In this document: positions 1-64,000 of the stretch, one piece after another | How positions within the stretch are numbered: the first letter of the stretch is position 1 | How the letters are laid out: each line of letters opens with the position of its first letter | Source: Gammaproteobacteria bacterium | GTDB taxonomy: Bacteria > Pseudomonadota > Gammaproteobacteria > GCA-001735895 | DNA length: 64,000 nucleotides | Reading direction: 5' to 3' | NCBI GenBank assembly: GCA_022340305.1 | Contig: JAJDOF010000082.1 | Span: 1-64,000, forward strand | Translations under genes and position numbers: made by a program | Notes under the pieces: generated by a model | Told to the model about the DNA's origin: nothing | Seen by the model: the letters and a program-made list of their open reading frames with translations, nothing else | The model's database searches: none

Positions 1-30
1 CGGGAATGACAGGTCAGCCCGTCATCCCCA
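1..30. repeat. REP-like hairpin remnant at the window edge
   Basis: The first bases (CGGGAATGAC) match the outer half of the REP-like units seen intact near 33.5 kb, and GTCATCCCC follows in opposite orientation at 21-29. The unit is cut by the window edge. It lies just past the 3' end of the minus-strand gene ending at position 71, the same kind of position as the other copies. Confidence 0.35.
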
Positions 31-70
31 GTTCGCGTCCGTCGGCAATGACGCCAGCACTCGCGCACAT

Positions 71-817
71 TTATCCGCGCAGTTTTTCCAGTGTTTCTTG
101 TGCGCCGCCGACAACGAAGCCGGCGTCGGTACCGGCGCAAATCAGGTGGTAGCCCTTGCTGACATAGTCCTGTACCGATTCCGCCGTGGTACCGAAATAA
201 CCGAGCGATATATCACGCCGTTGACAGGCTCGACCGACCCGATCGATTGCCTCCATCACTTCCGGATGATCCACCTGACCCATCAGGCCCATGCTGGCGG
301 ACAGATCATAAGGACCGATGAAAACCGCGTCGATACCGTCCACCTCGACAATCTCGTCGATATTGTTGACCGCGTCGATGTGTTCGGCCTGAATGATGAC
401 AGCAATACTGACGTTGGCGGTTTTCATGTAATCGGTAAAATTACGCCCGTAACCCTGGGCGCGCGCGAGACCGACACCGCGAATACCCTGCGGCGGATAC
501 TTGCAACAGGCGACGACATGGCGGGCCTCATCGGCAGTGTTCACCTGCGGCGCGATGATGCCATCGGCGCCGATATCGAGGATTTTCTTGATTTCGCGCT
601 CACTGTTGGTGGCGACACGAATGATGGCGGCACTGCGCCCGGCCACAGCCTGCAACATACGCTGCCAGTCCAGGGTCGACAGGTTACCGTGTTCACCATC
701 CATGAACAGCCAGTCGTATCCACAACTCGAGATCATTTCGGCGATTTCCGGTGACGGCAGCGTCAACATGGTACCGAATAGCAAATCATTCTGGCGTAAT
801 CGTTGCGTGAAATTCAT
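71..817 (-). CDS. HpcH/HpaI-family class II aldolase
   Basis: This 248-residue protein belongs to the HpcH/HpaI aldolase family: cytoplasmic metal-dependent aldolases that cleave 4-hydroxy-2-oxo acids to pyruvate plus an aldehyde. Visible family signatures are FMDGEHG near residues 38-44, GADGIIAPQV in the middle, and FIGPYDLSASMG near residue 166. Length is normal for the family. The ATG at 817 has AGGTGA a few bases upstream. DUF2214-type and pdxH genes lie upstream on the same strand, but the gaps give no firm operon. The substrate cannot be read from sequence; 2,4-dihydroxyhept-2-enedioate and 2-keto-3-deoxy sugar acids are both possible. Confidence 0.85.
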   Translation of the reverse strand: MNFTQRLRQNDLLFGTMLTLPSPEIAEMISSCGYDWLFMDGEHGNLSTLDWQRMLQAVAGRSAAIIRVATNSEREIKKILDIGADGIIAPQVNTADEARHVVACCKYPPQGIRGVGLARAQGYGRNFTDYMKTANVSIAVIIQAEHIDAVNNIDEIVEVDGIDAVFIGPYDLSASMGLMGQVDHPEVMEAIDRVGRACQRRDISLGYFGTTAESVQDYVSKGYHLICAGTDAGFVVGGAQETLEKLRG

Positions 818-847
818 AAGCTCACCTGTAACTAAAAAAAGAAACCA

Positions 848-1300
848 TCAGCTGCCGATACCGCGCGCCATCAACGAAGCGCAGAACAGGATGCCGGCGA
901 TTAACACCAGCTCCCAGTGCAGCGCGCGCCGCAGGCTTTTCACCTGTTCGATACTCAACACGGGAGCGACTCCCTGATCGAGGTCGTGTTTCCAGCGTGC
1001 AAAGGTGATCGTCGGGTAAATCGAGATCAACGCTGCCAGCACGAACAGCCCAATCTTGATCTGGAAAAACAGGTTATCGGCGTAAAACTCACCGCCTTTT
1101 TCGAAATAAATCACCCGCAGTGTTCCAAACAACAACAATAATCCCGCGAACAGGCCGGCGATGCGGTCGGCACGGCGAATGCGCCTGCCGATCTCGACAC
1201 TCATCGATTCGGAGATCAGCGTCAATTCCAGCACCATCGCGGCAGTGAGCGCAAAAAAAGCAAGAAAATGCCCGAAGGCGACGAGCGCGCCGGCCAGCAT
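848..1300 (-). CDS. DUF2214-type small membrane protein
   Basis: A 150-residue protein with four hydrophobic segments (about residues 4-26, 47-63, 82-98 and 130-146). The intervening loop carries SMSVEIGRRIRRAD and the sequence matches my memory of the DUF2214 inner-membrane family, whose function is unknown. The ATG at 1300 is preceded by AGGGG with a 5-base spacer. It ends 30 bases before the aldolase gene, so cotranscription is possible. The 222 bases upstream (1301-1522) hold no convincing gene. No active-site motif is visible, so no role is proposed. Confidence 0.65.
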   Translation of the reverse strand: MLAGALVAFGHFLAFFALTAAMVLELTLISESMSVEIGRRIRRADRIAGLFAGLLLLFGTLRVIYFEKGGEFYADNLFFQIKIGLFVLAALISIYPTITFARWKHDLDQGVAPVLSIEQVKSLRRALHWELVLIAGILFCASLMARGIGS

Positions 1301-1522
1301 TAGTGCCCCTGCCAGGTGATATTGTCGTGTTCAGCGCTCCCCTGGTGCCCCGCAATGGCGCTGCAACGCGTATCAATGAAGCAACCACAGCCGACCCCGC
1401 GAGCGCAGCGAGTGCTTTGAATCCTGGCTGCGAACTGCGCCTTGCAGCGAAACATCAGGGGAGCGCCCTTTGGGTGAGATTGTGCGCGCCCATGGACTGC
1501 GTTGTACCGCCTGGAAAGGTCA

Positions 1523-2170
1523 CTAGGGGGAAATGCGCTGCATGATCCAACCGTCACCTGCCGGCTGGTAGACGATGCGATCATGCAGGCGATTATCCTG
1601 CCCCTGCCAGAACTCGAAATAGTCGGGCACGAGCCGATAACCGAGCCATGCCGGTGGTCGTGGTACGTCACCATCGGGATAGGCCGCGCGCAGGCGCAAA
1701 ACCTCGCTTTCAAGGCTGGAGCGCCCCTCGATCACGGCTGACTGCTGCGATGCCGCGGCACTGAAACGGCTACCCTCCGGGCGCATCATGAAATACTGGT
1801 CGGCCTCCTCGGCGGGCAGACTGGCCACCGCGCCATGCACGCGCACCTGGCGGCTGAGATCACGCCAGTGAAATAACAGGGCAGCCAACGGGTTGGCTTC
1901 CAGTTCTCGCCCCTTCTGGCTGCGCGAATCGGTGTACCAGCAAAATCCATCGTCATCGAAATGCTTGAGCAACACGATACGCGCCGACGGCCTGGCATCG
2001 ATACTGGCTGTTGCCAGCGTCATCGCGGTCGCGTCGAGCAGTTCGAGATCGCGCGCGCGTTGCAACCAGCGCCCAAATTGTACAAAGGGGTCCGGGTCCA
2101 TCTCCTTGCGGGTGAGGCCATGCGACTCGTACTCGCGGCGCACATCGGTTAAATCCATTTCAGTTGCCAT
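1523..2170 (-). CDS. pdxH: Pyridoxamine 5'-phosphate oxidase
   Basis: PdxH oxidises pyridoxamine or pyridoxine 5'-phosphate to PLP with bound FMN. The 215-residue length is typical. Family signatures include RIVLLKHFDDDGFCWYTD (flavin-binding strand), SQKGRELEANP, LLFHWRDLSRQVRVHG, and the C-terminal pair FWQGQDNRLHDR and WIMQRISP that close the active site. The start ATG overlaps the stop of the preceding dienelactone-hydrolase gene (TGATG), implying translational coupling. Several PLP enzymes are encoded in this window (class V aminotransferase, Cys/Met enzyme, decarboxylase, GabT), but that is not evidence of joint regulation. Confidence 0.95.
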   Translation of the reverse strand: MATEMDLTDVRREYESHGLTRKEMDPDPFVQFGRWLQRARDLELLDATAMTLATASIDARPSARIVLLKHFDDDGFCWYTDSRSQKGRELEANPLAALLFHWRDLSRQVRVHGAVASLPAEEADQYFMMRPEGSRFSAAASQQSAVIEGRSSLESEVLRLRAAYPDGDVPRPPAWLGYRLVPDYFEFWQGQDNRLHDRIVYQPAGDGWIMQRISP

Positions 2171-2898
2171 CAGAATACCCGGTCGAAGAGGGCTTGCATC
2201 GCTGCCCAGGATTTGGCATCCGCCTGTTGCTGATAACCGAGATCAAGACCATACTTCTCGGCATTCACACTCGCCTGTGGATTGCTGAAACCGTGCCTGG
2301 CATCGGCCAGCAACAACACTTCAAAATCGGCTTTGGCCTGTGTCATTTCCTGCTTGAAGCTTTCCAGGTCAGCCATCGACACCATGGAATCGGCGGCGCC
2401 GTGACACACCAGTATGGTGGGCTTGATGCTGCCGGGCTCGGCCTGATGAAACGATCCCAGTGCGCCATGAAAACTAGCGACCGCTGACAGTGGCAGACCG
2501 ATACGTGCCATGTGCAGGACCATCGCGCCGCCAAAACAATAACCGATGGCGGCGGTTCGCTCGGCATCGACTCCGACCTGGTTCTGCAGTAGCTGGTATC
2601 CTGCCTTGAGTGCTGCAGTACCCGTTTCCATATCGTCTAAAACCCCGTTCATCAGGCTTGCGGCCTCATCGGGGGTTTCGGCCACGCGTCCGCCGCCAAA
2701 CATGTCGATGGCAAGCGCAACGTAGCCAAGCTCGGCCAGCATATGCGCGCGCTGCACAATGTAATCGTTCAATCCCCACCATTCGTGCACGATGATGATT
2801 CCGGGGCGCGTCGCGCTGATTTCATTGTCATAGGCCAGGTATCCCTGATGACTGGCATCGCCGACCTGGTATTCAATTCGATTCGTCAAAATATTCAT
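2170..2898 (-). CDS. Dienelactone hydrolase family protein
   Basis: An alpha/beta-hydrolase of about 242 residues. Dienelactone hydrolases open cyclic enol-lactones using a Cys-Asp-His triad. The nucleophile motif GYCFGG is present, VVHEWWG-like IIVHEWWGLN supplies the conserved Glu, and GAADSM and ARHGF hold the Asp and His. The ATG at 2898 is preferred over a GTG at 2907 because GAGG lies 8 bases upstream. It overlaps pdxH by one base. Many DLH homologues are general esterases or thioesterases, so the substrate is open. Confidence 0.85.
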   Translation of the reverse strand: MNILTNRIEYQVGDASHQGYLAYDNEISATRPGIIIVHEWWGLNDYIVQRAHMLAELGYVALAIDMFGGGRVAETPDEAASLMNGVLDDMETGTAALKAGYQLLQNQVGVDAERTAAIGYCFGGAMVLHMARIGLPLSAVASFHGALGSFHQAEPGSIKPTILVCHGAADSMVSMADLESFKQEMTQAKADFEVLLLADARHGFSNPQASVNAEKYGLDLGYQQQADAKSWAAMQALFDRVF

Positions 2899-2982
2899 GC
2901 GCGTCACCTCGCTGCGGGCTGGGGATCGAAATTCTACCGCGTAATACTGTTAACAGGTAGCGTTGTCATTTAACATTAACCC

Positions 2983-3636
2983 ATGAATAGCCTGGATCAT
3001 ATAGTCATCGCCGCCGCGAATCTGCAGCAGGGCGTCGATTACCTGCAACGCAGTTTCGGCGTCGAAATTCCGCCCGGCGGCAAGCATCAAAGCATGGCCA
3101 CCCATAACCACGTGATGCAACTCGGTAATGACGCCTACATCGAAGTCATTGCCATCGATCCCACAGGTGAGCCGCCCCGGCATCCGCGCTGGTTTGGACT
3201 CGACACGGCACTGATGCGCGCCGCGATCCACGAACAGCCGCGCCTGATTACCTGGGTAGTGAACACCGCCGACCTGTCATTACTCGCCAACCAGGCCGGT
3301 TTCGACATCGGTACACCGACCAGTCTAAGTCGAGGTAATCTAAGCTGGGAATTCGCCCTGCCTGACGACGGGCGCCTGCTCGGCGACGGCATGCTGCCTT
3401 ATTGCATTCAATGGCGCAGTTCTCCGCACCCAGCGCAGGGAATGGTCGATAACGGCTGCTTGCTGCAGCAATTGACCATCCACCACAATCGTCCGCGCTG
3501 GCTCAACGATCGCCTGGACGCGATCGATGCCGGTCACCTGGTAGACATCGAGCCCCTGGCCGACAACGAAACCAGTTACCTGTCAGCTACCATCGATACC
3601 CCCAACGGCACCGTAGTACTGCGTTCATCGAGTTAA
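2983..3636 (+). CDS. Glyoxalase-like (VOC) domain protein
   Basis: The N-terminus LDHIVIAAANLQQGVDYLQRSFGVEIPPGGKH is typical of the long glyoxalase-like family (PF13468 type) found in 200-300 residue cytoplasmic proteins of mostly unknown substrate. His at the LDH position and a Glu in YIEVIAIDP are candidate metal ligands. The 217-residue length fits. It diverges from the dienelactone hydrolase with an 84-base gap that must contain both promoters. The 3' end lies inside a hairpin shared with the convergent gene. Confidence 0.8.
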   Translation: MNSLDHIVIAAANLQQGVDYLQRSFGVEIPPGGKHQSMATHNHVMQLGNDAYIEVIAIDPTGEPPRHPRWFGLDTALMRAAIHEQPRLITWVVNTADLSLLANQAGFDIGTPTSLSRGNLSWEFALPDDGRLLGDGMLPYCIQWRSSPHPAQGMVDNGCLLQQLTIHHNRPRWLNDRLDAIDAGHLVDIEPLADNETSYLSATIDTPNGTVVLRSSS

Positions 3637-3685
3637 TCGGGAGTTAATCGTTAATTATAATCGTGGTCTGTCCCCGATTAACTCG
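3629..3685. terminator. Shared hairpin between convergent genes
   Basis: A perfect 13-bp stem (CGAGTTAATCGGG at 3629-3641 pairing with CCCGATTAACTCG at 3673-3685) encloses a 31-base AT-rich loop. The left arm contains the stop codon of the VOC gene and the right arm ends just before the stop of the opposing gene. It probably ends transcription from both sides, though no clear U-tract follows. Confidence 0.55.
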
Positions 3686-3688
3686 AAG

Positions 3689-4486
3689 CTAACGGTTATG
3701 CAACCATTCCCATGGTCCGCCGGTATGGGGACGAAAATAACAGATCATGCGGCCATCGGGCCCGGCTTGCGCGGTTTCGCTCCAGGGCGCCATGCCGTGC
3801 AGGAGCAATCGATGCACAAGGAATACCTCGCCCGGAGTCGCGTGGATCTCGACGCGCCTGCAGGCGGCAAAGGCCTGTTCGCGCGCGGCATGATAAACCT
3901 CGGTGATATCCTGCTCACCCCATTGTTCGGGTTCGATACCCGCAAAGCGCTCGACAAAGCGGTTACGCATGATTTCATGCGATCCTTCCCAGACCACGAA
4001 AGGTGATGCGCCCGGGTCAAATTCGACCATGGGAATACCGAGTATGAAACCGTGGTATTCGCGCAGGTGCCTGCGCTGCTGTGGGCCTTCGCGCAGCAAT
4101 CCATCGACATGAGCGGCGTCACGATCACGCCGGTAACGCGTGCGCGCGGGCGATTCACCCTGCATCGTCTGCGGATATCCGGGGTAGCAAATTGAAACCT
4201 GCGCCGAATCCCAGTCAAACCCCTCGAGTTTGAGCTCGGCGGCAATAAAGTCAGCTACTCGTCCTTGCAGCGGACCACTGCGGCCCACTTCACCGGCGGC
4301 ATTATTGTCGAGCACGTTGACCCCGGCAAACCAGGTCGCCTGGTAGCGTAGCCATTTTTCCTGCGCCGGATCCGCGCGCGCCGCGCGTGCGGCGGGCAGC
4401 GCGCCCTCGACCCAGTGCAACAGCCGCGCATCGGCGGCAAACTTGCACCAGCCCCGGTTAAAGAAATGCTTCGCGTGATTGCACAT
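3689..4486 (-). CDS. Phytanoyl-CoA dioxygenase-like Fe(II)/2-oxoglutarate oxygenase
   Basis: A 265-residue protein with the facial-triad pattern of PhyH-type oxygenases: the H-x-D pair in RDAAHVDGLL and a distal His in VHRLLLHGMAPW, followed by an Arg in MICYFRPH that could bind 2-oxoglutarate. GFILGIPM and VWEGSHEIMR match the jelly-roll core of the family. It would hydroxylate an unknown small molecule in the cytoplasm. It diverges from a choline-kinase-like gene with only 50 bases between starts. The family call is good, the substrate unknown. Confidence 0.75.
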   Translation of the reverse strand: MCNHAKHFFNRGWCKFAADARLLHWVEGALPAARAARADPAQEKWLRYQATWFAGVNVLDNNAAGEVGRSGPLQGRVADFIAAELKLEGFDWDSAQVSICYPGYPQTMQGESPARTRYRRDRDAAHVDGLLREGPQQRRHLREYHGFILGIPMVEFDPGASPFVVWEGSHEIMRNRFVERFAGIEPEQWGEQDITEVYHAAREQAFAACRRVEIHATPGEVFLVHRLLLHGMAPWSETAQAGPDGRMICYFRPHTGGPWEWLHNR

Positions 4487-4536
4487 ATCGTCGATGCTAT
4501 CATGCCGCGATCCTTACCTGGAACACAGAACTGAAG

Positions 4537-5421
4537 ATGCCCGATAGCGCCGAAAATCGTATCGCCGCCCTGCCCTGCTGGAATAACCCGGTTCGTATCG
4601 AACCGCTCAGCGGCGGCATGACCAATCTCAATTTCAAGGTTGACGACGGCGAGCAGAGTTACGTCGTACGCTTCGGTGAAGACGATCCGATCCACCTCAT
4701 CTCGAGGCGCAACGAGGTGGCCAGTTGCGAGGCCGCATTCGCAATCGGCGTCAGTCCACAGCTGGTTTATCACGAGGCCGGTATCCTGGTGGTGCGCTTC
4801 ATCGAGGGCCAGGTTTTCGCCGAGGCCGACGTGCGTAATGAGCACAACCTCGGACGCATCGTCAGTTTATTAAAGCGTTTTCACCATGAGATGCCGGCGC
4901 GCTTCGATCAAGTTGCAGTCATGTTCTGGGTATTCCAGGTATTTCGCCACTACCATAACCTGCTGGCCAAAGGTCAAAGCGCGCACAGCGACCGCCTGCC
5001 CGAGCTCGCACAGATCGGCTGCGAACTGGAGGCGGCAGTGGGCCCGGTCGAGATTGTTTTTGGCCACAATGACCTGCTGCCCGCCAACTTTATCGATGAC
5101 GGTGACAAAATCTGGCTCATCGACTTCGACTATGCCGGCTTCAACAGCCCACTGTTCGACCTGTCGAATCTCGCCTCCAATAATGAACTGAGTGAAGACC
5201 AGGAGCAGGCCATGCTGGAAAGTTATTTTGGCGTAGCGGCGAATCGACAGACACTGGCCAGCTACCACGCGATGAAATGCGCCTCGCTGCTGCGTGAAAC
5301 CCTGTGGTCGATGGTGTCCGAACTCTATTCCCGGGTCGACATGGATTTTGCCGACTATACCCTTAAAAACCTTCAGCGCTTCGAGGCCGCTTACACCGCT
5401 TATCGCCAGCAATACCCTTAA
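4537..5421 (+). CDS. Choline/ethanolamine kinase-like phosphotransferase
   Basis: This 294-residue protein has the aminoglycoside/choline kinase fold. SGGMTNLNFKV is the nucleotide loop, YVVRFGED carries the beta-3 basic residue, and GHNDLLPANFI followed by WLIDFDYAG are the Brenner-type catalytic loop (Asp in HND) and metal-binding Asp. FDLSNLASN fits choline kinases. It probably phosphorylates choline or a related amino alcohol with ATP. The class V aminotransferase starts 36 bases downstream, so the two may be cotranscribed. In a window rich in methylated amines a choline-type substrate is plausible but inferred. Confidence 0.85.
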   Translation: MPDSAENRIAALPCWNNPVRIEPLSGGMTNLNFKVDDGEQSYVVRFGEDDPIHLISRRNEVASCEAAFAIGVSPQLVYHEAGILVVRFIEGQVFAEADVRNEHNLGRIVSLLKRFHHEMPARFDQVAVMFWVFQVFRHYHNLLAKGQSAHSDRLPELAQIGCELEAAVGPVEIVFGHNDLLPANFIDDGDKIWLIDFDYAGFNSPLFDLSNLASNNELSEDQEQAMLESYFGVAANRQTLASYHAMKCASLLRETLWSMVSELYSRVDMDFADYTLKNLQRFEAAYTAYRQQYP

Positions 5422-5457
5422 ATTGAAGCCAAGACACATACTTCCTGAGACCCCATT

Positions 5458-6696
5458 ATGAAACTCGATATAGATTTTGTTCGCGCCCAGTTCGATCAAC
5501 TCAACGACGACCCTGATTTCGTGTTTGCCTCAAATGCCGGCGGCAGTTATGTCAGCAATCAGGTCAACCGGGTGATGGAACACTATAACCATCACACGCG
5601 GGTTCAGCCCTACTCGCGCTTCACCCCATCCGCGCAGGCGGGCGCGGCAATGGATCGCGCTCATAGCGGCTGGGCGCAGGCGCTCAATATCGCGCAGAGC
5701 GAGCTCACCGTGGGACCATCTACCTCGATGAACACCTATGTCATGGCACAGGCAATCGGCGATCGGTGGAAACCCGGTGACGAGATCATCGTCACCAACC
5801 AGGATCACGAGGCTAATAGCGGCGTGTGGCGACGTAAAGCACAGGAAAAAGGCGTTACCATTCGCCAATGGGAAGTCGATCCCGACAGCGGCTTATTAAG
5901 CCTGGATGCGTTACTGCCGTTGCTGCGCGACAATACGCGCTGGGTATTTTTCACGCATTGCTCGAACGTCGTCGGCACCATCAACCCGGTGGCCGAGATC
6001 ACCAAAACCATCAAGGCCGGCAGTAATGCACGCGTTTTCGTCGATGCCGTGGCTTATGCGCCGCACCACATATTCGATCTCAAGGCGCTCGGCGTGGATG
6101 GCTATGCGTTCAGCCTGTACAAGGTTTTTGGTCCGCATCAAAGCCTGTTGTACGTGAATTCCGCGATTCACGGTGAGCTGACTTCGCAGGCGCATTATTT
6201 CAACAGTGGCAATCCCGCCAAGGATTTCAATCCCGCCGGTCCGCAACACGCCCAGGTCGCCGCCTGCGCCGGCGTGCTCGACTATTTCGACGACCTCTAT
6301 CAACACCATTTCGGCGCAACCGAAAAAAGCCGCAATGCGCAACTGCAGGATATTCACCAGTTGATCCTGCAACACGAAAACGCACTTGGGGCACCGATTC
6401 TTGATTTTCTGCAGCACCGCGGCGATGTGCGCCTGATCGGCAAGGTGCACACCCGCGACAACGATCGCGCCCCGACCATCGCCTTTAAACCGCTGCAGCA
6501 AAGCTCCAAAGCGCTGGCGCACAAACTGCAGGACGCCGGAATCGGCACCGAGAACGGGAATTTTTACGCCCATCGCCTGGTTGGTGATCTCGGCATCGAT
6601 ACCGAGGATGGCGTGGTGCGGCTGTCGCTGGTGCACTACAGCAATCAGCATGACGTTGAACGCATACTGGCCGCACTCGACAACGCTTTAGGCTAA
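5458..6696 (+). CDS. Class V aminotransferase (cysteine-desulfurase-like fold)
   Basis: A 412-residue PLP enzyme. The N-terminal FASNAGGSYVSNQV, the phosphate-binding VGPSTSMNTY, the ring-stacking His in NQDHEANSG, the Asp in VFVDAVAYAPH and the Schiff-base Lys in FSLYKVFGPH are in the expected order for class V aminotransferases. A catalytic-loop Cys of true cysteine desulfurases is not evident, which argues against NifS/SufS activity; a lyase or aminotransferase role is more likely. It follows the kinase gene closely on the same strand. Confidence 0.85.
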   Translation: MKLDIDFVRAQFDQLNDDPDFVFASNAGGSYVSNQVNRVMEHYNHHTRVQPYSRFTPSAQAGAAMDRAHSGWAQALNIAQSELTVGPSTSMNTYVMAQAIGDRWKPGDEIIVTNQDHEANSGVWRRKAQEKGVTIRQWEVDPDSGLLSLDALLPLLRDNTRWVFFTHCSNVVGTINPVAEITKTIKAGSNARVFVDAVAYAPHHIFDLKALGVDGYAFSLYKVFGPHQSLLYVNSAIHGELTSQAHYFNSGNPAKDFNPAGPQHAQVAACAGVLDYFDDLYQHHFGATEKSRNAQLQDIHQLILQHENALGAPILDFLQHRGDVRLIGKVHTRDNDRAPTIAFKPLQQSSKALAHKLQDAGIGTENGNFYAHRLVGDLGIDTEDGVVRLSLVHYSNQHDVERILAALDNALG

Positions 6697-6758
6697 CCTC
6701 GACGCGAAGCCCGCTGGCCGGGACGCAAACTAATCCGGCACCGGCGGAGTCGCAGCTC

Positions 6759-7667
6759 TTAACCCGGCGATACCGGCGGGGTGGCGGCCAGAAGCTTGCT
6801 GCGCCGCGCCGCCTGTGCCTCGCGATGGGTCAGGTAACTGACTGCGCCGACAATGATCGAAGCACCGATGATCACCCAGTTATCGGGGACTTCGTCGAAT
6901 ACCCAGTAACCGATGCCAATAGCCCAGATCAACTGCATAAACGACAGCGGTTGGGTGACGGTCAGCGGCGCCGCGGCGATGGCGCGGGTAATTGCGTAGT
7001 GACCGGCGGTCGCAAACAACGCGACCAGCGCCAGCCAGGCGATTTCCAGCCAGGTCGGCTCGCGCCAGAAATACAGCGCCCCCGGTAGCAGCGCCAGCGT
7101 GCAAAAAATGCTCAGCATTACCAGGATATCTTCTGAACTCTCGCTCTGCGTCATGCGCTTGGTCAGCAGGAAGGAGCCGGCAAAAAAGAAGGCTGCAATC
7201 AATTGCGCCAGCGAACCCGCTTCGATGCTGGTGAAACCCGGTCGCAGGATGATCAGTGTGCCAATAAAGCCGGCCGCGATCGCCATTATGCGCCGCGCCC
7301 TGACCTGCTCGCGGAATATCAGGATTGCACCGAGCGCGGTAAATACCGGTGTCGAGAAGCCGATGGCAGTGACTTCCGATAACGGAATGCGCGCCATTGC
7401 GAAAAACCACAGCATTACCGCAACGCCGTGCACCAGGCCGCGCAGGGCATATATCCCGAGACTACCACTGGAGAGGCCAAAACCGCGTCCACGCATGCGC
7501 CACAGTATCGGCAACAACAGGATCACGCCAACCAGGTAGCGGATGAAGGCAGCCTGCACCGCCGGCATATCCGAGCCCAGCAAGCGTACCAGCACGGTGA
7601 CGGCGACAAACAGCAGTCCCCCGATCACCATCCACAGGCAACCGCGTAAATTTGAGTGTTGCGACAT
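6759..7667 (-). CDS. DMT superfamily (EamA) exporter
   Basis: About 302 residues with ten hydrophobic segments and two EamA repeats: RYLVGVILLLPILW and SEVTAIGFSTPVFTALGAIL in the first half, SFMQLIWAIGIGYWVF in the second. DMT proteins export amino acids or metabolites from the inner membrane. I prefer the ATG at 7667 (MSQHSN) because the earlier starts at 7727 and 7736 would overlap the divergent Rieske gene and lack a ribosome site; AGGAG sits unusually close to this ATG. It is one of three EamA genes within 5 kb. Confidence 0.85.
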   Translation of the reverse strand: MSQHSNLRGCLWMVIGGLLFVAVTVLVRLLGSDMPAVQAAFIRYLVGVILLLPILWRMRGRGFGLSSGSLGIYALRGLVHGVAVMLWFFAMARIPLSEVTAIGFSTPVFTALGAILIFREQVRARRIMAIAAGFIGTLIILRPGFTSIEAGSLAQLIAAFFFAGSFLLTKRMTQSESSEDILVMLSIFCTLALLPGALYFWREPTWLEIAWLALVALFATAGHYAITRAIAAAPLTVTQPLSFMQLIWAIGIGYWVFDEVPDNWVIIGASIIVGAVSYLTHREAQAARRSKLLAATPPVSPG

Positions 7668-7725
7668 GCTCCTGATTGGAACATCATCTTGCCCGTCAAA
7701 GCAATCCTTAACACTTGAATTGATC

Positions 7726-8775
7726 ATGACCAACACCCTCGCACATCACTACTACCACCAGGCCGAAGTATTCGACTTCGAATGCGAACAAATTTTCAGG
7801 CGCCACTGGTGGCTGGTCGCAACCGAAGCCGCGTTTGCCACTAACGGCGATTACCAGGCCTTCAAGCTGATGCAATGGCCATTACTGGTGGTGCGCGATC
7901 AACGCGGAGAGCTCCGCGGTTTTTACAACCTGTGCAGACATCGTGCCGGACCGTTGGTCGACGATGCCCGCGGACAGCGACGCGATTTCGTCTGCCGCTA
8001 CCATGGCTGGCGTTATGCCTGTTCCGGTGAATTGTTGAAAACACCGGGATTCGGCAAGGGCGAGATCGCCAATCCAGGGGCCATGGGGCTGCTGCCGATC
8101 CGCGTGGCCTGCTGGAACGGTTTAGTGTTTGTCTGTCTCGACGAAACGGCGCCCGATTTGATCGACTGGCTGGGCGACATTGTCGGTATCGCCGCCGGTT
8201 ACGATGCCACCTCCGACATGCGCTTCGACGGGGATGTCGAGAAGACCGCGCAATGTAACTGGAAGAACTATGGAGACAATTCCTGCGAGGGCTACCACGT
8301 CGGCATGGTGCACCGGGCGCTCGGCTCTTCGATGCTGCGCGAGTCGGTTGACATCGATTGTTACGATAACGGCCAGTTTGTCGGTTTTGACGTCAGCTAT
8401 GGCGCCGGTAAAGACGCAAGCCGTGCCGGCAGGGGTTTCTGGATTTACAAGTTCCCGGGATTGTTATTGCATTTCGCCGAGTACGCTTTCAACGCCGAAA
8501 GCGTGTTCCCGGTCGCTGCAAATAGCATTCGTCTGCAGCGCTGGTTCTGGTCGCATGCCGAAAAAGCAGCACTGCACGGCGTTGACTGCGCATCGATCAG
8601 GCCGAACTCTGAAAAGGTCATCGACGAAGACATCGCGATCTGCGAAAGGGTACAGATAAACCTGGCTAGCGGCGCCTACCCCGGAGGCCTGTTATCCACG
8701 GAACAGGAACCGGGCACGATATATTTCCAGCAACTGGTACGCACGGCCTTAAGCGATTTTGCCGAGCCGGAATAA
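7726..8775 (+). CDS. Rieske non-heme iron oxygenase, alpha subunit
   Basis: A 349-residue ring-hydroxylating-type oxygenase. The Rieske cluster ligands are C70-R-H72 and C90-x2-H93 (CRHRAG and CRYHGW). The mononuclear iron site follows in NWKNYGDNSCEGYHVGMVH, with H191 and H196 and a bridging acidic residue. Such enzymes hydroxylate aromatics or demethylate quaternary amines such as choline and betaine. The ATG at 7726 is chosen on homology; the frame stays open 61 codons upstream but that stretch is non-homologous. No reductase gene lies nearby. Its 3' end overlaps the convergent MFS gene by 27 bases. Confidence 0.88.
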   Translation: MTNTLAHHYYHQAEVFDFECEQIFRRHWWLVATEAAFATNGDYQAFKLMQWPLLVVRDQRGELRGFYNLCRHRAGPLVDDARGQRRDFVCRYHGWRYACSGELLKTPGFGKGEIANPGAMGLLPIRVACWNGLVFVCLDETAPDLIDWLGDIVGIAAGYDATSDMRFDGDVEKTAQCNWKNYGDNSCEGYHVGMVHRALGSSMLRESVDIDCYDNGQFVGFDVSYGAGKDASRAGRGFWIYKFPGLLLHFAEYAFNAESVFPVAANSIRLQRWFWSHAEKAALHGVDCASIRPNSEKVIDEDIAICERVQINLASGAYPGGLLSTEQEPGTIYFQQLVRTALSDFAEPE

Positions 8776-9903
8776 GCCGGCGCTGATTGCTGAAACCAGG
8801 GCCACCAAAGCGGCGATCAGCAGCGCCGCTTCATAGCCGGCGTGCCAGTCGTAGATGAATCCGGCACTCCAGGGCGCCACCAGACCGGCAAAACCCCAGG
8901 CGATAAACACCCGGCCGTAAGCCTGTGGGCCCTGCTCCAGAAAGACATTCGAAATTGCCACCGGGTAGATTGCGATGATCGATCCATAAACAAAACCGAC
9001 GATGCCGAGCAGCAGCAAGGTGGCATAGGTGTTGGTGGTGACACTGATGGCCAACAGGGCGACGGCGGACAAAAGCGGTAGTGCAACCAGGAAACGGGTA
9101 AGCGGCCATCGGTCCACCAACCAACCCGCGATAAAACCACCCAGCGCACTGCCGATCCCCACCGTCATCGCCGTGGCCGTCGCAAGTTCCACATCGGCGC
9201 CGCGCGACTGGGCGATACCCGCGGCGTGCCCGATGGCCATCAGGCCGGCGAATACCGCGGTCAGATAAGCAAACCAGAATTGCAGCAGGCGGCGGCGATC
9301 GAGTCGATCATCGCTGCCGCGCGCAGCCGGCGTCGATGCGCCGTAGCAGGCGGCGGTGCGAAACAGCATAAACGCGGCGACGAGGACAAGCACTACCAGC
9401 GTAGCGGCTATCGCCACAAATGCCGCGCCCACGGAGTCCGCTTCGATACGCCAGGCGATGATTTTCGCAAACGCAATCGAGCCAACCGCATAAGCGGCCG
9501 TCACCGCCCCCATCGCGAACCCCTTGCGGGCGGGAATGGCGCGACCGACCAGCTGCAGGCAAAATCCATAGCCGATGCCGTTACTGATTCCAAACGCAAG
9601 GCTGTAGCCCGCAAACAACATCCACCAACTGCTAGCAGCGGCTGCGAGCAACAGGCCTGACGCCGCCACTGCGCCGGTAATCAGCACCAGCCCCCAGGCT
9701 GGTAGCGCTGCGTATATCCGGTAACCCAGGGTGACTGACAGCGTTATCGCAACCAGTGCAAACGAATAGATCAGGCTGATCTGCGAGCGCGGCAAGCCGA
9801 GCTGCAGCTCAAGTGGCGCCAGAAACACTGAAAACGCGTGCACCGAGCCAAGCACAAAGGTGACCAGCATCGAGGCGCCCAGGATCTGTGTGGATCTATT
9901 CAA
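8749..9903 (-). CDS. MFS transporter (oxalate/formate antiporter-like)
   Basis: About 384 residues with twelve hydrophobic segments. The first, FVLGSVHAFSVFLAPL, resembles the OFA and monocarboxylate branch of the major facilitator superfamily, and FGISNGIGYGFCLQLVGR and GFIAGWLVDRWP are recognisable loop and helix signatures. It would move an organic anion across the inner membrane. I favour a TTG start at 9903, which overlaps the end of the upstream EamA gene and has GGAG ten bases before it; an ATG at 9870 would cut the first helix, and the frame stays open to 9981. Confidence 0.82.
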   Translation of the reverse strand: MNRSTQILGASMLVTFVLGSVHAFSVFLAPLELQLGLPRSQISLIYSFALVAITLSVTLGYRIYAALPAWGLVLITGAVAASGLLLAAAASSWWMLFAGYSLAFGISNGIGYGFCLQLVGRAIPARKGFAMGAVTAAYAVGSIAFAKIIAWRIEADSVGAAFVAIAATLVVLVLVAAFMLFRTAACYGASTPAARGSDDRLDRRRLLQFWFAYLTAVFAGLMAIGHAAGIAQSRGADVELATATAMTVGIGSALGGFIAGWLVDRWPLTRFLVALPLLSAVALLAISVTTNTYATLLLLGIVGFVYGSIIAIYPVAISNVFLEQGPQAYGRVFIAWGFAGLVAPWSAGFIYDWHAGYEAALLIAALVALVSAISAGLFRLGKIA

Positions 9904-10813
9904 TAACAACCGGCTCCACGGGTTTGCGCGAAAGCTGCCGTTTGAAGATAAACAGCCCGCTGGCGGCGATTGTGGCGCCACCCAGCCAGGTGGTTAAGGT
10001 CGGGATCTCACGCCAGAAAACAAAACCGACGATGGCGGCAAAAACCATCGCCAGGTATTCGAAAGGTGCCAGCAGGCTCGCTTGCGCATAGCGAAACGAT
10101 ACCGTCAACAACCATTGCTGCAAGCCACAGCCAAGCCCGAAGCCGACCAGCAGCGAGATATCGCCGAGGCGCGGCGTCAACCATCCGGACAGTAACACCC
10201 AGCCCAGGCAAAACAGGCTGCCGAGGCCGTTGTAATAAATACCGATCGCAACCGATTTTTCGCTGCTGCTGAGCTTGCGCAGCCAGATCGCGACGATAGC
10301 GCCGCTAAAGGCGGAACCGAGTGCGGCCAGTATACCGATGTCCCAGCTTTGCGCCTGCGGCCTGGCGATCAGCAAGACGCCGACGAAACCGAGTATTACC
10401 GCGATCCAGCGCCGTGGACCGATGACTTCACCCAACAGGAAAATGGAGAGCAGGGTAATAAAGATGGGCGCCGCATAGGCGATCGCGGTGGCGTCGGCGA
10501 TCGGAATGCGCGTAATGGCATAGTACAGCAGGGCGAGACTCACCACGCCACTAACGCTGCGCACCGCATGGTCGAGCGGCCGTCTTGTGGCGAGCACCAG
10601 CAGTCCACTGGTCGAGAATAATATGACCCAGAAAACGCCGCTCGCAAACACATAGCGAAACAACAGCACTTCGCCAAGCGGGTAATCACGGTTGACCAGC
10701 TCACGTACCGCTGCACTCAACAGCGCCATCACCAGCAGGTTACCGACGAATGTGGCGATGCCAAGTGCGGGGTGATCCCGGTGGTGACTGACCAAAGCGG
10801 AGGGAGATAACAT
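9896..10813 (-). CDS. DMT superfamily (EamA) exporter
   Basis: About 305 residues with ten hydrophobic segments and duplicated EamA domains; LLFRYVFASGVFWVILF, PIADATAIAYAAPIFITLLSIF and LLAPFEYLAMVFAAIVGFVFW are typical. The ATG at 10813 gives a short cytoplasmic N-terminus; an upstream ATG at 10870 adds a non-homologous leader. It ends on the start of the MFS gene, suggesting one transcript for both. The exported compound is unknown. Confidence 0.85.
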   Translation of the reverse strand: MLSPSALVSHHRDHPALGIATFVGNLLVMALLSAAVRELVNRDYPLGEVLLFRYVFASGVFWVILFSTSGLLVLATRRPLDHAVRSVSGVVSLALLYYAITRIPIADATAIAYAAPIFITLLSIFLLGEVIGPRRWIAVILGFVGVLLIARPQAQSWDIGILAALGSAFSGAIVAIWLRKLSSSEKSVAIGIYYNGLGSLFCLGWVLLSGWLTPRLGDISLLVGFGLGCGLQQWLLTVSFRYAQASLLAPFEYLAMVFAAIVGFVFWREIPTLTTWLGGATIAASGLFIFKRQLSRKPVEPVVIE

Positions 10814-10949
10814 GCCCCGGTCAAGCTGATCTGTACAAAAAATTAAACAAGGACTACTCCTGCCAACCATTAATATCCGCGGGGTAACGGGCTCAAAAAA
10901 CGACTGATGGCCTGATCTGGCGGGCCAGTGAGTAACAATGCCGAATCAC

Positions 10950-11849
10950 TCAGAGCCGGGTTACCTTGCGTATCTCAAGGGCGCGCTGACGCAAGGATTC
11001 GCGATGCACAACGTAAAGACCGCAGGCGATGATGATGCTTGCGCCAATCCAGACTTTCCTGGTTGGAATATCCTGCCAAACCAGGTATCCGATGGCGCTT
11101 GCCCACAGCAGCGAAGTATACTCAAACGGCGCCAACGCCGAAACGTCGGCTCGGGCGAAGGCGGCGGTAAACAGGTAATGCGCAAACAGCGCGATCACCG
11201 TAAGCAGGCTTAGCTGTCCAAGCTCGGCCAGCGACACGGGAACCCAGACCCAGGGCAGGGCCAGGGTCGCCATCAAACCCATGCCGAGGTGTAATGAAAA
11301 AACCAGCGTAATGACCGAATCATTTCGCGATAAGTGCTTGCCGGAGACGAATATCATCGCATAAATTATGGCTGCTGCCAGCACCAGCAGATAGGCCTGC
11401 AGGTCGCCACCGCCGTGCGGATCCATCGCGATCACAACACCAACGAAGCCAACCAGAACTGCACTCCAGCGGTGGAGGCCGACCCGTTCCTTGAGGAATA
11501 TCGCCGAGGCGGCAGTCAGGATGAAAGTCGAACTGAAGAAAATGACCGTGGCGTCGGCCAGCGGCAAACTTTTCAGCGAGGTGAAAAACGCCAGCGGGGC
11601 GAAAAACCCGCAACAGCCTCGCAACGTATGTTGCAGGGGGTGACGCGTCGCGAGGTCTTTGAGTTCTCCCCTGATCGCGAGTACCAGTAGAATAATCGGT
11701 AGAATTATCCAGCCTCGAATCGCGATGAGCTGAATTGCCGACATTTCTGAACTCACCAACCACTTGGCAAGAGCATCCATGACGACGAACAACAGCATAG
11801 CCAGGATCATCAAGCCGATACCCAGTAAATTGTTGGATTGATAGCGCAC
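10950..11849 (-). CDS. DMT superfamily (EamA) exporter
   Basis: About 299 residues, ten hydrophobic segments, two EamA repeats (ADATVIFFSSTFILTAASAIFLKERVG in part, and SALAPFEYTSLLWASAIGYLVWQDIP in part). A GTG start at 11849 has AGGGG seven bases upstream and is better supported than the ATG at 11879. It shares layout and motifs with the EamA gene next to it, so the two probably arose by duplication. Ligand unknown. Confidence 0.85.
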   Translation of the reverse strand: MRYQSNNLLGIGLMILAMLLFVVMDALAKWLVSSEMSAIQLIAIRGWIILPIILLVLAIRGELKDLATRHPLQHTLRGCCGFFAPLAFFTSLKSLPLADATVIFFSSTFILTAASAIFLKERVGLHRWSAVLVGFVGVVIAMDPHGGGDLQAYLLVLAAAIIYAMIFVSGKHLSRNDSVITLVFSLHLGMGLMATLALPWVWVPVSLAELGQLSLLTVIALFAHYLFTAAFARADVSALAPFEYTSLLWASAIGYLVWQDIPTRKVWIGASIIIACGLYVVHRESLRQRALEIRKVTRL

Positions 11850-11927
11850 TGATGTCCCCTGGCACGGCTGTCGAAACAAGGCGCAGCTTATATGCTGTCG
11901 GGGATGACTTCGAGTTATTTAAATCCG

Positions 11928-13403
11928 TTATGCAGGGAGTGCAAATCCGAAATTGCCCTTGCCCTGGCGCTTGATCAGGTACATCGCCTTGTCGGCCGAG
12001 CGGATCAAATCTTCCGCCGTATCGCCGTTTTTCGGGTAAAGCGCTATGCCGATGCTGGCGCCTACCTTGACGTCGACTAATTCCACACTCAGCGGCTCGG
12101 AAATTTTCTGAATCAGGCTGCTGGCGATGCGCTCGGCAATGGTGATTTCCGGCACGCTGGACAGGATCACGACAAATTCATCCCCGCCGATACGTGCCAC
12201 GGTATCGGTTTCGCGAATCTCACCTTTGATGCGATCAGCGGTCGCCTTTAGCACCTGGTCGCCAAACTCATGGCCATGCAGGTCATTGATCGCCTTGAAA
12301 CCGTCCAGGTCGAGAAACATGACGGCGGACATTTGTCCATGGCGGCGCGCCTCGGCGAGTGAGTGATCGAGTCGATCTTTGCACAGGCGCAGACTGGGCA
12401 GCCCGGTAAGTGCGTCGTGGTTGGCGAGAAAATCGAGTTCCGCGGCTATTTTCTTACGCTCGCTGATTTCAGCTTCGAGTTGCCTGACGGTATCGGCCAG
12501 TTTGCGCGTTCTGCTCTTCACCATTGATTCGAGCGTATCACGCGCTTCACGCAGATTCTGCTCGGTATTGTACTGCCGGGTTATATCCTGAATCACACCG
12601 ATGGATTGACTAATTTCGCCGTTGGCCGAGCGCAGTGCCATGCCATGTTCACGTATCCAGCGCAGTTCACCGTCGGTGCGGTAGATGCGGTACTCGGCAT
12701 TAAATTCCTCACCCGTCCTGCGATGACGTTCATAAACATCCGACAACATCGCATAATCGTCAGGATGCACGTCTTCCATGTCGTCACCGCGTGATTTCAC
12801 CATGCTGGAGTATTCCTCGACAGTAACGCCGTGAATATTGGCGAATCCCTGGCTGAGGTAAATATAGGATTCGGCCTGCAGATCGAAGATAAAGTGGCCG
12901 ATGTCGGTGATTGCCTCGACCTGGCGCGCCATCGCCTCCCGCTTTTCCAGCGCCTGCTGGTAGACCTTGCGGTCGGTGATATCCTGCAACAATCCAAAGG
13001 CCGCGACCGCATCACCGGCCCGATCAAACTCTACCGTGCCAGTCTCATAGACATGGCGCACAGCGCCATCGGCGCGAACGATGCGATATTCAACTTCATG
13101 CGAGCCGACCTCCCGCTGTGACCGATAAGAGCGCGTATAGAGCTCCCGGTCTTCCGGGTGAATTTGTTGCAGCACCTTCTCCCAACTGGTCTGCGACCCG
13201 ATCACCTCTGCCACACTCAGGTTGAATATCCTGGCATAACCGGCGGAGCAGGACTTGATGCGGTCGTCATCATAATCCCATTCACAATGGCCGATGTTGG
13301 CTAACTGCTCGGCAACGTCCAGCAACTCTTCTCGATGGCGCAGTGCTTCGAGTTCCATGTTCAGCTCGGTTGTGTCTTCCGAAGAGTTCAGGTTGGCGGC
13401 CAC
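11928..13403 (-). CDS. PAS-PAS-GGDEF diguanylate cyclase
   Basis: A 491-residue soluble sensor that should make cyclic di-GMP from GTP. Two PAS domains occupy roughly residues 30-155 and 155-285 (IGHCEWD and IGHFIFD begin each core, and LLQDITDRK and VIQDITRQY end them), then a coiled segment, then a GGDEF domain from about 325 to 488. The catalytic GGDEF is intact and an RETD inhibitory site lies exactly five residues before it, so product feedback is expected. The start is a GTG at 13403; an ATG at 13358 is possible. No membrane segment is seen. Confidence 0.93.
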   Translation of the reverse strand: MAANLNSSEDTTELNMELEALRHREELLDVAEQLANIGHCEWDYDDDRIKSCSAGYARIFNLSVAEVIGSQTSWEKVLQQIHPEDRELYTRSYRSQREVGSHEVEYRIVRADGAVRHVYETGTVEFDRAGDAVAAFGLLQDITDRKVYQQALEKREAMARQVEAITDIGHFIFDLQAESYIYLSQGFANIHGVTVEEYSSMVKSRGDDMEDVHPDDYAMLSDVYERHRRTGEEFNAEYRIYRTDGELRWIREHGMALRSANGEISQSIGVIQDITRQYNTEQNLREARDTLESMVKSRTRKLADTVRQLEAEISERKKIAAELDFLANHDALTGLPSLRLCKDRLDHSLAEARRHGQMSAVMFLDLDGFKAINDLHGHEFGDQVLKATADRIKGEIRETDTVARIGGDEFVVILSSVPEITIAERIASSLIQKISEPLSVELVDVKVGASIGIALYPKNGDTAEDLIRSADKAMYLIKRQGKGNFGFALPA

Positions 13404-13450
13404 GCGCGTGATTCCATGTTGCTGTATTGGAGGGTATTACTAACTTTAGC

Positions 13451-15766
13451 TTATAAACCGGCAGATTCTACGAATCCGAAATTATTTTTACCCGCGCGTT
13501 TGATGCAGTACATCGCCTTGTCGGCCGAGCGAATCAACTCTTCGGCAGTCAGCCCGTTTTCAGGATAGAGAGAGATCCCGATACTGGCACTGACCGTGAC
13601 TTCGACGCCGTCTATATCCAGCGGGCGCGTAATCTCGTTAACCAGGCCCCTGGCAATCCGATTGGCAATGCTACTCTCGGGCAGGCTTGACAGGATAATA
13701 ACGAATTCATCGCCACCGATGCGGGCAACCGTATCGGTTTCGCGAATCTCGATGGTGATGCGTTGTGCGGTCTCGCGCAACACACTATCACCGAATTCAT
13801 GGCCGTAACGATCATTGATTTCCTTGAAACCATCCAGGTCGAGAAACATGACCGCCGAAGTCTGACGATTGCGCCGCGCTTCGGCCAGGGACTGGTCGAG
13901 TCGATCCTTGCACAGGCGCAGGCTGGGCAATCCGGTTAGCGCATCGTGATTCGCGAGAAAATGTAATTCCGCGGCAATCTTTTCTCGCTCTTCGATTTCG
14001 ATCTGTAGCTGCTTGACGGTATTGGCGAGTTCCCGGGTGCGCTCAACCACTTGCTGCTCGAGAGTATCGCGAGCGCTGATGATTGCCCGCTCGGCATTTT
14101 TCTGTGCGGTAATATCCTGCAGCACACCAATCGTTTGCTCGGGGATACCGTGGCCCATCAGGTGGGCTTTTCCCAACTCACGTATCCAGCGAACTTCACC
14201 GTCGTTGCGCAACAGACGATAGTCGACCTGCCATTCATCACCGTCAGCGAGAAAGCGGTCATGAGTTTTCTGCACCATTTCGCGATCATCGGGGTGCACG
14301 ACATCGATACCACCCGGGCCCATCGGGCTATTCTGCAACAGATCCTCGACCTGCTTGCCCAGGATTCGCGCGAGTCCGGGGCTTGCAAACAGGTATTTCT
14401 GCCGGATTTCATCGTAAACGAAATGGCCGATTTCGGTAATCGCCTCGGCCTGGTTGGCGAGCGCATCCTTGTAACGCAATTCCTGTTCGATCTTTTTTTG
14501 CTCGGTGATATCCTGCACCACCCCGATGGTCTGTTCCACCCTGTCACCGTTGCGCTTGTGTGCTTTACCGATTTCACGCACCCAGCGCAGCTCACCGTCA
14601 AGGCGTCGTATGCGATATTCCTCCTGCCATCCATTCCGGATTCCCCTGCTGTCCAGGTAGATCTCCCGCAGCCGATCGCGATCGGGCTCGTATATCAGCT
14701 CGAGATAATCCTCGCTTGAGCGGATCTTGCCGAGAAACTCATCCACACCCATGCCGAAAATTCGCGCCTGCCCGTGGCTTACGTATTGATGTCGGCTATT
14801 GACGAGGTCATACATGAAATATCCGATATCGGTAAGCGCCTCGGCCTGGTTTGCCATGGCATCCTTGAAGGTCAGTTCCTGCTCGCGCAGCACCTGGTCG
14901 GTGATGTCCTGCATGACCCCGAGCGTCTGGCTGACGCGCCCGTTTTTCATCGCCCTGGGTCTATCCAGCTCGCGTACCCAGCGAATCGCACCATCGGCAC
15001 GACGAATACGATACTCGATGGCGCAGTTACGACCGTTATCGATATAATAGCGATACTCGTCGGCTACACGTTCGCGGTCTTCTTCAACGACATCGCCAAT
15101 ATCGTCAACGAAACATCTGATGCTTTTCATGAAATAGTCGATGCTTTGGCCGTGAATCCGCGCGTAACCTTCACTCAGGTAGAGGTAGGTTTCATTCTCT
15201 TCGTCGTAGATGAAGTGCCCGATATCGGTGATCTCTTCGCTCTGGCGTGCGAGTTTATCGCGGCTTTCAAGATCACGCTCGTAGCGCACTTGTCGGGTAA
15301 TGTCCTGCATTAGTCCAAAGCTGCCAGTTTCGGTCCCCTCCACATCGAGAATAGAAATCGCAAATTCGCGAACATGCTTGATGCTGCCATCCTTGAGCCG
15401 AATGCGAAACTCAACCTCCAGCGTTTTATCCACCTCCATGGCGCGAATAGCATTCATGTAGTGCTCACGGTCTTCTGGATGTATCAGCAGCAGTGTTTTT
15501 TCGATCGTGTTATGCGATGCCAGGGTTTCCTCAACCGTCATGTTGAAGAGATTGGCGTATTCCATGGAACAGGATTCGAGCCGTTGATGCACGCGACTCC
15601 ACTCAAAGTGACCGATTTTGGCGACGCGTTCGGTTGCCTCGAACAGGGTAAGACGGCGCGACAAGCGCTCCAGGTTTCCCTGCAGTTGCTCACGGCTCAG
15701 GCTGGAATATTCCGAGCTGGGGGTGGATTGCATCTGCGCTGTGATCAGCGACTGGATTGTCGGCAT
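13451..15766 (-). CDS. Four-PAS GGDEF diguanylate cyclase, paralogue of its neighbour
   Basis: A 771-residue soluble protein with four tandem PAS domains (cores starting IGHFEWS, IGHFIYD, IGYFMYD and IGHFVYD, each ending near QDIT) followed by a coiled linker and a C-terminal GGDEF domain. GGDEF and the upstream RETD inhibitory site are intact. The GGDEF domain and the first PAS closely resemble those of the next gene downstream, including the shared FLANHDALTGLPSLRLCKDR stretch. The two genes are 47 bases apart and probably one transcript. Ligands of the PAS domains are unknown. Confidence 0.93.
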   Translation of the reverse strand: MPTIQSLITAQMQSTPSSEYSSLSREQLQGNLERLSRRLTLFEATERVAKIGHFEWSRVHQRLESCSMEYANLFNMTVEETLASHNTIEKTLLLIHPEDREHYMNAIRAMEVDKTLEVEFRIRLKDGSIKHVREFAISILDVEGTETGSFGLMQDITRQVRYERDLESRDKLARQSEEITDIGHFIYDEENETYLYLSEGYARIHGQSIDYFMKSIRCFVDDIGDVVEEDRERVADEYRYYIDNGRNCAIEYRIRRADGAIRWVRELDRPRAMKNGRVSQTLGVMQDITDQVLREQELTFKDAMANQAEALTDIGYFMYDLVNSRHQYVSHGQARIFGMGVDEFLGKIRSSEDYLELIYEPDRDRLREIYLDSRGIRNGWQEEYRIRRLDGELRWVREIGKAHKRNGDRVEQTIGVVQDITEQKKIEQELRYKDALANQAEAITEIGHFVYDEIRQKYLFASPGLARILGKQVEDLLQNSPMGPGGIDVVHPDDREMVQKTHDRFLADGDEWQVDYRLLRNDGEVRWIRELGKAHLMGHGIPEQTIGVLQDITAQKNAERAIISARDTLEQQVVERTRELANTVKQLQIEIEEREKIAAELHFLANHDALTGLPSLRLCKDRLDQSLAEARRNRQTSAVMFLDLDGFKEINDRYGHEFGDSVLRETAQRITIEIRETDTVARIGGDEFVIILSSLPESSIANRIARGLVNEITRPLDIDGVEVTVSASIGISLYPENGLTAEELIRSADKAMYCIKRAGKNNFGFVESAGL

Positions 15767-15921
15767 AGAAATTTTGTTGGGGATTAACCAGTTGAGCCCT
15801 TGAGTATAGGTGCGATCCCCGATATTTCTGTGACACGTCGACCCCCATCGAAAACGTCAAAGTGATAAATATCGCCGTCTGTTGCATAATTCCAGCCTGT
15901 ATCCAGACAAACGCATAGAAA

Positions 15922-17319
15922 ATGAGCAAAGCAGCATCCAGAATTTCCGCACCCGAACTGCTGATCGAGCAGTTGCGCAGCATGCTGGGGATACGCGTGA
16001 GCACCAGCCCTTCGGTTCTCGAACAGCACGGTCGGGGCGAATCCTGGCACCCGCCACAGGCGCCCCATGCGGTCTGTTTCGCGCACAGCACAGAGGAAGT
16101 CGCCGCGATTGTCCGACTGTGCGCGGCGAACCGGACTCCGGTTATCGCCTATGGCACCGGCACCTCGCTGGAAGGCCAGGTACAGGCGGTTCACGGAGGC
16201 GTATGCATCGATTTGAGCCAGATGAACCAGGTGCTGGAAGTCAACAGCGACGACCTCGACTGTCGCGTACAGGCGGGGGTGACCCGACGCGAGCTGAATC
16301 ACTACCTGCGTGAAACCGGGCTATTCTTCCCGGTCGATCCCGGGGCCGATACTTCGATCGGCGGCATGACGGCGACCCGTGCTTCGGGAACCAACGCGGT
16401 ACGTTACGGCACCATGCGCGAAAACGTGCTGGGACTGACCGTGGTGAGCGCAAGTGGAGAAATCATAAAGACGGGCACCCGGGCACGCAAATCGGCCGCC
16501 GGTTATGACCTCACGCACCTGTTTGTCGGTTCCGAAGGAACGCTCGGCGTGATAACCGAAATCAGCTTAAGGCTTTTCGGCATCAGCGAAGCAATCTCGG
16601 CGGCCATCGTCAATTTTCCCGACGTCCGTTCGGCCGCGGAGACGACTATTCAAACCATCCAGATGGGTATCCCGGTGGCACGTATCGAAATTCTCGACAG
16701 CGGCTATATGAAAGCGATCAACGCCTACAGTAAAACCAGTTACCCGGAGCTCGACACCCTGTTCCTCGAATTTCACGGCACCACTGCCGGGGTCGCCGAG
16801 CAGGTGCAGATGTTCGATGAAATTTCGCGCGAATTCGGCGCCAGCGGATTTCAGTGGGCGGACCAGGAAAGCGATCGGCAAAAACTGTGGCGCGCGCGCC
16901 ACGATGCCTATTATGCCGGCCTTGCCGTCAGCCCGGGGTCTCGTGGCTATGTCACCGATGTCTGCGTACCGATCTCACGCCTGGCGGATTGCATTGCCGA
17001 AACCCAGGCCGACATCGCGGCATCCGGATTGTTCGCGCCGATCATCGGTCACGTCGGCGATGGCAACTTTCACTCCACCATCTTCATCGATCCCGACGAT
17101 GAAACCATGTTTGCCAGGGCGCTGGAGCTCGACCGACGCATGGTGCAGCGCGCTCAGGCGATGGGCGGCACCTGCACCGGCGAGCACGGTATCGGCATCG
17201 GCAAACTCAAGCACATGCGCAATGAACATGGTGATGGTGCGATCGCCGCAATGCAGGCGATCAAGGCGGCGCTCGACCCGCATAACATCATGAATCCCGG
17301 CAAGATAGTCGACTGCTAG
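15922..17319 (+). CDS. FAD-linked D-lactate dehydrogenase / GlcD-type oxidase
   Basis: A 465-residue flavoprotein of the FAD-binding type 4 family. PVIAYGTGTSLEGQV and DPGADTSIGGMTATRASGTNAVRYG line the FAD pocket, VGSEGTLGVITEI follows, and the C-terminal HVGDGNFHS and TGEHGIGIGK hold metal and substrate ligands. Cytochrome-type D-lactate dehydrogenases and glycolate oxidase GlcD share this pattern; length favours D-lactate dehydrogenase. Electrons would go to the respiratory chain. No glcE or glcF gene is adjacent. Its stop codon overlaps the stop of the convergent acpH gene. Confidence 0.87.
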   Translation: MSKAASRISAPELLIEQLRSMLGIRVSTSPSVLEQHGRGESWHPPQAPHAVCFAHSTEEVAAIVRLCAANRTPVIAYGTGTSLEGQVQAVHGGVCIDLSQMNQVLEVNSDDLDCRVQAGVTRRELNHYLRETGLFFPVDPGADTSIGGMTATRASGTNAVRYGTMRENVLGLTVVSASGEIIKTGTRARKSAAGYDLTHLFVGSEGTLGVITEISLRLFGISEAISAAIVNFPDVRSAAETTIQTIQMGIPVARIEILDSGYMKAINAYSKTSYPELDTLFLEFHGTTAGVAEQVQMFDEISREFGASGFQWADQESDRQKLWRARHDAYYAGLAVSPGSRGYVTDVCVPISRLADCIAETQADIAASGLFAPIIGHVGDGNFHSTIFIDPDDETMFARALELDRRMVQRAQAMGGTCTGEHGIGIGKLKHMRNEHGDGAIAAMQAIKAALDPHNIMNPGKIVDC

Positions 17320-17906
17320 TGAGTCTCGATTGCCAACTCGAGGACGTGCTGCTGTAACTGCGGGTAAAACTCGAGGAAACCGTCGCTAATCAATTCGTGA
17401 TGGCGTTGCAGGTCCTCGATGGCGTTGTCGAAATCGTTGACAAAGCGGATGCGCGCGGCCACCCGGTCCAGCGACTCGGCGATCGCCCCGGCATCGCGGT
17501 ATGAACCGAACCAGTCGTAATCGATCATACGCCGGGTCACCCGGCGCATCTCTGTTCCCGGCATCAGCGACTGCCCGGCTGCCATACGCTGGTAAAATTC
17601 GGCAATCACTTCATCGACGCTACGTTCCTCGAAACGTTCCCAGTGTGATAGCAACAAATGATCGAAGTAGATATCGAGCGCGATTCCGGCAAAACGACGG
17701 CGGTGACGGCTGAAACTGCGTTTCATTTCCAGCACCAGCGGATGGCTATCGGTAAAGCGATCCACCGCGCGGTGATTGAGTAGACCGGCGTGTACCGGTG
17801 CCGGCAACGAATCGGCATCCACACCATGAGCAAAGTCACCGAGGAGGTTACCGACGGTCGATTCCACGGTTGGTTGAGACAGTACGAGGTGGGCGAAATG
17901 ATTCAT
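17316..17906 (-). CDS. acpH: Acyl carrier protein phosphodiesterase
   Basis: A 196-residue protein matching AcpH (DUF479), which removes 4'-phosphopantetheine from ACP. MNFLAHL-like MNHFAHLVLSQ, GNLLGDF, GLLNHRAVDRFTDSHPLV and GIALDIYFDHLLLSHW are diagnostic; the His and Asp residues in these blocks form the metal site. Length is usual. The TAG stop shares a CTAG tetranucleotide with the stop of the opposing dehydrogenase gene, leaving no intergenic space. Confidence 0.88.
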   Translation of the reverse strand: MNHFAHLVLSQPTVESTVGNLLGDFAHGVDADSLPAPVHAGLLNHRAVDRFTDSHPLVLEMKRSFSRHRRRFAGIALDIYFDHLLLSHWERFEERSVDEVIAEFYQRMAAGQSLMPGTEMRRVTRRMIDYDWFGSYRDAGAIAESLDRVAARIRFVNDFDNAIEDLQRHHELISDGFLEFYPQLQQHVLELAIETH

Positions 17907-18130
17907 TGCGTCATCAGCCTGAACGGTGATAAACGACTGTAATCGGACACCATGACACCCTCAGCAAGGCGCTCGAAGTTCATTCTGACACTGCTACTGT
18001 TACTGATATTTTGCACCCGACCTGCCCTGTTTCGGCCCTGGAAACTCGATACTATGAGTCACAATAAATGGGTTGTCCAACCGCTTTGACTGCGGTTTAA
18101 TCGGACTTTGCCGTGAAGCTGGAGCGCCGC

Positions 18131-18907
18131 ATGACCATATCAGCCATCGACTCGAGTTCGCCAACCCCGGAAAACGACCCTCATTATCAGGCGCGCATCG
18201 ATCTTGCCGCGGCATTTCGCATGGCCGCGCGCCTGAACCTGCACGAATCAGTCGCCAACCATTTCAGCTACGCGGTTTCCAATGATGGCAGCCGCTTCCT
18301 GATCAATCCTTTCGGGCGGCATTTTTCGACACTGCGCGCCAGCGAATTGTTATTGCTCGATGCGCACGACGAGACCAGCATCGACCAGGCCAATCGCCCC
18401 GACCCGACCGCCTGGGCGATTCACAGCGCGATGCATCGCAATGTACCGCAGGCGCGCTGCGTGCTGCATGCACACTCGAAATACGCCACGGTGCTGGCAT
18501 CGATCGAAGCCACCGGCCTTGAGCCGATCGACCAGAATACGATGCGTTTTTTTAATCGCGTGTCGCTCGATACGGGTTTCGATGGCATGGGCCTCGGTGA
18601 CGAAGCCGATCGCTTGACCACCACCCTCGGTGACAACACGATTCTGATCATGGGAAATCACGGTGTAATGGCCGTTGGCGAAACCATCGCCAGGGCTTTC
18701 GACGAGCTCTACTATTTCGAGCGCGCCTGCGAAACCTACATTACCGCGCTGATGACCGGCAAACCGCTGCGTGTGGTCAGTGATGGCGTTGCCGAAAAAA
18801 CCGCACAGCAGTGGCAGGATTACATCCACCGTGTCGGCCTCGGCGAAGCCTTCTTCAACGAGATTCGCGTAATCCTCGATCGCGAAGAGCCCGACTATCG
18901 GTTGTGA
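18131..18907 (+). CDS. Class II aldolase/adducin family protein
   Basis: About 258 residues of the fuculose-phosphate aldolase/adducin fold. The zinc-binding HAHSKYATVLA supplies two His and MGNHGVMAVG a third; NHFSYAV near the N-terminus matches the substrate loop (NHxS). The ATG at 18131 is preceded by GGAG with a 6-base spacer and is preferred over an in-frame GTG at 18113. Many members with this non-sugar-phosphate pattern act on unknown carbonyl compounds, so only the fold and metal site are claimed. The 224 bases upstream hold only a doubtful 45-codon ORF at 17952-18089. Confidence 0.85.
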   Translation: MTISAIDSSSPTPENDPHYQARIDLAAAFRMAARLNLHESVANHFSYAVSNDGSRFLINPFGRHFSTLRASELLLLDAHDETSIDQANRPDPTAWAIHSAMHRNVPQARCVLHAHSKYATVLASIEATGLEPIDQNTMRFFNRVSLDTGFDGMGLGDEADRLTTTLGDNTILIMGNHGVMAVGETIARAFDELYYFERACETYITALMTGKPLRVVSDGVAEKTAQQWQDYIHRVGLGEAFFNEIRVILDREEPDYRL

Positions 18908-18971
18908 CGCAGGCGGGTCTTGCTGCTAGAACAGGCACCCGGAATGGCGGTTAACAGCAGTTCTGGCAACT

Positions 18972-19913
18972 TTACATTGACCAGTCGGCAAGCTCGCGCC
19001 GACTTGCCTGAAAAGTGGCGTTGTGCGGATCGAGGTCGAGCGCATGCTCGATCGCGTCCAGGGATGCCTGGCGTCGCCCCAACCGAGCCAGCGCATAGGC
19101 CAGATTATTCCACAGCTCGGCTTTTCCTGGCTCGATAACGAGCGCCGCGCGGTAAGCGGACTCGGCCGCCACATAATCCCCCAGTGCATAAGACGTATTG
19201 CCGAGACCGCTGAGTGCAAGCAGGCTGTCGGGCCAACGTCCCAGGGCGCTCGCGTAACCCTGGCGAGCACTGCTCAAGCGTCCAACCTGCTCCATATCGA
19301 TCACTGCCGCGAGATAAGCCTCGCGGCTTGCCGTCGCCGGGATCGAATCGGGGTCAACCACCGCCAGCGCCCAATGGCCCGCCCGTTGCCAGGTCTTTTC
19401 GAACAGCGAGAAAGTCCGGGTGATTCGTCGATTAACGCCGGAACGTAATATCATATGGCGCTGTTCCAGGTCGTAGCCAATGAGGATTTCATAGTGCCAG
19501 ATCGGGTATGCCTCTATCGCGAGGTTTTGCAGGACGAATATCGGATTGCCGGCGGCAAGCTCGCGCAGCAGGGACTCGAGCTGGCCATCGAGCTGCACCG
19601 GCAGCAAATCATACTGTCGGGTTGCGGCGGCGATTTCAACCTGCAGGCTGCCTTTCAGTTCCGGGATATAAACCAGGCGCGCAATCTCGTCGGGTACCAC
19701 GGCGATGCCGCGGTAATTGATGATTCCGGCCAGCGCGGCCGGGCCACAGTGGTATTGCTGTTGGGGGAAAAACGGTACTTCGGTTAACTCCACATGTGCC
19801 GGCAGATCTGGCGGGTTGTCCAGCAGCAGGCGGGTTTGCGGGGAGGTGGCGCAGGCGCCGAGGCCAAGCGAAATAACGAACGCGCAGGCCAGGCGGCGTG
19901 CGCGTCGATTCAT
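18972..19913 (-). CDS. PA2778-family C39-like cysteine peptidase lipoprotein with TPR tail
   Basis: About 313 residues. The N-terminus is a lipoprotein signal with lipobox LGAC (Cys21). A papain-like C39 domain follows with C56 in YHCGPAAL, H140 in PIWHYEIL and D148 in GYDLE as the likely triad. From about residue 215 the sequence becomes tetratricopeptide-like (ALSGLGNTSYALGDYVAAE and AELWNNLAYALARLGR). The ATG at 19913 is preferred because the open frame upstream lacks homology. It lies 34 bases after its usual partner, a PA2779-type gene. Substrate unknown; the periplasm is the likely site. Confidence 0.85.
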   Translation of the reverse strand: MNRRARRLACAFVISLGLGACATSPQTRLLLDNPPDLPAHVELTEVPFFPQQQYHCGPAALAGIINYRGIAVVPDEIARLVYIPELKGSLQVEIAAATRQYDLLPVQLDGQLESLLRELAAGNPIFVLQNLAIEAYPIWHYEILIGYDLEQRHMILRSGVNRRITRTFSLFEKTWQRAGHWALAVVDPDSIPATASREAYLAAVIDMEQVGRLSSARQGYASALGRWPDSLLALSGLGNTSYALGDYVAAESAYRAALVIEPGKAELWNNLAYALARLGRRQASLDAIEHALDLDPHNATFQASRRELADWSM

Positions 19914-19947
19914 GAGTGCCAGTGCTCCCGGTATTCCTTGTGGGAAA

Positions 19948-20301
19948 TTACTTTTCCGGAATAACGTCGATATAGCCGGTGACTTCGAGCACCAGAAAGA
20001 TAACCAGGGCAAGTACCAGTACATTACCACCGGCCGGGGCTTCATCGACGCGCTGGTAGATTTGCGCAATCTCGACATCGGTCATCGCCGCCACGCGGGC
20101 AGTTGCCTCGGACCGGGCGACACCACCTTGCAACAGTCTTGCCTGGATCCAGTCGCGTTGGCCGGCAACGTCAATGAATTGGCCCGCAAAGCCGGATTGC
20201 TGGATCTGATCGGTCGCTACCATACCCGCCTGGGCAGGCAAACCAGCAGCCATTACCGCAACTACAATCGGCAGGCTGCGCAGCAGAATTTTGAATCTCA
20301 T
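19948..20301 (-). CDS. PA2779-family small membrane protein
   Basis: About 117 residues: a signal peptide (MRFKILLRSLPIVVAVMAAG, cleavage near AQA), a charged middle part with RVAAMTDVEIAQIYQRVDEAPAG, and a C-terminal membrane segment (NVLVLALVIFLVLEVTGYIDVI). The ATG at 20301 has AGGGAG seven bases upstream. This PA2779-type protein regularly precedes the PA2778-type peptidase in gammaproteobacteria and is a plausible substrate or anchor for it, but that is inference. Confidence 0.85.
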   Translation of the reverse strand: MRFKILLRSLPIVVAVMAAGLPAQAGMVATDQIQQSGFAGQFIDVAGQRDWIQARLLQGGVARSEATARVAAMTDVEIAQIYQRVDEAPAGGNVLVLALVIFLVLEVTGYIDVIPEK

Positions 20302-20390
20302 TATGGTTCTCCCTAATCTGGATGTTATGGAATTGAATCGCACCGCAGAAGTATAGCCCATATCCGCCTGACACTTCCGTTAGCTTCGCA

Positions 20391-20729
20391 TCAGGCGAGC
20401 CTGGCGCCATTGGGCACAGCGCTGTCAGGTCGCGCCAGCACCACCGCGCCGTCTTCACGATGAAATCCGGTCACCAGGCATTCGGAGCGTATCGGGCCGA
20501 TCTGCTTGGGCGGAAAGTTGACGACCGCAACAATCTGGCTACCGATCAGTTGTTCGCGACTGTAGAGGTCGGTAATCTGCGCGCTCGATTTACGTATGCC
20601 GATATCATCACCAAAATCGATACGCAACTTGTAAGCCGGTTTGCGTGCTTCCGGGAAATCCTCTACTGCGACGACGGTGCCGACGCGCAGCTCTACTTTT
20701 TCAAAATCGCTCCAGTCTATGGGTTGCAT
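20391..20729 (-). CDS. csaA: CsaA-like tRNA-binding-domain protein
   Basis: A 112-residue OB-fold protein: [41 protein letters not shown]-like [11 protein letters not shown], and [21 protein letters not shown] are classic for CsaA, a dimeric tRNA-binding or chaperone-like protein. The ATG at 20729 has GAGG upstream; the frame opens further to 20837 but overlaps the CoA-transferase. It is the last gene of the creatinase operon, 10 bases after the preceding stop, so it is probably cotranscribed by position rather than by function. Confidence 0.88.
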
Positions 20730-20739
20730 TACAGGTACC

Positions 20740-21858
20740 TCAGGAAAATTCAGCGCGTAACGCGCGAGTGTGTTCACCGAGCGCCGGCACCTTAGGCGTG
20801 CTCCCGGCTGCGCGCTCGCGTATCGCGGCAACCGCAACTACCTCGGCCGGACCACTTGGCGTATCGACAGCGACGCGACGTAATTGTGGATGGCGGGCGA
20901 GACCGGCTATATCGTTGAGACGGCCAAAAGCAATCCCTGCAACCTGCAGACGCTCGATGGCCTGTTCCTGGTCGAGCCCGGAGAATACATCGGCGATCAG
21001 TTTATCAACATGGGCGCGATTGTTAACCCGCGACACGTTGGAATCGAGTCGGGGATCCGCGGCGAGCGCAGCATCGCCCAGCACCTGCTCGCAAAACCGT
21101 GCCCACTCGCGTTCGTTCTGTATCGCCAGCACGACATCCAGCTGATCGCGACAACGATAAGCGCCGTAGGGTGAAATGGTGGCGTGATTGATGCCAACGC
21201 GCGGCTGTATTTTACCGGAGTAATCGTAATGCAGTAGCGGCACCGCCAGCCATTCGGCCATGCCATCGAACAGCGATACCTTGATGACAGCCCCGCTAGC
21301 GCTGGACTCCCGATCGATCAACGCTTCGAGAATGGCGGCATAGGCCTGCTGCCCACAATTGATGTCACAGGCCGATACCCCGATGCGCCCGGGCGCTTCG
21401 GGCGTACCGGTAATCGACGCCATGCCGGATTCGCATTGCACCAGCAGGTCATAGGCCTTCATCCGGCTGTAGTCACCACTGTCGCCATAACCGGATATAT
21501 CGCAGCACACCAGCCGCGGATAACGCTCGCACAAAACTTCGCTACCAAATCCGGCACGCCCGGCGGCACCCGGGGCCAGGTTCTGGATAAACACGTCGGC
21601 ACGCGCCAGCAAGCGATGCAGCAACTCGGCATCGACATCGTTCTTGATATCCAGAACCAGCGACTCCTTACCCTGGTTGAGCCAGACGAAATACGCCGAT
21701 TCACCGTGCACTACATCGTCATAGCCACGGGCAAAATCACCTTCCGCGCGCTCTATCTTGATCACGCGCGCGCCAGCCTGTGCCAGGCGGTTAGAACAAA
21801 ACGGGGCCGCCACCGCCTGTTCCAGCGAAACCACGAGCATGTCTTGCAGGTTTAGCAT
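20740..21858 (-). CDS. Family III (CaiB/BaiF) CoA-transferase
   Basis: A 372-residue family III CoA-transferase. The N-terminal [28 protein letters not shown], the DIKN segment, and the catalytic Asp (D137 in [13 protein letters not shown]) that forms a covalent acyl intermediate are visible. Such enzymes move CoA between carboxylic acids. It sits between an acyl-CoA dehydrogenase (15 bases upstream) and csaA (10 bases downstream), so it probably activates the substrate of that dehydrogenase. The acid itself cannot be read from sequence. Confidence 0.9.
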
Positions 21859-21873
21859 TCGCAGAGCCAGGGC

Positions 21874-23031
21874 CTAGAATGACTTGGGCAAACCCAGCAC
21901 GTGGGTCGCAATATTCGACAAAATCAGATTGGTCGAGATTGGCGCGACCTGATACAGACGTGTTTCGCGAAACTTGCGCTCGACGTCGTATTCGATCGTA
22001 AACCCGTAACCACCATGGGTCTGCAGGCACATATCAGCCGCTGCCCAGGATGCATCGGCCGCCAGCAGCTTGGCCATATTGGCCTCGGAACCACAGGCTT
22101 CATCGCCATCGAACAGGCGGCAGGCCTTGTCGACCATTAACGCCGCCGCTTCGGTCTGCACGTGCGCACGCGCAATTGGAAACTGGATACCCTGGTTTTT
22201 GCCGATGGGACTGCCAAACACTTCGCGTTCACCGGCGTAGCGAGTGGCATGGTCGATGAACCAGCGCGCGTCACCAATGCATTCGGCGGCGATTAATATA
22301 CGTTCGGCATTCATGCCATCGAGGATGTATGCAAAACCCTTGCCTTCTTCACCGATCAGGTTGTCGACCGGTACGCGCAGCTGGTCGATAAACAGCTCGG
22401 TAGTGGCGTGGTTCAGCATGGTTTCGAGTGGGCGCACGGTCAGGCCGTTACCCACCGCCTCGCGCAGGTCGACCAGCAACACCGACATCCCCCGGGTCGG
22501 CTTGTCCACCTCGTCACGCGGCGTGGTGCGTACCAGCAGCAACATCAGGTCGGAATGTTCGACGCGCGAAATAAATACTTTCTGCCCGCTAACCACGTAG
22601 TGGTCCCCATCGCGCAGGGCGCGGGTCTTGATGCGCGTGGTGTCGGTTCCGCTGGAAGGTTCGGTGACGCCGAATGCCTGCAGGCGCAGCGCACCCGAGG
22701 CGATCTGCGGCAGGTACTTCTGTTTTTGTGCATCGTTCCCGTGGCGCAACAGCGTACCCATGGTGTACATCTGCGCATGGCAGGCGGCGCCATTGGCGCC
22801 GCTACGCTGAATTTCCTCGAGCACTGCGCAGGCCGCGCCCAGGTCCATGCCGGCACCGTCGTAGGCTTCAGGAATCAATACCGATAGATAACCCGCATCG
22901 GTAAGCGCCTGCACGAATTCGCCGGGATAAGCCTTGGCGCGATCCTTGTCACGCCAGTACTTGTCAGGGAAGTCTTTGCACAGGCGCTTGACCGCGTCAC
23001 GCACTTCCGGATGTGAAGGTTCTTCAGGCAT
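21874..23031 (-). CDS. Acyl-CoA dehydrogenase
   Basis: A 385-residue FAD acyl-CoA dehydrogenase. FGVTEPSSGTDTTRIKT binds FAD and substrate, RDGDHYVVSGQKVFIS follows, and the C-terminal AADMCLQTHGGYGFTIEYDVERKFRETRLYQVAPIST is a strong signature. It would introduce a C2-C3 double bond in an acyl-CoA and pass electrons to ETF. It lies 12 bases after creatinase and 15 before the CoA-transferase, so all are one operon. Why an acyl-CoA step is linked to creatine breakdown is unclear. Confidence 0.92.
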   Translation of the reverse strand: MPEEPSHPEVRDAVKRLCKDFPDKYWRDKDRAKAYPGEFVQALTDAGYLSVLIPEAYDGAGMDLGAACAVLEEIQRSGANGAACHAQMYTMGTLLRHGNDAQKQKYLPQIASGALRLQAFGVTEPSSGTDTTRIKTRALRDGDHYVVSGQKVFISRVEHSDLMLLLVRTTPRDEVDKPTRGMSVLLVDLREAVGNGLTVRPLETMLNHATTELFIDQLRVPVDNLIGEEGKGFAYILDGMNAERILIAAECIGDARWFIDHATRYAGEREVFGSPIGKNQGIQFPIARAHVQTEAAALMVDKACRLFDGDEACGSEANMAKLLAADASWAAADMCLQTHGGYGFTIEYDVERKFRETRLYQVAPISTNLILSNIATHVLGLPKSF

Positions 23032-23043
23032 TATTCCTGTCCG

Positions 23044-24261
23044 CTAAGCTGCAATAATATTGTGCTCGGGACCATAGGGGAAGCCGGTAATATTCTCTAC
23101 CCCGTCTTCGCCGATAACCAGGATATCGTGCTCGCGGTAACCACCCGCGCCGGGCAAGCCCTCGGGCAGCGTCAACATCGGCTCCATCGAAACCACCATA
23201 CCCGGCTCGAGAACCGTATCGATATCTTCACGCAATTCGAGACCAGCCTCGCGCCCGTAATAATGCGAGAGCACGCCGAAAGAATGTCCATAACCGAAGG
23301 AACGATACTGCAACAGGTCACGCTCTGTGAAAAAGCGGTTAATTTCGGCACAGATACTGGAACAGGTTGCGCCCGGGCGAATCAACGATATTCCAAGCTC
23401 ATGCGCATCGACATTGGCCTGCCAGATAGCGAGCGAAGCGGCGTCGGGTTCACCGACAAACAGGGTGCGCTCGAGGGCCGTGTAGTAGCCCGAAATCATC
23501 GGGAAAGTATTCAGACTCAGGATGTCCCCGGCTTCGAGCCGCCGCGTCGTCACCGGATTATGCGCACCATCGGTATTGAGTCCCGACTGGAACCAGACCC
23601 AGCTATCGCGCAGCTCGCTGTCGGGATAAGCGCGTGAAATTTCGAGCTCCATGGCGTCTCGCCCGGCCATCGCAACATCAATCTCGCGCGTGCCGACACG
23701 AATCGCATCACGAATCGCCTCGCCGCCGATATCGGCAGTACGCGCACCGCCCTTGATCAATTCGATTTCCTCGCTCGACTTGAACATCCGCAGTCCCATG
23801 ATGGCCTGATTGAGGTCCTGGATTTCAACCCCACCCAACATCTCTTTCATCAGCTGGTTGGAGGCCAATGTCATGTGATCGCCTTCGATACCGATGCTGC
23901 GAGAATTCTCCAGCACGGTCTTGACTGCTCGCCAGTAGTTGTTGCGCTGCCAGTCGGTATAGATGATATTTTCACCGCAGCAACGACGCCAGGGCTGGCC
24001 ACCGTCGATATTCGCCGAAACAGTCACGCAGCGCTCCGCGGTCACGACACAGGCGTAGGGACGCCCGAAGGAACAATAAAGAAAGCCCGAATAGTAGGCA
24101 ATGTTGTGCATCGAGGTCAGCAACATGGCCTCGACATTGTTGCCTGCCATCAGGGCACGCAATTTGCCCAGGCGGATTTCGTATTCGGCAGCCGAAAACG
24201 GCAGGTTTGCCTTGCTACCATTTTGCAGTTCAAAGAACTCGGGACGTTGGGTTTGCGACAT
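23044..24261 (-). CDS. creA: Creatinase (creatine amidinohydrolase)
   Basis: This 405-residue M24 (pita-bread) protein closely follows the Pseudomonas putida creatinase sequence I know, including LYCSFGRPYA, SANIDGGQPWRR, YTDWQRNNY and GYGHSFGVLSHYYGREAGL. Creatinase hydrolyses creatine to sarcosine plus urea. His232, Glu262 and Glu358 of the Pseudomonas enzyme correspond to H234 (NTDGAHNPV), E264 (YYTALERT) and E360 (VVSMEPM), a constant offset of two. Metal ligands of M24 peptidases are absent, as expected for creatinase. The ATG at 24261 has GGAG eight bases upstream. It heads a minus-strand operon and faces soxBDAG, which would use its sarcosine. Confidence 0.93.
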   Translation of the reverse strand: MSQTQRPEFFELQNGSKANLPFSAAEYEIRLGKLRALMAGNNVEAMLLTSMHNIAYYSGFLYCSFGRPYACVVTAERCVTVSANIDGGQPWRRCCGENIIYTDWQRNNYWRAVKTVLENSRSIGIEGDHMTLASNQLMKEMLGGVEIQDLNQAIMGLRMFKSSEEIELIKGGARTADIGGEAIRDAIRVGTREIDVAMAGRDAMELEISRAYPDSELRDSWVWFQSGLNTDGAHNPVTTRRLEAGDILSLNTFPMISGYYTALERTLFVGEPDAASLAIWQANVDAHELGISLIRPGATCSSICAEINRFFTERDLLQYRSFGYGHSFGVLSHYYGREAGLELREDIDTVLEPGMVVSMEPMLTLPEGLPGAGGYREHDILVIGEDGVENITGFPYGPEHNIIAA

Positions 24262-24281
24262 GATACTCACTCCGAAGTTAT

Positions 24282-24299
24282 CCGGGCGATATCACCCGG
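24282..24299. promoter_or_regulatory. Candidate operator upstream of creatinase
   Basis: CCGGGCGATATCACCCGG is an 18-bp near-perfect palindrome centred on GATATC, with one mismatched pair. It lies about 20 bases upstream of the creatinase start, overlapping where a promoter or ribosome site would be. Position and symmetry suggest a repressor site; the protein that binds it is unknown. Confidence 0.4.
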
Positions 24300-24499
24300 T
24301 AAGCAATCCGGGCGTACAGGATCGAAATACCGGCTAAGCCCGGCTGCCCCACCGGTTTGCGTCGTCCGCAGCTGGGAACTGGTGAGGTATGCGGCTTAGC
24401 GCAGCGACGCCATCGCTGCCAGCGGGCAGCGATTTTATCTGCCGAAACTGGCCCGGGCAAGATATAATTGAACATTCCGTGCACCTGGTAATCACCAAC

Positions 24500-24970
24500 A
24501 TGTCCTCCAATGACCATCGGGTCCGATGCGCCCTCGACTCTGACCGCGAACAGTGGGATGAACTGTGGCGGGGCTACATCAGCTTTTATCAATCCAGCCT
24601 GTCAGCGGAGGTGACCGACCTGTTGTGGCAACGCATTCACGACCCGGCAGATGAAATCCAGTGCCGCGTCGCCGCGGCGAGTGATGGTAATTTACTGGGG
24701 CTGGTACATTTCTTCCCGCACGCACACACCTGGTATGCGAACCCGGTGTGCTACCTCAACGATCTGTTCGTACGACCACAGATTCGTGGTGGCGGAATCG
24801 GTGCCGCACTGATCGAGGCAGTCGTGGCTGAAGCAAGGCTGCAGGGCTGGTCCGAAGTTTACTGGCATACACAGCAAACCAATAAAGTGGCACGCGGCCT
24901 CTACGACAAGGTCACCGGCGGCACCGACGGCTTCGTCAATTACACCATCGATCTTGTAGACAGGACATAA
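24500..24970 (+). CDS. GNAT-family N-acetyltransferase
   Basis: A 156-residue acetyltransferase. LNDLFVRPQIRGGGIGAALIEAVV is motif A, with the acetyl-CoA pyrophosphate loop RGGGIG, and VYWHTQQTNKVARGLYDKV is motif B. The fold transfers acetyl from acetyl-CoA to an amine. The ATG at 24500 begins the conserved part; the frame opens upstream to 24389 without homology. The gene diverges from creatinase with a 238-base gap containing the palindrome, and precedes soxB. Substrate unknown. Confidence 0.85.
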   Translation: MSSNDHRVRCALDSDREQWDELWRGYISFYQSSLSAEVTDLLWQRIHDPADEIQCRVAAASDGNLLGLVHFFPHAHTWYANPVCYLNDLFVRPQIRGGGIGAALIEAVVAEARLQGWSEVYWHTQQTNKVARGLYDKVTGGTDGFVNYTIDLVDRT

Positions 24971-24974
24971 AAAA

Positions 24975-25007
24975 GGGGCGCTTAAACGTTGAATCCCTGG
25001 GCGCCCC
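24975..25007. terminator. Terminator-like hairpin after the GNAT gene, U-tract on the minus strand
   Basis: GGGGCGC at 24975-24981 pairs with GCGCCCC at 25001-25007. On the minus strand the stem is followed by six T residues, the textbook intrinsic terminator, whereas the plus strand lacks an immediate T-tract. It follows the plus-strand GNAT gene, yet no convincing minus-strand gene lies in 25008-25288. That stretch otherwise holds only the promoter-like site at 25160 and a low-quality open frame. Confidence 0.5.
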
Positions 25008-25159
25008 CATCTTCCGCTTTTTCGTAACGCCCACCGATCGATTCAATAGAGTGCTGAGAATTGTTCTAGCGCGATCACCAACCCGGCCGTCTTCGCGTTC
25101 ATACCTGCCGTAGGCCATCGCGCCATGTCGTTCTGATGCCCTGTAGAGTCGTTTACCAG

Positions 25160-25188
25160 TTGACAGCAATAATCGCATTCTGTTTAAA
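25160..25188 (+). promoter_or_regulatory. Sigma-70-type promoter candidate for soxBDAG
   Basis: TTGACA (25160-25165), a 17-base spacer, and TTTAAA (25183-25188) form a good -35/-10 pair about 100 bases upstream of soxB. The -35 is a perfect consensus and the -10 matches 4 of 6. The leader between here and soxB is about 90 bases; I see no glycine riboswitch consensus in it. Confidence 0.5.
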
Positions 25189-25288
25189 CTTGCTAGTCGC
25201 AGGGAACAGGTTCCGGTAAGCTCATGTAACCAGCAACCGGCGACCAGTAATCGGTTTTCGCCTGGCAGACTCAACCAAATTGGCGCTT

Positions 25289-26542
25289 ATGTATTACTCA
25301 GGATTCAACCTGCTGAAGCAGGCACTCGGTGGAAATCGCGGCTGGACCAGGGCCTGGCGTAATCCGGAACCGAAGAAGCAATACGATGTCATCATCATCG
25401 GTGGTGGCGGCCACGGCCTGGCCACGGCCTACTACCTGGCAAGCATGCACGGCATCACCAATGTCGCGGTGCTGGAGAAGGGTTATATCGGTGGTGGTAA
25501 TACCGGGCGCAATACCACTATCGTGCGCTCCAATTACCTGCTCAACCCGAACTCCCAGTTTTACGAGCATTCAATGAAACTTTGGGAAGGACTGAGCCAG
25601 GAACTGAATTACAACGTCATGTTCAGTCAACGTGGCGTATTGAACCTGATTCACAACGATGCGCAACGCGATGGCTTTGCACGCCGTGGTAACGCGATGC
25701 GCCTGAATGGCGTCGACGCGGTGATGCACGATCTCGAAGGCGTCAAAAAGCTGATGCCACATCTCGATTTCTCTAAAAATACCCGCTTTCCGGTGCAAGG
25801 TGGACTTGCGCAACCGCGTGGCGGTACCGCGCGCCATGACGCGGTCGCCTGGGGTTACGCCCGCGCTGCGGATCGCCTGGGGGTCGATATCATCCAGAAA
25901 TGCGAGGTGACGGGTATAAAACGCGATGGTGATCGCGTGCTCGGAGTGGAGACCTCGCGCGGATTTATCAGCGCCGGCCAGGTCGGTGTCGCGGTAGCCG
26001 GCAACTCCAGCCGCGTGTTCGGCATGGTTGGCATGAAACTGCCGATCGAATCCCATGTGTTGCAAGCCTTCGTCACCGAGGGTATCAAACCGCTGGTCGA
26101 TACGGTCTGTACTTTCGGCGCCGGTCATTTCTACATCAGCCAGTCGGACAAGGGTGGCCTGGTTTTCGGTGGTGATATCGACGGCTGGAACACCTATGCG
26201 CAACGTGGCAATCTGCCAACCTTCAATCACGTTGTCGCCGGCGGCGTCACCATGATGCCCTGTCTCGCCCGCCTGCGCGTGCTGCGCCAGTGGGGCGGTG
26301 TCATGGACATGTCGATGGACGGCAGCCCGATAATCGGCAAGACCCCTATCGACAACCTGTATATGAACGGTGGCTGGTGCTACGGCGGTTTCAAGGCTAC
26401 GCCGGCCTCGGGTTGGGTGTTTGCGCACACCATTGCCAACGACAAGCCGCATCGATTGAACGCCGAGTTCACGCTGGAGCGTTTTCGCGAAGGGCGCATG
26501 ATCGACGAAAACGGCGCCGGTGCGCTGCCCAAAGCGCATTAG
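25289..26542 (+). CDS. soxB: Sarcosine oxidase subunit beta
   Basis: SoxB is the catalytic flavin subunit of heterotetrameric sarcosine oxidase, which demethylates sarcosine to glycine and passes the methylene group to tetrahydrofolate or releases formaldehyde. This 417-residue protein has the Rossmann motif VIIIGGGGHGLATAYYLA, EKGYIGGGNTGRNTTIVRSNY, and ARHDAVAWGYAR with H183 at the position of the His that covalently binds FMN in known beta subunits. DGSPIIGKTPIDNLYMNGGWCYGGFK is the usual C-terminal flavin block. The ATG at 25289 fits homologues. It is first in soxBDAG; soxD starts 19 bases later. Confidence 0.96.
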   Translation: MYYSGFNLLKQALGGNRGWTRAWRNPEPKKQYDVIIIGGGGHGLATAYYLASMHGITNVAVLEKGYIGGGNTGRNTTIVRSNYLLNPNSQFYEHSMKLWEGLSQELNYNVMFSQRGVLNLIHNDAQRDGFARRGNAMRLNGVDAVMHDLEGVKKLMPHLDFSKNTRFPVQGGLAQPRGGTARHDAVAWGYARAADRLGVDIIQKCEVTGIKRDGDRVLGVETSRGFISAGQVGVAVAGNSSRVFGMVGMKLPIESHVLQAFVTEGIKPLVDTVCTFGAGHFYISQSDKGGLVFGGDIDGWNTYAQRGNLPTFNHVVAGGVTMMPCLARLRVLRQWGGVMDMSMDGSPIIGKTPIDNLYMNGGWCYGGFKATPASGWVFAHTIANDKPHRLNAEFTLERFREGRMIDENGAGALPKAH

Positions 26543-26561
26543 CTATTGCAGAGACAATGAC

Positions 26562-26852
26562 ATGTTGAGAATCGAATGCCCCTGGTGCGGGGTACGCAAC
26601 GAAGACGAATTCTCCTACGGCGGAGATGCCACGGTTGAACGACCGGCCGACGACGCCTCACAGGACGACTGGTACGATTACGTTTACACGCGCGCCAACC
26701 CGGCCGGTCGCCACCGCGAGTACTGGCACCACATCAATGGTTGTCGAGCCTGGCTCACGGTCGAACGCGATACGATGACTCACGAGATCTTCAGTACTGA
26801 GCCCACCTCGGCCAGCCTGCCGCAACCCCAGCGCAAGACCGGATCATTATGA
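26562..26852 (+). CDS. soxD: Sarcosine oxidase subunit delta
   Basis: A 96-residue protein with the small zinc subunit pattern: CPWCGVRNEDEFSYGGDA near the N-terminus and HHINGCRAWLTVERDT further on, giving a Cys-Cys-His-Cys zinc site. WYDYVYTRANPAGRHREYW is conserved in SoxD. It caps the alpha subunit in the tetramer. Its stop overlaps the soxA start by four bases (ATGA), a coupling sign typical of this operon. Confidence 0.95.
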   Translation: MLRIECPWCGVRNEDEFSYGGDATVERPADDASQDDWYDYVYTRANPAGRHREYWHHINGCRAWLTVERDTMTHEIFSTEPTSASLPQPQRKTGSL

Positions 26853-29845
26853 GCCAGCAATATCGCACCGGTAGCGGTGGTCAGATCGACCGCAAAAAAC
26901 CCATCCGTTTTACCTTTGACGGCAAATCTTATAGTGGCTATGCCGGTGACACGCTTGCCTCGGCACTGCTCGCCAATGGCGTACACCTGTTAGGCCGCAG
27001 CTTCAAGTACCACCGCCCACGCGGCATTCAGACAGCCGGCTCGGAAGAGCCCAACGCGATCGTCGAGTTACGCGAAGGCGCGCGCAAGGAACCCAATACC
27101 CGTGCCACCTGCATCGAATTGTTCGATGGACTGGTTGCCAACAGCCAGAATCGCTGGCCGTCATTGGCCTTCGACGTCATGGCCGTCAATAACCTGTTTT
27201 CTCCGTTGCTGTCGGCAGGCTTCTACTACAAGACATTCATGTGGCCGGTATCCTTCTGGACCAATGTCTATGAGCACGTGATCCGCCGTGCAGCCGGCCT
27301 CGGCACCGCTTCGACCGCAGCCGACCCTGATTTTTATGAACAGTGCCATGAGCATTGCGACGTGCTCATCGTCGGCGCGGGGCCCACTGGTCTCGCTGCA
27401 GCGCTTGCGGCAGCAGAAACGGGTGCTCGTGTCGTATTGGTCGACGAAAACCCGTTGGCGGGCGGGTCGTTGAATAGCGAAAACCATGAGGTCGCCGGCA
27501 TGCCAGGCGACGACTGGGCGGCACAAGTCGCAGCGCAACTGCAGTCAATGGAAAATGTTCATCTACTGCTGCGCACCACCCTGTTCGGCTATTACGACCA
27601 CAACGTCGTGGCGGCCATCGAAAAAGTCAGCGACCACCTGCCGGTGCCGCCGAAAGGTCATCCGCGCCAGCGCATGTGGACTTTCTATCCACGGCGCGTG
27701 GTCATCGCCGCCGGCGCTACCGAACGTCCGCTGGTGTTCGGCAATAACGACAAGCCGGGCATCATGCTGGCCTCCGCCGCTCGTGCCTATGTGAATCGTT
27801 ATGGCGTCAAGCCCGGGCGTCGCGCCATCGTTGCCACCAACAATAACGATGCCTATCGCACTGCGCTCGACTTGCATCGCGCCGGCGTCACCATCGCCGC
27901 GGTAGTTGATTCACGCGCCCATCCCGAAGCGCCACTCGCTGCCGAACTGGCAAAGCACTCGATACGCCTGATCACGGGGCGAACCATCGGTGCGGCCGAG
28001 GGTCGGCAGCATGTGACCCGTGCATTGATCGTCTCCACCCAGGGCGAAACAATCGATCCGGAACGTATCGATTGCGACCTGATAGCCTGTTCGGGTGGCT
28101 GGAACCCCAACGTGCACCTGCACAGTCAGTCCGGCGCCAAACCGGTTTATGACGACGCCATCTTAAGCTTCGTGCCGGGTCAATCACGTCAGGCCGAAGT
28201 GTCGGCGGGTGCCGCTGGTGGCAGTTTTGCACTGCGCGAATGCTTGAAGCAGGGCCGTGCTGCGGGCATCGATGCGGCCAGGCAAGCCGGTTTCAAGGCT
28301 GACAAGGCATCCCCCGTCATCAAGGCCCACGACGACGGCGCTTATGCGATTGAAGCGCTATGGATTTCGCCGACCCCGTACAACAAGCCCTACAAACAAT
28401 TCGTCGATCAACAGAACGACGTCAAAGCCAGCGATGTCGCGCTGGCCTCGCAAGAAGGTTACGACTCGGTCGAATTACTGAAACGTTATACCACACAGGG
28501 CATGGCAACCGACCAGGGCAAGACCAGTAACGTCAATGCACTGGCGATTCTCGCCTGTCAACGCGGCGAGCCGGTACCACAGGTCGGCATCACTACCTTC
28601 CGTCCGCCTTACGTGCCGGTTGCCATGGGCGTGTTTGCGGGCCATACCGTCGGTGCTGAATTCATGCCGGTGCGGCGCACTGCAATCCACGACTGGAACG
28701 CTAAACAGGGCGCCGTGTTTATCGAAGCCGGGCTCTGGCTGCGTGCGCGTTACTACCCGCAAAAGCCTGGTGACACGATGAACGACTGCTATCTCCGTGA
28801 AGCCGAAGCCACGCGCAACAATGTCGCCCTGGTCGACGTCTCCACGCTCGGCAAGATTGATCTGCAGGGGCCGGACGCGGCAGAATTTCTCAATCGGTTG
28901 TACATCAACAACTGGCTCAAGCTGCCGATCGGCAAGGCACGTTATGGCATCATGCTGCGCGAAGACGGTATGGTGTTCGACGATGGCACCACCTCGCGCC
29001 TTGGTGAAAATCATTATTTCATGACTACCACTACCGCAAACGCGGCGCCGGTGCTGGCCCACATGGAACGCTATCACCAGGTCGAGTGGCCCGAGCTCGA
29101 CGTCGTCCTCTGCTCGGTCACCGAACAGTGGACCGGCATTGCCGTCGCCGGGCCCAACAGCCGCATATTGCTGGAAAAAGTCATCGACATCGATATCAGC
29201 AACGAAGCCTTCCCGTTTATGGCGGTCGGCGACTGTCAGATGAACAACATTCCAGGACGCCTGTTCCGTATTTCCTTCTCGGGTGAACTCGCCTACGAAC
29301 TCAACGTGCCGGCCGACTACGGCGAACAGGCCTGGACGGAGCTGCTCGAAGCCGGCAAGGAGCTGGGTGTGGCGGTATACGGCACTGAAGCGCTTGGCAC
29401 CATGCGCATCGAAAAGGGTCACGTTGCCGGTTCCGAACTCGATGGCCGCACCACGGCTCAGGATCTGGGCCTTGAAGGCATGGCCAACCGGGAAAAACAT
29501 TTTATTGGTAAGCAAAATTCGCTGCTGCCGGCCCTGCTCGACGAAGGTCGCCTGCAGGTGGTCGGGCTCAAATCACTCGAGCCGGGACGCAATCTGCGCA
29601 TCGGCGCCCACCTGGTCGACCCGAATGTGCAGATCGGCAGTGTCAGCCCGTCGCAGGGGCACGTCACCACGACAACCTACAGCCCGCAACTGGGTTACGG
29701 TATTGCGCTCGGTTTACTGCGCGATGGCCGCTCGCGATATGGTGAGCAGATCGAGGCGGTATTCCCCCTCGACGACGAAAAATTGCGTGTCGAAATCTGT
29801 CATCCCGTTTTCATCGATCCCGAGGGAGAACTGGTCCGTGGCTAA
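26849..29845 (+). CDS. soxA: Sarcosine oxidase subunit alpha
   Basis: A 998-residue subunit of normal size. The N-terminal part (to about 110) is a ferredoxin-like fold without cluster cysteines (YAGDTLASALLANGVHLLGRSFKYHRPRG in part). A nucleotide-binding fold starts near residue 172 (VLIVGAGPTGLAAALA) and carries NAD. From about 640 to the end is an aminomethyltransferase (GcvT-like) domain that binds tetrahydrofolate and captures the C1 unit (ALVDVSTLGKIDLQGPDA, TEALGTMRIEKGH). Order and spacing within soxBDAG leave little doubt. No frameshift is seen. Confidence 0.96.
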   Translation: MSQQYRTGSGGQIDRKKPIRFTFDGKSYSGYAGDTLASALLANGVHLLGRSFKYHRPRGIQTAGSEEPNAIVELREGARKEPNTRATCIELFDGLVANSQNRWPSLAFDVMAVNNLFSPLLSAGFYYKTFMWPVSFWTNVYEHVIRRAAGLGTASTAADPDFYEQCHEHCDVLIVGAGPTGLAAALAAAETGARVVLVDENPLAGGSLNSENHEVAGMPGDDWAAQVAAQLQSMENVHLLLRTTLFGYYDHNVVAAIEKVSDHLPVPPKGHPRQRMWTFYPRRVVIAAGATERPLVFGNNDKPGIMLASAARAYVNRYGVKPGRRAIVATNNNDAYRTALDLHRAGVTIAAVVDSRAHPEAPLAAELAKHSIRLITGRTIGAAEGRQHVTRALIVSTQGETIDPERIDCDLIACSGGWNPNVHLHSQSGAKPVYDDAILSFVPGQSRQAEVSAGAAGGSFALRECLKQGRAAGIDAARQAGFKADKASPVIKAHDDGAYAIEALWISPTPYNKPYKQFVDQQNDVKASDVALASQEGYDSVELLKRYTTQGMATDQGKTSNVNALAILACQRGEPVPQVGITTFRPPYVPVAMGVFAGHTVGAEFMPVRRTAIHDWNAKQGAVFIEAGLWLRARYYPQKPGDTMNDCYLREAEATRNNVALVDVSTLGKIDLQGPDAAEFLNRLYINNWLKLPIGKARYGIMLREDGMVFDDGTTSRLGENHYFMTTTTANAAPVLAHMERYHQVEWPELDVVLCSVTEQWTGIAVAGPNSRILLEKVIDIDISNEAFPFMAVGDCQMNNIPGRLFRISFSGELAYELNVPADYGEQAWTELLEAGKELGVAVYGTEALGTMRIEKGHVAGSELDGRTTAQDLGLEGMANREKHFIGKQNSLLPALLDEGRLQVVGLKSLEPGRNLRIGAHLVDPNVQIGSVSPSQGHVTTTTYSPQLGYGIALGLLRDGRSRYGEQIEAVFPLDDEKLRVEICHPVFIDPEGELVRG

Positions 29846-30467
29846 GAAACAACCGGATAAGCAAGACCTGGTGCGAGTATCACCGCTATTGCCGAACGAA
29901 GGCGATCATATCATTGACTATGCCAGGGTCCATTTGGTTGAGCGCAAAGCACTGAGCGCGATTCAGGTGCTGAGCTTTACAGGAAAACACGACAAGGCGG
30001 CGAAAGCGATCGGCAAAGCGCTGGGTATCGACTGTCCGATTGAACCGGGTCATTGCCGTAGCGACGGCAAAACGCAGATATTCTGGAACGGCCCGAACAG
30101 CTGGATGGTTGTCGCCAGCGATGTCGAATGTGGCCGGGCCGCGGGTGAATTATTTGCGACTCTGCAGGATGCCGTGAGTAATCTCGGCGCAGTCGTCGAT
30201 CAAAGCCACGGCCGCTGCGTGTTGCGCCTGAGCGGTGCGCGTGCCCGCGAGGTGATGGCGAAGAATACCGCGGTCGACCTGCATCCGCGTGCGTTTGGCG
30301 CGGGTCAGTGTGCGCTGACTTCGATTGCACACATGAATGCGACCATAGTTCAGGTCGACGATACCCCGACTTACGATCTGTTCGTGATCCGTAGCCTGGC
30401 GCGCTCGTTCGCGCACGCCATCGAGCATGCCTGTCATGAGTTCGCCGAGGAAACAGCGGCGGGCTAG
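29838..30467 (+). CDS. soxG: Sarcosine oxidase subunit gamma
   Basis: A 209-residue SoxG protein, the fourth subunit, structurally related to the GcvT fold. LSAIQVLSFTGKHDKAAKAIGKALG, WNGPNSWMVV, VVDQSHGRCVLRLSGARAREVMAKN and the late HMNATIVQVDDTPTYDLFVIRSLARSF are family features. The GTG start at 29838 has GGGAG nine bases upstream and overlaps the soxA stop by eight bases; the frame is open further upstream inside soxA but that part is not homologous. It ends the operon, before a REP-like hairpin. Confidence 0.93.
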   Translation: MAKKQPDKQDLVRVSPLLPNEGDHIIDYARVHLVERKALSAIQVLSFTGKHDKAAKAIGKALGIDCPIEPGHCRSDGKTQIFWNGPNSWMVVASDVECGRAAGELFATLQDAVSNLGAVVDQSHGRCVLRLSGARAREVMAKNTAVDLHPRAFGAGQCALTSIAHMNATIVQVDDTPTYDLFVIRSLARSFAHAIEHACHEFAEETAAG

Positions 30468-30501
30468 CCAGGCCCGAGTATTGCCATTCCCGCAATTCGC
30501 C

Positions 30502-30527
30502 GTCATTCCCGGGCAAGCGGGCATGAC
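30502..30527. repeat. REP-like hairpin between convergent genes
   Basis: GTCATTCCCG at 30502-30511 and CGGGCATGAC at 30518-30527 pair with one mismatch, closed by a six-base loop. It is a diverged copy of the unit seen twice at 33456-33598 and lies between the 3' ends of soxG and the opposing small gene, where it can also serve as a terminator or mRNA 3'-end stabiliser. Confidence 0.6.
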
Positions 30528-30540
30528 CTGAAGTCGCGGG

Positions 30541-30804
30541 TTAGCGCAGCGCCTTCAGGTTTGAGATCAGCAGTTCCTTCTTGCGGTTCATTTCCAGGCG
30601 TATTTGATGCGCCAGATCGAGCTCGGGACCACAGCAATTGGTGGTCGTCTCGATATGGTTCTCGGTTGTTTTTTCAACTGTTTCGACCAGTAACTGGCTG
30701 ACGATACTGCCGAGTCGCTCTTTTTCCTCCTCTGACAGGTTGTGTCGCCCCAGGGCCGCCACAATCTCTGCGGTGGTTTGATCGATAGAACTTTGAACAG
30801 ACAT
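30541..30804 (-). CDS. Small conserved-looking protein of unknown function
   Basis: An 87-residue soluble protein that I do not recognise. It is rich in Glu, Thr and Asn, contains HNLSEEEKERLGSIVSQLLVETVEKT (probably helical), then NHIETTTNCCGPELDLAHQ with an adjacent Cys pair that could bind metal. The start ATG at 30804 has GGAGGAG four bases upstream, one of the best ribosome sites in the window, which supports it as a real gene. It begins 14 bases after the Cys/Met PLP enzyme on the same strand, so it is probably in that operon. Confidence 0.65.
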   Translation of the reverse strand: MSVQSSIDQTTAEIVAALGRHNLSEEEKERLGSIVSQLLVETVEKTTENHIETTTNCCGPELDLAHQIRLEMNRKKELLISNLKALR

Positions 30805-30818
30805 ACAACTCCTCCATA

Positions 30819-31970
30819 TTACTCTGGATTCTGCAGGCTTTGCTCGAGGTCCTCGATCAAATCCTGACAATTTTCGATACCGACCGACAGGCGCAGCAGG
30901 TTTTCCGGCACCGCACTATGCGGTCCTTCCACCGAGGCACGATGTTCGATCAGGCTCTCGACCCCGCCAAGGGATGTCGCGCGTACGAACAACCGGGTAT
31001 TACCGGCAATGCGTTTTGCGACCTCGGCGTCGCCATCGACGAGCAAGGATAACATGCCACCAAAGCCGCGTGTCATCTGTCGGCAGGCAACATCGTGACC
31101 GGGATGGCTTTCGAGACCCGGGTACAAAACGCGCCGCAGGCGCGGGTGGTTCTCGAAATGCTGTGCCAGTTGCAACGCGGATCGTGAGGCCTGCTCGAAA
31201 CGCAGGAACAGGGTTCGCATGCCGCGCAGCAGCAGCCAGGCCTCGAAAGGCCCGAGGATACCACCAGTCAGCGTGCGTACCAGCTTGATTTCTTCCCAGC
31301 GATCATCCTCACGAGCAGTTACCAGCATGCCTGCGACGACATCGCTGTGGCCATTCAGGTATTTCGTCGCCGAGTGAAACACAATATCGGCCCCGTGCGC
31401 CAGCGCCTGTGTCGTCACCGGGGAGGAGACCGTTGCGTCCACTGCGAGTATCGCGCCGGCGTCATGCGCAATTTTTGCAGCCCGCGTAATATCGATCACG
31501 TCCCAGGTGGGATTGACCGGCGTCTCGATCCACACCACGCTGGTTTCGCCGGGCCGGACCTGTCGCGCCAGGTCCTCGAGGTCGCAGGCATCGAACAGGC
31601 TCAATCCGATCGCGCGCCTGGCTGAAATGCGCCGCAACCAGTCCTGCGAGCCGTGGTACATGATGCGTGGCGCAACCACGTGCTCTCCAGTATTTACCGT
31701 CTCGAAAAACGCACAAACCGCCGCCATGCCGGATGCAAAGCATTTGGCATCGGCGCCACCGTCGAGATCGGCACAGACTTTCTCGAGCACCTCCCAGGAC
31801 GGATTATCCGCGCGACCGTAGCTGTAATTCCCGATGTACGAGTAGTCCGGGGCTCTCGCGTAGGTCGTCGAAAGCTGGATGGGAGGGCTAATACCACCCG
31901 TCACCTCGTCGATGTAATGACAGGCCTGGGCCAGTCGGGATTCGGGAGAGACGTTACTATCGTCGTGCAT
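30819..31970 (-). CDS. Cys/Met metabolism PLP-dependent enzyme
   Basis: A 383-residue fold type I enzyme of the cystathionine gamma-synthase, beta-lyase and methionine gamma-lyase family. The N-terminal STTYARAPDYSYIGNYSYGRADNPS, FASGMAAVCAF (phosphate loop), IETPVNPTWDVIDI, AVDATVSSP (pyridine Asp) and the Schiff-base Lys in FHSATKYLNGHSD are intact, and SLGGVESLIEHRAS is the substrate-carboxylate block. Reaction specificity within the family cannot be called from sequence. It diverges from the DMSP lyase gene across a perfect palindrome, so a role in sulfur-compound metabolism is plausible. Confidence 0.87.
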   Translation of the reverse strand: MHDDSNVSPESRLAQACHYIDEVTGGISPPIQLSTTYARAPDYSYIGNYSYGRADNPSWEVLEKVCADLDGGADAKCFASGMAAVCAFFETVNTGEHVVAPRIMYHGSQDWLRRISARRAIGLSLFDACDLEDLARQVRPGETSVVWIETPVNPTWDVIDITRAAKIAHDAGAILAVDATVSSPVTTQALAHGADIVFHSATKYLNGHSDVVAGMLVTAREDDRWEEIKLVRTLTGGILGPFEAWLLLRGMRTLFLRFEQASRSALQLAQHFENHPRLRRVLYPGLESHPGHDVACRQMTRGFGGMLSLLVDGDAEVAKRIAGNTRLFVRATSLGGVESLIEHRASVEGPHSAVPENLLRLSVGIENCQDLIEDLEQSLQNPE

Positions 31971-31989
31971 TGCATTTGCCCCACGGAAG

Positions 31990-32007
31990 TGATGACAAAA
32001 GTCATCA
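31990..32007. promoter_or_regulatory. Perfect 18-bp inverted repeat in the dddP/PLP divergent promoter region
   Basis: TGATGAC, four A residues, GTCATCA: two perfect 7-bp arms with a 4-base spacer, lying 19 bases upstream of the PLP-enzyme start and 74 upstream of dddP. Such symmetry in a 111-base divergent region suggests a dimeric regulator controlling both genes. The regulator is not identified; no regulator gene is adjacent. Confidence 0.55.
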
Positions 32008-32081
32008 AAATAAAGATTTATCTTAACACTGCTTATACCTTATATTTGCACGGCTTTTACTATTCTGAGCGAGATTCACTC

Positions 32082-33425
32082 ATGGCTGCCACGCCCTATT
32101 CCATCGATAGTTCCGAGCGCAAGATCGATCCCAGTCGCAAGCCCGAATTCGCCCTCAAGGCCGATGGCTCGCCCGACGACAACGATCGCGTCGAAATCGG
32201 CCCGACCGCGCTCGCCTTTGCCGAGTGGCAAGTGCTTGGACTGGAAGTTCCACAGCTCGATCGCATGCGCGAATTTCGCCTGCAACGACTGGTACAACAA
32301 CTCCAGCAACGTGATTACGGTGGCATCCTGTTGTTCGACCCGCTCAATATCCGCTATGCAACCGATAGCACCAACATGCAGCTATGGATCACCCACAATC
32401 CGGCGCGCGCCTGTTTCGTATCGGCCGATGGTTATATCGTATTATTTGATTTTCACAGTTGCGAGCATCTGTCCGCACACTTGCCACTGGTCAGAGAACT
32501 GCGCAGCGGTGCCTCGTTCTTTTACTTCGAGTCAGGGCACCGGGGCGAAGAACACGCCGCTAAATTTGCCGCGACCATCAATGAGTTGATGCGCGAGCAT
32601 GCCGGAGATAATCGACGCATCGCGATCGACAAGATTGAAATAGCAGGTTTACGCGCGCTCGAAAAAGCGGGCCTGGAAGTCTTCGAAGGGCAGGAAGTCA
32701 CCGAACTTGCGCGCGTCATCAAAGGTCCGGACGAAATCAAGGCGATGCGCTGCGCGATTGCCGCCTGTGAAGCCGCGATGCATGAAATGGAAAACGCGGT
32801 AGTCGCCGGTAAGAGCGAAAACGAGATCTGGTCTGTGTTACACGCCGGCAATATCAAGCGTGGCGGCGAATGGCTGGAAACACGTATTTTTTCTTCCGGC
32901 CCGCGCACCAACCCCTGGTTCCAGGAATCCGGGCCACGCATCGTCAGCGACGGCGAGCTGCTCGCGCTCGATACTGACATGGTCGGCACTTACGGCATGT
33001 GCTGCGATATCTCGCGCACCTGGCTGTGTGGCGACGTCACCGCGACCGCCGAGCAAAAGAATATCTACCAGATATCGTACGACCACATCATGACCAACAT
33101 GGAATTGCTCGCGCCCGGCGTGCGCTTCAGCGACATAACCAAAAAAGCTCAGCGACTGCCGGATAACTTCATCCCCAACCGCTACGGCGTCGTCATGCAC
33201 GGCGTTGGGCTGTGCGACGAATACCCGGCTATTCGTTACCGCGAAGACTACGACTCCTACGGCTACGACGGGGTGTTCGAACCCGGCATGGTAATCTGTG
33301 TAGAGGTGTACGCGGGCGCGGTGGGCGGCAGGGAAGGCGTCAAGCTCGAAGACCAGGTGCTGATCACCGAAGACGGCTACGAAAACCTGATCAGCTATCC
33401 CTTCGAATCCAGGCTCATGAAGTAG
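32082..33425 (+). CDS. dddP: DddP-type DMSP lyase (M24 fold)
   Basis: DddP cleaves dimethylsulfoniopropionate to dimethylsulfide and acrylate with two metal ions in a creatinase/M24 fold. This 447-residue protein follows known DddP closely, including RKIDPSR, NDNDRIEIGP-like DDNDRVEIGP, DPLNIRYATDSTNMQLW and GPRTNPWFQESGPR. The metal ligands reported for Ruegeria lacuscaerulensis DddP (D295, D297, D307, H371, E406, E421) and base D377 map to D297, D299, D309, H373, E408, E423 and D379, all offset by two. The ATG at 32082 fits. Close non-lyase relatives exist, so activity is inferred. Confidence 0.85.
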   Translation: MAATPYSIDSSERKIDPSRKPEFALKADGSPDDNDRVEIGPTALAFAEWQVLGLEVPQLDRMREFRLQRLVQQLQQRDYGGILLFDPLNIRYATDSTNMQLWITHNPARACFVSADGYIVLFDFHSCEHLSAHLPLVRELRSGASFFYFESGHRGEEHAAKFAATINELMREHAGDNRRIAIDKIEIAGLRALEKAGLEVFEGQEVTELARVIKGPDEIKAMRCAIAACEAAMHEMENAVVAGKSENEIWSVLHAGNIKRGGEWLETRIFSSGPRTNPWFQESGPRIVSDGELLALDTDMVGTYGMCCDISRTWLCGDVTATAEQKNIYQISYDHIMTNMELLAPGVRFSDITKKAQRLPDNFIPNRYGVVMHGVGLCDEYPAIRYREDYDSYGYDGVFEPGMVICVEVYAGAVGGREGVKLEDQVLITEDGYENLISYPFESRLMK

Positions 33426-33455
33426 CATCGGATCACTTGCGCGCCGGCCCCTTAA

Positions 33456-33598
33456 AGTCATTCCCGCGCAAGCGGGAATCTCGCATCGAGACCCTATTAT
33501 CGATTATTTCGACAGCAGGTGGATTGCTGGATTGACCGGTTAATCTTCGCCTGGGATGGCGGCACCGTTACTAGATTCCCGCTTGCGCGGGAATGACT
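33456..33598. repeat. REPIN-like pair of inverted REP hairpins
   Basis: A 25-bp unit at 33456-33480 recurs as its exact reverse complement at 33574-33598, separated by 93 bases. Each unit is itself a hairpin (ATTCCCGC, GCAA loop, GCGGGAAT). Two REP hairpins in head-to-head orientation fit the REPIN/BIME layout of non-autonomous elements mobilised by RAYT transposases. It fills the gap between the convergent dddP and mttB-like genes. No RAYT gene is in the window. Confidence 0.75.
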
Positions 33599-33623
33599 AT
33601 ATATCGAGATGACGTGGTGCGGA

Positions 33624-35174
33624 CTAGCGCGTGGGTTCGACCAGGGGTTCGACGCCCTTGAGTTCCTCTTTCCGCTTTGCCATGTAGGCTTGCAGTTCTT
33701 CCTCGATCGCGGGATCAACCGCTGGCGGCGCGAATTCCCTGAGTACTTTCGGCCATAGTTCGGTGGCGCGCTCGGTGGCGTTCTTGGAGCCGGCGATGGC
33801 CCAGTTTTCGCTGTTTTGCCAATCGCTGATAAAGGGTTCGTAGAACGCGTCCTTATAGCGCTCCAGGGTATGAGCACAACCGAAGAAGTGCCCGCCCGGG
33901 CCGACTTCGCGCATTGCCTCGAGCCCGGTCTCTGCCAGATCTATCTTGATCGGTTCGAGCATCTTGCTCATGTGCTGTAGCATTTCACAATCGATAATCA
34001 GTTTTTCGAACGACGCCACCAGGCCACCCTCTAACCAGCCAGCGGTATGATAAATCAGGTTGCCGTGACCCATCACGGCACCCCACAACGCCATCTGGGT
34101 TTCGTAGATCGCCTGCGCATCGACTGCGTTCGAGGCGTTACAGGCACTGCTGCGATACGGCAGCTTATAGCGACGCGCGAGCTGGCCTCCGGCGATGTTG
34201 GCCAGCGCGTTTTCGGGTGTGCCGAACGCCGGCGACCCCGAGCGCATATCGACATTGGAGGTAAAACCACCGTATACCACCGGCGTTCCCGGGTTGGTCA
34301 ATTGCAATAAGGCGATGCCCAATAACGCTTCGGCGTTTTGCTGAGCCAGTGCGCCAGCCATGGTCGTCGGCGTCATCGCGCCCATCAGGGTGAAGGGCGT
34401 CACCGTCACCGGTTGCCCGAACATCGACATCTGCATCGCGCCGTAGGCCATGGAGTCGTCCAGCTTGCGCGGTGAATTGACATTGATGTTGGTCATTACA
34501 CTCGGCTGGGTCTTCATTTCCTCCATGCTGAGACCACAGGCGATGGCGCTCATCTCGATCGCATCACGCGCGCGGCCACCACCGATGCCGGTGGCGAAAA
34601 AGGCCTTGTCGGACAGCGTCAGGTTAATGAAGGTCGTATCGAGGTGGCGCGTGTTCGCCGGCATGTCGGTTGGCGCGGTAGCCTGGTTACCGAAGAAGGT
34701 CAATACATTGAAGTATTGCCCGAAGCTGATCAGCTTCTTGTAATCTTCATAATTACCCGCACGACGACCGTTGATATTGTCGTGCACATTGGGAGTGCCT
34801 GAAACCAGTCCGAAGTTAATCACGTTACCGCCCACGCTGAGCGTTTGCGCGGGGTTGCGCGGCACCACGTCAAAGGTTTCCGGTGCCTGCGCTACGGTTT
34901 CCAGTAACAGCGCCCGGTCCATTCTGACGACGCCGTACTCGTCGACAGCTGCACCGGCCTTGCGAAACAGGTCCAGTGCCTGGTCACCCATAACCTCCAC
35001 ACCTTCCTCCTCGACGATACGCAGCGAAATGTCGTGGATGAATTCGAGCTGTTCTTCATCGAGCGCTTCGAGCGGCGCGAAGCGATTTCGCAATAGCTTA
35101 CGATCGATCTGGTGGATGGCAACGGCAGGAGCCGATGGAGGTTGACGTGAACGACGACGATTCGATCGAGCCAT
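33624..35174 (-). CDS. MttB-family methyltransferase without pyrrolysine
   Basis: A 516-residue member of the trimethylamine methyltransferase superfamily (COG5598). Recognisable parts are SLRIVEEEGVEVMGDQALDLFRKAGA, TPNVHDNINGRRAGNYEDY, PVTVTPFTLMGAMTPTTMAGALAQQNAEAL and a GG-rich FGTPENALANIAGGQLARRY. There is no in-frame UAG, so it lacks the pyrrolysine of true MttB and belongs to the group whose characterised members demethylate glycine betaine and similar quaternary amines onto a corrinoid protein. No corrinoid-protein or activase gene is in the window. It diverges from a GlxA/AraC regulator with 109 bases between. Confidence 0.87.
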   Translation of the reverse strand: MARSNRRRSRQPPSAPAVAIHQIDRKLLRNRFAPLEALDEEQLEFIHDISLRIVEEEGVEVMGDQALDLFRKAGAAVDEYGVVRMDRALLLETVAQAPETFDVVPRNPAQTLSVGGNVINFGLVSGTPNVHDNINGRRAGNYEDYKKLISFGQYFNVLTFFGNQATAPTDMPANTRHLDTTFINLTLSDKAFFATGIGGGRARDAIEMSAIACGLSMEEMKTQPSVMTNINVNSPRKLDDSMAYGAMQMSMFGQPVTVTPFTLMGAMTPTTMAGALAQQNAEALLGIALLQLTNPGTPVVYGGFTSNVDMRSGSPAFGTPENALANIAGGQLARRYKLPYRSSACNASNAVDAQAIYETQMALWGAVMGHGNLIYHTAGWLEGGLVASFEKLIIDCEMLQHMSKMLEPIKIDLAETGLEAMREVGPGGHFFGCAHTLERYKDAFYEPFISDWQNSENWAIAGSKNATERATELWPKVLREFAPPAVDPAIEEELQAYMAKRKEELKGVEPLVEPTR

Positions 35175-35283
35175 TTCAGGAATACCCTATCAGTAGATCA
35201 AGTTGTGATTTTGGGCGATCAAATTCGAGTATTCTTTTATATTCGGGACTATTTTTATCACTTATGGGCATATAATTCACAGT

Positions 35284-36273
35284 ATGGTTCGACAAATCGC
35301 TTTTTGCCTGTGCCCTGGCTTTCCGCTATTTAGCATCGCTGCTGCGCTTGAAGTCATGCGTCACGCCAATCGTTTCGCCACATCGGATTGTTATCGATGG
35401 ACATTTCTCAGCGAAAACGATCAGCCAGTGTCTGACAGCAACGGTATTCCGCTGTCGCCAGGCGCTGCCCTCGCAACGGCGCAGGCCTATGATCTGGCGT
35501 TTATTGTCGCCGGCTTCGATGCCAGCCAGATCAGGCAACCAAAACTCAGTACCTGGCTGGTCAAACAAGCACGCGCCGGTCAAATCGTGGGCGGCATTTC
35601 CAATGGCGCTTTCCTGCTTGCCGCCGCAGGCTTGCTGAACCATTACAGCGCAACCACGCACTGGGAAGATTTCGAAAGCTTTTGCCTGTTATATCCCGAA
35701 GTTCGCGCACGTTACCAGCGCTTCGTGATGGATCGCAACCGCATCAGTTGTGCCGGCGGTTCGGCAACACTCGATATGTTTCTTGAATTGGCGCGACAGG
35801 ACCTCGGTAGCGAAATAGCATTGAAGATTTCGCGGCAAATGCTGCTGCAGGAACAATCCATCGTATTGCCCGACAGCCCCACGAACAGGACGCCGGGGCG
35901 ACCTTATTCACCCCCGGTCCAGCGGGCGCTGAGCCTGATCGAAGCAGGTGTCGGCCAATCGATAACAGTCAACGAACTGGCGCAGCGCAGCGGCATCAGT
36001 CGGCGTGACTTGCTGCGCCTTTTCCGCAAAGAATTGAATAACACGCCATCACGTATTCTCAGTCAACGTCGACTCGATCGTGCTCGTTCGCTGGTTCTCA
36101 ATACCGGCTTGCCGATGACCACCATTGCCGAGTCGGTGGGCTTCAGTTCGCAGTCGCACCTGACCAGCAGCTACCATGCCGAGTTTGGCATAACGCCTGC
36201 GCAGCAACGCCGCGAATACCAGGCTGCCAGCCATCGCCTGCCGTTGAAGAGCCGGGATTTTCGTGATTGGTGA
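35284..36273 (+). CDS. GlxA/AraC-family regulator (GbdR-like)
   Basis: A 329-residue regulator with an N-terminal DJ-1/PfpI (GATase1-like) ligand domain (IAFCLCPGFPLFSIAAALEVMR, VAGFDASQIR, GGISNGAFLLAAAGLL) and a C-terminal AraC DNA-binding domain (ITVNELAQRSGISRRDLLRLF and TTIAESVGFSSQSHLTSSYHAEFGITPAQ). GbdR, CdhR and related regulators of glycine betaine and carnitine catabolism share this layout. Its divergent pairing with the MttB-like gene supports control of methylated-amine use. Whether it also regulates soxBDAG or creatinase is unknown. Confidence 0.88.
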   Translation: MVRQIAFCLCPGFPLFSIAAALEVMRHANRFATSDCYRWTFLSENDQPVSDSNGIPLSPGAALATAQAYDLAFIVAGFDASQIRQPKLSTWLVKQARAGQIVGGISNGAFLLAAAGLLNHYSATTHWEDFESFCLLYPEVRARYQRFVMDRNRISCAGGSATLDMFLELARQDLGSEIALKISRQMLLQEQSIVLPDSPTNRTPGRPYSPPVQRALSLIEAGVGQSITVNELAQRSGISRRDLLRLFRKELNNTPSRILSQRRLDRARSLVLNTGLPMTTIAESVGFSSQSHLTSSYHAEFGITPAQQRREYQAASHRLPLKSRDFRDW

Positions 36274-36418
36274 TAGCGCCAACAGGATACATTGCCCTGG
36301 TTGCTGGATATCGAGAGAGCTACGGAGTGAATTACTATTGTTAGCGGAACATGTTAGTCTTACCGGTTCAATAGTTTATCAAAAATCTGAAATTCATCCA
36401 TTTTAACGGGGAGTAAAA

Positions 36419-37861
36419 ATGGCCAAAGTACGTGGTTTATCCGACATCCTGACTTATTTTCGACGCAACGAAACACCGATATTTTTCGTCTCGCCAACCG
36501 CTTTTAACCTGCTAGGCGTCGAGAAATTCATCAACCGCTTTCACTACATCAATTATTTCGACTCGTTCGATGGCCAGCATCCCCGGGTGTTCGTACCAAC
36601 CGAGAAAAGTCATGCCGAGTTCGAGTCGATGGAAGACGTGTGTAATTACATGCTGCAGCACAAGGAAGTCATCGATAGAATCAAAAAGGCTGGCAAGGGT
36701 CCGGCTAAATTACTGTTTGTCATGCTCGATGAAAAAACCGAGGAGATCTGCAAAGAGCTCGGCGTCGACATCGCGTTGCCACCGGTAGACCTGCGAAAAC
36801 GCATCGACTCCAAGATCGAACTCACCCGGCTTGCCAACAAGGCCGGCATCGACAGCGCCCCCAACGTACTCGGCAAGGCCGACAGTTACGCAGAATTGAT
36901 GAAAGCCGCAAAAGACGCTGGACTGGGCAACGACCTGGTGGTGCAGACGCCTTACGGCGACTCGGGGCGCACCACCTTTTTCATCACCAACGAGGCGGGC
37001 TGGAACAAGAATGCCAAGGAGATGAAGGGTGAACAGCTCAAGATCATGAAGCGCATCAACCACATGCCCGGCACCATGGAAGCCTGCGTAACGCGTCATG
37101 GCACTATTTCCGGACCGATTCAAACCGACATCACCGGCTTTGAAGAAATCACACCCTATAAAGGTGGCTGGTGCGGTAACGATGTCTGGCCCAAAATATT
37201 CAACACCAAGATCCGGCGAGATTTACGCAATATCGCGTCGAAGCTGGGCGATCAACTCTACAAGGAGGGCTATAAGGGCGTTTTCTGCATGGACTTCCTG
37301 CTCGACACCGACGATGGTACTCCCTATCTCGGCGAAGTAAATCCGCGCATCAGCGGCGCTAGTCCGTTAACCAACCTGATCACCTCGCATTACGGTGGTG
37401 TGCCATTGTTCCTGTTCCACATGCTGGAATTCCTCGATGTCGATTACGAGATCGATCTGCGCAAGCTGCAGAATCGCTGGAACGAATACGACTTCTGGAG
37501 CCAGTTGGTTTTGAAGCAAACCGAGGACAAGGTCAAACTGTTGACGCATGCCCCGCGCAGTGGCGTCTGGAGCATGGATAAATACGGCAGCATCCATTTT
37601 GACCGCTCGGATCTCGACTGGACCAACGTGATCGACAATGACGAGGCGTTTTACCTGCGCGTATATCGTGAAGGTGACTACACCTACAAGGGCGCGGACC
37701 TCGGCATCATCGTATCGCGCGGCCGCATGCAAACCGAGCAGCGTGAGTTACGCGAGCGCGCCAAGCTGTGGACAGCGGCGATTAATGCCGAATTTCATGG
37801 CGAGGAACCGAAGGCATTACCGGAAATCTACCAGGATCCATTCGGATCGAAATTGTTTTAA
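36419..37861 (+). CDS. ATP-grasp ligase, biotin-carboxylase-like, substrate unknown
   Basis: A 480-residue protein. The ATP-grasp fold is visible from about residue 135: DSKIELTRLANKAGIDSAPNVLG, LVVQTPYGDSGRTTFFI (nucleotide-binding loop and Lys region), and the metal-binding FCMDFLLDTDDGTPYLGEVNPRISGASPLTN with the E-x-N pair. The C-terminal 130 residues match nothing I recognise. The fold ligates a carboxylate to a nucleophile using ATP. A strong GGGGAG ribosome site precedes the ATG. It stands alone between the GlxA regulator and a convergent amidase, with a terminator after it. Confidence 0.75.
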   Translation: MAKVRGLSDILTYFRRNETPIFFVSPTAFNLLGVEKFINRFHYINYFDSFDGQHPRVFVPTEKSHAEFESMEDVCNYMLQHKEVIDRIKKAGKGPAKLLFVMLDEKTEEICKELGVDIALPPVDLRKRIDSKIELTRLANKAGIDSAPNVLGKADSYAELMKAAKDAGLGNDLVVQTPYGDSGRTTFFITNEAGWNKNAKEMKGEQLKIMKRINHMPGTMEACVTRHGTISGPIQTDITGFEEITPYKGGWCGNDVWPKIFNTKIRRDLRNIASKLGDQLYKEGYKGVFCMDFLLDTDDGTPYLGEVNPRISGASPLTNLITSHYGGVPLFLFHMLEFLDVDYEIDLRKLQNRWNEYDFWSQLVLKQTEDKVKLLTHAPRSGVWSMDKYGSIHFDRSDLDWTNVIDNDEAFYLRVYREGDYTYKGADLGIIVSRGRMQTEQRELRERAKLWTAAINAEFHGEEPKALPEIYQDPFGSKLF

Positions 37862-37874
37862 GGGATCGGGAAAT

Positions 37875-37900
37875 ATCGCCTGGCGCTATGCGCAGGCGAT
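37875..37900. terminator. Hairpin between convergent ATP-grasp and amidase genes
   Basis: ATCGCCTG at 37875-37882 pairs with CAGGCGAT at 37893-37900 and the stem can extend inward with a bulge. It occupies most of the 43-base gap between two convergent stop codons. A short T/A run follows on the plus strand, fitting a shared terminator. Confidence 0.55.
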
Positions 37901-37904
37901 TTAA

Positions 37905-39302
37905 CTAAGCGATTTGTCGAGGTGAATCCGACGCCGAGGCAATCGATACGATCGAATTATCCCAGCCGATGAGCGTTTCGATCGCCTCGGCGATGCGCAG
38001 AACTTCATAGTCACTACCCACATCACCGATAATTTGCAGGGACATCGGCAAACCTTCATCGCCAATACCCATCGGTATTGCGCAGGCGGGCAAGCCGGCC
38101 AGGTTGGCGTCGTAGAGAAAACTCGCCCAGTCGAGCCACGGGAGCTCGATGGCTGTATCGTCGATCTTTTCCGGATGGATAGTGCCGTGCGGGAAAGCCT
38201 CGCAACCGAGTGTTGGCGTGATCAGGATGCGTGAGCCGTGCCGCGCAAACATATCGCTGTAATGCTGGCGGATCACCTTGCGGTGCGCCTGCGCTTCCTC
38301 GAAATCCTGCTCGCTCCACTGTTCGCCGAAATCGAGAAAACCCTTGGCCACTTCACCCAGGTAATCCATATTGTAGGCGCTGCCACGCGCATGCTCGGCT
38401 GCATCGTAGGTTGCCGTAACGGCCCAGGTAACCACCGAAGACGTTAAACCCGGGTTGTCATCAACCAGTTTGAAGCCATCTTTGCGCATCAATTCGACTG
38501 CATTCTGGAATGCCTCGCGCACATCGGTGTTCACCGGGGCAAACCCCAGGTCTTCAGAAACTATAATCGGCGTTCTGCGAGTTTTGCCAGCCGGCTTACC
38601 ATCAAACCCTTCGCTCATTATCTCAAAAAACAGCCGCGCATCGGCAACGCTGCGAGTCATTGGTCCGTAGCACACCAGGGATTGCCAGGACGGAAAGCAG
38701 GGCTCGCGCGGAATCGCACCGAAGCTCGGTTTAAAACCGACTACGCCGCAGAACCCGGCTGGAATGCGAATCGATCCACCGCCGTCACCACCCAGTGAAA
38801 AAGATCCAAGTCCCGTCGCTACCGCAACCGCAGCACCACCCGACGACCCGCCACAGGTGCGCTCAGGGTTCCACGGATTGGAGGTCAAACCGTACATCTC
38901 GGAATGGGTAACCCCGGTCAGACTGAATTCAGGACAGGTTGTCTTGGCGAAGATAATAGCTCCTTCCTGCTCCAGTATTTCGATCGCCCGACAGGTTTCC
39001 GTCGGCACGAAATCACTCAGAACCAGGGCGCCATTGGCACAGGGATAACCCGCCAGAAACTGCGAGTCCTTGATGGTGATCGGCAAACCGCAGAGCCGGC
39101 CAAATTTACCGGAAGCGCGTTTTTTATCGGCCTCCTGGGCGGCCTGCCGCGCGCGACCATAAAGCTTCAGGGCGATCGGGTTAAGAATGGGGGCGACTTC
39201 CTCAGCCCGGGATATCGTCTGTTCGAGCAGCTCGACCGCAGTGATTTGTCCTGAAGCCAGTGCCTGTAGCTGTTGTGTTGCTGTCAGAGAGAACTGTTGC
39301 AT
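37905..39302 (-). CDS. Amidase signature family hydrolase
   Basis: A 465-residue amidase-signature enzyme with the Ser-cisSer-Lys triad: K78 in GLPITIKDSQ, the cis-Ser in CGGSSGGAAVA (about 153-154) and the nucleophile S177 in GGDGGGSIRIPAGFCG. It hydrolyses an amide, ester or aryl-acyl compound in the cytoplasm; GatA function is unlikely without gatBC. The ATG at 39302 is chosen because the longer frame to 39410 would overlap the VOC gene. A large hairpin lies 13 bases upstream of this start. Confidence 0.88.
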   Translation of the reverse strand: MQQFSLTATQQLQALASGQITAVELLEQTISRAEEVAPILNPIALKLYGRARQAAQEADKKRASGKFGRLCGLPITIKDSQFLAGYPCANGALVLSDFVPTETCRAIEILEQEGAIIFAKTTCPEFSLTGVTHSEMYGLTSNPWNPERTCGGSSGGAAVAVATGLGSFSLGGDGGGSIRIPAGFCGVVGFKPSFGAIPREPCFPSWQSLVCYGPMTRSVADARLFFEIMSEGFDGKPAGKTRRTPIIVSEDLGFAPVNTDVREAFQNAVELMRKDGFKLVDDNPGLTSSVVTWAVTATYDAAEHARGSAYNMDYLGEVAKGFLDFGEQWSEQDFEEAQAHRKVIRQHYSDMFARHGSRILITPTLGCEAFPHGTIHPEKIDDTAIELPWLDWASFLYDANLAGLPACAIPMGIGDEGLPMSLQIIGDVGSDYEVLRIAEAIETLIGWDNSIVSIASASDSPRQIA

Positions 39303-39314
39303 ACCACCCGGTGA

Positions 39315-39353
39315 GGCAACTTCGGGCCGGGATAAATCCCGGCCCTTGTTGCC
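39315..39353 (-). promoter_or_regulatory. Long hairpin immediately before the amidase start
   Basis: GGGCCGGGAT (39324-39333) and ATCCCGGCCC (39336-39345) form an almost gapless 10-bp stem, extended by GGCAAC/GTTGCC (39315-39320 and 39348-39353). It sits between the VOC stop and the amidase start, ending about 12 bases before the ATG. No U-tract follows, so besides termination it could mask the ribosome site or protect an mRNA end. Confidence 0.5.
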
Positions 39354-39372
39354 TGGAAATAAAGATCGTAGC

Positions 39373-39927
39373 TTAGACAGCAACGTTATCGCCTGCAAGT
39401 GTTTCCTCAACCATCATCGCTGCAACCGGGACTTCCACATCGGCAGGAATTTCCATGTCGACCTGGTACCAGGCGCGAGCGCGACGCGCAATTTCTTCCT
39501 GTGATACGTTTTCGATTTTGCTTGCCATCGACCACAGGTAGCCGTTGCCATCCATGAGCACACCGGTACGATCGCCCCAGTAGGCGTCGTACAAAGCTGT
39601 GTGGACCAGGGCGCCGGCTTCGACAGCACGATCCCAGCTGGTATCGACATCATCCAGGTAAAGATGGACCAGGCTGCTACGAACGCCCTGGCTTACCGGT
39701 GACAGCATGCCCATTTCGGGAACTTCACGGCTCAGGGCTATAATGCTGTTACCGATCTTGATGGTCGCGTGCAGTGCAACCGCTTCATCGGCGCCGCGTT
39801 GACGCGTCAGCAGTTCAGCGGCAAATGCCGCCTGATAGAAGGCAACGGCGCTATCAACGTCGATCACGGTCATACAGGTAGTCGCGGTACGATAGCCGCG
39901 CGGAATGGGGGATACTTTTTTAGTCAC
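39373..39927 (-). CDS. VOC family (PhnB-type glyoxalase-like) protein
   Basis: About 184 residues. KKVSPIPRGYRTATTCMTVIDVDSAVAFYQAAFAAELL is the classic start of PhnB-like VOC proteins; VHLYLDDVDTSWDRAVEAGA and WGDRTGVLMDGNGYLWSMASK complete the fold. A GTG start at 39927 with GGAG six bases upstream matches the family N-terminus better than the ATG at 39939. The C-terminal 45 residues beyond the fold are acidic and unrecognised. Function unknown. It is upstream of the amidase on the same strand, separated by a hairpin. Confidence 0.82.
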   Translation of the reverse strand: MTKKVSPIPRGYRTATTCMTVIDVDSAVAFYQAAFAAELLTRQRGADEAVALHATIKIGNSIIALSREVPEMGMLSPVSQGVRSSLVHLYLDDVDTSWDRAVEAGALVHTALYDAYWGDRTGVLMDGNGYLWSMASKIENVSQEEIARRARAWYQVDMEIPADVEVPVAAMMVEETLAGDNVAV

Positions 39928-40002
39928 AATATGCTCCATAATGTGAGTTTATCGAAATAGACATAAATGCCCTGCTAAAAATTAAAATGTAGCCGTCAAT
40001 GA

Positions 40003-40031
40003 TTGTAGTCGGTTACACCATGATGCATAAT
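40003..40031 (+). promoter_or_regulatory. Promoter-like pair upstream of the gene at 40062
   Basis: TTGTAG (40003-40008), 17 bases, CATAAT (40026-40031). The -10 matches 5 of 6, the -35 only the first three bases. It would start transcription about 20-25 bases before the ATG at 40062, which favours that start over earlier in-frame ATGs at 40020 and 40023. Confidence 0.35.
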
Positions 40032-40061
40032 GTAGTCAACAGAGCTCAATTTGTCAACACT

Positions 40062-40469
40062 ATGAATCAAGATGTTCAACTTGGAATATCCGGATCGGTC
40101 ACTCAGGCCGACCTGGCGCCGTTACGCGACAGCGGCCGCCTGGGTGAATTTGCCGTGGTTTATCGCGTCGAACGCCTGCACCAGGGTGGCGGCTACGGTG
40201 ACCAGGGCAAACATCCGTTGGCCTGGGCAGTGGCCGTCTACATCGACAGCCAGCTGTGTCGGGTCTTCAATGCGCGGGGCGCCGGACGGGAGTGGAACAA
40301 TATCGATCGCCTCGGTATATGGCTGCGCGAACAGGGGTTCTGGTACTGGTGGACCCGCAATGACCTGGAACCGGTAGGTAATGCAAGCGCCGAAGATGAG
40401 GAACAAAATGACACACCAACGCCGACACCGAGCAGCACCTTCATCGATCCGCCATTTTCACCGTTTTAA
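40062..40469 (+). CDS. Unrecognised 135-residue protein
   Basis: I do not recognise this protein. It has a compact core (GRLGEFAVVYRVERLHQGGG, KHPLAWAVAVYIDSQLCRVF, REWNNIDRLGIWLREQGFWYWWTRND) that alternates strands and helices and is rich in Trp and Arg, then an acidic linker and a Pro/Thr tail ending DPPFSPF. No signal peptide or membrane segment. Its TAA is followed directly by the ATG of the NTN hydrolase gene, so translation is coupled and the two are probably partners. The start is chosen on the promoter-like site upstream. Confidence 0.65.
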   Translation: MNQDVQLGISGSVTQADLAPLRDSGRLGEFAVVYRVERLHQGGGYGDQGKHPLAWAVAVYIDSQLCRVFNARGAGREWNNIDRLGIWLREQGFWYWWTRNDLEPVGNASAEDEEQNDTPTPTPSSTFIDPPFSPF

Positions 40470-41534
40470 ATGACTATCGCATCGCAGATGAAGTTTTCCT
40501 TTCGCGCTTTTGCGGAAGATGCCCCGGATAAAACCTGGCGCCAGGAATTCAATCGTCGCTGGCCGGCTTACAGAGACTGGTTCCTGCGCTTCGGCGAACG
40601 CGAGCGCCCGACCTACCTGGAATCGATCCGCGCGTTACAGCGCTACATGCCCGAGATGATACCGGTTTACGAGCAGATGGTGGACCTCGCCGGTGGCGGC
40701 GATCGTGCCGCCCGCTTTCTGGCGCAATACTGCCCGCCACCGCTGTTTCGTGGCTGCTCGCAGGCGGTGTATCTCGAAGATGCAGCGGTGCTGGTGCGCA
40801 ATTACGATTATTCACCCTACGTGTTCGATGGCCTGGTGATGCGCTCGAAATTCGATCAACGCGCCGTGGTGGCGATGATCGATTGCATGTCCGGCGTGCT
40901 CGATGGCATCAATTCTGACGGACTGGCGGTTTCGATGTCATTTGGCGGGCGCCAGGAATTTGGCAGCGGTTTCGGTATCCCGCTGCTGTTGCGCTACCTG
41001 CTGGAATACGCCGGCAATGTCGCCGAGGCCTGCGAACTACTGGAGCGGGTCCCGGTTCACGGCGCATACAATGTGATGTTGCTTGACCGCGACGCCAATT
41101 TTGAAACCGTCGCCATTGCCACTGGTCAGCAACCGCTGAGAATGGGCACGCGGGTCTCGACCAACCACCAACCGGGCAGCAGCTGGCCGATCTACGAAGA
41201 AAAGGTCGGCACGCACCTGCGTTACCAGCATCTCGAAGCCGTCACTGCCGCGCGACAGCTCGACGCTTATCAGTTCAGTCGCCAGTTCCTGGTACCACCG
41301 CTGTATAGCAGCAAATTTGCGCGCGGCTTCGGCACCCTTTACAGTGCCGCCTTCTATCCGCAAACAGGGACTTGCGAATACTTCTGGCCGGAGCACAGCT
41401 GGACTTTTGATTTCAACAAGTTCGACGAATACAAATACCGAATAAACTTCTTCGACCCCGAAGGCTATCCGCACCAACGTCAGTCCTACGGCGAAATTTA
41501 CACCGCCAAACCTCTGCCGGTACTGAACTACTAG
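40470..41534 (+). CDS. C45 / acyl-CoA:6-aminopenicillanate acyltransferase-like NTN hydrolase
   Basis: A 354-residue protein with the N-terminal nucleophile pattern of the AAT (peptidase C45) family: C96 in LFRGCSQAVYLEDAAVLVRNYDYSP, where autoproteolysis before Cys frees the nucleophile, plus the Arg-Asn-x-Asp that follows. GVLDGINSDGLAVSMSFGGR, ACELLERVPVHGAYNVMLLDRD and VSTNHQ fit the fold. Members form or break amide bonds of fatty acyl or small peptide amines. It immediately follows the unrecognised gene. Substrate unknown. Confidence 0.82.
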   Translation: MTIASQMKFSFRAFAEDAPDKTWRQEFNRRWPAYRDWFLRFGERERPTYLESIRALQRYMPEMIPVYEQMVDLAGGGDRAARFLAQYCPPPLFRGCSQAVYLEDAAVLVRNYDYSPYVFDGLVMRSKFDQRAVVAMIDCMSGVLDGINSDGLAVSMSFGGRQEFGSGFGIPLLLRYLLEYAGNVAEACELLERVPVHGAYNVMLLDRDANFETVAIATGQQPLRMGTRVSTNHQPGSSWPIYEEKVGTHLRYQHLEAVTAARQLDAYQFSRQFLVPPLYSSKFARGFGTLYSAAFYPQTGTCEYFWPEHSWTFDFNKFDEYKYRINFFDPEGYPHQRQSYGEIYTAKPLPVLNY

Positions 41535-41553
41535 CCTGTCATCAGGAGGCGCC

Positions 41554-41742
41554 TTAACCCCGCCTGTCTCACCGATTTTCCTGGCGAGGGCGTCTTTAAG
41601 GACGCTGTGGTGCGCCGCACGGACCAGAGGTCCGCGCAGAGAGCCGGGGTATTCACCCGGTTAGTGGGGCGACGGCAGGGCGGCGAGCCACAGGGCACTT
41701 CAGGGTGACCGCAGCAGGACTTCGGTGAGACAGGCGGGTTAA
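41554..41742. other. Structured intergenic element closed by a 21-bp inverted repeat
   Basis: The outer arms (41554-41575 and 41722-41742) are complementary over 21 pairs with one bulged C. Inside are further hairpins: GCGTC/GACGC at 41590-41605, GGACC-AGA-GGTCC at 41621-41633 inside a GCGC clamp, and CCGGG/CCCGG at 41644-41660, followed by a GC-rich right half. The right arm contains the stop codon of the decarboxylase. The shape suits either a folded RNA or a MITE-like element with terminal inverted repeats. It does not match the RNase P, tmRNA, 6S or riboswitch consensuses I know. Confidence 0.6.
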
Positions 41743-44513
41743 CTCTTTGCCGCGAATATCTTCAACGCTTCCTCGGTAAACAGCTGCAAACCGATCTCGG
41801 GCTGGTAGCCATGAATTTCCTTGACGTCGAGCGCACGGATGAAAGCGAGTATCGCCTCGCTGATCACCTGTCCCGGCACCAGCACCGGAAACCCGGGTGG
41901 GTAGGGTGTAACAAAGCTGGCCGACACCAGCTCGCGACCTGATTTCATCGCCTTGCCGATGGTGGCTTCGTCGATGGTCATGTATTCGCAGTTTTCATCG
42001 TCGTAGGCGAGAAAAAATGCACTGCGAATATCACCCTCGGGAGTCTTCACCTTGCGTTTCGCACCGGCACAGAATACTTCGTGAAAATGGCTGAAATCGG
42101 GCAGCGGCGGCAGTTCCTGTGACAGCGATTTGATCTTGTTTTCAATAATCTTGCGCTCGACGCGGCTCGCGTCCTCACGCTGCTGCTCGAGTTCGGTTGC
42201 GATCTTGACCAGCACCTCGATCAGAAAAGCGACCGAGCTACGCGTGGTGCCGATATTGGTCATGAACAACACCGTGTTGCGCGAAGTCTTGTTGATCTGG
42301 ATGCCATACTTGTCCATCAGGTAGGCGTTCTTGAAAGTATCGCCATCGATTCCGGTCATTCCCAGGTACAGGGTAAGCCGTGTCAGGTCGATGACGAAGT
42401 CGTCGGTTCCCCAGGCTTCCTCCATCCTGGTGTTACGCCAGCCGGTCTCCGGGTCGAAATAACTACCGATACCTGAAGGCCGGTATTCTTCCGGAATCAT
42501 TTCCCTGGCCGAGAGAAAGCGAAAGTACTTGCACAGTAACGGATGTGAAGCAACTCGCTCACGAATCGCCATCGCCAGCTCGATCTGCTTCTGTACCATT
42601 TCGAAACCCTCGAGTTCGACCTGGCGGCGACCGATATCGAGCGAGGCCAGAATCTGGTAGTTGGGCGAGGTCGAGGTGTGCGTCATAAAGGCCTCGTCAA
42701 AGGGCTCCTGCACCTTGTGACGGAATTGCTGGTCATAAATGTGAATCATCGATCCCTGACGCAGCGCGGTCAGCGATTTGTGCGTGGACTGCGTGGCATA
42801 GACGCGAATACTTGCTCTGGCCGGATCCGGCATCAAACGCTCGGTCAGCAGGTCCTCGTCTTTCAATTTGGCAATACGTTTCTGGTAAACTGCGTACTCC
42901 TTTGCATATTCCTCGCTTTTGTAACGGGCCTGCAGGCGCTTGGCGGTCGCCATCGCGGTACGGCGACGGTAGGTCGGGGTAAAACCGGCGAAGGCAAACC
43001 AGGCCTCGTCCCACAGGAAGATCAGGTCAGGCTTGATCGCGAGACACTCTTCCATGACACGTTCGACGTTATACACCACGCCATCAAAGGTGCAGTTGGT
43101 CAGCAGCAACATCTTGACTTTCTCCAGCTGCCCGGCTTTCTTGTAGTTCAGCAATTGGTGCTTGATTTCGCGCAGCGGCACCGCGCCGTACATCGAGTAG
43201 TCGTTCAACGGATAGGAGTCGAGGTAACAGACCTGTGCGCCGGACAGCACCATGCCGTAGTGATGCGATTTATGGCAATCGCGATCAACCAGGATGATGT
43301 CGTCGGGTTTGACCAGTGCCTGCACCACGATCTTGTTGGCCGTGGAGGTGCCGTTGGTGACAAAGTAACTGCGCCGGGCGCCGAAGGCACGCGCGGCGAG
43401 TTCCTGCGCTTTCTTGATCGGCCCGTGTGGTTGCAACAGGGAATCGAGGCCGCCCGAGGTCGCCGAGGTTTCAGCAAGAAAGATGTTCATTCCGTAAAAC
43501 TGCGCCATGTCCTTGATCCAGTGGGACTTGGTCACCGATTTGCCACGCGAAATCGGCATTGCGTGGAACACCCCGGTGGGCTGCTGGCTGTACTTTCGCA
43601 GGGCGGTAAAAAACGGTGTCTGGTAGCGCTGCTGGATACCACGCAGGATATTCAAATGCAGGTCGAGATAATCTTCCTGCTGATAAAATATACGGGAAAA
43701 TTTTTGTGATGCATTGCCGGCGATGTCTTCGACGGCGGCATCGGTGACCAGGTAAAGATCGAGCTCGGGCCGCAATTCCGCAAGCAGGTTGCCGAGCAGA
43801 GGGCCGCGCTCGATGTCGAGCGCGTCTTCATAAGCCGATTCATCGATATTTGCGAGATAGCGATGCAAAATTTCGAGATTATTAGCGGAACGCAGCGGAA
43901 AGCCATAGCGTATCACCACGCTCTGGATGTTGTAATTGAACAGGACCGCGATCAGCGCATCCTCAAAGCTCGGCACCGCGACAATGTCATAGATAAACTG
44001 GTCTTCCGGGCGACGCAATTCGCGCAGGCGCTCACGCAGCTGGCGGATATCCTCATGCGAACTCTCATCGACGAACAGCACTTCAAAATAGGGGCGCTTT
44101 TGCCCGGATTCTTCGTGGTAATGGGTTACCTCGAGCTTGTCCTCGAGCTCCGCGGCAACGCGCAGGTTGATCTGCCTGCTGCGATAGGTTCCGCCGGTCA
44201 ACGCGCGCACGATGCGCGACACCACGTTGGACAACAAGCCGAAATTCTGTTGGTCGACAAGCTGCCACAGCAGGCTGAAATCTTCCTGGCTCGGAAAGGC
44301 GCTGTAGCTTTCGAAGGTTTCGAGTACCCCAATCGCATCGCGAGTCTTTTTCGTCAAGGCCGCTACGTCAGCTTTGCGCATGTGTTTTTCATTCAGGCGA
44401 TTAACGTATTCCTCGAGACGGTTCCAGGTATCGAAACGCATCTGCGTCGGGCTGTGATAAAAATCGAGGTTGGTACGCAGCTTTCTTTTAATAGAACTGT
44501 CGTTTTCAGGCAT
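41739..44513 (-). CDS. Large Orn/Lys/Arg decarboxylase
   Basis: A 924-residue PLP decarboxylase of the bacterial fold type I basic amino acid group. The Schiff-base Lys is in YATQSTHKSLTALRQGSM; FVTNGTSTANKIVVQALVKPDDIILVDRDCHKSHH and WDEAWFAFAGFTPTYRRRTAM are diagnostic, with the N-terminal wing domain (FEDALIAVLFNYNIQSVVIRYG) before it. It is about 170-200 residues longer than LdcC or AdiA, the excess being at the N-terminus (residues 1-170). It yields putrescine, cadaverine or agmatine plus CO2; which one cannot be told. The divergent gabDT genes suggest a link to polyamine breakdown. Confidence 0.88.
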   Translation of the reverse strand: MPENDSSIKRKLRTNLDFYHSPTQMRFDTWNRLEEYVNRLNEKHMRKADVAALTKKTRDAIGVLETFESYSAFPSQEDFSLLWQLVDQQNFGLLSNVVSRIVRALTGGTYRSRQINLRVAAELEDKLEVTHYHEESGQKRPYFEVLFVDESSHEDIRQLRERLRELRRPEDQFIYDIVAVPSFEDALIAVLFNYNIQSVVIRYGFPLRSANNLEILHRYLANIDESAYEDALDIERGPLLGNLLAELRPELDLYLVTDAAVEDIAGNASQKFSRIFYQQEDYLDLHLNILRGIQQRYQTPFFTALRKYSQQPTGVFHAMPISRGKSVTKSHWIKDMAQFYGMNIFLAETSATSGGLDSLLQPHGPIKKAQELAARAFGARRSYFVTNGTSTANKIVVQALVKPDDIILVDRDCHKSHHYGMVLSGAQVCYLDSYPLNDYSMYGAVPLREIKHQLLNYKKAGQLEKVKMLLLTNCTFDGVVYNVERVMEECLAIKPDLIFLWDEAWFAFAGFTPTYRRRTAMATAKRLQARYKSEEYAKEYAVYQKRIAKLKDEDLLTERLMPDPARASIRVYATQSTHKSLTALRQGSMIHIYDQQFRHKVQEPFDEAFMTHTSTSPNYQILASLDIGRRQVELEGFEMVQKQIELAMAIRERVASHPLLCKYFRFLSAREMIPEEYRPSGIGSYFDPETGWRNTRMEEAWGTDDFVIDLTRLTLYLGMTGIDGDTFKNAYLMDKYGIQINKTSRNTVLFMTNIGTTRSSVAFLIEVLVKIATELEQQREDASRVERKIIENKIKSLSQELPPLPDFSHFHEVFCAGAKRKVKTPEGDIRSAFFLAYDDENCEYMTIDEATIGKAMKSGRELVSASFVTPYPPGFPVLVPGQVISEAILAFIRALDVKEIHGYQPEIGLQLFTEEALKIFAAKS

Positions 44514-44653
44514 TTTGACTCTCCGTGGGCTGAAGCCGACACGATTGTATCAGAGTAATGTACAGGTAATCTCTCAGGCTGTTAAATTCATTGTCGAGGT
44601 AAGGCGAAATCGTTATGATTCCCGCCCTTGCAGAAAATCTCGGATTGAGACCT

Positions 44654-46117
44654 ATGACAATTCAGTTAACCGACCAGGCCCTGCTGAAGACGCAGGCTTA
44701 TATCAACGGACAATGGCAGGATGCAGACAGCGGTGAAACCGTGGCTGTCACCAACCCCGCCACCGGCGAAGTCATCGCCGAAGTTGCCAAATGCAGCACC
44801 GCAGAAACCCGCCGTGCGATCGAGGCCGCCAACGCTGCTTTCCCCGAATGGCGCAAGCGTACCGCGAAAGAGCGCGCCGCCTGCCTGCGCAAATGGTTTA
44901 ACCTGATGATGGCGGCGCAGGAAGATCTCGCGCTGATCATGACCCTGGAACAGGGCAAGCCGCTGTCCGAATCGCGCGGCGAAATCGCCTACGGTGCCAA
45001 TTACATCGAATGGTTTGCCGAGGAAGGCAAGCGCATGTACGGCGATACTATTCCACAGCCGTCAAACGACAAGCGCATCGTCTGCATCAAGCAACCGGTC
45101 GGCGTGGTAGCCTGTATTACGCCGTGGAATTTCCCCAATGCCATGTTGACGCGCAAAATCGCTCCGGCGCTGGCCGCCGGCTGCACCGTAGTGTGCAAGC
45201 CTGCCAATGCCACTCCCCTGTCCGCGTATGCCTTTGTCGAACTGGCGGAACGCGCCGGCATTCCTGCCGGTGTCATCAACATGGTAACCGGAGAGACAGC
45301 GGCGATCGGCAAGGAACTGACCTCCAACCCGATCGTACGCAAATTGACCTTCACCGGCTCGACCCCGGTGGGCAAGCAATTGATGGCCGAATGCGCACAG
45401 ACGGTCAAACGCACTTCGATGGAACTGGGTGGCAACGCCCCGTTTATCGTGTTTGACGATGCCGACCTCGACGCTGCTGTAGCCGGCGCACTGGTGAGCA
45501 AGTACCGCAACGCCGGGCAGACCTGCGTTTGCGCCAACCGCATCCTGGTTCAGGCCGGAGTGTATGACGCTTTCGCCGACAAGCTGGCGACAGCCGTGTC
45601 CGGCCTCAAAATGGGCGACGGCACGCATGAAGGTATCACCGTGGGCCCGCTGATCACCGAGCAGGCGGCGAACGATATGGAAGCTTTCGTTGCCGACGCC
45701 GTGAGCAAGGGCGCAAAGATGGTGGCTGGCGGCAATCGTTCGAATCTTGGCAGTCATTTCTTCGAGCCGACCATTCTGACCAACGTTACCAGCGAGATGC
45801 GCGTTTTCCGCGAAGAGATCTTTGGACCGATTGCACCCTTGTTCAAATTCGACAGCGAAGATGAAGCCGTACAAATGGCGAACGACACCGAGTTCGGTCT
45901 CGCCTGTTACTTCTACTCGCGCGACATCGGCCGCATCTGGCGAGTTGCCGAAAACCTTGAATACGGCATCGTCGGCATCAACGAAGGCATTATCTCCAAC
46001 GAAATGGCGCCATTTGGTGGTGTCAAGGAATCCGGCCAGGGCCGTGAAGGCTCCAAGTACGGTCTGGACGACTATACTGAAATCAAATACATGTGCATGG
46101 GAGGGATCGACAAATGA
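44654..46117 (+). CDS. gabD: NAD(P)-dependent succinate-semialdehyde dehydrogenase
   Basis: A 487-residue aldehyde dehydrogenase. GVVACITPWNFPNAMLTRKIAPALAAGCTVVCKPA, FTGSTPVGKQLM, the Glu in MELGGNAPFIVFDDAD and the catalytic Cys in RNAGQTCVCANRI are intact, with PFGGVKESGQGREGSKYGLDDYTE typical of GabD. It oxidises succinate semialdehyde to succinate. The ATG at 44654 begins the homologous part. Its stop overlaps the gabT start (ATGA). The pair forms the GABA shunt exit into the TCA cycle. Confidence 0.94.
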   Translation: MTIQLTDQALLKTQAYINGQWQDADSGETVAVTNPATGEVIAEVAKCSTAETRRAIEAANAAFPEWRKRTAKERAACLRKWFNLMMAAQEDLALIMTLEQGKPLSESRGEIAYGANYIEWFAEEGKRMYGDTIPQPSNDKRIVCIKQPVGVVACITPWNFPNAMLTRKIAPALAAGCTVVCKPANATPLSAYAFVELAERAGIPAGVINMVTGETAAIGKELTSNPIVRKLTFTGSTPVGKQLMAECAQTVKRTSMELGGNAPFIVFDDADLDAAVAGALVSKYRNAGQTCVCANRILVQAGVYDAFADKLATAVSGLKMGDGTHEGITVGPLITEQAANDMEAFVADAVSKGAKMVAGGNRSNLGSHFFEPTILTNVTSEMRVFREEIFGPIAPLFKFDSEDEAVQMANDTEFGLACYFYSRDIGRIWRVAENLEYGIVGINEGIISNEMAPFGGVKESGQGREGSKYGLDDYTEIKYMCMGGIDK

Positions 46118-47433
46118 GTAATGCAAAATTGAAAGTCACTGAAGTTACTGGGCTCTCCAATCTGGAGTGGCAGGCGCGCAAGGACAACGCCATCGCGCGC
46201 GGCGAAGGTAATATTGCCCCGGTCTATGTCGAGCGTGCGCTCGGCTCCGAGATATGGGACGTGGAAGGCAAACGATATATCGATTTCGGTACCGGCATCG
46301 CGGTTTGTTCCGCCGGCCATAGTCACCCGAAAATCGTCGCTGCAGTCACCGAACAACTGCAGAGGTTCAGTCATACCTGTGTCATGGTCACGCCATACGA
46401 CAGCGCGGTACGCCTCGCCGAAAAGCTCAATGAACTGGCACCCGGGCCGAGCAAGAAAAAGTCGATTTTTGTGACCACCGGCGCCGAAGCCGTCGAAAAC
46501 GCGGTCAAGATCGCGCGCGCGCACACCGGTCGTCGCGGCGTCATCGCCTTTAACGGGGGTTATCACGGCAGAACCAATCTGACCATGGGTATGACCGGCA
46601 AGATCACGCCCTACAAAAATCTTTTCGGTCCTTTCCCGGCCGAGATTTTCCACGCGCGCTTCCCGATCGAGTACCACGGCATTTCCGTCGAGGATTCGCT
46701 CAAGGCCGTGAATGACCTGTTCATGACTTCTATCGCAGCCAGCGACGTGGCCGCGATGATCGTCGAACCGGTACAGGGCGAAGGCGGCTTCTACCCGGCG
46801 CCCGTGGAATTCCTGCAGGCGCTCAGAAACCTCTGCGATGAGCATGGCATCATGCTGATCATCGATGAAATCCAGACCGGATTTGCGCGCACCGGCAAGA
46901 TGTTCTGCAGCGAGTATGCCGGCGTCGAAGCGGACCTGATGACGGTCGCCAAGGGCATGGCCAACGGTTTCCCGATCGCCGCGGTCATTGGCAAAGCGGA
47001 GATCATGGATGCACCATTGCCTGGTGGCATTGGCGGCACCTACGCCGGCTCTCCGCTCGGCTGCGTGGCCGGACTCGCCATGATGGAAGTGATCGAGGAA
47101 GAGAAGCTCGTCGATGGAGCGCTTCGGGTCAACGCGGTTTTCGCTGCGCGCCTGAAGGCCCTGCAGGCCAGATTTCCGGCAAAAATCGGTGCGCTGCGTA
47201 CCAGCCATGGCGCGATGATGGCGATGGAACTGGTGAGCGATGGTGATGCCGACAAACCCGACGCCGAGTTGACCAGGGCGCTGGTGAGCAAGGCCTACCA
47301 GAATGGCCTGGCCCTGTTGAGCTGTGGTGCACGCGGCAACGTCATCCGCTTCCTGCCGGCGCTCAATATCAGCGATGTATTGATTAACGAGGGCATGGAT
47401 ATTCTCGAAAACTGTCTGCAGGAACTGGTCTAA
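46114..47433 (+). CDS. gabT: 4-aminobutyrate aminotransferase
   Basis: A 439-residue class III aminotransferase converting GABA plus 2-oxoglutarate to succinate semialdehyde plus glutamate. VTTGAEAVENAVKIARAHTGRRGVIAFNGGYHGRT, IVEPVQGEGGFYPAP, IIDEIQTGFARTGKMF (pyridine Asp) and the Schiff-base Lys in LMTVAKGMANGFPIAAV are present. The ATG at 46114 has GGAGG nine bases upstream and overlaps the gabD stop. A perfect hairpin terminator lies beyond its 3' end, shared with the convergent acylase gene. Confidence 0.95.
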   Translation: MSNAKLKVTEVTGLSNLEWQARKDNAIARGEGNIAPVYVERALGSEIWDVEGKRYIDFGTGIAVCSAGHSHPKIVAAVTEQLQRFSHTCVMVTPYDSAVRLAEKLNELAPGPSKKKSIFVTTGAEAVENAVKIARAHTGRRGVIAFNGGYHGRTNLTMGMTGKITPYKNLFGPFPAEIFHARFPIEYHGISVEDSLKAVNDLFMTSIAASDVAAMIVEPVQGEGGFYPAPVEFLQALRNLCDEHGIMLIIDEIQTGFARTGKMFCSEYAGVEADLMTVAKGMANGFPIAAVIGKAEIMDAPLPGGIGGTYAGSPLGCVAGLAMMEVIEEEKLVDGALRVNAVFAARLKALQARFPAKIGALRTSHGAMMAMELVSDGDADKPDAELTRALVSKAYQNGLALLSCGARGNVIRFLPALNISDVLINEGMDILENCLQELV

Positions 47434-47482
47434 CCGATACCGACAACACTCAAATAGCCAACCTTTGCCAGGGCAGTTAAAA

Positions 47483-47524
47483 GGGTCGGTGACAAGCTGT
47501 AATGAAATCAACTGTCACCGACCC
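47483..47524 (-). terminator. Intrinsic terminator of the penicillin-acylase-type gene
   Basis: GGGTCGGTGACA (47483-47494) and TGTCACCGACCC (47513-47524) form a perfect 12-bp stem with an 18-base loop. Read on the minus strand the stem is followed by TTTT, fitting the 3' end of the acylase gene; it may also stop gabT transcription from the other side. Confidence 0.75.
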
Positions 47525-47562
47525 CGTTCTTCCCGACGCTGGCAGGTGGGCGTGGTTACCCG

Positions 47563-50370
47563 TCAGGGCTGATACTCCTGTATGGACAGGGCGTTATAGC
47601 GTGCCGCCTGCAGGCGATAGGTCTTGTTACTGAGCCAGGGTTCAAGCAGATTTACGTAAAACGGGTTTCCAGGAATCGCACTCTCGCCGCCGGCCAGGCT
47701 CGATTCCGCCTTCACCTTCCTGTGCCCTGCTTCGGCAACGAAGCGCCCGGTCGGTCCAAAATCAAACATAAATGAGTCACTGTTGCTGACGCGAACATTG
47801 TTCACGGCTGGCGGCGCTTCGTCTACCGTCTCAAAACCCCCGTCTGTTGCTATGCCAGCCAGGCCCTCGACTGAAGGCGGGATAAAGCCACCAGCGGGTG
47901 GTATGTTGAGCATCGGGTTTTCTCCACCCAGCGGATGCCTGAGCACGATGCGATGCAATTTACCCCAACGATAATCGTCCTGGTTGTCGGATCTGGAGAA
48001 AGCGGGCGCAAAGTCCGCCGACGCCAACAGGTCAAGTGTATCGACCAGTGCTTCCAGCACCACGATGTCACGGCGAGTGGCCGCATCGTCGACGCCAGGC
48101 ACATTGAAAAAATTCAATCCCGAGACACCTACCCCGTCTTGTTCGAGCAAATGCTTGAGGGCGGTGACTACTTCCTCGCGTTTGCCGGGACGTGGCGCAT
48201 CGACGAGACCATTATCGTCCAGCGTCGCATCGATGGTATTAGCCACGATCACGCCCCGCCAGGTGGAGTAAATCGTCGTCGCCACGCTGGCGTCGACATC
48301 GTGCTCGCCGGGATCGGCGTCATAACCACCGGGAATGCCGGTCGGTGTGGTGTAATTCCATTTACGCAGTCGTTTGACTGCTTCCTTTACCCGCACATCG
48401 GCGGCCAGGGAAGCCAGCAACGGATGCGCCTTGCCTCTCCTCGCATTTTTATAAGCCTGCTCGATATAAGGCGCGAGCGCCACGGCGTCGTTGAGCACGG
48501 TATCAGCCTGCATGGCCTTCATTTGCTGCAACGATATTTTTCCGTCCCGCCTGGACAACAGTTCGCCGATCATCTCGGTTTCGCGGCCGGCACGTATCGA
48601 GAAGTTACGCCCGCCCCAGTTCAGGTACAGCAGCCCGTTCCCGTTATCACGCAGGTCGTTCAACGGGTTGTTGTCGAGCGTATTACCGGTGTGATCGTTG
48701 TTTGCATTGACGATGAAACCGGAAGGGGGATTGACGATCTGCGGCATCTCGACGAACGGCAGGATCTCAAAGGGCGTCGCCTGGTTTTCAGGTGGAGGTG
48801 CGGCGAGTGGCAACCAGGCATTACCGGCATAACCGTTACGAATCAAAAACGGTGGGTTTACCGGCCCGACCGGGTTCTGCAAATCTGCACGCAGCGGGAC
48901 TTCGCCGGTGACGAAGTAACCAATATTTCCGCCCCTATCCGCGTAGATTAGATTCTGTGAGGCGAAATCGATCAGCTGAATCGCAGCCTTGAACTCGTCG
49001 ATGTTACTGGCGCGATTGATGGCACAGAAGCCCTCCGGGTCGCGGGTTGGCCCGAAGCCCACCGACTGCACACTCAACGCGGTGAAGGCGCCCGGGAAAG
49101 GCCCGGCCTCCGGCTTCGTGATCAGCGGGCCCTGGTTGCGCCGCGGAACGATTAATACCGGTATCTTCTCCGGCAGCTCTACGAGCTTACCACCGACGTT
49201 GGCCTTAAAGCTTTCAAAAATGACCTCAACCGCCTCTTCCACCCCGTCTTGCACTGTGGCAAGGCCGGACGAAACCGCGGCTGGAACGAGAATCTCGGAA
49301 TAGATATCGCTCACGTCGAGCCGCGCGTTGGTAATTCCCCAGGCGATGGAGCGATTGTGTCCGCGAACGATGCAAGGAGCGCCCGGCAAACTGCTACCGG
49401 CAACGTCGATACCCGGCGCCGACAATTGCAGCTCGTGAAAAATAGTCGGACTTTCAAGGCGTAAATGTATGTCGTTAGCCAACATCGGGCGACCGTTGTT
49501 GCTGTGTTTCCCCGAGATCACCCAGGAGTTGCTACCGCCCATGTCGTCTCCTTCGCCGGCCATGATGCCCGGAATACGCGGCAGCTTGTGGATGCGTTCG
49601 CGATACTCCTTACCCTGCTTTACCGCCGTTTCCCGGGCGGGCCAATCCTGCCTGTCTCTGCTTAAACGCCGGGCGGACTTACCTCTCGGCGAACGCAACC
49701 CGGCCATTGCATCGGGAATGGTCGCGGCCGGATCGAAAGGCGCGCTGCGATACAGGTCTTCGAAGAAAAGCAGACTACCATCGAACCCCGCAACCGCCCC
49801 TGCCGCCTGGTAGCTATTAAGCGCAACGGTCAGATCGATGTCATCGGCCACGATCAACGAGGTCGCGGTAGCGAGCGCCTTCCCCACCAAAACGCTGTCG
49901 AGCGGTTGCCACTGCCTGACACTCGTCAACCCCAGCCCGAGATACTCGGGGGGCAGCTGTCCTGCCGCTTCGGCCTGGTCGAGGAAGGAATTGACGCCGT
50001 CACTATAGGCTTGCAGTAGTGCCTGCATCGCCGGCGGATGTGCGGCCAACGAGCGCTCCGCCGCTCGTCCGAGGCCGATCGTACGGGTTTCCACGTCGCT
50101 CTCGATAACCTCCATGCCGAGCAGTTCAGCGAGCGTTCCCGCCGCGGATCGGCGCAACAGGTCCATCTGAAATAGACGATCCTCGGCGTGAATTCTACCC
50201 TGCATGAAAAACAGGTCGTGATCGTTGGCGGCGGTGATATGGGGAATGCCATTGGCATCGCGCAGCACCTTGACCGGCGCGACGAGACCGGGCAAGTTGA
50301 GCCCCGCCCGGGACTCGAACGTGGCGCTTAACAGAATAAGTATCGATAGAATGATTTTAATCTTGTTCAT
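47563..50370 (-). CDS. Secreted penicillin-acylase-family NTN hydrolase
   Basis: A 935-residue S45-family acylase exported by a signal peptide (MNKIKIILSILILLSATFES, cleavage near SRA). The alpha chain holds RDANGIPHITAANDHDLFFMQG; the self-cleavage site and nucleophile are GG-S280 in MGGSNSWVISGKHS, and LANDIHLRLESP and NARLDVSDIY follow in the beta chain. Relatives hydrolyse penicillins, N-acyl homoserine lactones or other amides in the periplasm. PvdQ-type lactone activity is possible but not demonstrable from sequence. A clear terminator follows. It is monocistronic. Confidence 0.88.
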   Translation of the reverse strand: MNKIKIILSILILLSATFESRAGLNLPGLVAPVKVLRDANGIPHITAANDHDLFFMQGRIHAEDRLFQMDLLRRSAAGTLAELLGMEVIESDVETRTIGLGRAAERSLAAHPPAMQALLQAYSDGVNSFLDQAEAAGQLPPEYLGLGLTSVRQWQPLDSVLVGKALATATSLIVADDIDLTVALNSYQAAGAVAGFDGSLLFFEDLYRSAPFDPAATIPDAMAGLRSPRGKSARRLSRDRQDWPARETAVKQGKEYRERIHKLPRIPGIMAGEGDDMGGSNSWVISGKHSNNGRPMLANDIHLRLESPTIFHELQLSAPGIDVAGSSLPGAPCIVRGHNRSIAWGITNARLDVSDIYSEILVPAAVSSGLATVQDGVEEAVEVIFESFKANVGGKLVELPEKIPVLIVPRRNQGPLITKPEAGPFPGAFTALSVQSVGFGPTRDPEGFCAINRASNIDEFKAAIQLIDFASQNLIYADRGGNIGYFVTGEVPLRADLQNPVGPVNPPFLIRNGYAGNAWLPLAAPPPENQATPFEILPFVEMPQIVNPPSGFIVNANNDHTGNTLDNNPLNDLRDNGNGLLYLNWGGRNFSIRAGRETEMIGELLSRRDGKISLQQMKAMQADTVLNDAVALAPYIEQAYKNARRGKAHPLLASLAADVRVKEAVKRLRKWNYTTPTGIPGGYDADPGEHDVDASVATTIYSTWRGVIVANTIDATLDDNGLVDAPRPGKREEVVTALKHLLEQDGVGVSGLNFFNVPGVDDAATRRDIVVLEALVDTLDLLASADFAPAFSRSDNQDDYRWGKLHRIVLRHPLGGENPMLNIPPAGGFIPPSVEGLAGIATDGGFETVDEAPPAVNNVRVSNSDSFMFDFGPTGRFVAEAGHRKVKAESSLAGGESAIPGNPFYVNLLEPWLSNKTYRLQAARYNALSIQEYQP

Positions 50371-50806
50371 GATGACCTCCGTGGTAACTACCAGGGCTGT
50401 TGGTGATTTACGCTAAAAGCGAACTGCGATTTTTACCGCGAGGACAGCGCCTCGGCAACCGCCGTTGACGGAGTATCGGCATACGGATCTCGCGGTAGCG
50501 GCAGGTACTACGAAACAGCAAACCCGGGCAATTTGCCCGTCATCGCAACATGAGCACCCGTCGCTTGTTGCCGCTAATCGCAATCGATCGATGCGGTCAC
50601 AGGGCTTACCGGGAACCGGTTTTTAACCGTAAAGTCATGGTTTTAGCCCGGGCAAGGCCGAAACGAAACAGCCCTGGATCCTGGTGGGGCTCGACGGTGA
50701 ATTACGGATTGAGGGGCTGGCGGGCTGGCGGGCTGGCAGCTTTCGGCAACAGCCTGGGTTCAACAGCAGCCTGTTCAGGTGCTACCGATCAAATCACGAA
50801 CCTTGT
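50371..50806. other. 436-base gap without a recognisable gene
   Basis: Upstream half should contain the promoter of the acylase gene; I see no strong -35/-10 pair. It includes a 15-base palindrome (CGGGCAATTTGCCCG, 50524-50538) and three tandem GGGCTGGC copies near the lipoprotein end. No frame on either strand looks coding. Confidence 0.5.
50714..50737. repeat. Three tandem copies of GGGCTGGC
   Basis: Copies at 50714-50721, 50722-50729 and 50730-50737 are identical. An 8-bp unit of this kind is prone to slippage and lies downstream of the lipoprotein gene's 3' end, outside any coding region. Confidence 0.7.
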
Positions 50807-51661
50807 TTACCAGTAATAGACTTGTATCGTGCTGTTATAGGAGACGGCATAGCTGTCGCAATCGACAAAGCTCACTGTGACCGGCACATCGGCGCTATCG
50901 GTAAACTGCAGTGCACCGGAGGCTGGCTGACCATTGGGGCAGGTAAACAGGATCGGCGCGGTGGTCGCAATGCTAAAACTACCGTGATCCGGATCGACGA
51001 TGGTTGCGGTGACGCTGTAGCCGTTGAATTCATCTCCGTCGACCGATACATCGGCAAAGTCATAGACGCGACCGTCATAGCCGACCACGTCGGGAAATGC
51101 GCAACTGGTTGCCCCGCTGATGTTATTGGTATCGCAGCTGGCCTCGAAGTCGAGGATGCTCTCCTCACCGTCGATACTGATGATAAAGCCGACATACGCC
51201 AGGTTGACCGTGGTAATGTCTCCGGAGACGTTGCTGGAGGCAGTAACCAGCCCATCGAGGACGATTAAACCGTAGCCGCCAAAATCGCACATGACAAAGT
51301 TGACGCTCATACTACCGTCGGGATTGACGGTTTCGGTCGCGCTACCCGGGTCACAGTACACCGGGGGTGGCAAATTCGCAGTCCTGCCGGCAATTCTTGT
51401 CACCAGGTCGTGACTGACGCTTTCGACCGTGGGCTCACCAGAGGGCCTGAATCCTAGAGCAGGCACGCTGGCATTCTTCGCGGCCTGTTTTGCACCCTCG
51501 GCAGCGGCAGCACCGAGTTGTTCGGCATTGCCCGCGTTTATCTCGGCAAGTTTGCTCGCGGAACTGCCATTGTCGGCGTTACTGCTACTGCCACCGCCAC
51601 TGCAGGCGACCGCCGCGGCCAGCACCATACCGAGCCCCAGATTTCGAATGAAACCGCCCAT
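50807..51661 (-). CDS. Lipoprotein of unknown function
   Basis: A 284-residue exported protein. The signal ends in a lipobox AVAC with Cys20 followed by a Gly/Ser-rich linker, so it is probably outer-membrane anchored. The rest is beta-rich with regular Asp, Ser and Thr, several Cys pairs (YCDPGS, VMCDFGG, SCDTNN, TSCAFPD, FTCPNG, DCDSY) that may form disulfides, and no enzyme motif. I do not recognise a family. It is transcribed alone. Confidence 0.75.
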   Translation of the reverse strand: MGGFIRNLGLGMVLAAAVACSGGGSSSNADNGSSASKLAEINAGNAEQLGAAAAEGAKQAAKNASVPALGFRPSGEPTVESVSHDLVTRIAGRTANLPPPVYCDPGSATETVNPDGSMSVNFVMCDFGGYGLIVLDGLVTASSNVSGDITTVNLAYVGFIISIDGEESILDFEASCDTNNISGATSCAFPDVVGYDGRVYDFADVSVDGDEFNGYSVTATIVDPDHGSFSIATTAPILFTCPNGQPASGALQFTDSADVPVTVSFVDCDSYAVSYNSTIQVYYW

Positions 51662-51820
51662 GATCGTCCTTCACTATCCATTATGTCCAGACTGGAATAT
51701 ATAGTCGAAACAGAGGGGAAAGTGACTACCGTTCGTCAGGTAAAACAGGCTGGCAATGGCAATCCCACGGCACCGACCGCGGCCCCGGCCACCAAGCAAC
51801 GGCTAACGTCCCTGGGAGGG

Positions 51821-52225
51821 TCAGGACATCGGTTCGTTGAGTTCGATCACGTAGCCGTTGGGGTCCTTGAAGAACGCGATAATGCGTGTACCGGCATTCA
51901 TCGGGCCGGGTTCGCGCGTGAACTCGACTCCTTCTGCTTTGAGATACTCAGCGGTCGCATACACATCGGATACCTTGAGTGCGAAATGACCCCAGGCATT
52001 GCCCATATCGTAAGGCTCCTGCTGGTCCCAGTTATAGGTCATCTCGATGGTGGTCCCCTCGTCTTCTCCCTGGTAGCCGACAAAGGTATTGGTAAAACGA
52101 CCATCCGGGTACTCGGCCTGGCGCAATATTTTCATCCCCAGGATACGCGTGTAAAAGTCCAGGGTCTTGTCCTGGTCGAAGACTCGAATCATGGTGTGAT
52201 CGAGACGGAAATCGGGTTTGCTCAT
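51821..52225 (-). CDS. gloA: Lactoylglutathione lyase (glyoxalase I)
   Basis: A 134-residue VOC enzyme that isomerises the methylglyoxal-glutathione adduct to lactoylglutathione. The metal ligands of GloA are in place: His in RLDHTMIRV, Glu in TTIEMTYNW, His in WGHFALKV and Glu in NGYVIELNEP. FYTRILGMKILRQAEYPDGRFTNTFVGY is typical. It lies 12 bases after the Rieske gene, so the two are probably cotranscribed, which is unusual for gloA. Confidence 0.92.
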   Translation of the reverse strand: MSKPDFRLDHTMIRVFDQDKTLDFYTRILGMKILRQAEYPDGRFTNTFVGYQGEDEGTTIEMTYNWDQQEPYDMGNAWGHFALKVSDVYATAEYLKAEGVEFTREPGPMNAGTRIIAFFKDPNGYVIELNEPMS

Positions 52226-52237
52226 AATGATCCTCGT

Positions 52238-53350
52238 TTAGATTAATGCCGGACGAATCGCATCGGCAACCCGCTCCTGAAACTTGCGCACACTGTTTTC
52301 CCAGTGCGGCGACAACAGCCCGCCCTGCGTGGCCAGCGGTGAATATCGACCCTGCTGCAAGCGAATGCACATCGCATGATCCTCCAGGTGTACGCTGCGC
52401 CACAGCTCAATGAGCTGCTCGATTTTCGCGTCACTATAGCGCGCGTCCTTATGCGCGTAAATGACGCGCTGTTGCCGTGTCAGCGCCGCCGCGATCGGCT
52501 CATTCAGATGCACCCCCATCTGGTCGGGCTGGTAAGTCCCCATAACGAAATTAGGAAACAGGGTGAGATAATGCGAAGTCACGCCGAGCGTGCCTTCCCT
52601 GGCGCTGGCGACCTGCTCTGCGCTCAACTCCACCGCGCTGCCGAGACAATGCTCATCGATCACGGTGTAGTGATCTTCGAGCGGCTGCGCGGTGGTGCTC
52701 TTGTGCACGAACTGCACGTGGTATGGCTCGATGAAATTCTCCATCAATAACTTCCAGTTGCAGGGCACCTCGCCGAGATCGATAGTCGCAACCGGTACAT
52801 AGTCGGTGACCTCGTTACGCCCCAGCTGGCGCCTGATCGGCGCGATGAAATCGTCGAAAACCATTGGCTGTGGCGACAGGTTGACAAAGATCCAGTCGTG
52901 CCAGACCTCACAGTTAATCGGCACCAACCCGTTATCTTCGTATCTGAATTCCGGTGGGCGCACGTCTTTATGGCCGCCGAAATACGGGGCATTCCTGAGC
53001 ACGCCGCAAAGATCGTAACTCCAGCTGTGGTACGGGCAGCGAATCAGTTTGCCGCAATTGCCGGTGGCGTCGATCAGTTTCAGATTGCGATGTCGACAGA
53101 CATTGTGGAAGGCAACGATCTGGCCCTGTTGATCTCGCAACAGAAACAGGGGCAGGCCAGCAACCTCGATCGGTTTTGCATCGCCGGGCTTCGGCAGTTT
53201 ATGCGCGTAGTCGACGAAGACCCAGTGGTTGGCGAACAGCTGCTCGCGCTCGAGCTGCATGAAGGAATCGCTGGTATAGGCCATGCCCGGTAAGCCATGG
53301 ACAACCGCTCCAGCGGCATCGAAGTTGTCTAACAGTGTGGCATCCAACAT
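52238..53350 (-). CDS. Rieske non-heme iron oxygenase, alpha subunit
   Basis: A 370-residue oxygenase. Rieske ligands are C85-R-H87 and C105-x2-H108 (CRHRNL and CPYHSW); the mononuclear iron site lies in NWKLLMENFIEPYHVQFVHK with H211 and H216. The layout suits the choline monooxygenase and glycine-betaine demethylase (GbcA) group as well as aromatic dioxygenases. No gbcB-type reductase is adjacent. It diverges from an Lrp regulator across an AT-rich region. It is only distantly like the Rieske protein at 7.7 kb. Confidence 0.88.
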   Translation of the reverse strand: MLDATLLDNFDAAGAVVHGLPGMAYTSDSFMQLEREQLFANHWVFVDYAHKLPKPGDAKPIEVAGLPLFLLRDQQGQIVAFHNVCRHRNLKLIDATGNCGKLIRCPYHSWSYDLCGVLRNAPYFGGHKDVRPPEFRYEDNGLVPINCEVWHDWIFVNLSPQPMVFDDFIAPIRRQLGRNEVTDYVPVATIDLGEVPCNWKLLMENFIEPYHVQFVHKSTTAQPLEDHYTVIDEHCLGSAVELSAEQVASAREGTLGVTSHYLTLFPNFVMGTYQPDQMGVHLNEPIAAALTRQQRVIYAHKDARYSDAKIEQLIELWRSVHLEDHAMCIRLQQGRYSPLATQGGLLSPHWENSVRKFQERVADAIRPALI

Positions 53351-53500
53351 AACCCAACCTCCATCATCGGCAGCACATTATCATACGGGTTAGCAGATGC
53401 AATCGGTTATATTGGTTCAAATTACGTTTTCGGCAATTTTTTTTGCATATTTTGTATTTTTCATCAATAATTCATCGCATTCCTCATCATTAACCACAAT
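53351..53500. promoter_or_regulatory. AT-rich divergent promoter region with possible Lrp sites
   Basis: This 150-base gap separates the divergent Rieske and Lrp-family genes. It contains AT tracts around 53436-53462 (a run of eight T, then TGCATATTTTGTATTTTTCA), like sites bound by Lrp/AsnC proteins. Such regulators usually control their own and the adjacent divergent gene. Confidence 0.35.
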
Positions 53501-54013
53501 ATGCCTTCAGAAGCCGCCACATCCATCGCGTCCGGCAAGAGCCGCGGGATCGCCTCCACCGAGGATGATTTAAACCGCGCGATCATCAAGATGCTGCAGC
53601 AGGACGGGCGCCTTCCCTACAAGGATATCGCCACCAACCTGAAGGTCTCCGAGGGCACCATCCGCAATCGCGTCCAGTCGATGAAGCAAAGCGGCGCGCT
53701 CAAGATTGTCGCGCTCGCCGATCCGATGGCGATCCGCTACAAGGCCGATGCCATGATCGGCATCAAGGTGGCGCATCCGTCAACGCCACGCGCGGTCGCG
53801 CATCGTCTCAGCGACTGCAGCGAAGTGGTTTACGTACTCTGGGTATCGGGCCGCTACGATCTACTGATCGAAGTGGTTTGCGAAACTCGCAACGCATTTC
53901 AGTCGTTCCTCGAACAGCACTGTTTCGGGCACGACGACATCGACCAGATCGAGGTCATGACCGGCATCGAAATGTTCAAGAACCAGTTCCTGCTCAAGCG
54001 GCAGGCACCATAA
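53501..54013 (+). CDS. Lrp/AsnC-family transcriptional regulator
   Basis: A 170-residue regulator with an N-terminal winged HTH (LNRAIIKMLQQDGRLPYKDIATNLKVSEGTIRNRVQSMKQSGALKIVALADP in order over residues 25-75) and a C-terminal RAM ligand domain (VAHRLSDCSEVVYVLWVSGRYDLLIEVVC). The first 24 residues are a non-homologous tail. It starts a plus-strand run with the GS-family ligase 21 bases after it. It probably senses an amino acid and controls this run and perhaps the divergent Rieske-gloA pair. Confidence 0.9.
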   Translation: MPSEAATSIASGKSRGIASTEDDLNRAIIKMLQQDGRLPYKDIATNLKVSEGTIRNRVQSMKQSGALKIVALADPMAIRYKADAMIGIKVAHPSTPRAVAHRLSDCSEVVYVLWVSGRYDLLIEVVCETRNAFQSFLEQHCFGHDDIDQIEVMTGIEMFKNQFLLKRQAP

Positions 54014-54034
54014 GAAGCATGAGGACAACATCTA

Positions 54035-55459
54035 ATGAGTAGCCAGTATTATGAAAACTTTGCGGACGCCCTGCCCGATCCGGCGCGGCTCGAAGTCGAA
54101 AAGCAGAAACTCGAGGACGCGGGCGTCAAGTACATCTTGTCCTGCTGGATCGACATGTTCGGCCAACCCAAGACCAAGCCGGTGCCGATCAGCGATTTCG
54201 TACCGTTGTGCATGGGTAAGGGTCCACAATTCGCCGTGCATTCGATTTCCTTCGTGCCCGAACTCGGCCCTGCCGACGCCGACCAGGTGCCGCTACCTGA
54301 CATCGATACCATCCAGATCTGCCCCTGGGATTCGAAGATCGCCTGGGTATTCGCCGACCTGTGGTGGGAAGACAAGCCCTACAATTTGTGCCCACGCCAG
54401 GCATTGAAACGCGTCATGCATGAATCGGCCGAGCAGGGTTACATGATGATGGCCGGAATCGAGCCCGAGTTCATCGCCATGCAGTGGGACGATGCCGGCA
54501 AGCCGGTCAAGGCTTTCGATGACGACCCGATGCCCGGTGAGGGTATCCGTCCCCGCCGCCAGGCTTTCGGTTACGACGTCGAGTACTCGCTCGACTCGAT
54601 GGGCTTTCTCGGCGAGATGATCGACATACTCGAGGACATCGGCTGGAACCTGCATGACGTGGTCGCCGAGGGCGCCTACTCGCAGTTCGAACTCGACTTT
54701 CATTACACCAACGTGCTCGAGATGGCCGATCGCCTGGTATTTCTGCGCATCCTGCTCAAGGAAATCGCCAAGAAGCACGGCATGTTCATCACCTTCATGC
54801 CCAAACCGACCACCGGTGACTGGCGTTCCGGCGCTCACATGAATGTATCGATGCAGAAAGTCGATAACCCGGGCGTCAACATCTACGAGGGCGAGGACGG
54901 CAAGTGGAGCGAGCAGGTCAAGCACGCGCTCGGCGGTATCCTGAAACATGGCTCGGCGATTACCGCCGTCGCCTGCTGCACGGTGAATTCCTACAACGGC
55001 CTGGTGCCGAAGGTGGGTGGCTTCGAAGGCGGTACCTATACCTGGGCGCCGACCCACATGGCCTACGGCTCCAACAACCGCTCGGCGATGCTGCGCCTGC
55101 CACAAAGTCGCTTCGCCATCGAGAACCGCGCCGCCGACATGTGCATGAATCCGTACCTGTCTCTGGGAATGATGCTCGCCGCCCAGGTGGAAGGCCTGAA
55201 CAACCAGCTCGACCCCGGCCCGTCGCTGGACGAGGACCTCTACACCATGGAGGAGTCGGAAAAGCGGAAACGCAACCTGACACCGCTACCGCGCAACCTG
55301 ATGGAGGCGAACGAGCACCTGAGTAAAAGTGAACTCGCGACAGCGGTCATGGGTGAAGCCATGTTGCGCTCATTCCTCGCCTACAAAATCGACGAATGGG
55401 AACGCTACCACCAGGAAACCACCGACTGGGAAGTACGCGAGTATCTACGCCTCTACTGA
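54035..55459 (+). CDS. Glutamine-synthetase-family ligase
   Basis: A 474-residue GS-fold enzyme. GIEPEFIAM holds metal-binding Glu residues, EGAYSQFELDFHYTN more, FITFMPKPTTGDWRSGAHMNVSMQ the nucleotide and glutamate-binding His, and NRSAMLRLPQSRFAIENRAADMCMNPYLSLGMMLAA the Arg-rich active-site end. It lacks the adenylylation-site tail of housekeeping GlnA, pointing to a gamma-glutamyl ligase acting on an amine such as methylamine, ethanolamine or a polyamine. Placement after an Lrp regulator supports a catabolic role; the exact amine is unknown. Confidence 0.85.
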   Translation: MSSQYYENFADALPDPARLEVEKQKLEDAGVKYILSCWIDMFGQPKTKPVPISDFVPLCMGKGPQFAVHSISFVPELGPADADQVPLPDIDTIQICPWDSKIAWVFADLWWEDKPYNLCPRQALKRVMHESAEQGYMMMAGIEPEFIAMQWDDAGKPVKAFDDDPMPGEGIRPRRQAFGYDVEYSLDSMGFLGEMIDILEDIGWNLHDVVAEGAYSQFELDFHYTNVLEMADRLVFLRILLKEIAKKHGMFITFMPKPTTGDWRSGAHMNVSMQKVDNPGVNIYEGEDGKWSEQVKHALGGILKHGSAITAVACCTVNSYNGLVPKVGGFEGGTYTWAPTHMAYGSNNRSAMLRLPQSRFAIENRAADMCMNPYLSLGMMLAAQVEGLNNQLDPGPSLDEDLYTMEESEKRKRNLTPLPRNLMEANEHLSKSELATAVMGEAMLRSFLAYKIDEWERYHQETTDWEVREYLRLY

Positions 55460-55475
55460 TCGCCGATACTGATCG

Positions 55476-56486
55476 ATGTCCATGGATCATTCAGTCTTTG
55501 AACTCGGTAATTTCGAGTTACAGTCGGGAACTGTCTTTCCCGGCGCGCAACTCGCCTACCGGACTTACGGTAAGTTAAACGCCGGCGGCGACAATGTCGT
55601 TGTATTGCCAACCTTTTACACCGGCAGCCACATGCGCAACGAGGGTTATTTCGGTAGCGGGCGGGCCATTGATCCGGCACGCCACTTCGTGGTCTCGGTG
55701 AATATGTTCGGCAACGGCATCTCGTCATCGCCGAGTAATACAGCCGCGCCGTTTAACGGCGCCAACTTTCCCGATGTAACGCTTTACGACAACATCCATG
55801 CGCAGTACCGACTGCTGACCGAAGTGCTGCAGGTGAACCGTATCGCGCTGGTCAGCGGCTGGTCGATGGCCGGATGCCAGTCGTTTCACTGGGCGACGCA
55901 ATACCCTGATTTCGTCGATGCGATACTGCCGTTTTGCGCCTCGGCCAGAACGTCCGAACACAACGTTGTTTTTCTCGAAGGGGTAAAAGCGGCGCTGCAG
56001 GCGGATTGCGTCTACGCCGACGGCCAATACAGCAGTCCGCCAATCAAGGGACTCAAGGCTTTCGGTCGCGTCTATGCCGGCTGGGCGTTTTCGCAAACCT
56101 TTTTTCGCGAGCAGATGTATCGACTCAAGGGTTTCGAAGCCGCCGAGGCCTTGCTGCAGGACTGGGAACAGGATCACCTGGACTGGGATGCCAACGACTT
56201 GCTGTGCAAACTAAAAACCTGGCAAGGTGCCGACATCAGCGCCAATGAGCGCTACCGGCACGACTTCAGGGCGGCACTCAACGCGATCAAGGCAAAAACC
56301 ATCGTCATCGCCTGTGACAACGATCTGTACTTTCGCCCCGAGGACAACCAGCTCGAAATCGAGCACATTCACGGCGGTGAATTGCGCGTCTTCGAATCCG
56401 CCTGGGGTCATTGCGTCGCCTCGCCCGGTAACAGCCCCGAGTTCCAGAACTATCTCGACCGGGCTATTTCAGAATTATTAAATTAA
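55476..56486 (+). CDS. MetX-like alpha/beta hydrolase (homoserine O-acetyltransferase family)
   Basis: A 336-residue alpha/beta-hydrolase of the MetX family: LAYRTYGKLNAGGDNVVVLPTFYTGSH, then the nucleophile S130 in SGWSMAGCQSFHWA, an Asp in ACDNDLYFRPEDN and the His in WGHCVASPG. It is shorter than typical MetX (about 370) and the substrate loops differ, so it is probably a hydrolase or acyltransferase of another compound. It starts 16 bases after the GS-family gene with a weak ribosome site. A cupin gene follows 31 bases on. Confidence 0.83.
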   Translation: MSMDHSVFELGNFELQSGTVFPGAQLAYRTYGKLNAGGDNVVVLPTFYTGSHMRNEGYFGSGRAIDPARHFVVSVNMFGNGISSSPSNTAAPFNGANFPDVTLYDNIHAQYRLLTEVLQVNRIALVSGWSMAGCQSFHWATQYPDFVDAILPFCASARTSEHNVVFLEGVKAALQADCVYADGQYSSPPIKGLKAFGRVYAGWAFSQTFFREQMYRLKGFEAAEALLQDWEQDHLDWDANDLLCKLKTWQGADISANERYRHDFRAALNAIKAKTIVIACDNDLYFRPEDNQLEIEHIHGGELRVFESAWGHCVASPGNSPEFQNYLDRAISELLN

Positions 56487-56517
56487 ACCAGTTCAGCTAA
56501 CTTTAACGGAGAACAGC

Positions 56518-56916
56518 ATGACAGCACCCAGCGTATTCAGAATAGCCGATATCCAGGACCGTATCGACAACCTGCCCGAAAATGGCACCTACATCAAACC
56601 CTTCGTCACCACCGCGATCAGCGAGTCGATGGCCGGCGGCATCAACTGCCTGAACAAGATTTCAGTTCCCTGGGATTTAACCTGCGACGAAATGATCTAC
56701 TGTCTGCAGGGTACCTTCCGTCTGGTCGTCGACGAGATCGCTTACGAACTCAACCCGGGCGACCTGATGTTCGTACCCAAGGACAATCACGTCAAATACG
56801 AATGCGACGACAAATGTGTCATTTTCTACACCGCCTACCCGGTCGACTGGAAACAACGCGCCGGCATCACCCACGTGCCCGGTATCGATGCGGACGAGAT
56901 GCCGGCGCCTTACTAG
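56518..56916 (+). CDS. Cupin-domain protein (EutQ-like)
   Basis: A 132-residue single cupin. TCDEMIYCLQGTFRLVVDEIAYELNPGDLMFVPKDNHVKYECDDKCVIFYTAYP contains the two cupin motifs with a Glu and a His as candidate metal ligands. EutQ of ethanolamine use has a similar C-terminal cupin, but this protein lacks the EutQ N-terminus. A good ribosome site (AACGGAGAACAGC) precedes the ATG. It probably belongs to the run starting at the Lrp gene. Confidence 0.8.
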   Translation: MTAPSVFRIADIQDRIDNLPENGTYIKPFVTTAISESMAGGINCLNKISVPWDLTCDEMIYCLQGTFRLVVDEIAYELNPGDLMFVPKDNHVKYECDDKCVIFYTAYPVDWKQRAGITHVPGIDADEMPAPY

Positions 56917-56922
56917 TGCCCG

Positions 56923-57291
56923 GTGAGCATCAGGCAACACATTGACACTTACCTGAAAGGCTGAGAGCGTGGTGACGGCGCTCTTGGCCTCAGCGTATCC
57001 GCGCGCAGTTTCTGTTACGACGACCCGAACACCGGGCGCATTCAACGCCATGAATTTGTTGAATTTGTCGAAGACTTCAAGCGCGCCGCGGTAGAGCCGG
57101 GGGCCAGCAAAGATGCCACCCCCTTCCTGCAATACAGCGACGTTGTGATCAAGGACGAGGTGATACCGGCCACCGCGTGGTGCTGGTGGCAGGCGGTGGG
57201 CACCGAGCTGCTGGGGGGTGCGCTGGTCAAGGTTGGCGCCGAAGGCGTACTGCACGAGAAAATCGCCTACTTTTCGCGCCTGCCTGAATAA
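56923..57291 (+). pseudogene. NTF2/SnoaL-like gene interrupted by an in-frame UGA
   Basis: Reading from a GTG at 56923 gives 13 codons (ending TYLKG), then TGA at 56962-56964, then 108 further open codons in the same frame to TAA at 57289-57291. The downstream part (SFCYDDPNTGRI, FVEFVEDFKRAAVE, YSDVVIKDEVIPATAWCWWQAVGTEL, GVLHEKIAYFSRLPE) looks like an intact NTF2-like small-molecule domain. The position after TYLKG is one where this kind of protein commonly has Trp, so TGG to TGA is the simplest explanation. No start codon soon after the TGA would rescue it. It begins 6 bases after the cupin stop. Confidence 0.65.
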
Positions 57292-57429
57292 GCGCAGAAG
57301 ATCCGCAATCGAGTTGATTAATATATCAAGTTGAAGATTCGTATATCCCCAACTTCAGTAACCTGTGGCGGTTCTATTGTCTGCAAAGAAAACGCCCATC
57401 CTCGGAAATACGGGCTACTCCGGCTATCA

Positions 57430-57469
57430 CGTCATTCTGCTCAAGGTCCCCGCTTCCGCGGGGATGACG
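57430..57469. repeat. REP-like element between convergent genes
   Basis: CGTCAT at 57430-57435 and ATGACG at 57464-57469 flank an inner hairpin TCCCCGC, TTCC, GCGGGGA (57447-57464). It resembles the units at 30.5 and 33.5 kb but with a diverged left half. It lies between the 3' ends of the NTF2-like pseudogene and the kinase gene. Confidence 0.5.
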
Positions 57470-57562
57470 TTAAGATTGCGGACGGAGTTAGCGAGCGCAG
57501 GACAACGCAGCGATCCAGCGTCCCGGGCAGTTGCCGGGCATGAATTCGGTGAGATATACGGG

Positions 57563-58960
57563 CTAGCCTTGCAGCCAGTAGTTTCTAAATTTTTCGCTGT
57601 CCCTGGCGTTCGGAATTTCGCGTGCCAGCAACTCGACAAGTTGCTCCAGGCTAGTGGTGGTGGCGGCATGGTGCTGCACCAGTCGCGCGGCCAGCGGACC
57701 GATATAACCCACATAGTTCTCGCCCATTTTTTTGAGCATGTCGTCGTCGAAAGAACGCACTTCGGCCGTGCCGGCGGTTGGCGCGGGATTGCCGATAGCG
57801 GTGGCGTCAATGCGGGTACCGCTAATCGCTTCCCAGCGTTTGAGGAACTCTTCACGTTCCCCGGGTTCAGGGATTTCCTTCGATATCGAGGAGACCAGTT
57901 TGTTCGCCGGTGTATTCGCGGAATCATAGGCAACCATGATATTCCGGGCGATGGGCCCCACGTAGTCGACCAGCAAGTTGGTCAACGAATCCAGTTCACC
58001 GGGATTGGTCGCGAGGGAACCGGATTCCCGGGGCGACTGCGCTAGCGGAGACGGCTGTCCTGCCCGGGTTGCGTTCCGCACCACTACGGTGGGATCGTCC
58101 GCGACTTTGGTGGTCGCGGCGGCCGCTTTCAGTTTTGGCAGCACCTCTTTTATACCCTGCACATACTCCCTGGCGCTTTGGTAACGATCCGCCTGGGTAA
58201 CCGACAGCCCCTTAAGTAGAACGGGAATCAGGGCGGTTGGATAGAGGATGGCGTAGTTGATGCGGTTATTCGGCGGTAAATTGCCAATTTCAGGCAGACT
58301 GGAACGCGGTATGGCCGGGCTTTTCGGCAGTAAGGCGAGTAAGTCGAGAAACACCATCGCTACCGAGAACAGGTCCGCGCGGGCATCCACTTTCAATCCA
58401 AACATCTGTTCGGGCGCCATGTATTTTGGAGTGCCGACGACGGCGCCAGTCATCGTCAGATCCGGGCTTTCAGCAATCCGCGCGATCCCAAAATCCGCCA
58501 GTTTCACATTGCCACCTTCTTTCAGAATCATCACGTTGGCAGTCTTGATATCACGGTGGACAATGTCCAGTTGATGCGCCGCATGCAGCGCCTTGAGCAA
58601 TTGCGAAATGATGGACAGCGTCTTTTGCAGGCTAACGCCTCTGCCTGACTTGATAATATCCTGCAACGACGCCCCTTCGACAAACTCCATGACGATATAG
58701 GGCATGTCGCGGTCCTGTCCGTACTCCAGCACCGTGACGATATTCGGGTGGATGCAGCGCGCCGCAGATCTGGCCTCGCGCTTGAAGCGCTCCAGGAACT
58801 CGTCGCCATTTCGTTGCGTAACCAGGTGTGGGTGCAGGATTTTTATCGCGACCCGGCGCTCTATGTCGGGGTCGAAACCTTCATATACGACGCCCATCGC
58901 ACCCTCACCCAGCGCTGCCTGGATTCGATACTTCCCGATATTTTGCGGCAGCTTGTTCAT
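57563..58960 (-). CDS. Hanks-type Ser/Thr protein kinase with duplicated C-terminal domain
   Basis: A 465-residue kinase with all catalytic parts: glycine loop LGEGAMGVVYEG, K40 in VAIKIL, D137 in HRDIKTANV, D156 in ADFGIA, and GTPKYMAPEQ. After the kinase domain (to about 280) comes an Ala/Pro-rich linker containing DDPTVVVR, a possible phosphothreonine site, then two similar 55-residue repeats (YVGPIARNIM to EEFLKRW, and YVGYIGPLAARLV to EKFRNYW). No membrane segment, so it is cytoplasmic. It starts 4 bases after the heme-sensor gene and is cotranscribed with it. Confidence 0.92.
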   Translation of the reverse strand: MNKLPQNIGKYRIQAALGEGAMGVVYEGFDPDIERRVAIKILHPHLVTQRNGDEFLERFKREARSAARCIHPNIVTVLEYGQDRDMPYIVMEFVEGASLQDIIKSGRGVSLQKTLSIISQLLKALHAAHQLDIVHRDIKTANVMILKEGGNVKLADFGIARIAESPDLTMTGAVVGTPKYMAPEQMFGLKVDARADLFSVAMVFLDLLALLPKSPAIPRSSLPEIGNLPPNNRINYAILYPTALIPVLLKGLSVTQADRYQSAREYVQGIKEVLPKLKAAAATTKVADDPTVVVRNATRAGQPSPLAQSPRESGSLATNPGELDSLTNLLVDYVGPIARNIMVAYDSANTPANKLVSSISKEIPEPGEREEFLKRWEAISGTRIDATAIGNPAPTAGTAEVRSFDDDMLKKMGENYVGYIGPLAARLVQHHAATTTSLEQLVELLAREIPNARDSEKFRNYWLQG

Positions 58961-58964
58961 GGCG

Positions 58965-59846
58965 TCAGACCTGCGATCTATCCAGTAGCTTCACCGCGCT
59001 CGACAGGCTGCGGTACATCAGGTTAAACGAATGCCCGAGCGAAGAAAGTTCGTCTTTCCCCGACTGCTCAAACTCGGTAACACTCATGTCACCCTTGCTG
59101 ATCTCCTCGGCCTTGGCGGCAATTTTATTCACCCGCTTGAGGATGATCAGGTGCAGAAATACGTTGAGCACCAGCCAGATCGCGGCAAATACGCCACCGA
59201 GAATGATCATGAATGCGACGAAGGTGGCATTCGCACGCGCTATCGGAATCGCCATCGGCACATTGACGATCTGCGCGCCGATGATCTCGTTGTGTTGCCA
59301 GCCAAATCCGTTGTGCACACCGTATTTTTTTACCATCGCCGCCGGCGCGGCCTCCGGAGTGCTGTGGCAGATGAGACAGCCTTCATTGGTAATCTTAAAC
59401 GGCGTACTTAAAAACAGGTATTGACCGGTCGGCGTCGAGCGCACTCCCGAGTACTCCTTTACATTCTCGTAGTTACGAAAATACTGAATAATGTCTTCTT
59501 CCCAGGAAGCCGCCTTATGTTCCGGGTTGGTCGGGTTCAGCGCCGCCTCCTTGTATGAATAATCGGGGTAGACCTTGCGCAGGCGTTTCATGTTTTCGGT
59601 TGCCGCGTAGGACGGCACGGTCTGCGACAAAAACTCGCTGGTTTTAACTCGTTGCAGCAGGGGTCGAATTTCATCTACCGTGTAAGAACGTACGCTTTTG
59701 GCGGCTTCCATCATGATTCTGGCCTTTAGCGCGACTTCATCCTTGGCATTTTCGAGCAGGATTCTCTCGATCAGGAAAGACGCCCCGGCAAAGCCGAGGG
59801 CAAACACCAGGAACATGGCCAGGTTGAATTTAAGCCGTATACTCAC
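58965..59846 (-). CDS. Membrane heme-c sensor (Tll0287-like domain) with HAMP
   Basis: A 293-residue protein: TM1 at about 8-28, a periplasmic domain of the Tll0287 (DUF3365) type with a c-type heme motif CLICH (C157, C160, H161), TM2 at about 207-236, and a C-terminal HAMP domain (LKRVNKIAAKAEEISKGDMSV, DELSSLGHSFNLMYRSL). It ends there, with no kinase, cyclase or methyl-accepting output, so it must act on another protein. The GTG start at 59846 has GGGGGAG seven bases upstream. It leads the operon with the Ser/Thr kinase. Confidence 0.9.
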   Translation of the reverse strand: MSIRLKFNLAMFLVFALGFAGASFLIERILLENAKDEVALKARIMMEAAKSVRSYTVDEIRPLLQRVKTSEFLSQTVPSYAATENMKRLRKVYPDYSYKEAALNPTNPEHKAASWEEDIIQYFRNYENVKEYSGVRSTPTGQYLFLSTPFKITNEGCLICHSTPEAAPAAMVKKYGVHNGFGWQHNEIIGAQIVNVPMAIPIARANATFVAFMIILGGVFAAIWLVLNVFLHLIILKRVNKIAAKAEEISKGDMSVTEFEQSGKDELSSLGHSFNLMYRSLSSAVKLLDRSQV

Positions 59847-59974
59847 GCTACTACTCCCCCACGCTATTCAGGCGCTTAAGATTTATTGTTATTCCACGCT
59901 ACGAATGCTCCGATGTTACCTTAAATCAATAGACCTTTGTTATACTCGGGCCAAATTTTAGCTGGTAGCAAAAA

Positions 59975-60895
59975 GTGGCACCCACCGACAACGAAGTGAC
60001 CATTATGTTTGCAGACATAGTTGGTAGCACCCGGTTGTATGAAATCCTGGGTGACGAGGTTGCCGAGAAATTGGTCACAACGACTCTGAAACAGCTATCG
60101 GACATCGTCAACAAGAATCACGGCCTGGTCATAAAAACCAGCGGTGACGACGTCATGTGCAGTTTTTCGAATGTCGACCAGGCCATGGAGGCCGCCAGGG
60201 ACATGCATAAGTTCGTCGCCGAGAAGACCGCCCCTTCACGGGATTACAGGATCGCGCTTCGCATTGGTGCACACAAGGGTCCGGTGATCGAGAGCGAAGG
60301 CGATATCTACGGAGACGCGGTGAACGTCGCCGCGCGCGTGGCGGCGCTGGCTCGCGGCGGCAAGACCCTGATTAGCGGATATACCTTCGAACAACTCTCC
60401 AGGGCTCCCCGTAAACGCTGCCGGCGTTTAACGACCACGATGGTAAAGGGCAAGGAACAGCCGATCGAGGTCTATGACGTGGTATGGGAGCAGACCGATG
60501 AACTGACGCGCATCGTCGGCAACGACGTCGCTAATGCCATACAGAGCATTCTGACCATTCGCTACGAAGATAATGTCATCAGAATGTCGGCCAACACCGT
60601 CACCCGCACAACGGTTGGGCGCGGCCAGGATTGTGATTTAATCGTCCCGTCGCAACAGGCGTCGCGCGAGCATTGTAAAATCGAATGCAATCGCGGCAAG
60701 TTCATACTCGTCGATAACAGCGCCAACGGCAGTTACGTAAATCACGACGAGACTGAATTATTCTTTCACCAGGAGCGGGTACCCCTGCTCGGTGAAGGTT
60801 ACATCAGCCTCGGCGAACCCTCGATCAACAACGAGGAATTTCTGCTCCATTATTCGATTGAAATGATCGGTGCCAGCCAGGCAAAACCCGACTAA
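59975..60895 (+). CDS. Class III adenylate cyclase fused to an FHA domain
   Basis: A 306-residue cytoplasmic protein. The cyclase domain (1-165) has metal Asps D14 in FADIVGST and D58 in KTSGDDVMCSF, Lys54 suited to ATP, and YGDAVNVAARVAALA with the transition-state Asn. The C-terminal FHA domain (about 205-290) has GRGQDCDLIVPSQQASREHCKI and NSANGSYVN, the phosphothreonine-binding residues. The start is a GTG at 59975 (an ATG at 60005 would cut the first strand). It diverges from the heme-sensor/kinase operon across 128 bases, suggesting that kinase phosphorylation controls cyclic AMP output. Confidence 0.92.
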   Translation: MAPTDNEVTIMFADIVGSTRLYEILGDEVAEKLVTTTLKQLSDIVNKNHGLVIKTSGDDVMCSFSNVDQAMEAARDMHKFVAEKTAPSRDYRIALRIGAHKGPVIESEGDIYGDAVNVAARVAALARGGKTLISGYTFEQLSRAPRKRCRRLTTTMVKGKEQPIEVYDVVWEQTDELTRIVGNDVANAIQSILTIRYEDNVIRMSANTVTRTTVGRGQDCDLIVPSQQASREHCKIECNRGKFILVDNSANGSYVNHDETELFFHQERVPLLGEGYISLGEPSINNEEFLLHYSIEMIGASQAKPD

Positions 60896-61078
60896 CTTAG
60901 TCCCCGCGGCACCTTGCTTCAACGGTGATATCCCATGCCGGCCCTGACTAGAGCAAATGCGGTTGAACCCGGACTTCCCGCTTTCTAACCGCGATCACAG
61001 TCATTGACGCGCGTCAGTTACGCCAATAGCATCGTTAACTCGATAAAAGTCAAAAAACCCTGCACGGAAACCGGAACC

Positions 61079-62683
61079 ATGAGCAAATCCTGCGGCGAAG
61101 CACTGATGCAATTACTCGAATCCTACGGTGTGACCACGGTTTTCGGCATCCCCGGCGAACACACACTGGAACTGTATCGCGGCATCGAAAAAAGTAATCT
61201 GCGCGCGGTCACAGCGCGCAACGAACAGGGCGCCAGCTTCATGGCCGACGGCTTTGCGCGCGTCACCGGCGAGCCGGGCGTTTGCACCCTGATTACTGGT
61301 CCCGGCGTCACCAATGCCGCCACCGGTATCGGCCAGGCCTACGCCGACTCGATCCCGATGCTGGTCATTTCGAGCGCCAATGACAGTCCGTCGCTCGGCA
61401 AGGGCTGGGGGCGCCTGCATGAAACCACCGATCTGTGTGCCATTACCCGACCGATTACCGCGTTCAGCGCAATGGTGCACGATCCGGCAGAAATCCCCGA
61501 ACTGATTGCCCAGGCCTTTAGCGTGTTTCGCTCGCGGCGGCCGCGACCAGTGCACATCGCAATCCCGATCGATGTCATGGAAATGCGCGTCAGTGATGAC
61601 TGGCATCCCTACCAGATTGCCGATCTGCCCATTCCGGCGCCCGCTGCAATCGCTAAAGCCGCACTGCTGCTGGCTCAGGCTGGCAGTTGCGTGATGATCG
61701 TCGGCGGCGGCGCGCAGTTGGCCAGCGCCGAAGTGACTGCGTTGGCCGAACGCCTGCAGGTGGCTGTCATCGCCTCGAACGCCGGCAAAGGCATTGTCAG
61801 CGACGATAACCCGCTCAGCCTCGGTGGCGCCATCATCAGCCCGGTGGTGCACGCTTACCTGTCGAAGGCCGAGGTCGTGCTCGCTATCGGCACCGAACTT
61901 GCCGAGGCCGACAGCTTCATTTATGACCTGCCGGTATACGGCAAGGTAATCCGCATCGATATCGACCCGGCGCGTTTCAGCGATGCCTTTCCGGCGCATA
62001 TCGCAATCCAGGGCGATGCGCGCTCAGCCTGCTCACAACTGCTGAGCGCGCTCGAAGGGATGGATTGTGGCCGTGCGCCATCCACGGTAATCGCCGAACT
62101 CGATCAGCTTCGCGCCGAGCAGCGGTCAGCCTGTACCGATCTAGAACGCCAGCACATTCATCTCCTCGATATCCTGCGCGATGAGTTGCCCGATAATGCG
62201 GTGATCATGGGCGATATCGCCCAGCTGGTGTATACCGGCACCATGGCGATGAAAACCCTGCAGCCGCGCACCTGGTTTTACCCGGCCGGCTTCGGCACCC
62301 TGGGTTGCGCGTTACCCGATGCCATCGGCGCCAGGCTTGCGCTGCCCGACAGGACGGTGGTTGCGTTGGTCGGCGATGGCGGCTTCATGTTCACCATGAA
62401 CGAGCTCGCGACAGCCATCGAAGAAGGCCTGTCGATCCCGATCATCCTCTGGCACAACCACAGCTACGCGATGATCCGCGATGGCATGCGCAAGCGCGGC
62501 ATATCCGAAATCGGGGTCAATCCGCGTGCCCCCGATTTCATCAAGCTCGCCGAAGCCTTTGGTTGCCCGGGCATTGTGATCGACAGCGATGACAGCTTCG
62601 GACAAGCACTGGCGGATGCCCGCGAGTACGCAGGACCCAGCCTGATCGTCGTGCTCGAGGACGATGCCTGGCTGACCGCCTGA
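61079..62683 (+). CDS. TPP-dependent decarboxylase, 5-guanidino-2-oxopentanoate (AruI) type
   Basis: A 534-residue thiamine-diphosphate enzyme of the acetolactate synthase fold. VFGIPGEHTLELYRG and ARNEQGASFMADGFARV (catalytic Glu) form the N-terminal TPP half; VALVGDGGFMFTMNELATAIEEGLSIPIILWHNHSYAMI is the metal-binding GDG block. The N-terminus GEALMQLLESYGV matches AruI-type proteins, which decarboxylate 2-ketoarginine in the arginine transaminase pathway. No aruH is adjacent, so AruI itself is likely but not certain. The ATG at 61079 is chosen on homology; the frame opens to 61004. Confidence 0.85.
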   Translation: MSKSCGEALMQLLESYGVTTVFGIPGEHTLELYRGIEKSNLRAVTARNEQGASFMADGFARVTGEPGVCTLITGPGVTNAATGIGQAYADSIPMLVISSANDSPSLGKGWGRLHETTDLCAITRPITAFSAMVHDPAEIPELIAQAFSVFRSRRPRPVHIAIPIDVMEMRVSDDWHPYQIADLPIPAPAAIAKAALLLAQAGSCVMIVGGGAQLASAEVTALAERLQVAVIASNAGKGIVSDDNPLSLGGAIISPVVHAYLSKAEVVLAIGTELAEADSFIYDLPVYGKVIRIDIDPARFSDAFPAHIAIQGDARSACSQLLSALEGMDCGRAPSTVIAELDQLRAEQRSACTDLERQHIHLLDILRDELPDNAVIMGDIAQLVYTGTMAMKTLQPRTWFYPAGFGTLGCALPDAIGARLALPDRTVVALVGDGGFMFTMNELATAIEEGLSIPIILWHNHSYAMIRDGMRKRGISEIGVNPRAPDFIKLAEAFGCPGIVIDSDDSFGQALADAREYAGPSLIVVLEDDAWLTA

Positions 62684-63344
62684 CAACACCGACATGACTA
62701 ATGACAAGCATCCACAGCCCATGAGTCAGGTTGTCATGATGCTTGATTTTCACATTTTCCAGGTCGCGAAGTTATCGTATGTCAATGGCCGGAAAAATCG
62801 GCTGGCGCTCAATCTGCAGATTCCCATCTGCCCTGGATCGACCTTTTTCGAAGTTAATCCGGTACTGGATCCGGTATAAACTGGCTTCCATGGAAGGGGC
62901 TGCAGCCGGACGCGACTGGGCCGTGTGTTGACGCGCTGAAGTAGATAGGAAAAGCAGTAGAATCCGCCAAAGAGCAGGTGGAAATATCAATAAAGAGATG
63001 AAAGGCCCCTGCAATTCGACACGGGAGTCAGCCATGACGAACACAATACCCGTGCCAGGCACGGCAAGTCTCATATCAGTCTTTCCGTGTAATAAACCGA
63101 TAACTCCCATCGTATTGGACTCCCATAGCTTCCTGCTGCTGCGCCACCCTGCCGCTTGCGGCTTTACCGTTAAACGGAACTGTTACAATACACTCGCTAA
63201 TCTACTGCTAAACTCGTATATTGAATCGATACATAACAGCGATGGTCCTGCCAGGGAGCACCCGGATGCGTCGGCACCTTGATCGCTCGAAGTATTCCCA
63301 CTCATGTATGAACAGGCGCATTACGGCAGGTAGAGAAAAGGAGC
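62684..63344. other. 661-base gap without a convincing gene
   Basis: Open frames exist on both strands (plus 62998-63282, minus 62772-63110) but they overlap, have no ribosome site I trust and no recognisable composition. A weak AAGCATC/GATGCTT inverted repeat at 62705-62745 may terminate the decarboxylase gene. A GTGCC-AG-GGCACG palindrome-like stretch lies near 63053. I see nothing else. Confidence 0.5.
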
Positions 63345-63800
63345 ATGACACCCGAAAATGACGAATTACTGATCGGCCTGATCGACCAGGGCTGCTCGAC
63401 CAAGGAAGTCGACGGAACCACCCTCATTTCGTTACCGGAAGACGAGGCCGAGTTCATCTTCGAACGCATGGGCAACTGGCTTTATCTCGGCACGACGTTC
63501 ATGGCGCCGGAAGAATTCGAAACCTCGGACCACGTGAGCGGGCTGGACCGTTTTCTGCTGGAACTCCAACATCGCAATCTCGGCTGTCGCTTTTCCTATG
63601 ACAGTGCGGGCTTCCTCACCATCGGCGGCGAACTCGGCCCCGAACAACAACAACCAGAGAATGTGTTGCAGATACTCGAGCAGATTCTGTTTGTTATCGA
63701 ATCCTGCATTTTACTGTGTGACCAGGTACTGGATACCGGCGAAATCCCCTCCGATAAGGAGGTCGACGAGGCCTTTGGCGTTAACGAAAACCTGCATTAA
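63345..63800 (+). CDS. Small acidic protein, possibly CesT/YbjN-like
   Basis: A 151-residue acidic protein. Its alternating short strands and helices (GTTLISLPEDEAEFIFERMGNWLYLGTTFM, LDRFLLELQHRNLGCRFSYDSAGFLTIGGELGPEQ, VLQILEQILFVIESCILLCDQVLD) recall the CesT/type III chaperone and YbjN fold, but I cannot place it in a family. AAAAGGAG lies very close to the ATG. It stands alone with no secretion genes nearby, so no role is claimed. Confidence 0.7.
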   Translation: MTPENDELLIGLIDQGCSTKEVDGTTLISLPEDEAEFIFERMGNWLYLGTTFMAPEEFETSDHVSGLDRFLLELQHRNLGCRFSYDSAGFLTIGGELGPEQQQPENVLQILEQILFVIESCILLCDQVLDTGEIPSDKEVDEAFGVNENLH

Positions 63801-63810
63801 CAACGCCACT

Positions 63811-63834
63811 GCGCATCATGCCGCCATGATGCGC
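63811..63834. terminator. Perfect hairpin after the gene at 63345
   Basis: GCGCATCATG (63811-63820) pairs with CATGATGCGC (63825-63834) around a four-base loop, 11 bases after the stop codon. No U-tract follows, so it may be a weak or Rho-assisted terminator. Confidence 0.5.
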
Positions 63835-63926
63835 CCCCACCAACAATATTCAGGCACAGAAGCATTGCGCCGATCCCTGTCTAGCAGCACTTCCCAGCGC
63901 AGCCAGAGAATTGCCCATTCCGTAAC

Positions 63927-64000
63927 TTAGCGCCAGCCGGCGCGATCCATCAATTCCACTGCAGCCCGATTGTTTTCACCGAGGCGGCTCAGGTTGAGAC
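63927..64000 (-). CDS. 3' end of a gene running off the window
   Basis: On the minus strand an open frame enters from the window edge and ends at TAA (63927-63929), giving a C-terminus LNLSRLGENNRAAVELMDR then AGWR. The frame and the helix-like, gene-end composition look coding. I cannot identify the protein from 24 residues. Confidence 0.55.
   Translation of the reverse strand, partial: LNLSRLGENNRAAVELMDRAGWR

Follow-up and report, generated by a model that had tools for sequence, protein, structure and literature searches.

The described heme sensor most comparable to the one analysed here is the sCache_heme (DUF3365/Tll0287) HAMP protein of Pseudomonas azotoformans (WP_033902098), which was reported in a 2026 preprint to have a TM-sCache_heme-TM-HAMP architecture without an axial Cys, to bind NO tightly with a koff for NO of about 6e-4 per s, and to form no stable oxygen complex (PMC12889525). 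In the same work, the stand-alone Tll0287-type domain looked redox-like and the tested proteins autoxidised. The text searched names no output or partner for the sensor, discusses no neighbouring genes, and does not contain the terms operon, serine or FHA (PMC12889525).

Signalling from a kinase to an FHA protein is established in type VI secretion systems (T6SS; PMC12607579, PMC3953482), where the threonine phosphorylation pathway (PpkA-PppA-Fha, or TssW-PpkA-Fha in A. citrulli) acts from a Ser/Thr kinase via an FHA protein, together with a PP2C (PMC12607579). In this pathway, PpkA is a single polypeptide made up of a kinase, a TM and a periplasmic domain (PMC12607579). Class III cyclases are represented by mycobacterial enzymes such as Ma1120, and the TOMM kinase/cyclase fusion (TIGR03903) joins a Ser/Thr kinase and a class III cyclase in a single chain without a heme sensor.

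Here, a 64,000-nt stretch of a gammaproteobacterial genome (contig JAJDOF010000082.1, hereafter the window) was analysed, in which genes for a heme-c sensor, a Ser/Thr kinase and a cyclase-FHA protein lie side by side. The window sensor resembles the P. azotoformans protein in its TM-sCache_heme-TM-HAMP order, its CXXCH motif, and its lack of an axial Cys and of an output; however, while no partner was named for the latter, a kinase partner, a tail module and a cyclase-FHA protein are proposed for the former. Unlike PpkA, the window kinase is separate from its membrane heme sensor and carries a GPxA tail; and in contrast to the T6SS pathway, the FHA protein of the window is a cyclase, in a genome where no T6SS was detected. 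The window cyclase has its catalytic core in common with Ma1120 but differs from it by the FHA domain and the phospho-signalling context. As in the TOMM fusion, a Ser/Thr kinase is joined with a class III cyclase at this locus, but the window proteins scored 116.8 and 23.8 bits against a TIGR03903 cut-off of 705.75 bits. Neither the trio nor the GPxA tail was found described in the open-access papers searched, which covered HAMP, T6SS, kinase and heme as well as FHA, cyclase and kinase.

Organization of the sensor, kinase and cyclase genes

The heme-c sensor gene (58965..59846, minus strand) starts with GTG and encodes a 293 aa protein of sCache_heme/Tll0287-like plus HAMP composition, and the Ser/Thr protein kinase gene (57563..58960, minus strand; 465 aa) begins 4 nt past it on the same strand. 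The class III nucleotidyl cyclase plus FHA gene (59975..60895, plus strand; 306 aa) is divergent from the sensor gene, so that the sensor-kinase and cyclase genes have a 128-nt intergenic region in common (59847..59974). All three ORFs are intact, with their Pfam matches and the catalytic, heme and FHA motifs present. The original prediction, which described a membrane heme protein with HAMP and no output domain, a kinase gene close behind it, and a divergent class III cyclase joined to an FHA domain, was accordingly borne out at the gene level; it had overlooked a two-copy module of about 58 aa at the kinase C terminus, here called the GPxA tail. A short inverted repeat (GTCATTC..CCCCGC..GCGGGG..GATGAC) was also seen 3′ of the kinase gene, at 57430-57475 of the window.

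The heme sensor and its putative input

The sensor matched the Pfam families Tll0287-like (E=1.8e-38) and HAMP (E=4.1e-10), and an output domain was absent. In detail, the periplasmic sCache_heme domain spans residues 32-197 (59256..59753, minus strand), the heme-c attachment motif CLICH residues 157-161 (59364..59378, minus strand), and the HAMP domain residues 231-282 of 293 (59001..59156, minus strand). Both cysteines of the protein lie in C157-L-I-C-H161 and none elsewhere, hence it has no axial Cys, and with a CXXCH-bearing Tll0287-like domain and an output-less HAMP it belongs to the sCache_heme HAMP type. Covalent attachment of heme c is predicted from the CXXCH, and for c-heme maturation CcmF is present in the window genome. 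The CXXCH is kept in nearly all sensor relatives and missing in one (L173); no sensor was found in 119 genomes of the family containing G452.

The input had been predicted as redox or gas. Because the window sensor has the P. azotoformans-type architecture and no extra Cys, NO is our best guess for it by architectural analogy (PMC12889525), with redox as the main rival. In the latter case, the sensor would read redox potential or electron flow, and the heme oxidation state would set the HAMP conformation, as might be expected from stand-alone Tll0287-type domains, which act as redox proteins, and from the autoxidation of the proteins tested (PMC12889525). However, the HAMP-linked member that was studied shows NO-sensor kinetics and lacks an axial Cys like the window protein (PMC12889525), so redox sensing is considered possible but doubtful, and NO is kept as the most likely input.

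The kinase and its GPxA tail

The kinase (Pfam Pkinase, E=1.8e-43) is of the Hanks type, with the G-loop (GEGAMG), VAIK (K40), HRD135-137, DFG156 and APE182 motifs all present. Its C-terminal tail consists of GPxA repeat 1 (57827..57997, minus strand; profile A2, E=2.5e-16) and repeat 2 (57572..57739, minus strand; profile A1, E=4.5e-19), and the module has an invariant G-P-x-A core in alignment A1. In an AlphaFold2 model (7 sequences, mean pLDDT 69) the tail was helical, repeat 2 being modelled as four short helices with a block pLDDT of about 75-88. No convincing relative of the tail was found in Pfam or PDB, the single match being a weak one to NGO1945_C (E=0.011). Judged from sequence and gene neighbourhood, the GPxA tail appears to be an undescribed domain by which the partners of output-less sensors can be recognised.

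Between kinase domain and tail, Thr291 in the linker motif DDPTVVV (58088..58090, minus strand) is a candidate FHA-docking phosphothreonine. The motif D-x-[PA]-T-x-V is kept, inside an otherwise variable linker, in all three kinases of the conserved trios described below. The looser D-x(0,2)-T-x-[VIL], a pattern chosen post hoc, was found in the linkers of 14 of 37 listed tail kinases vs. 4.5 expected by shuffling, in a list that counts the window kinase twice (as WINDOW and L009).

Pairing of the sensor with tail partners across genomes

The pairing of the sensor with a tail partner is the strongest result of this analysis and is genomic in kind. In a survey of 369 Gammaproteobacteria genomes (sensor threshold E<=1e-30), the sensor was detected in 27 and the tail in 32, with both in 26; that is, the tail occurred in 26 of the 27 sensor-positive vs. 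6 of the 342 other genomes (Fisher p=4e-33), as detected by a profile built from sensor-adjacent proteins only. The sensor-kinase pair also recurs in many families of gamma-, beta- and alphaproteobacteria, and in a phylum draw three tail genes (L170, L171, L172) each adjoined a sensor. A chance neighbourhood of sensor and kinase is ruled out by this recurrence across relatives and the genome-wide co-occurrence. In nearly all listed loci the two genes share a strand, in either order, and are usually spaced by about -8 to +66 nt. Larger distances were seen in a few loci, as were apparent overlaps that result from an ORF start placed too far upstream. As an exception, the tail kinase of genome G323 (L099) is about 260 kb from the sensor, and no tail gene was found near the sensor in L050 and the cyanobacterial L117.

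The tail partner is mostly a kinase. In L088, L089, L097, L103 and L112, the gene after the sensor encodes a class III cyclase, those of L103 and L088 being assigned from a Pfam match just under the curated cut-off and by similarity only, respectively; in L088 and L089, tail-kinase, sensor and tail-cyclase lie in one stretch. Small partners in L047, L048, L049 and L052 were judged ACT-like on inspection, helped by a single weak Pfam match (L156). In two further loci (L044:8926-9657; L045:3089-3820), the sensor is followed by a 243-aa tail protein, perhaps a degenerate cyclase, the L044 model being of too low confidence (pLDDT 58.7) to support this. L048 and L052 also have a histone-deacetylase-like gene beside a sensor of ~40% identity, plus a GNAT-like acetyltransferase (Pfam on L048 only).

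Among the six tail genomes without the sensor, four have an adjacent dCache-HAMP-only protein without an output domain (L152-L155) and two have the tail at contig edges (L149, L151); inspection, together with weak Pfam matches, classed the L152-L155 tail proteins as DUF4388-like or roadblock-like. The window genome itself holds a second pair on contig C113 (L174:4944-6925), in which a HAMP-only membrane protein lies beside a DUF4388-like GPxA-tail protein, an arrangement seen again in L228, L247 and L250. In L173 (6647-7516), the sensor relative without CXXCH adjoins a tail kinase near an FHA protein, PP2C-like and TssF-like sequences (TssF-like by inspection); heme is therefore not indispensable for pairing, which suggests that sensor-tail pairing can persist without it.

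A strictly sensor-linked tail was ruled out by orphan tail kinases in the window's family. Twelve such kinases, without a nearby HAMP protein or sensor, are in the tail-kinase tree (L150 left out). They are the closest tail kinases to that of the window and group next to the trio kinases and partly between them, which implies one or two changes of state; all tree kinases from outside this family are sensor-adjacent. These orphans, and the distant tail kinase of G323, would suit a tail that serves for dimerisation or other protein-protein contacts rather than HAMP docking, so that its link to HAMP-only sensors is indirect. However, effectors unrelated to one another carry this tail next to HAMP-only sensors of two classes, and sensor and tail co-occur in all but one sensor-positive genome, and we therefore regard a non-docking tail as unlikely. 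The case for signalling from the sensor to the tail kinase, which is predicted from these genomic patterns, is strong.

The cyclase-FHA protein and conservation of the trio

The cyclase-FHA protein matched Guanylate_cyc (E=1.2e-19) and FHA (E=3.6e-13) in Pfam. Its motifs FADIVGST, KTSGDD and YGDAVNVAARV provide the two metal Asp, the adenine-specifying Lys/Asp and the Asn-Arg, which predict a class III cyclase of the adenylyl type, and its homologue in PDB is the adenylyl cyclase Ma1120 (E=7e-21). In the FHA domain, the phosphothreonine-binding residues GR, S-x-x-H and N-G are present in VGRG, SREH and DNSANGS. For cNMP binding, 22 matches were found in the window genome.

When the co-occurrence survey proposed in the original prediction was carried out, the trio was found elsewhere in the same divergent layout, with identities to the window of 75% (kinase), 90% (sensor) and 77% (cyclase) in L039, and 64%, 79% and 63% in L040. 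In L051, sensor (71%) and cyclase (48%) were found, the locus being truncated there by the end of the contig. The full trio is thus present in three related species, namely that of the window, L039 and L040, with a fourth, incomplete case in L051. DNA alignment of the window, L039 and L040 showed that the intergenic DNA is also conserved, with blocks such as ACCTTTG-TATACT. In L042 (Burkholderiales), a cyclase-FHA gene lies about 5 kb from the sensor-kinase pair. Across the class, cyclase-FHA genes occurred in 80 of the 369 genomes, mostly without the sensor: they were present in 10 of 27 sensor-positive vs. 70 of 342 other genomes (OR 2.3, p=0.053), which rules out cyclase-FHA as a specific sensor marker and indicates that the cyclase neighbour is lineage-specific. 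The window genome has a second cyclase-FHA gene (L054, G000:C109:20535-21425), which is flanked by a glutamyl-tRNA synthetase-type gene and an aconitase gene; no kinase was seen in its vicinity.

These distributions raise the alternative that sensor and kinase form one unit with other substrates, while the cyclase-FHA encoded divergently next to them acts independently, under other kinases. Cyclase-FHA genes are frequent in genomes that lack the sensor and are often found alongside other PP2C/STK genes, and the sensor-kinase pair is usually without a cyclase-FHA neighbour. Nevertheless, three related species have retained the linkage and the intergenic DNA, even where cyclase identity has dropped to 63%, a partial fourth locus persists at 48%, and the D-x-[PA]-T-x-V linker motif is in all three trio kinases; an independent cyclase is thus held to be improbable, and signalling from the kinase to the cyclase remains the preferred explanation.

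Sensor-kinase pairs were also found in T6SS clusters of plasmid and genome records, in parallel with the known signalling from kinase to FHA protein in such systems. In Skermanella rosea (L057), the pair lies between tagF and tssH in a cluster with tagH-FHA; further pairs are in T6SS clusters of Caballeronia (L115, and L118 with PP2C) and Paraburkholderia aromaticivorans (L116), with TagF and TssM in L171, and 2.7 kb upstream of a TagH-like FHA gene in L170. Apart from these clusters, PP2C often adjoins cyclase-FHA in other Gammaproteobacteria, directly so in L187, L192, L193, L196, L197 and L203, where L196 also has a more distant kinase gene, and a kinase is adjacent to or near cyclase-FHA in L189, L196 and L202; this is a phospho-signalling gene set that recurs independently of the heme sensor. 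By the T6SS-cluster pairs and the cyclase-FHA genes with PP2C or kinase, the putative signalling from kinase to cyclase-FHA is indirectly supported. No VipB/T6SS match was found in the window genome (86% complete), and a T6SS FHA protein is therefore not the expected kinase target there. Signalling from the kinase to the FHA cyclase at the window locus is, from sequence, plausible.

Discussion

The original prediction proposed a relay from heme to kinase to cyclase. Its first half, from sensor to kinase, is well supported by genomics, while the step from kinase to FHA cyclase is plausible, and we judge the whole circuit, from heme sensor through tail kinase and FHA cyclase to cAMP, to be evenly balanced between right and wrong. 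In this circuit, the membrane-anchored heme-c sensor would perceive most likely NO, possibly the redox state, and the HAMP-only sensor would signal to the separate Ser/Thr kinase, probably via its C-terminal GPxA tail domains. The activated kinase would then autophosphorylate, probably on linker threonine(s), and the FHA domain of the cyclase may bind the kinase phosphothreonine and so draw the cyclase into the sensor complex, by which cAMP output would be changed. The sign of this regulation cannot be read from sequence, which leaves room for FHA binding that inhibits or merely sequesters the cyclase, so that the signal lowers cAMP. Nothing specific speaks against this reading; it is regarded as rather improbable.

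More generally, it is tentatively proposed, with slightly less assurance than for the circuit itself, that these proteins represent a modular split receptor, in which HAMP-only sensors (heme-c Cache or dCache) signal to separate effectors having the ~58-aa GPxA domain in common. One sensor type could thereby be plugged into Ser/Thr kinases, cyclases, or DUF4388-like, roadblock-like and ACT-like proteins, with cAMP or T6SS outputs. If this is true, the missing output would be supplied for periplasmic heme sensors that bind NO, a class described only recently, and NO or redox sensing would be tied to Ser/Thr phosphorylation and cAMP, and in relatives to type VI secretion, while an unnamed domain would let output-less sensors reach many kinds of effectors.
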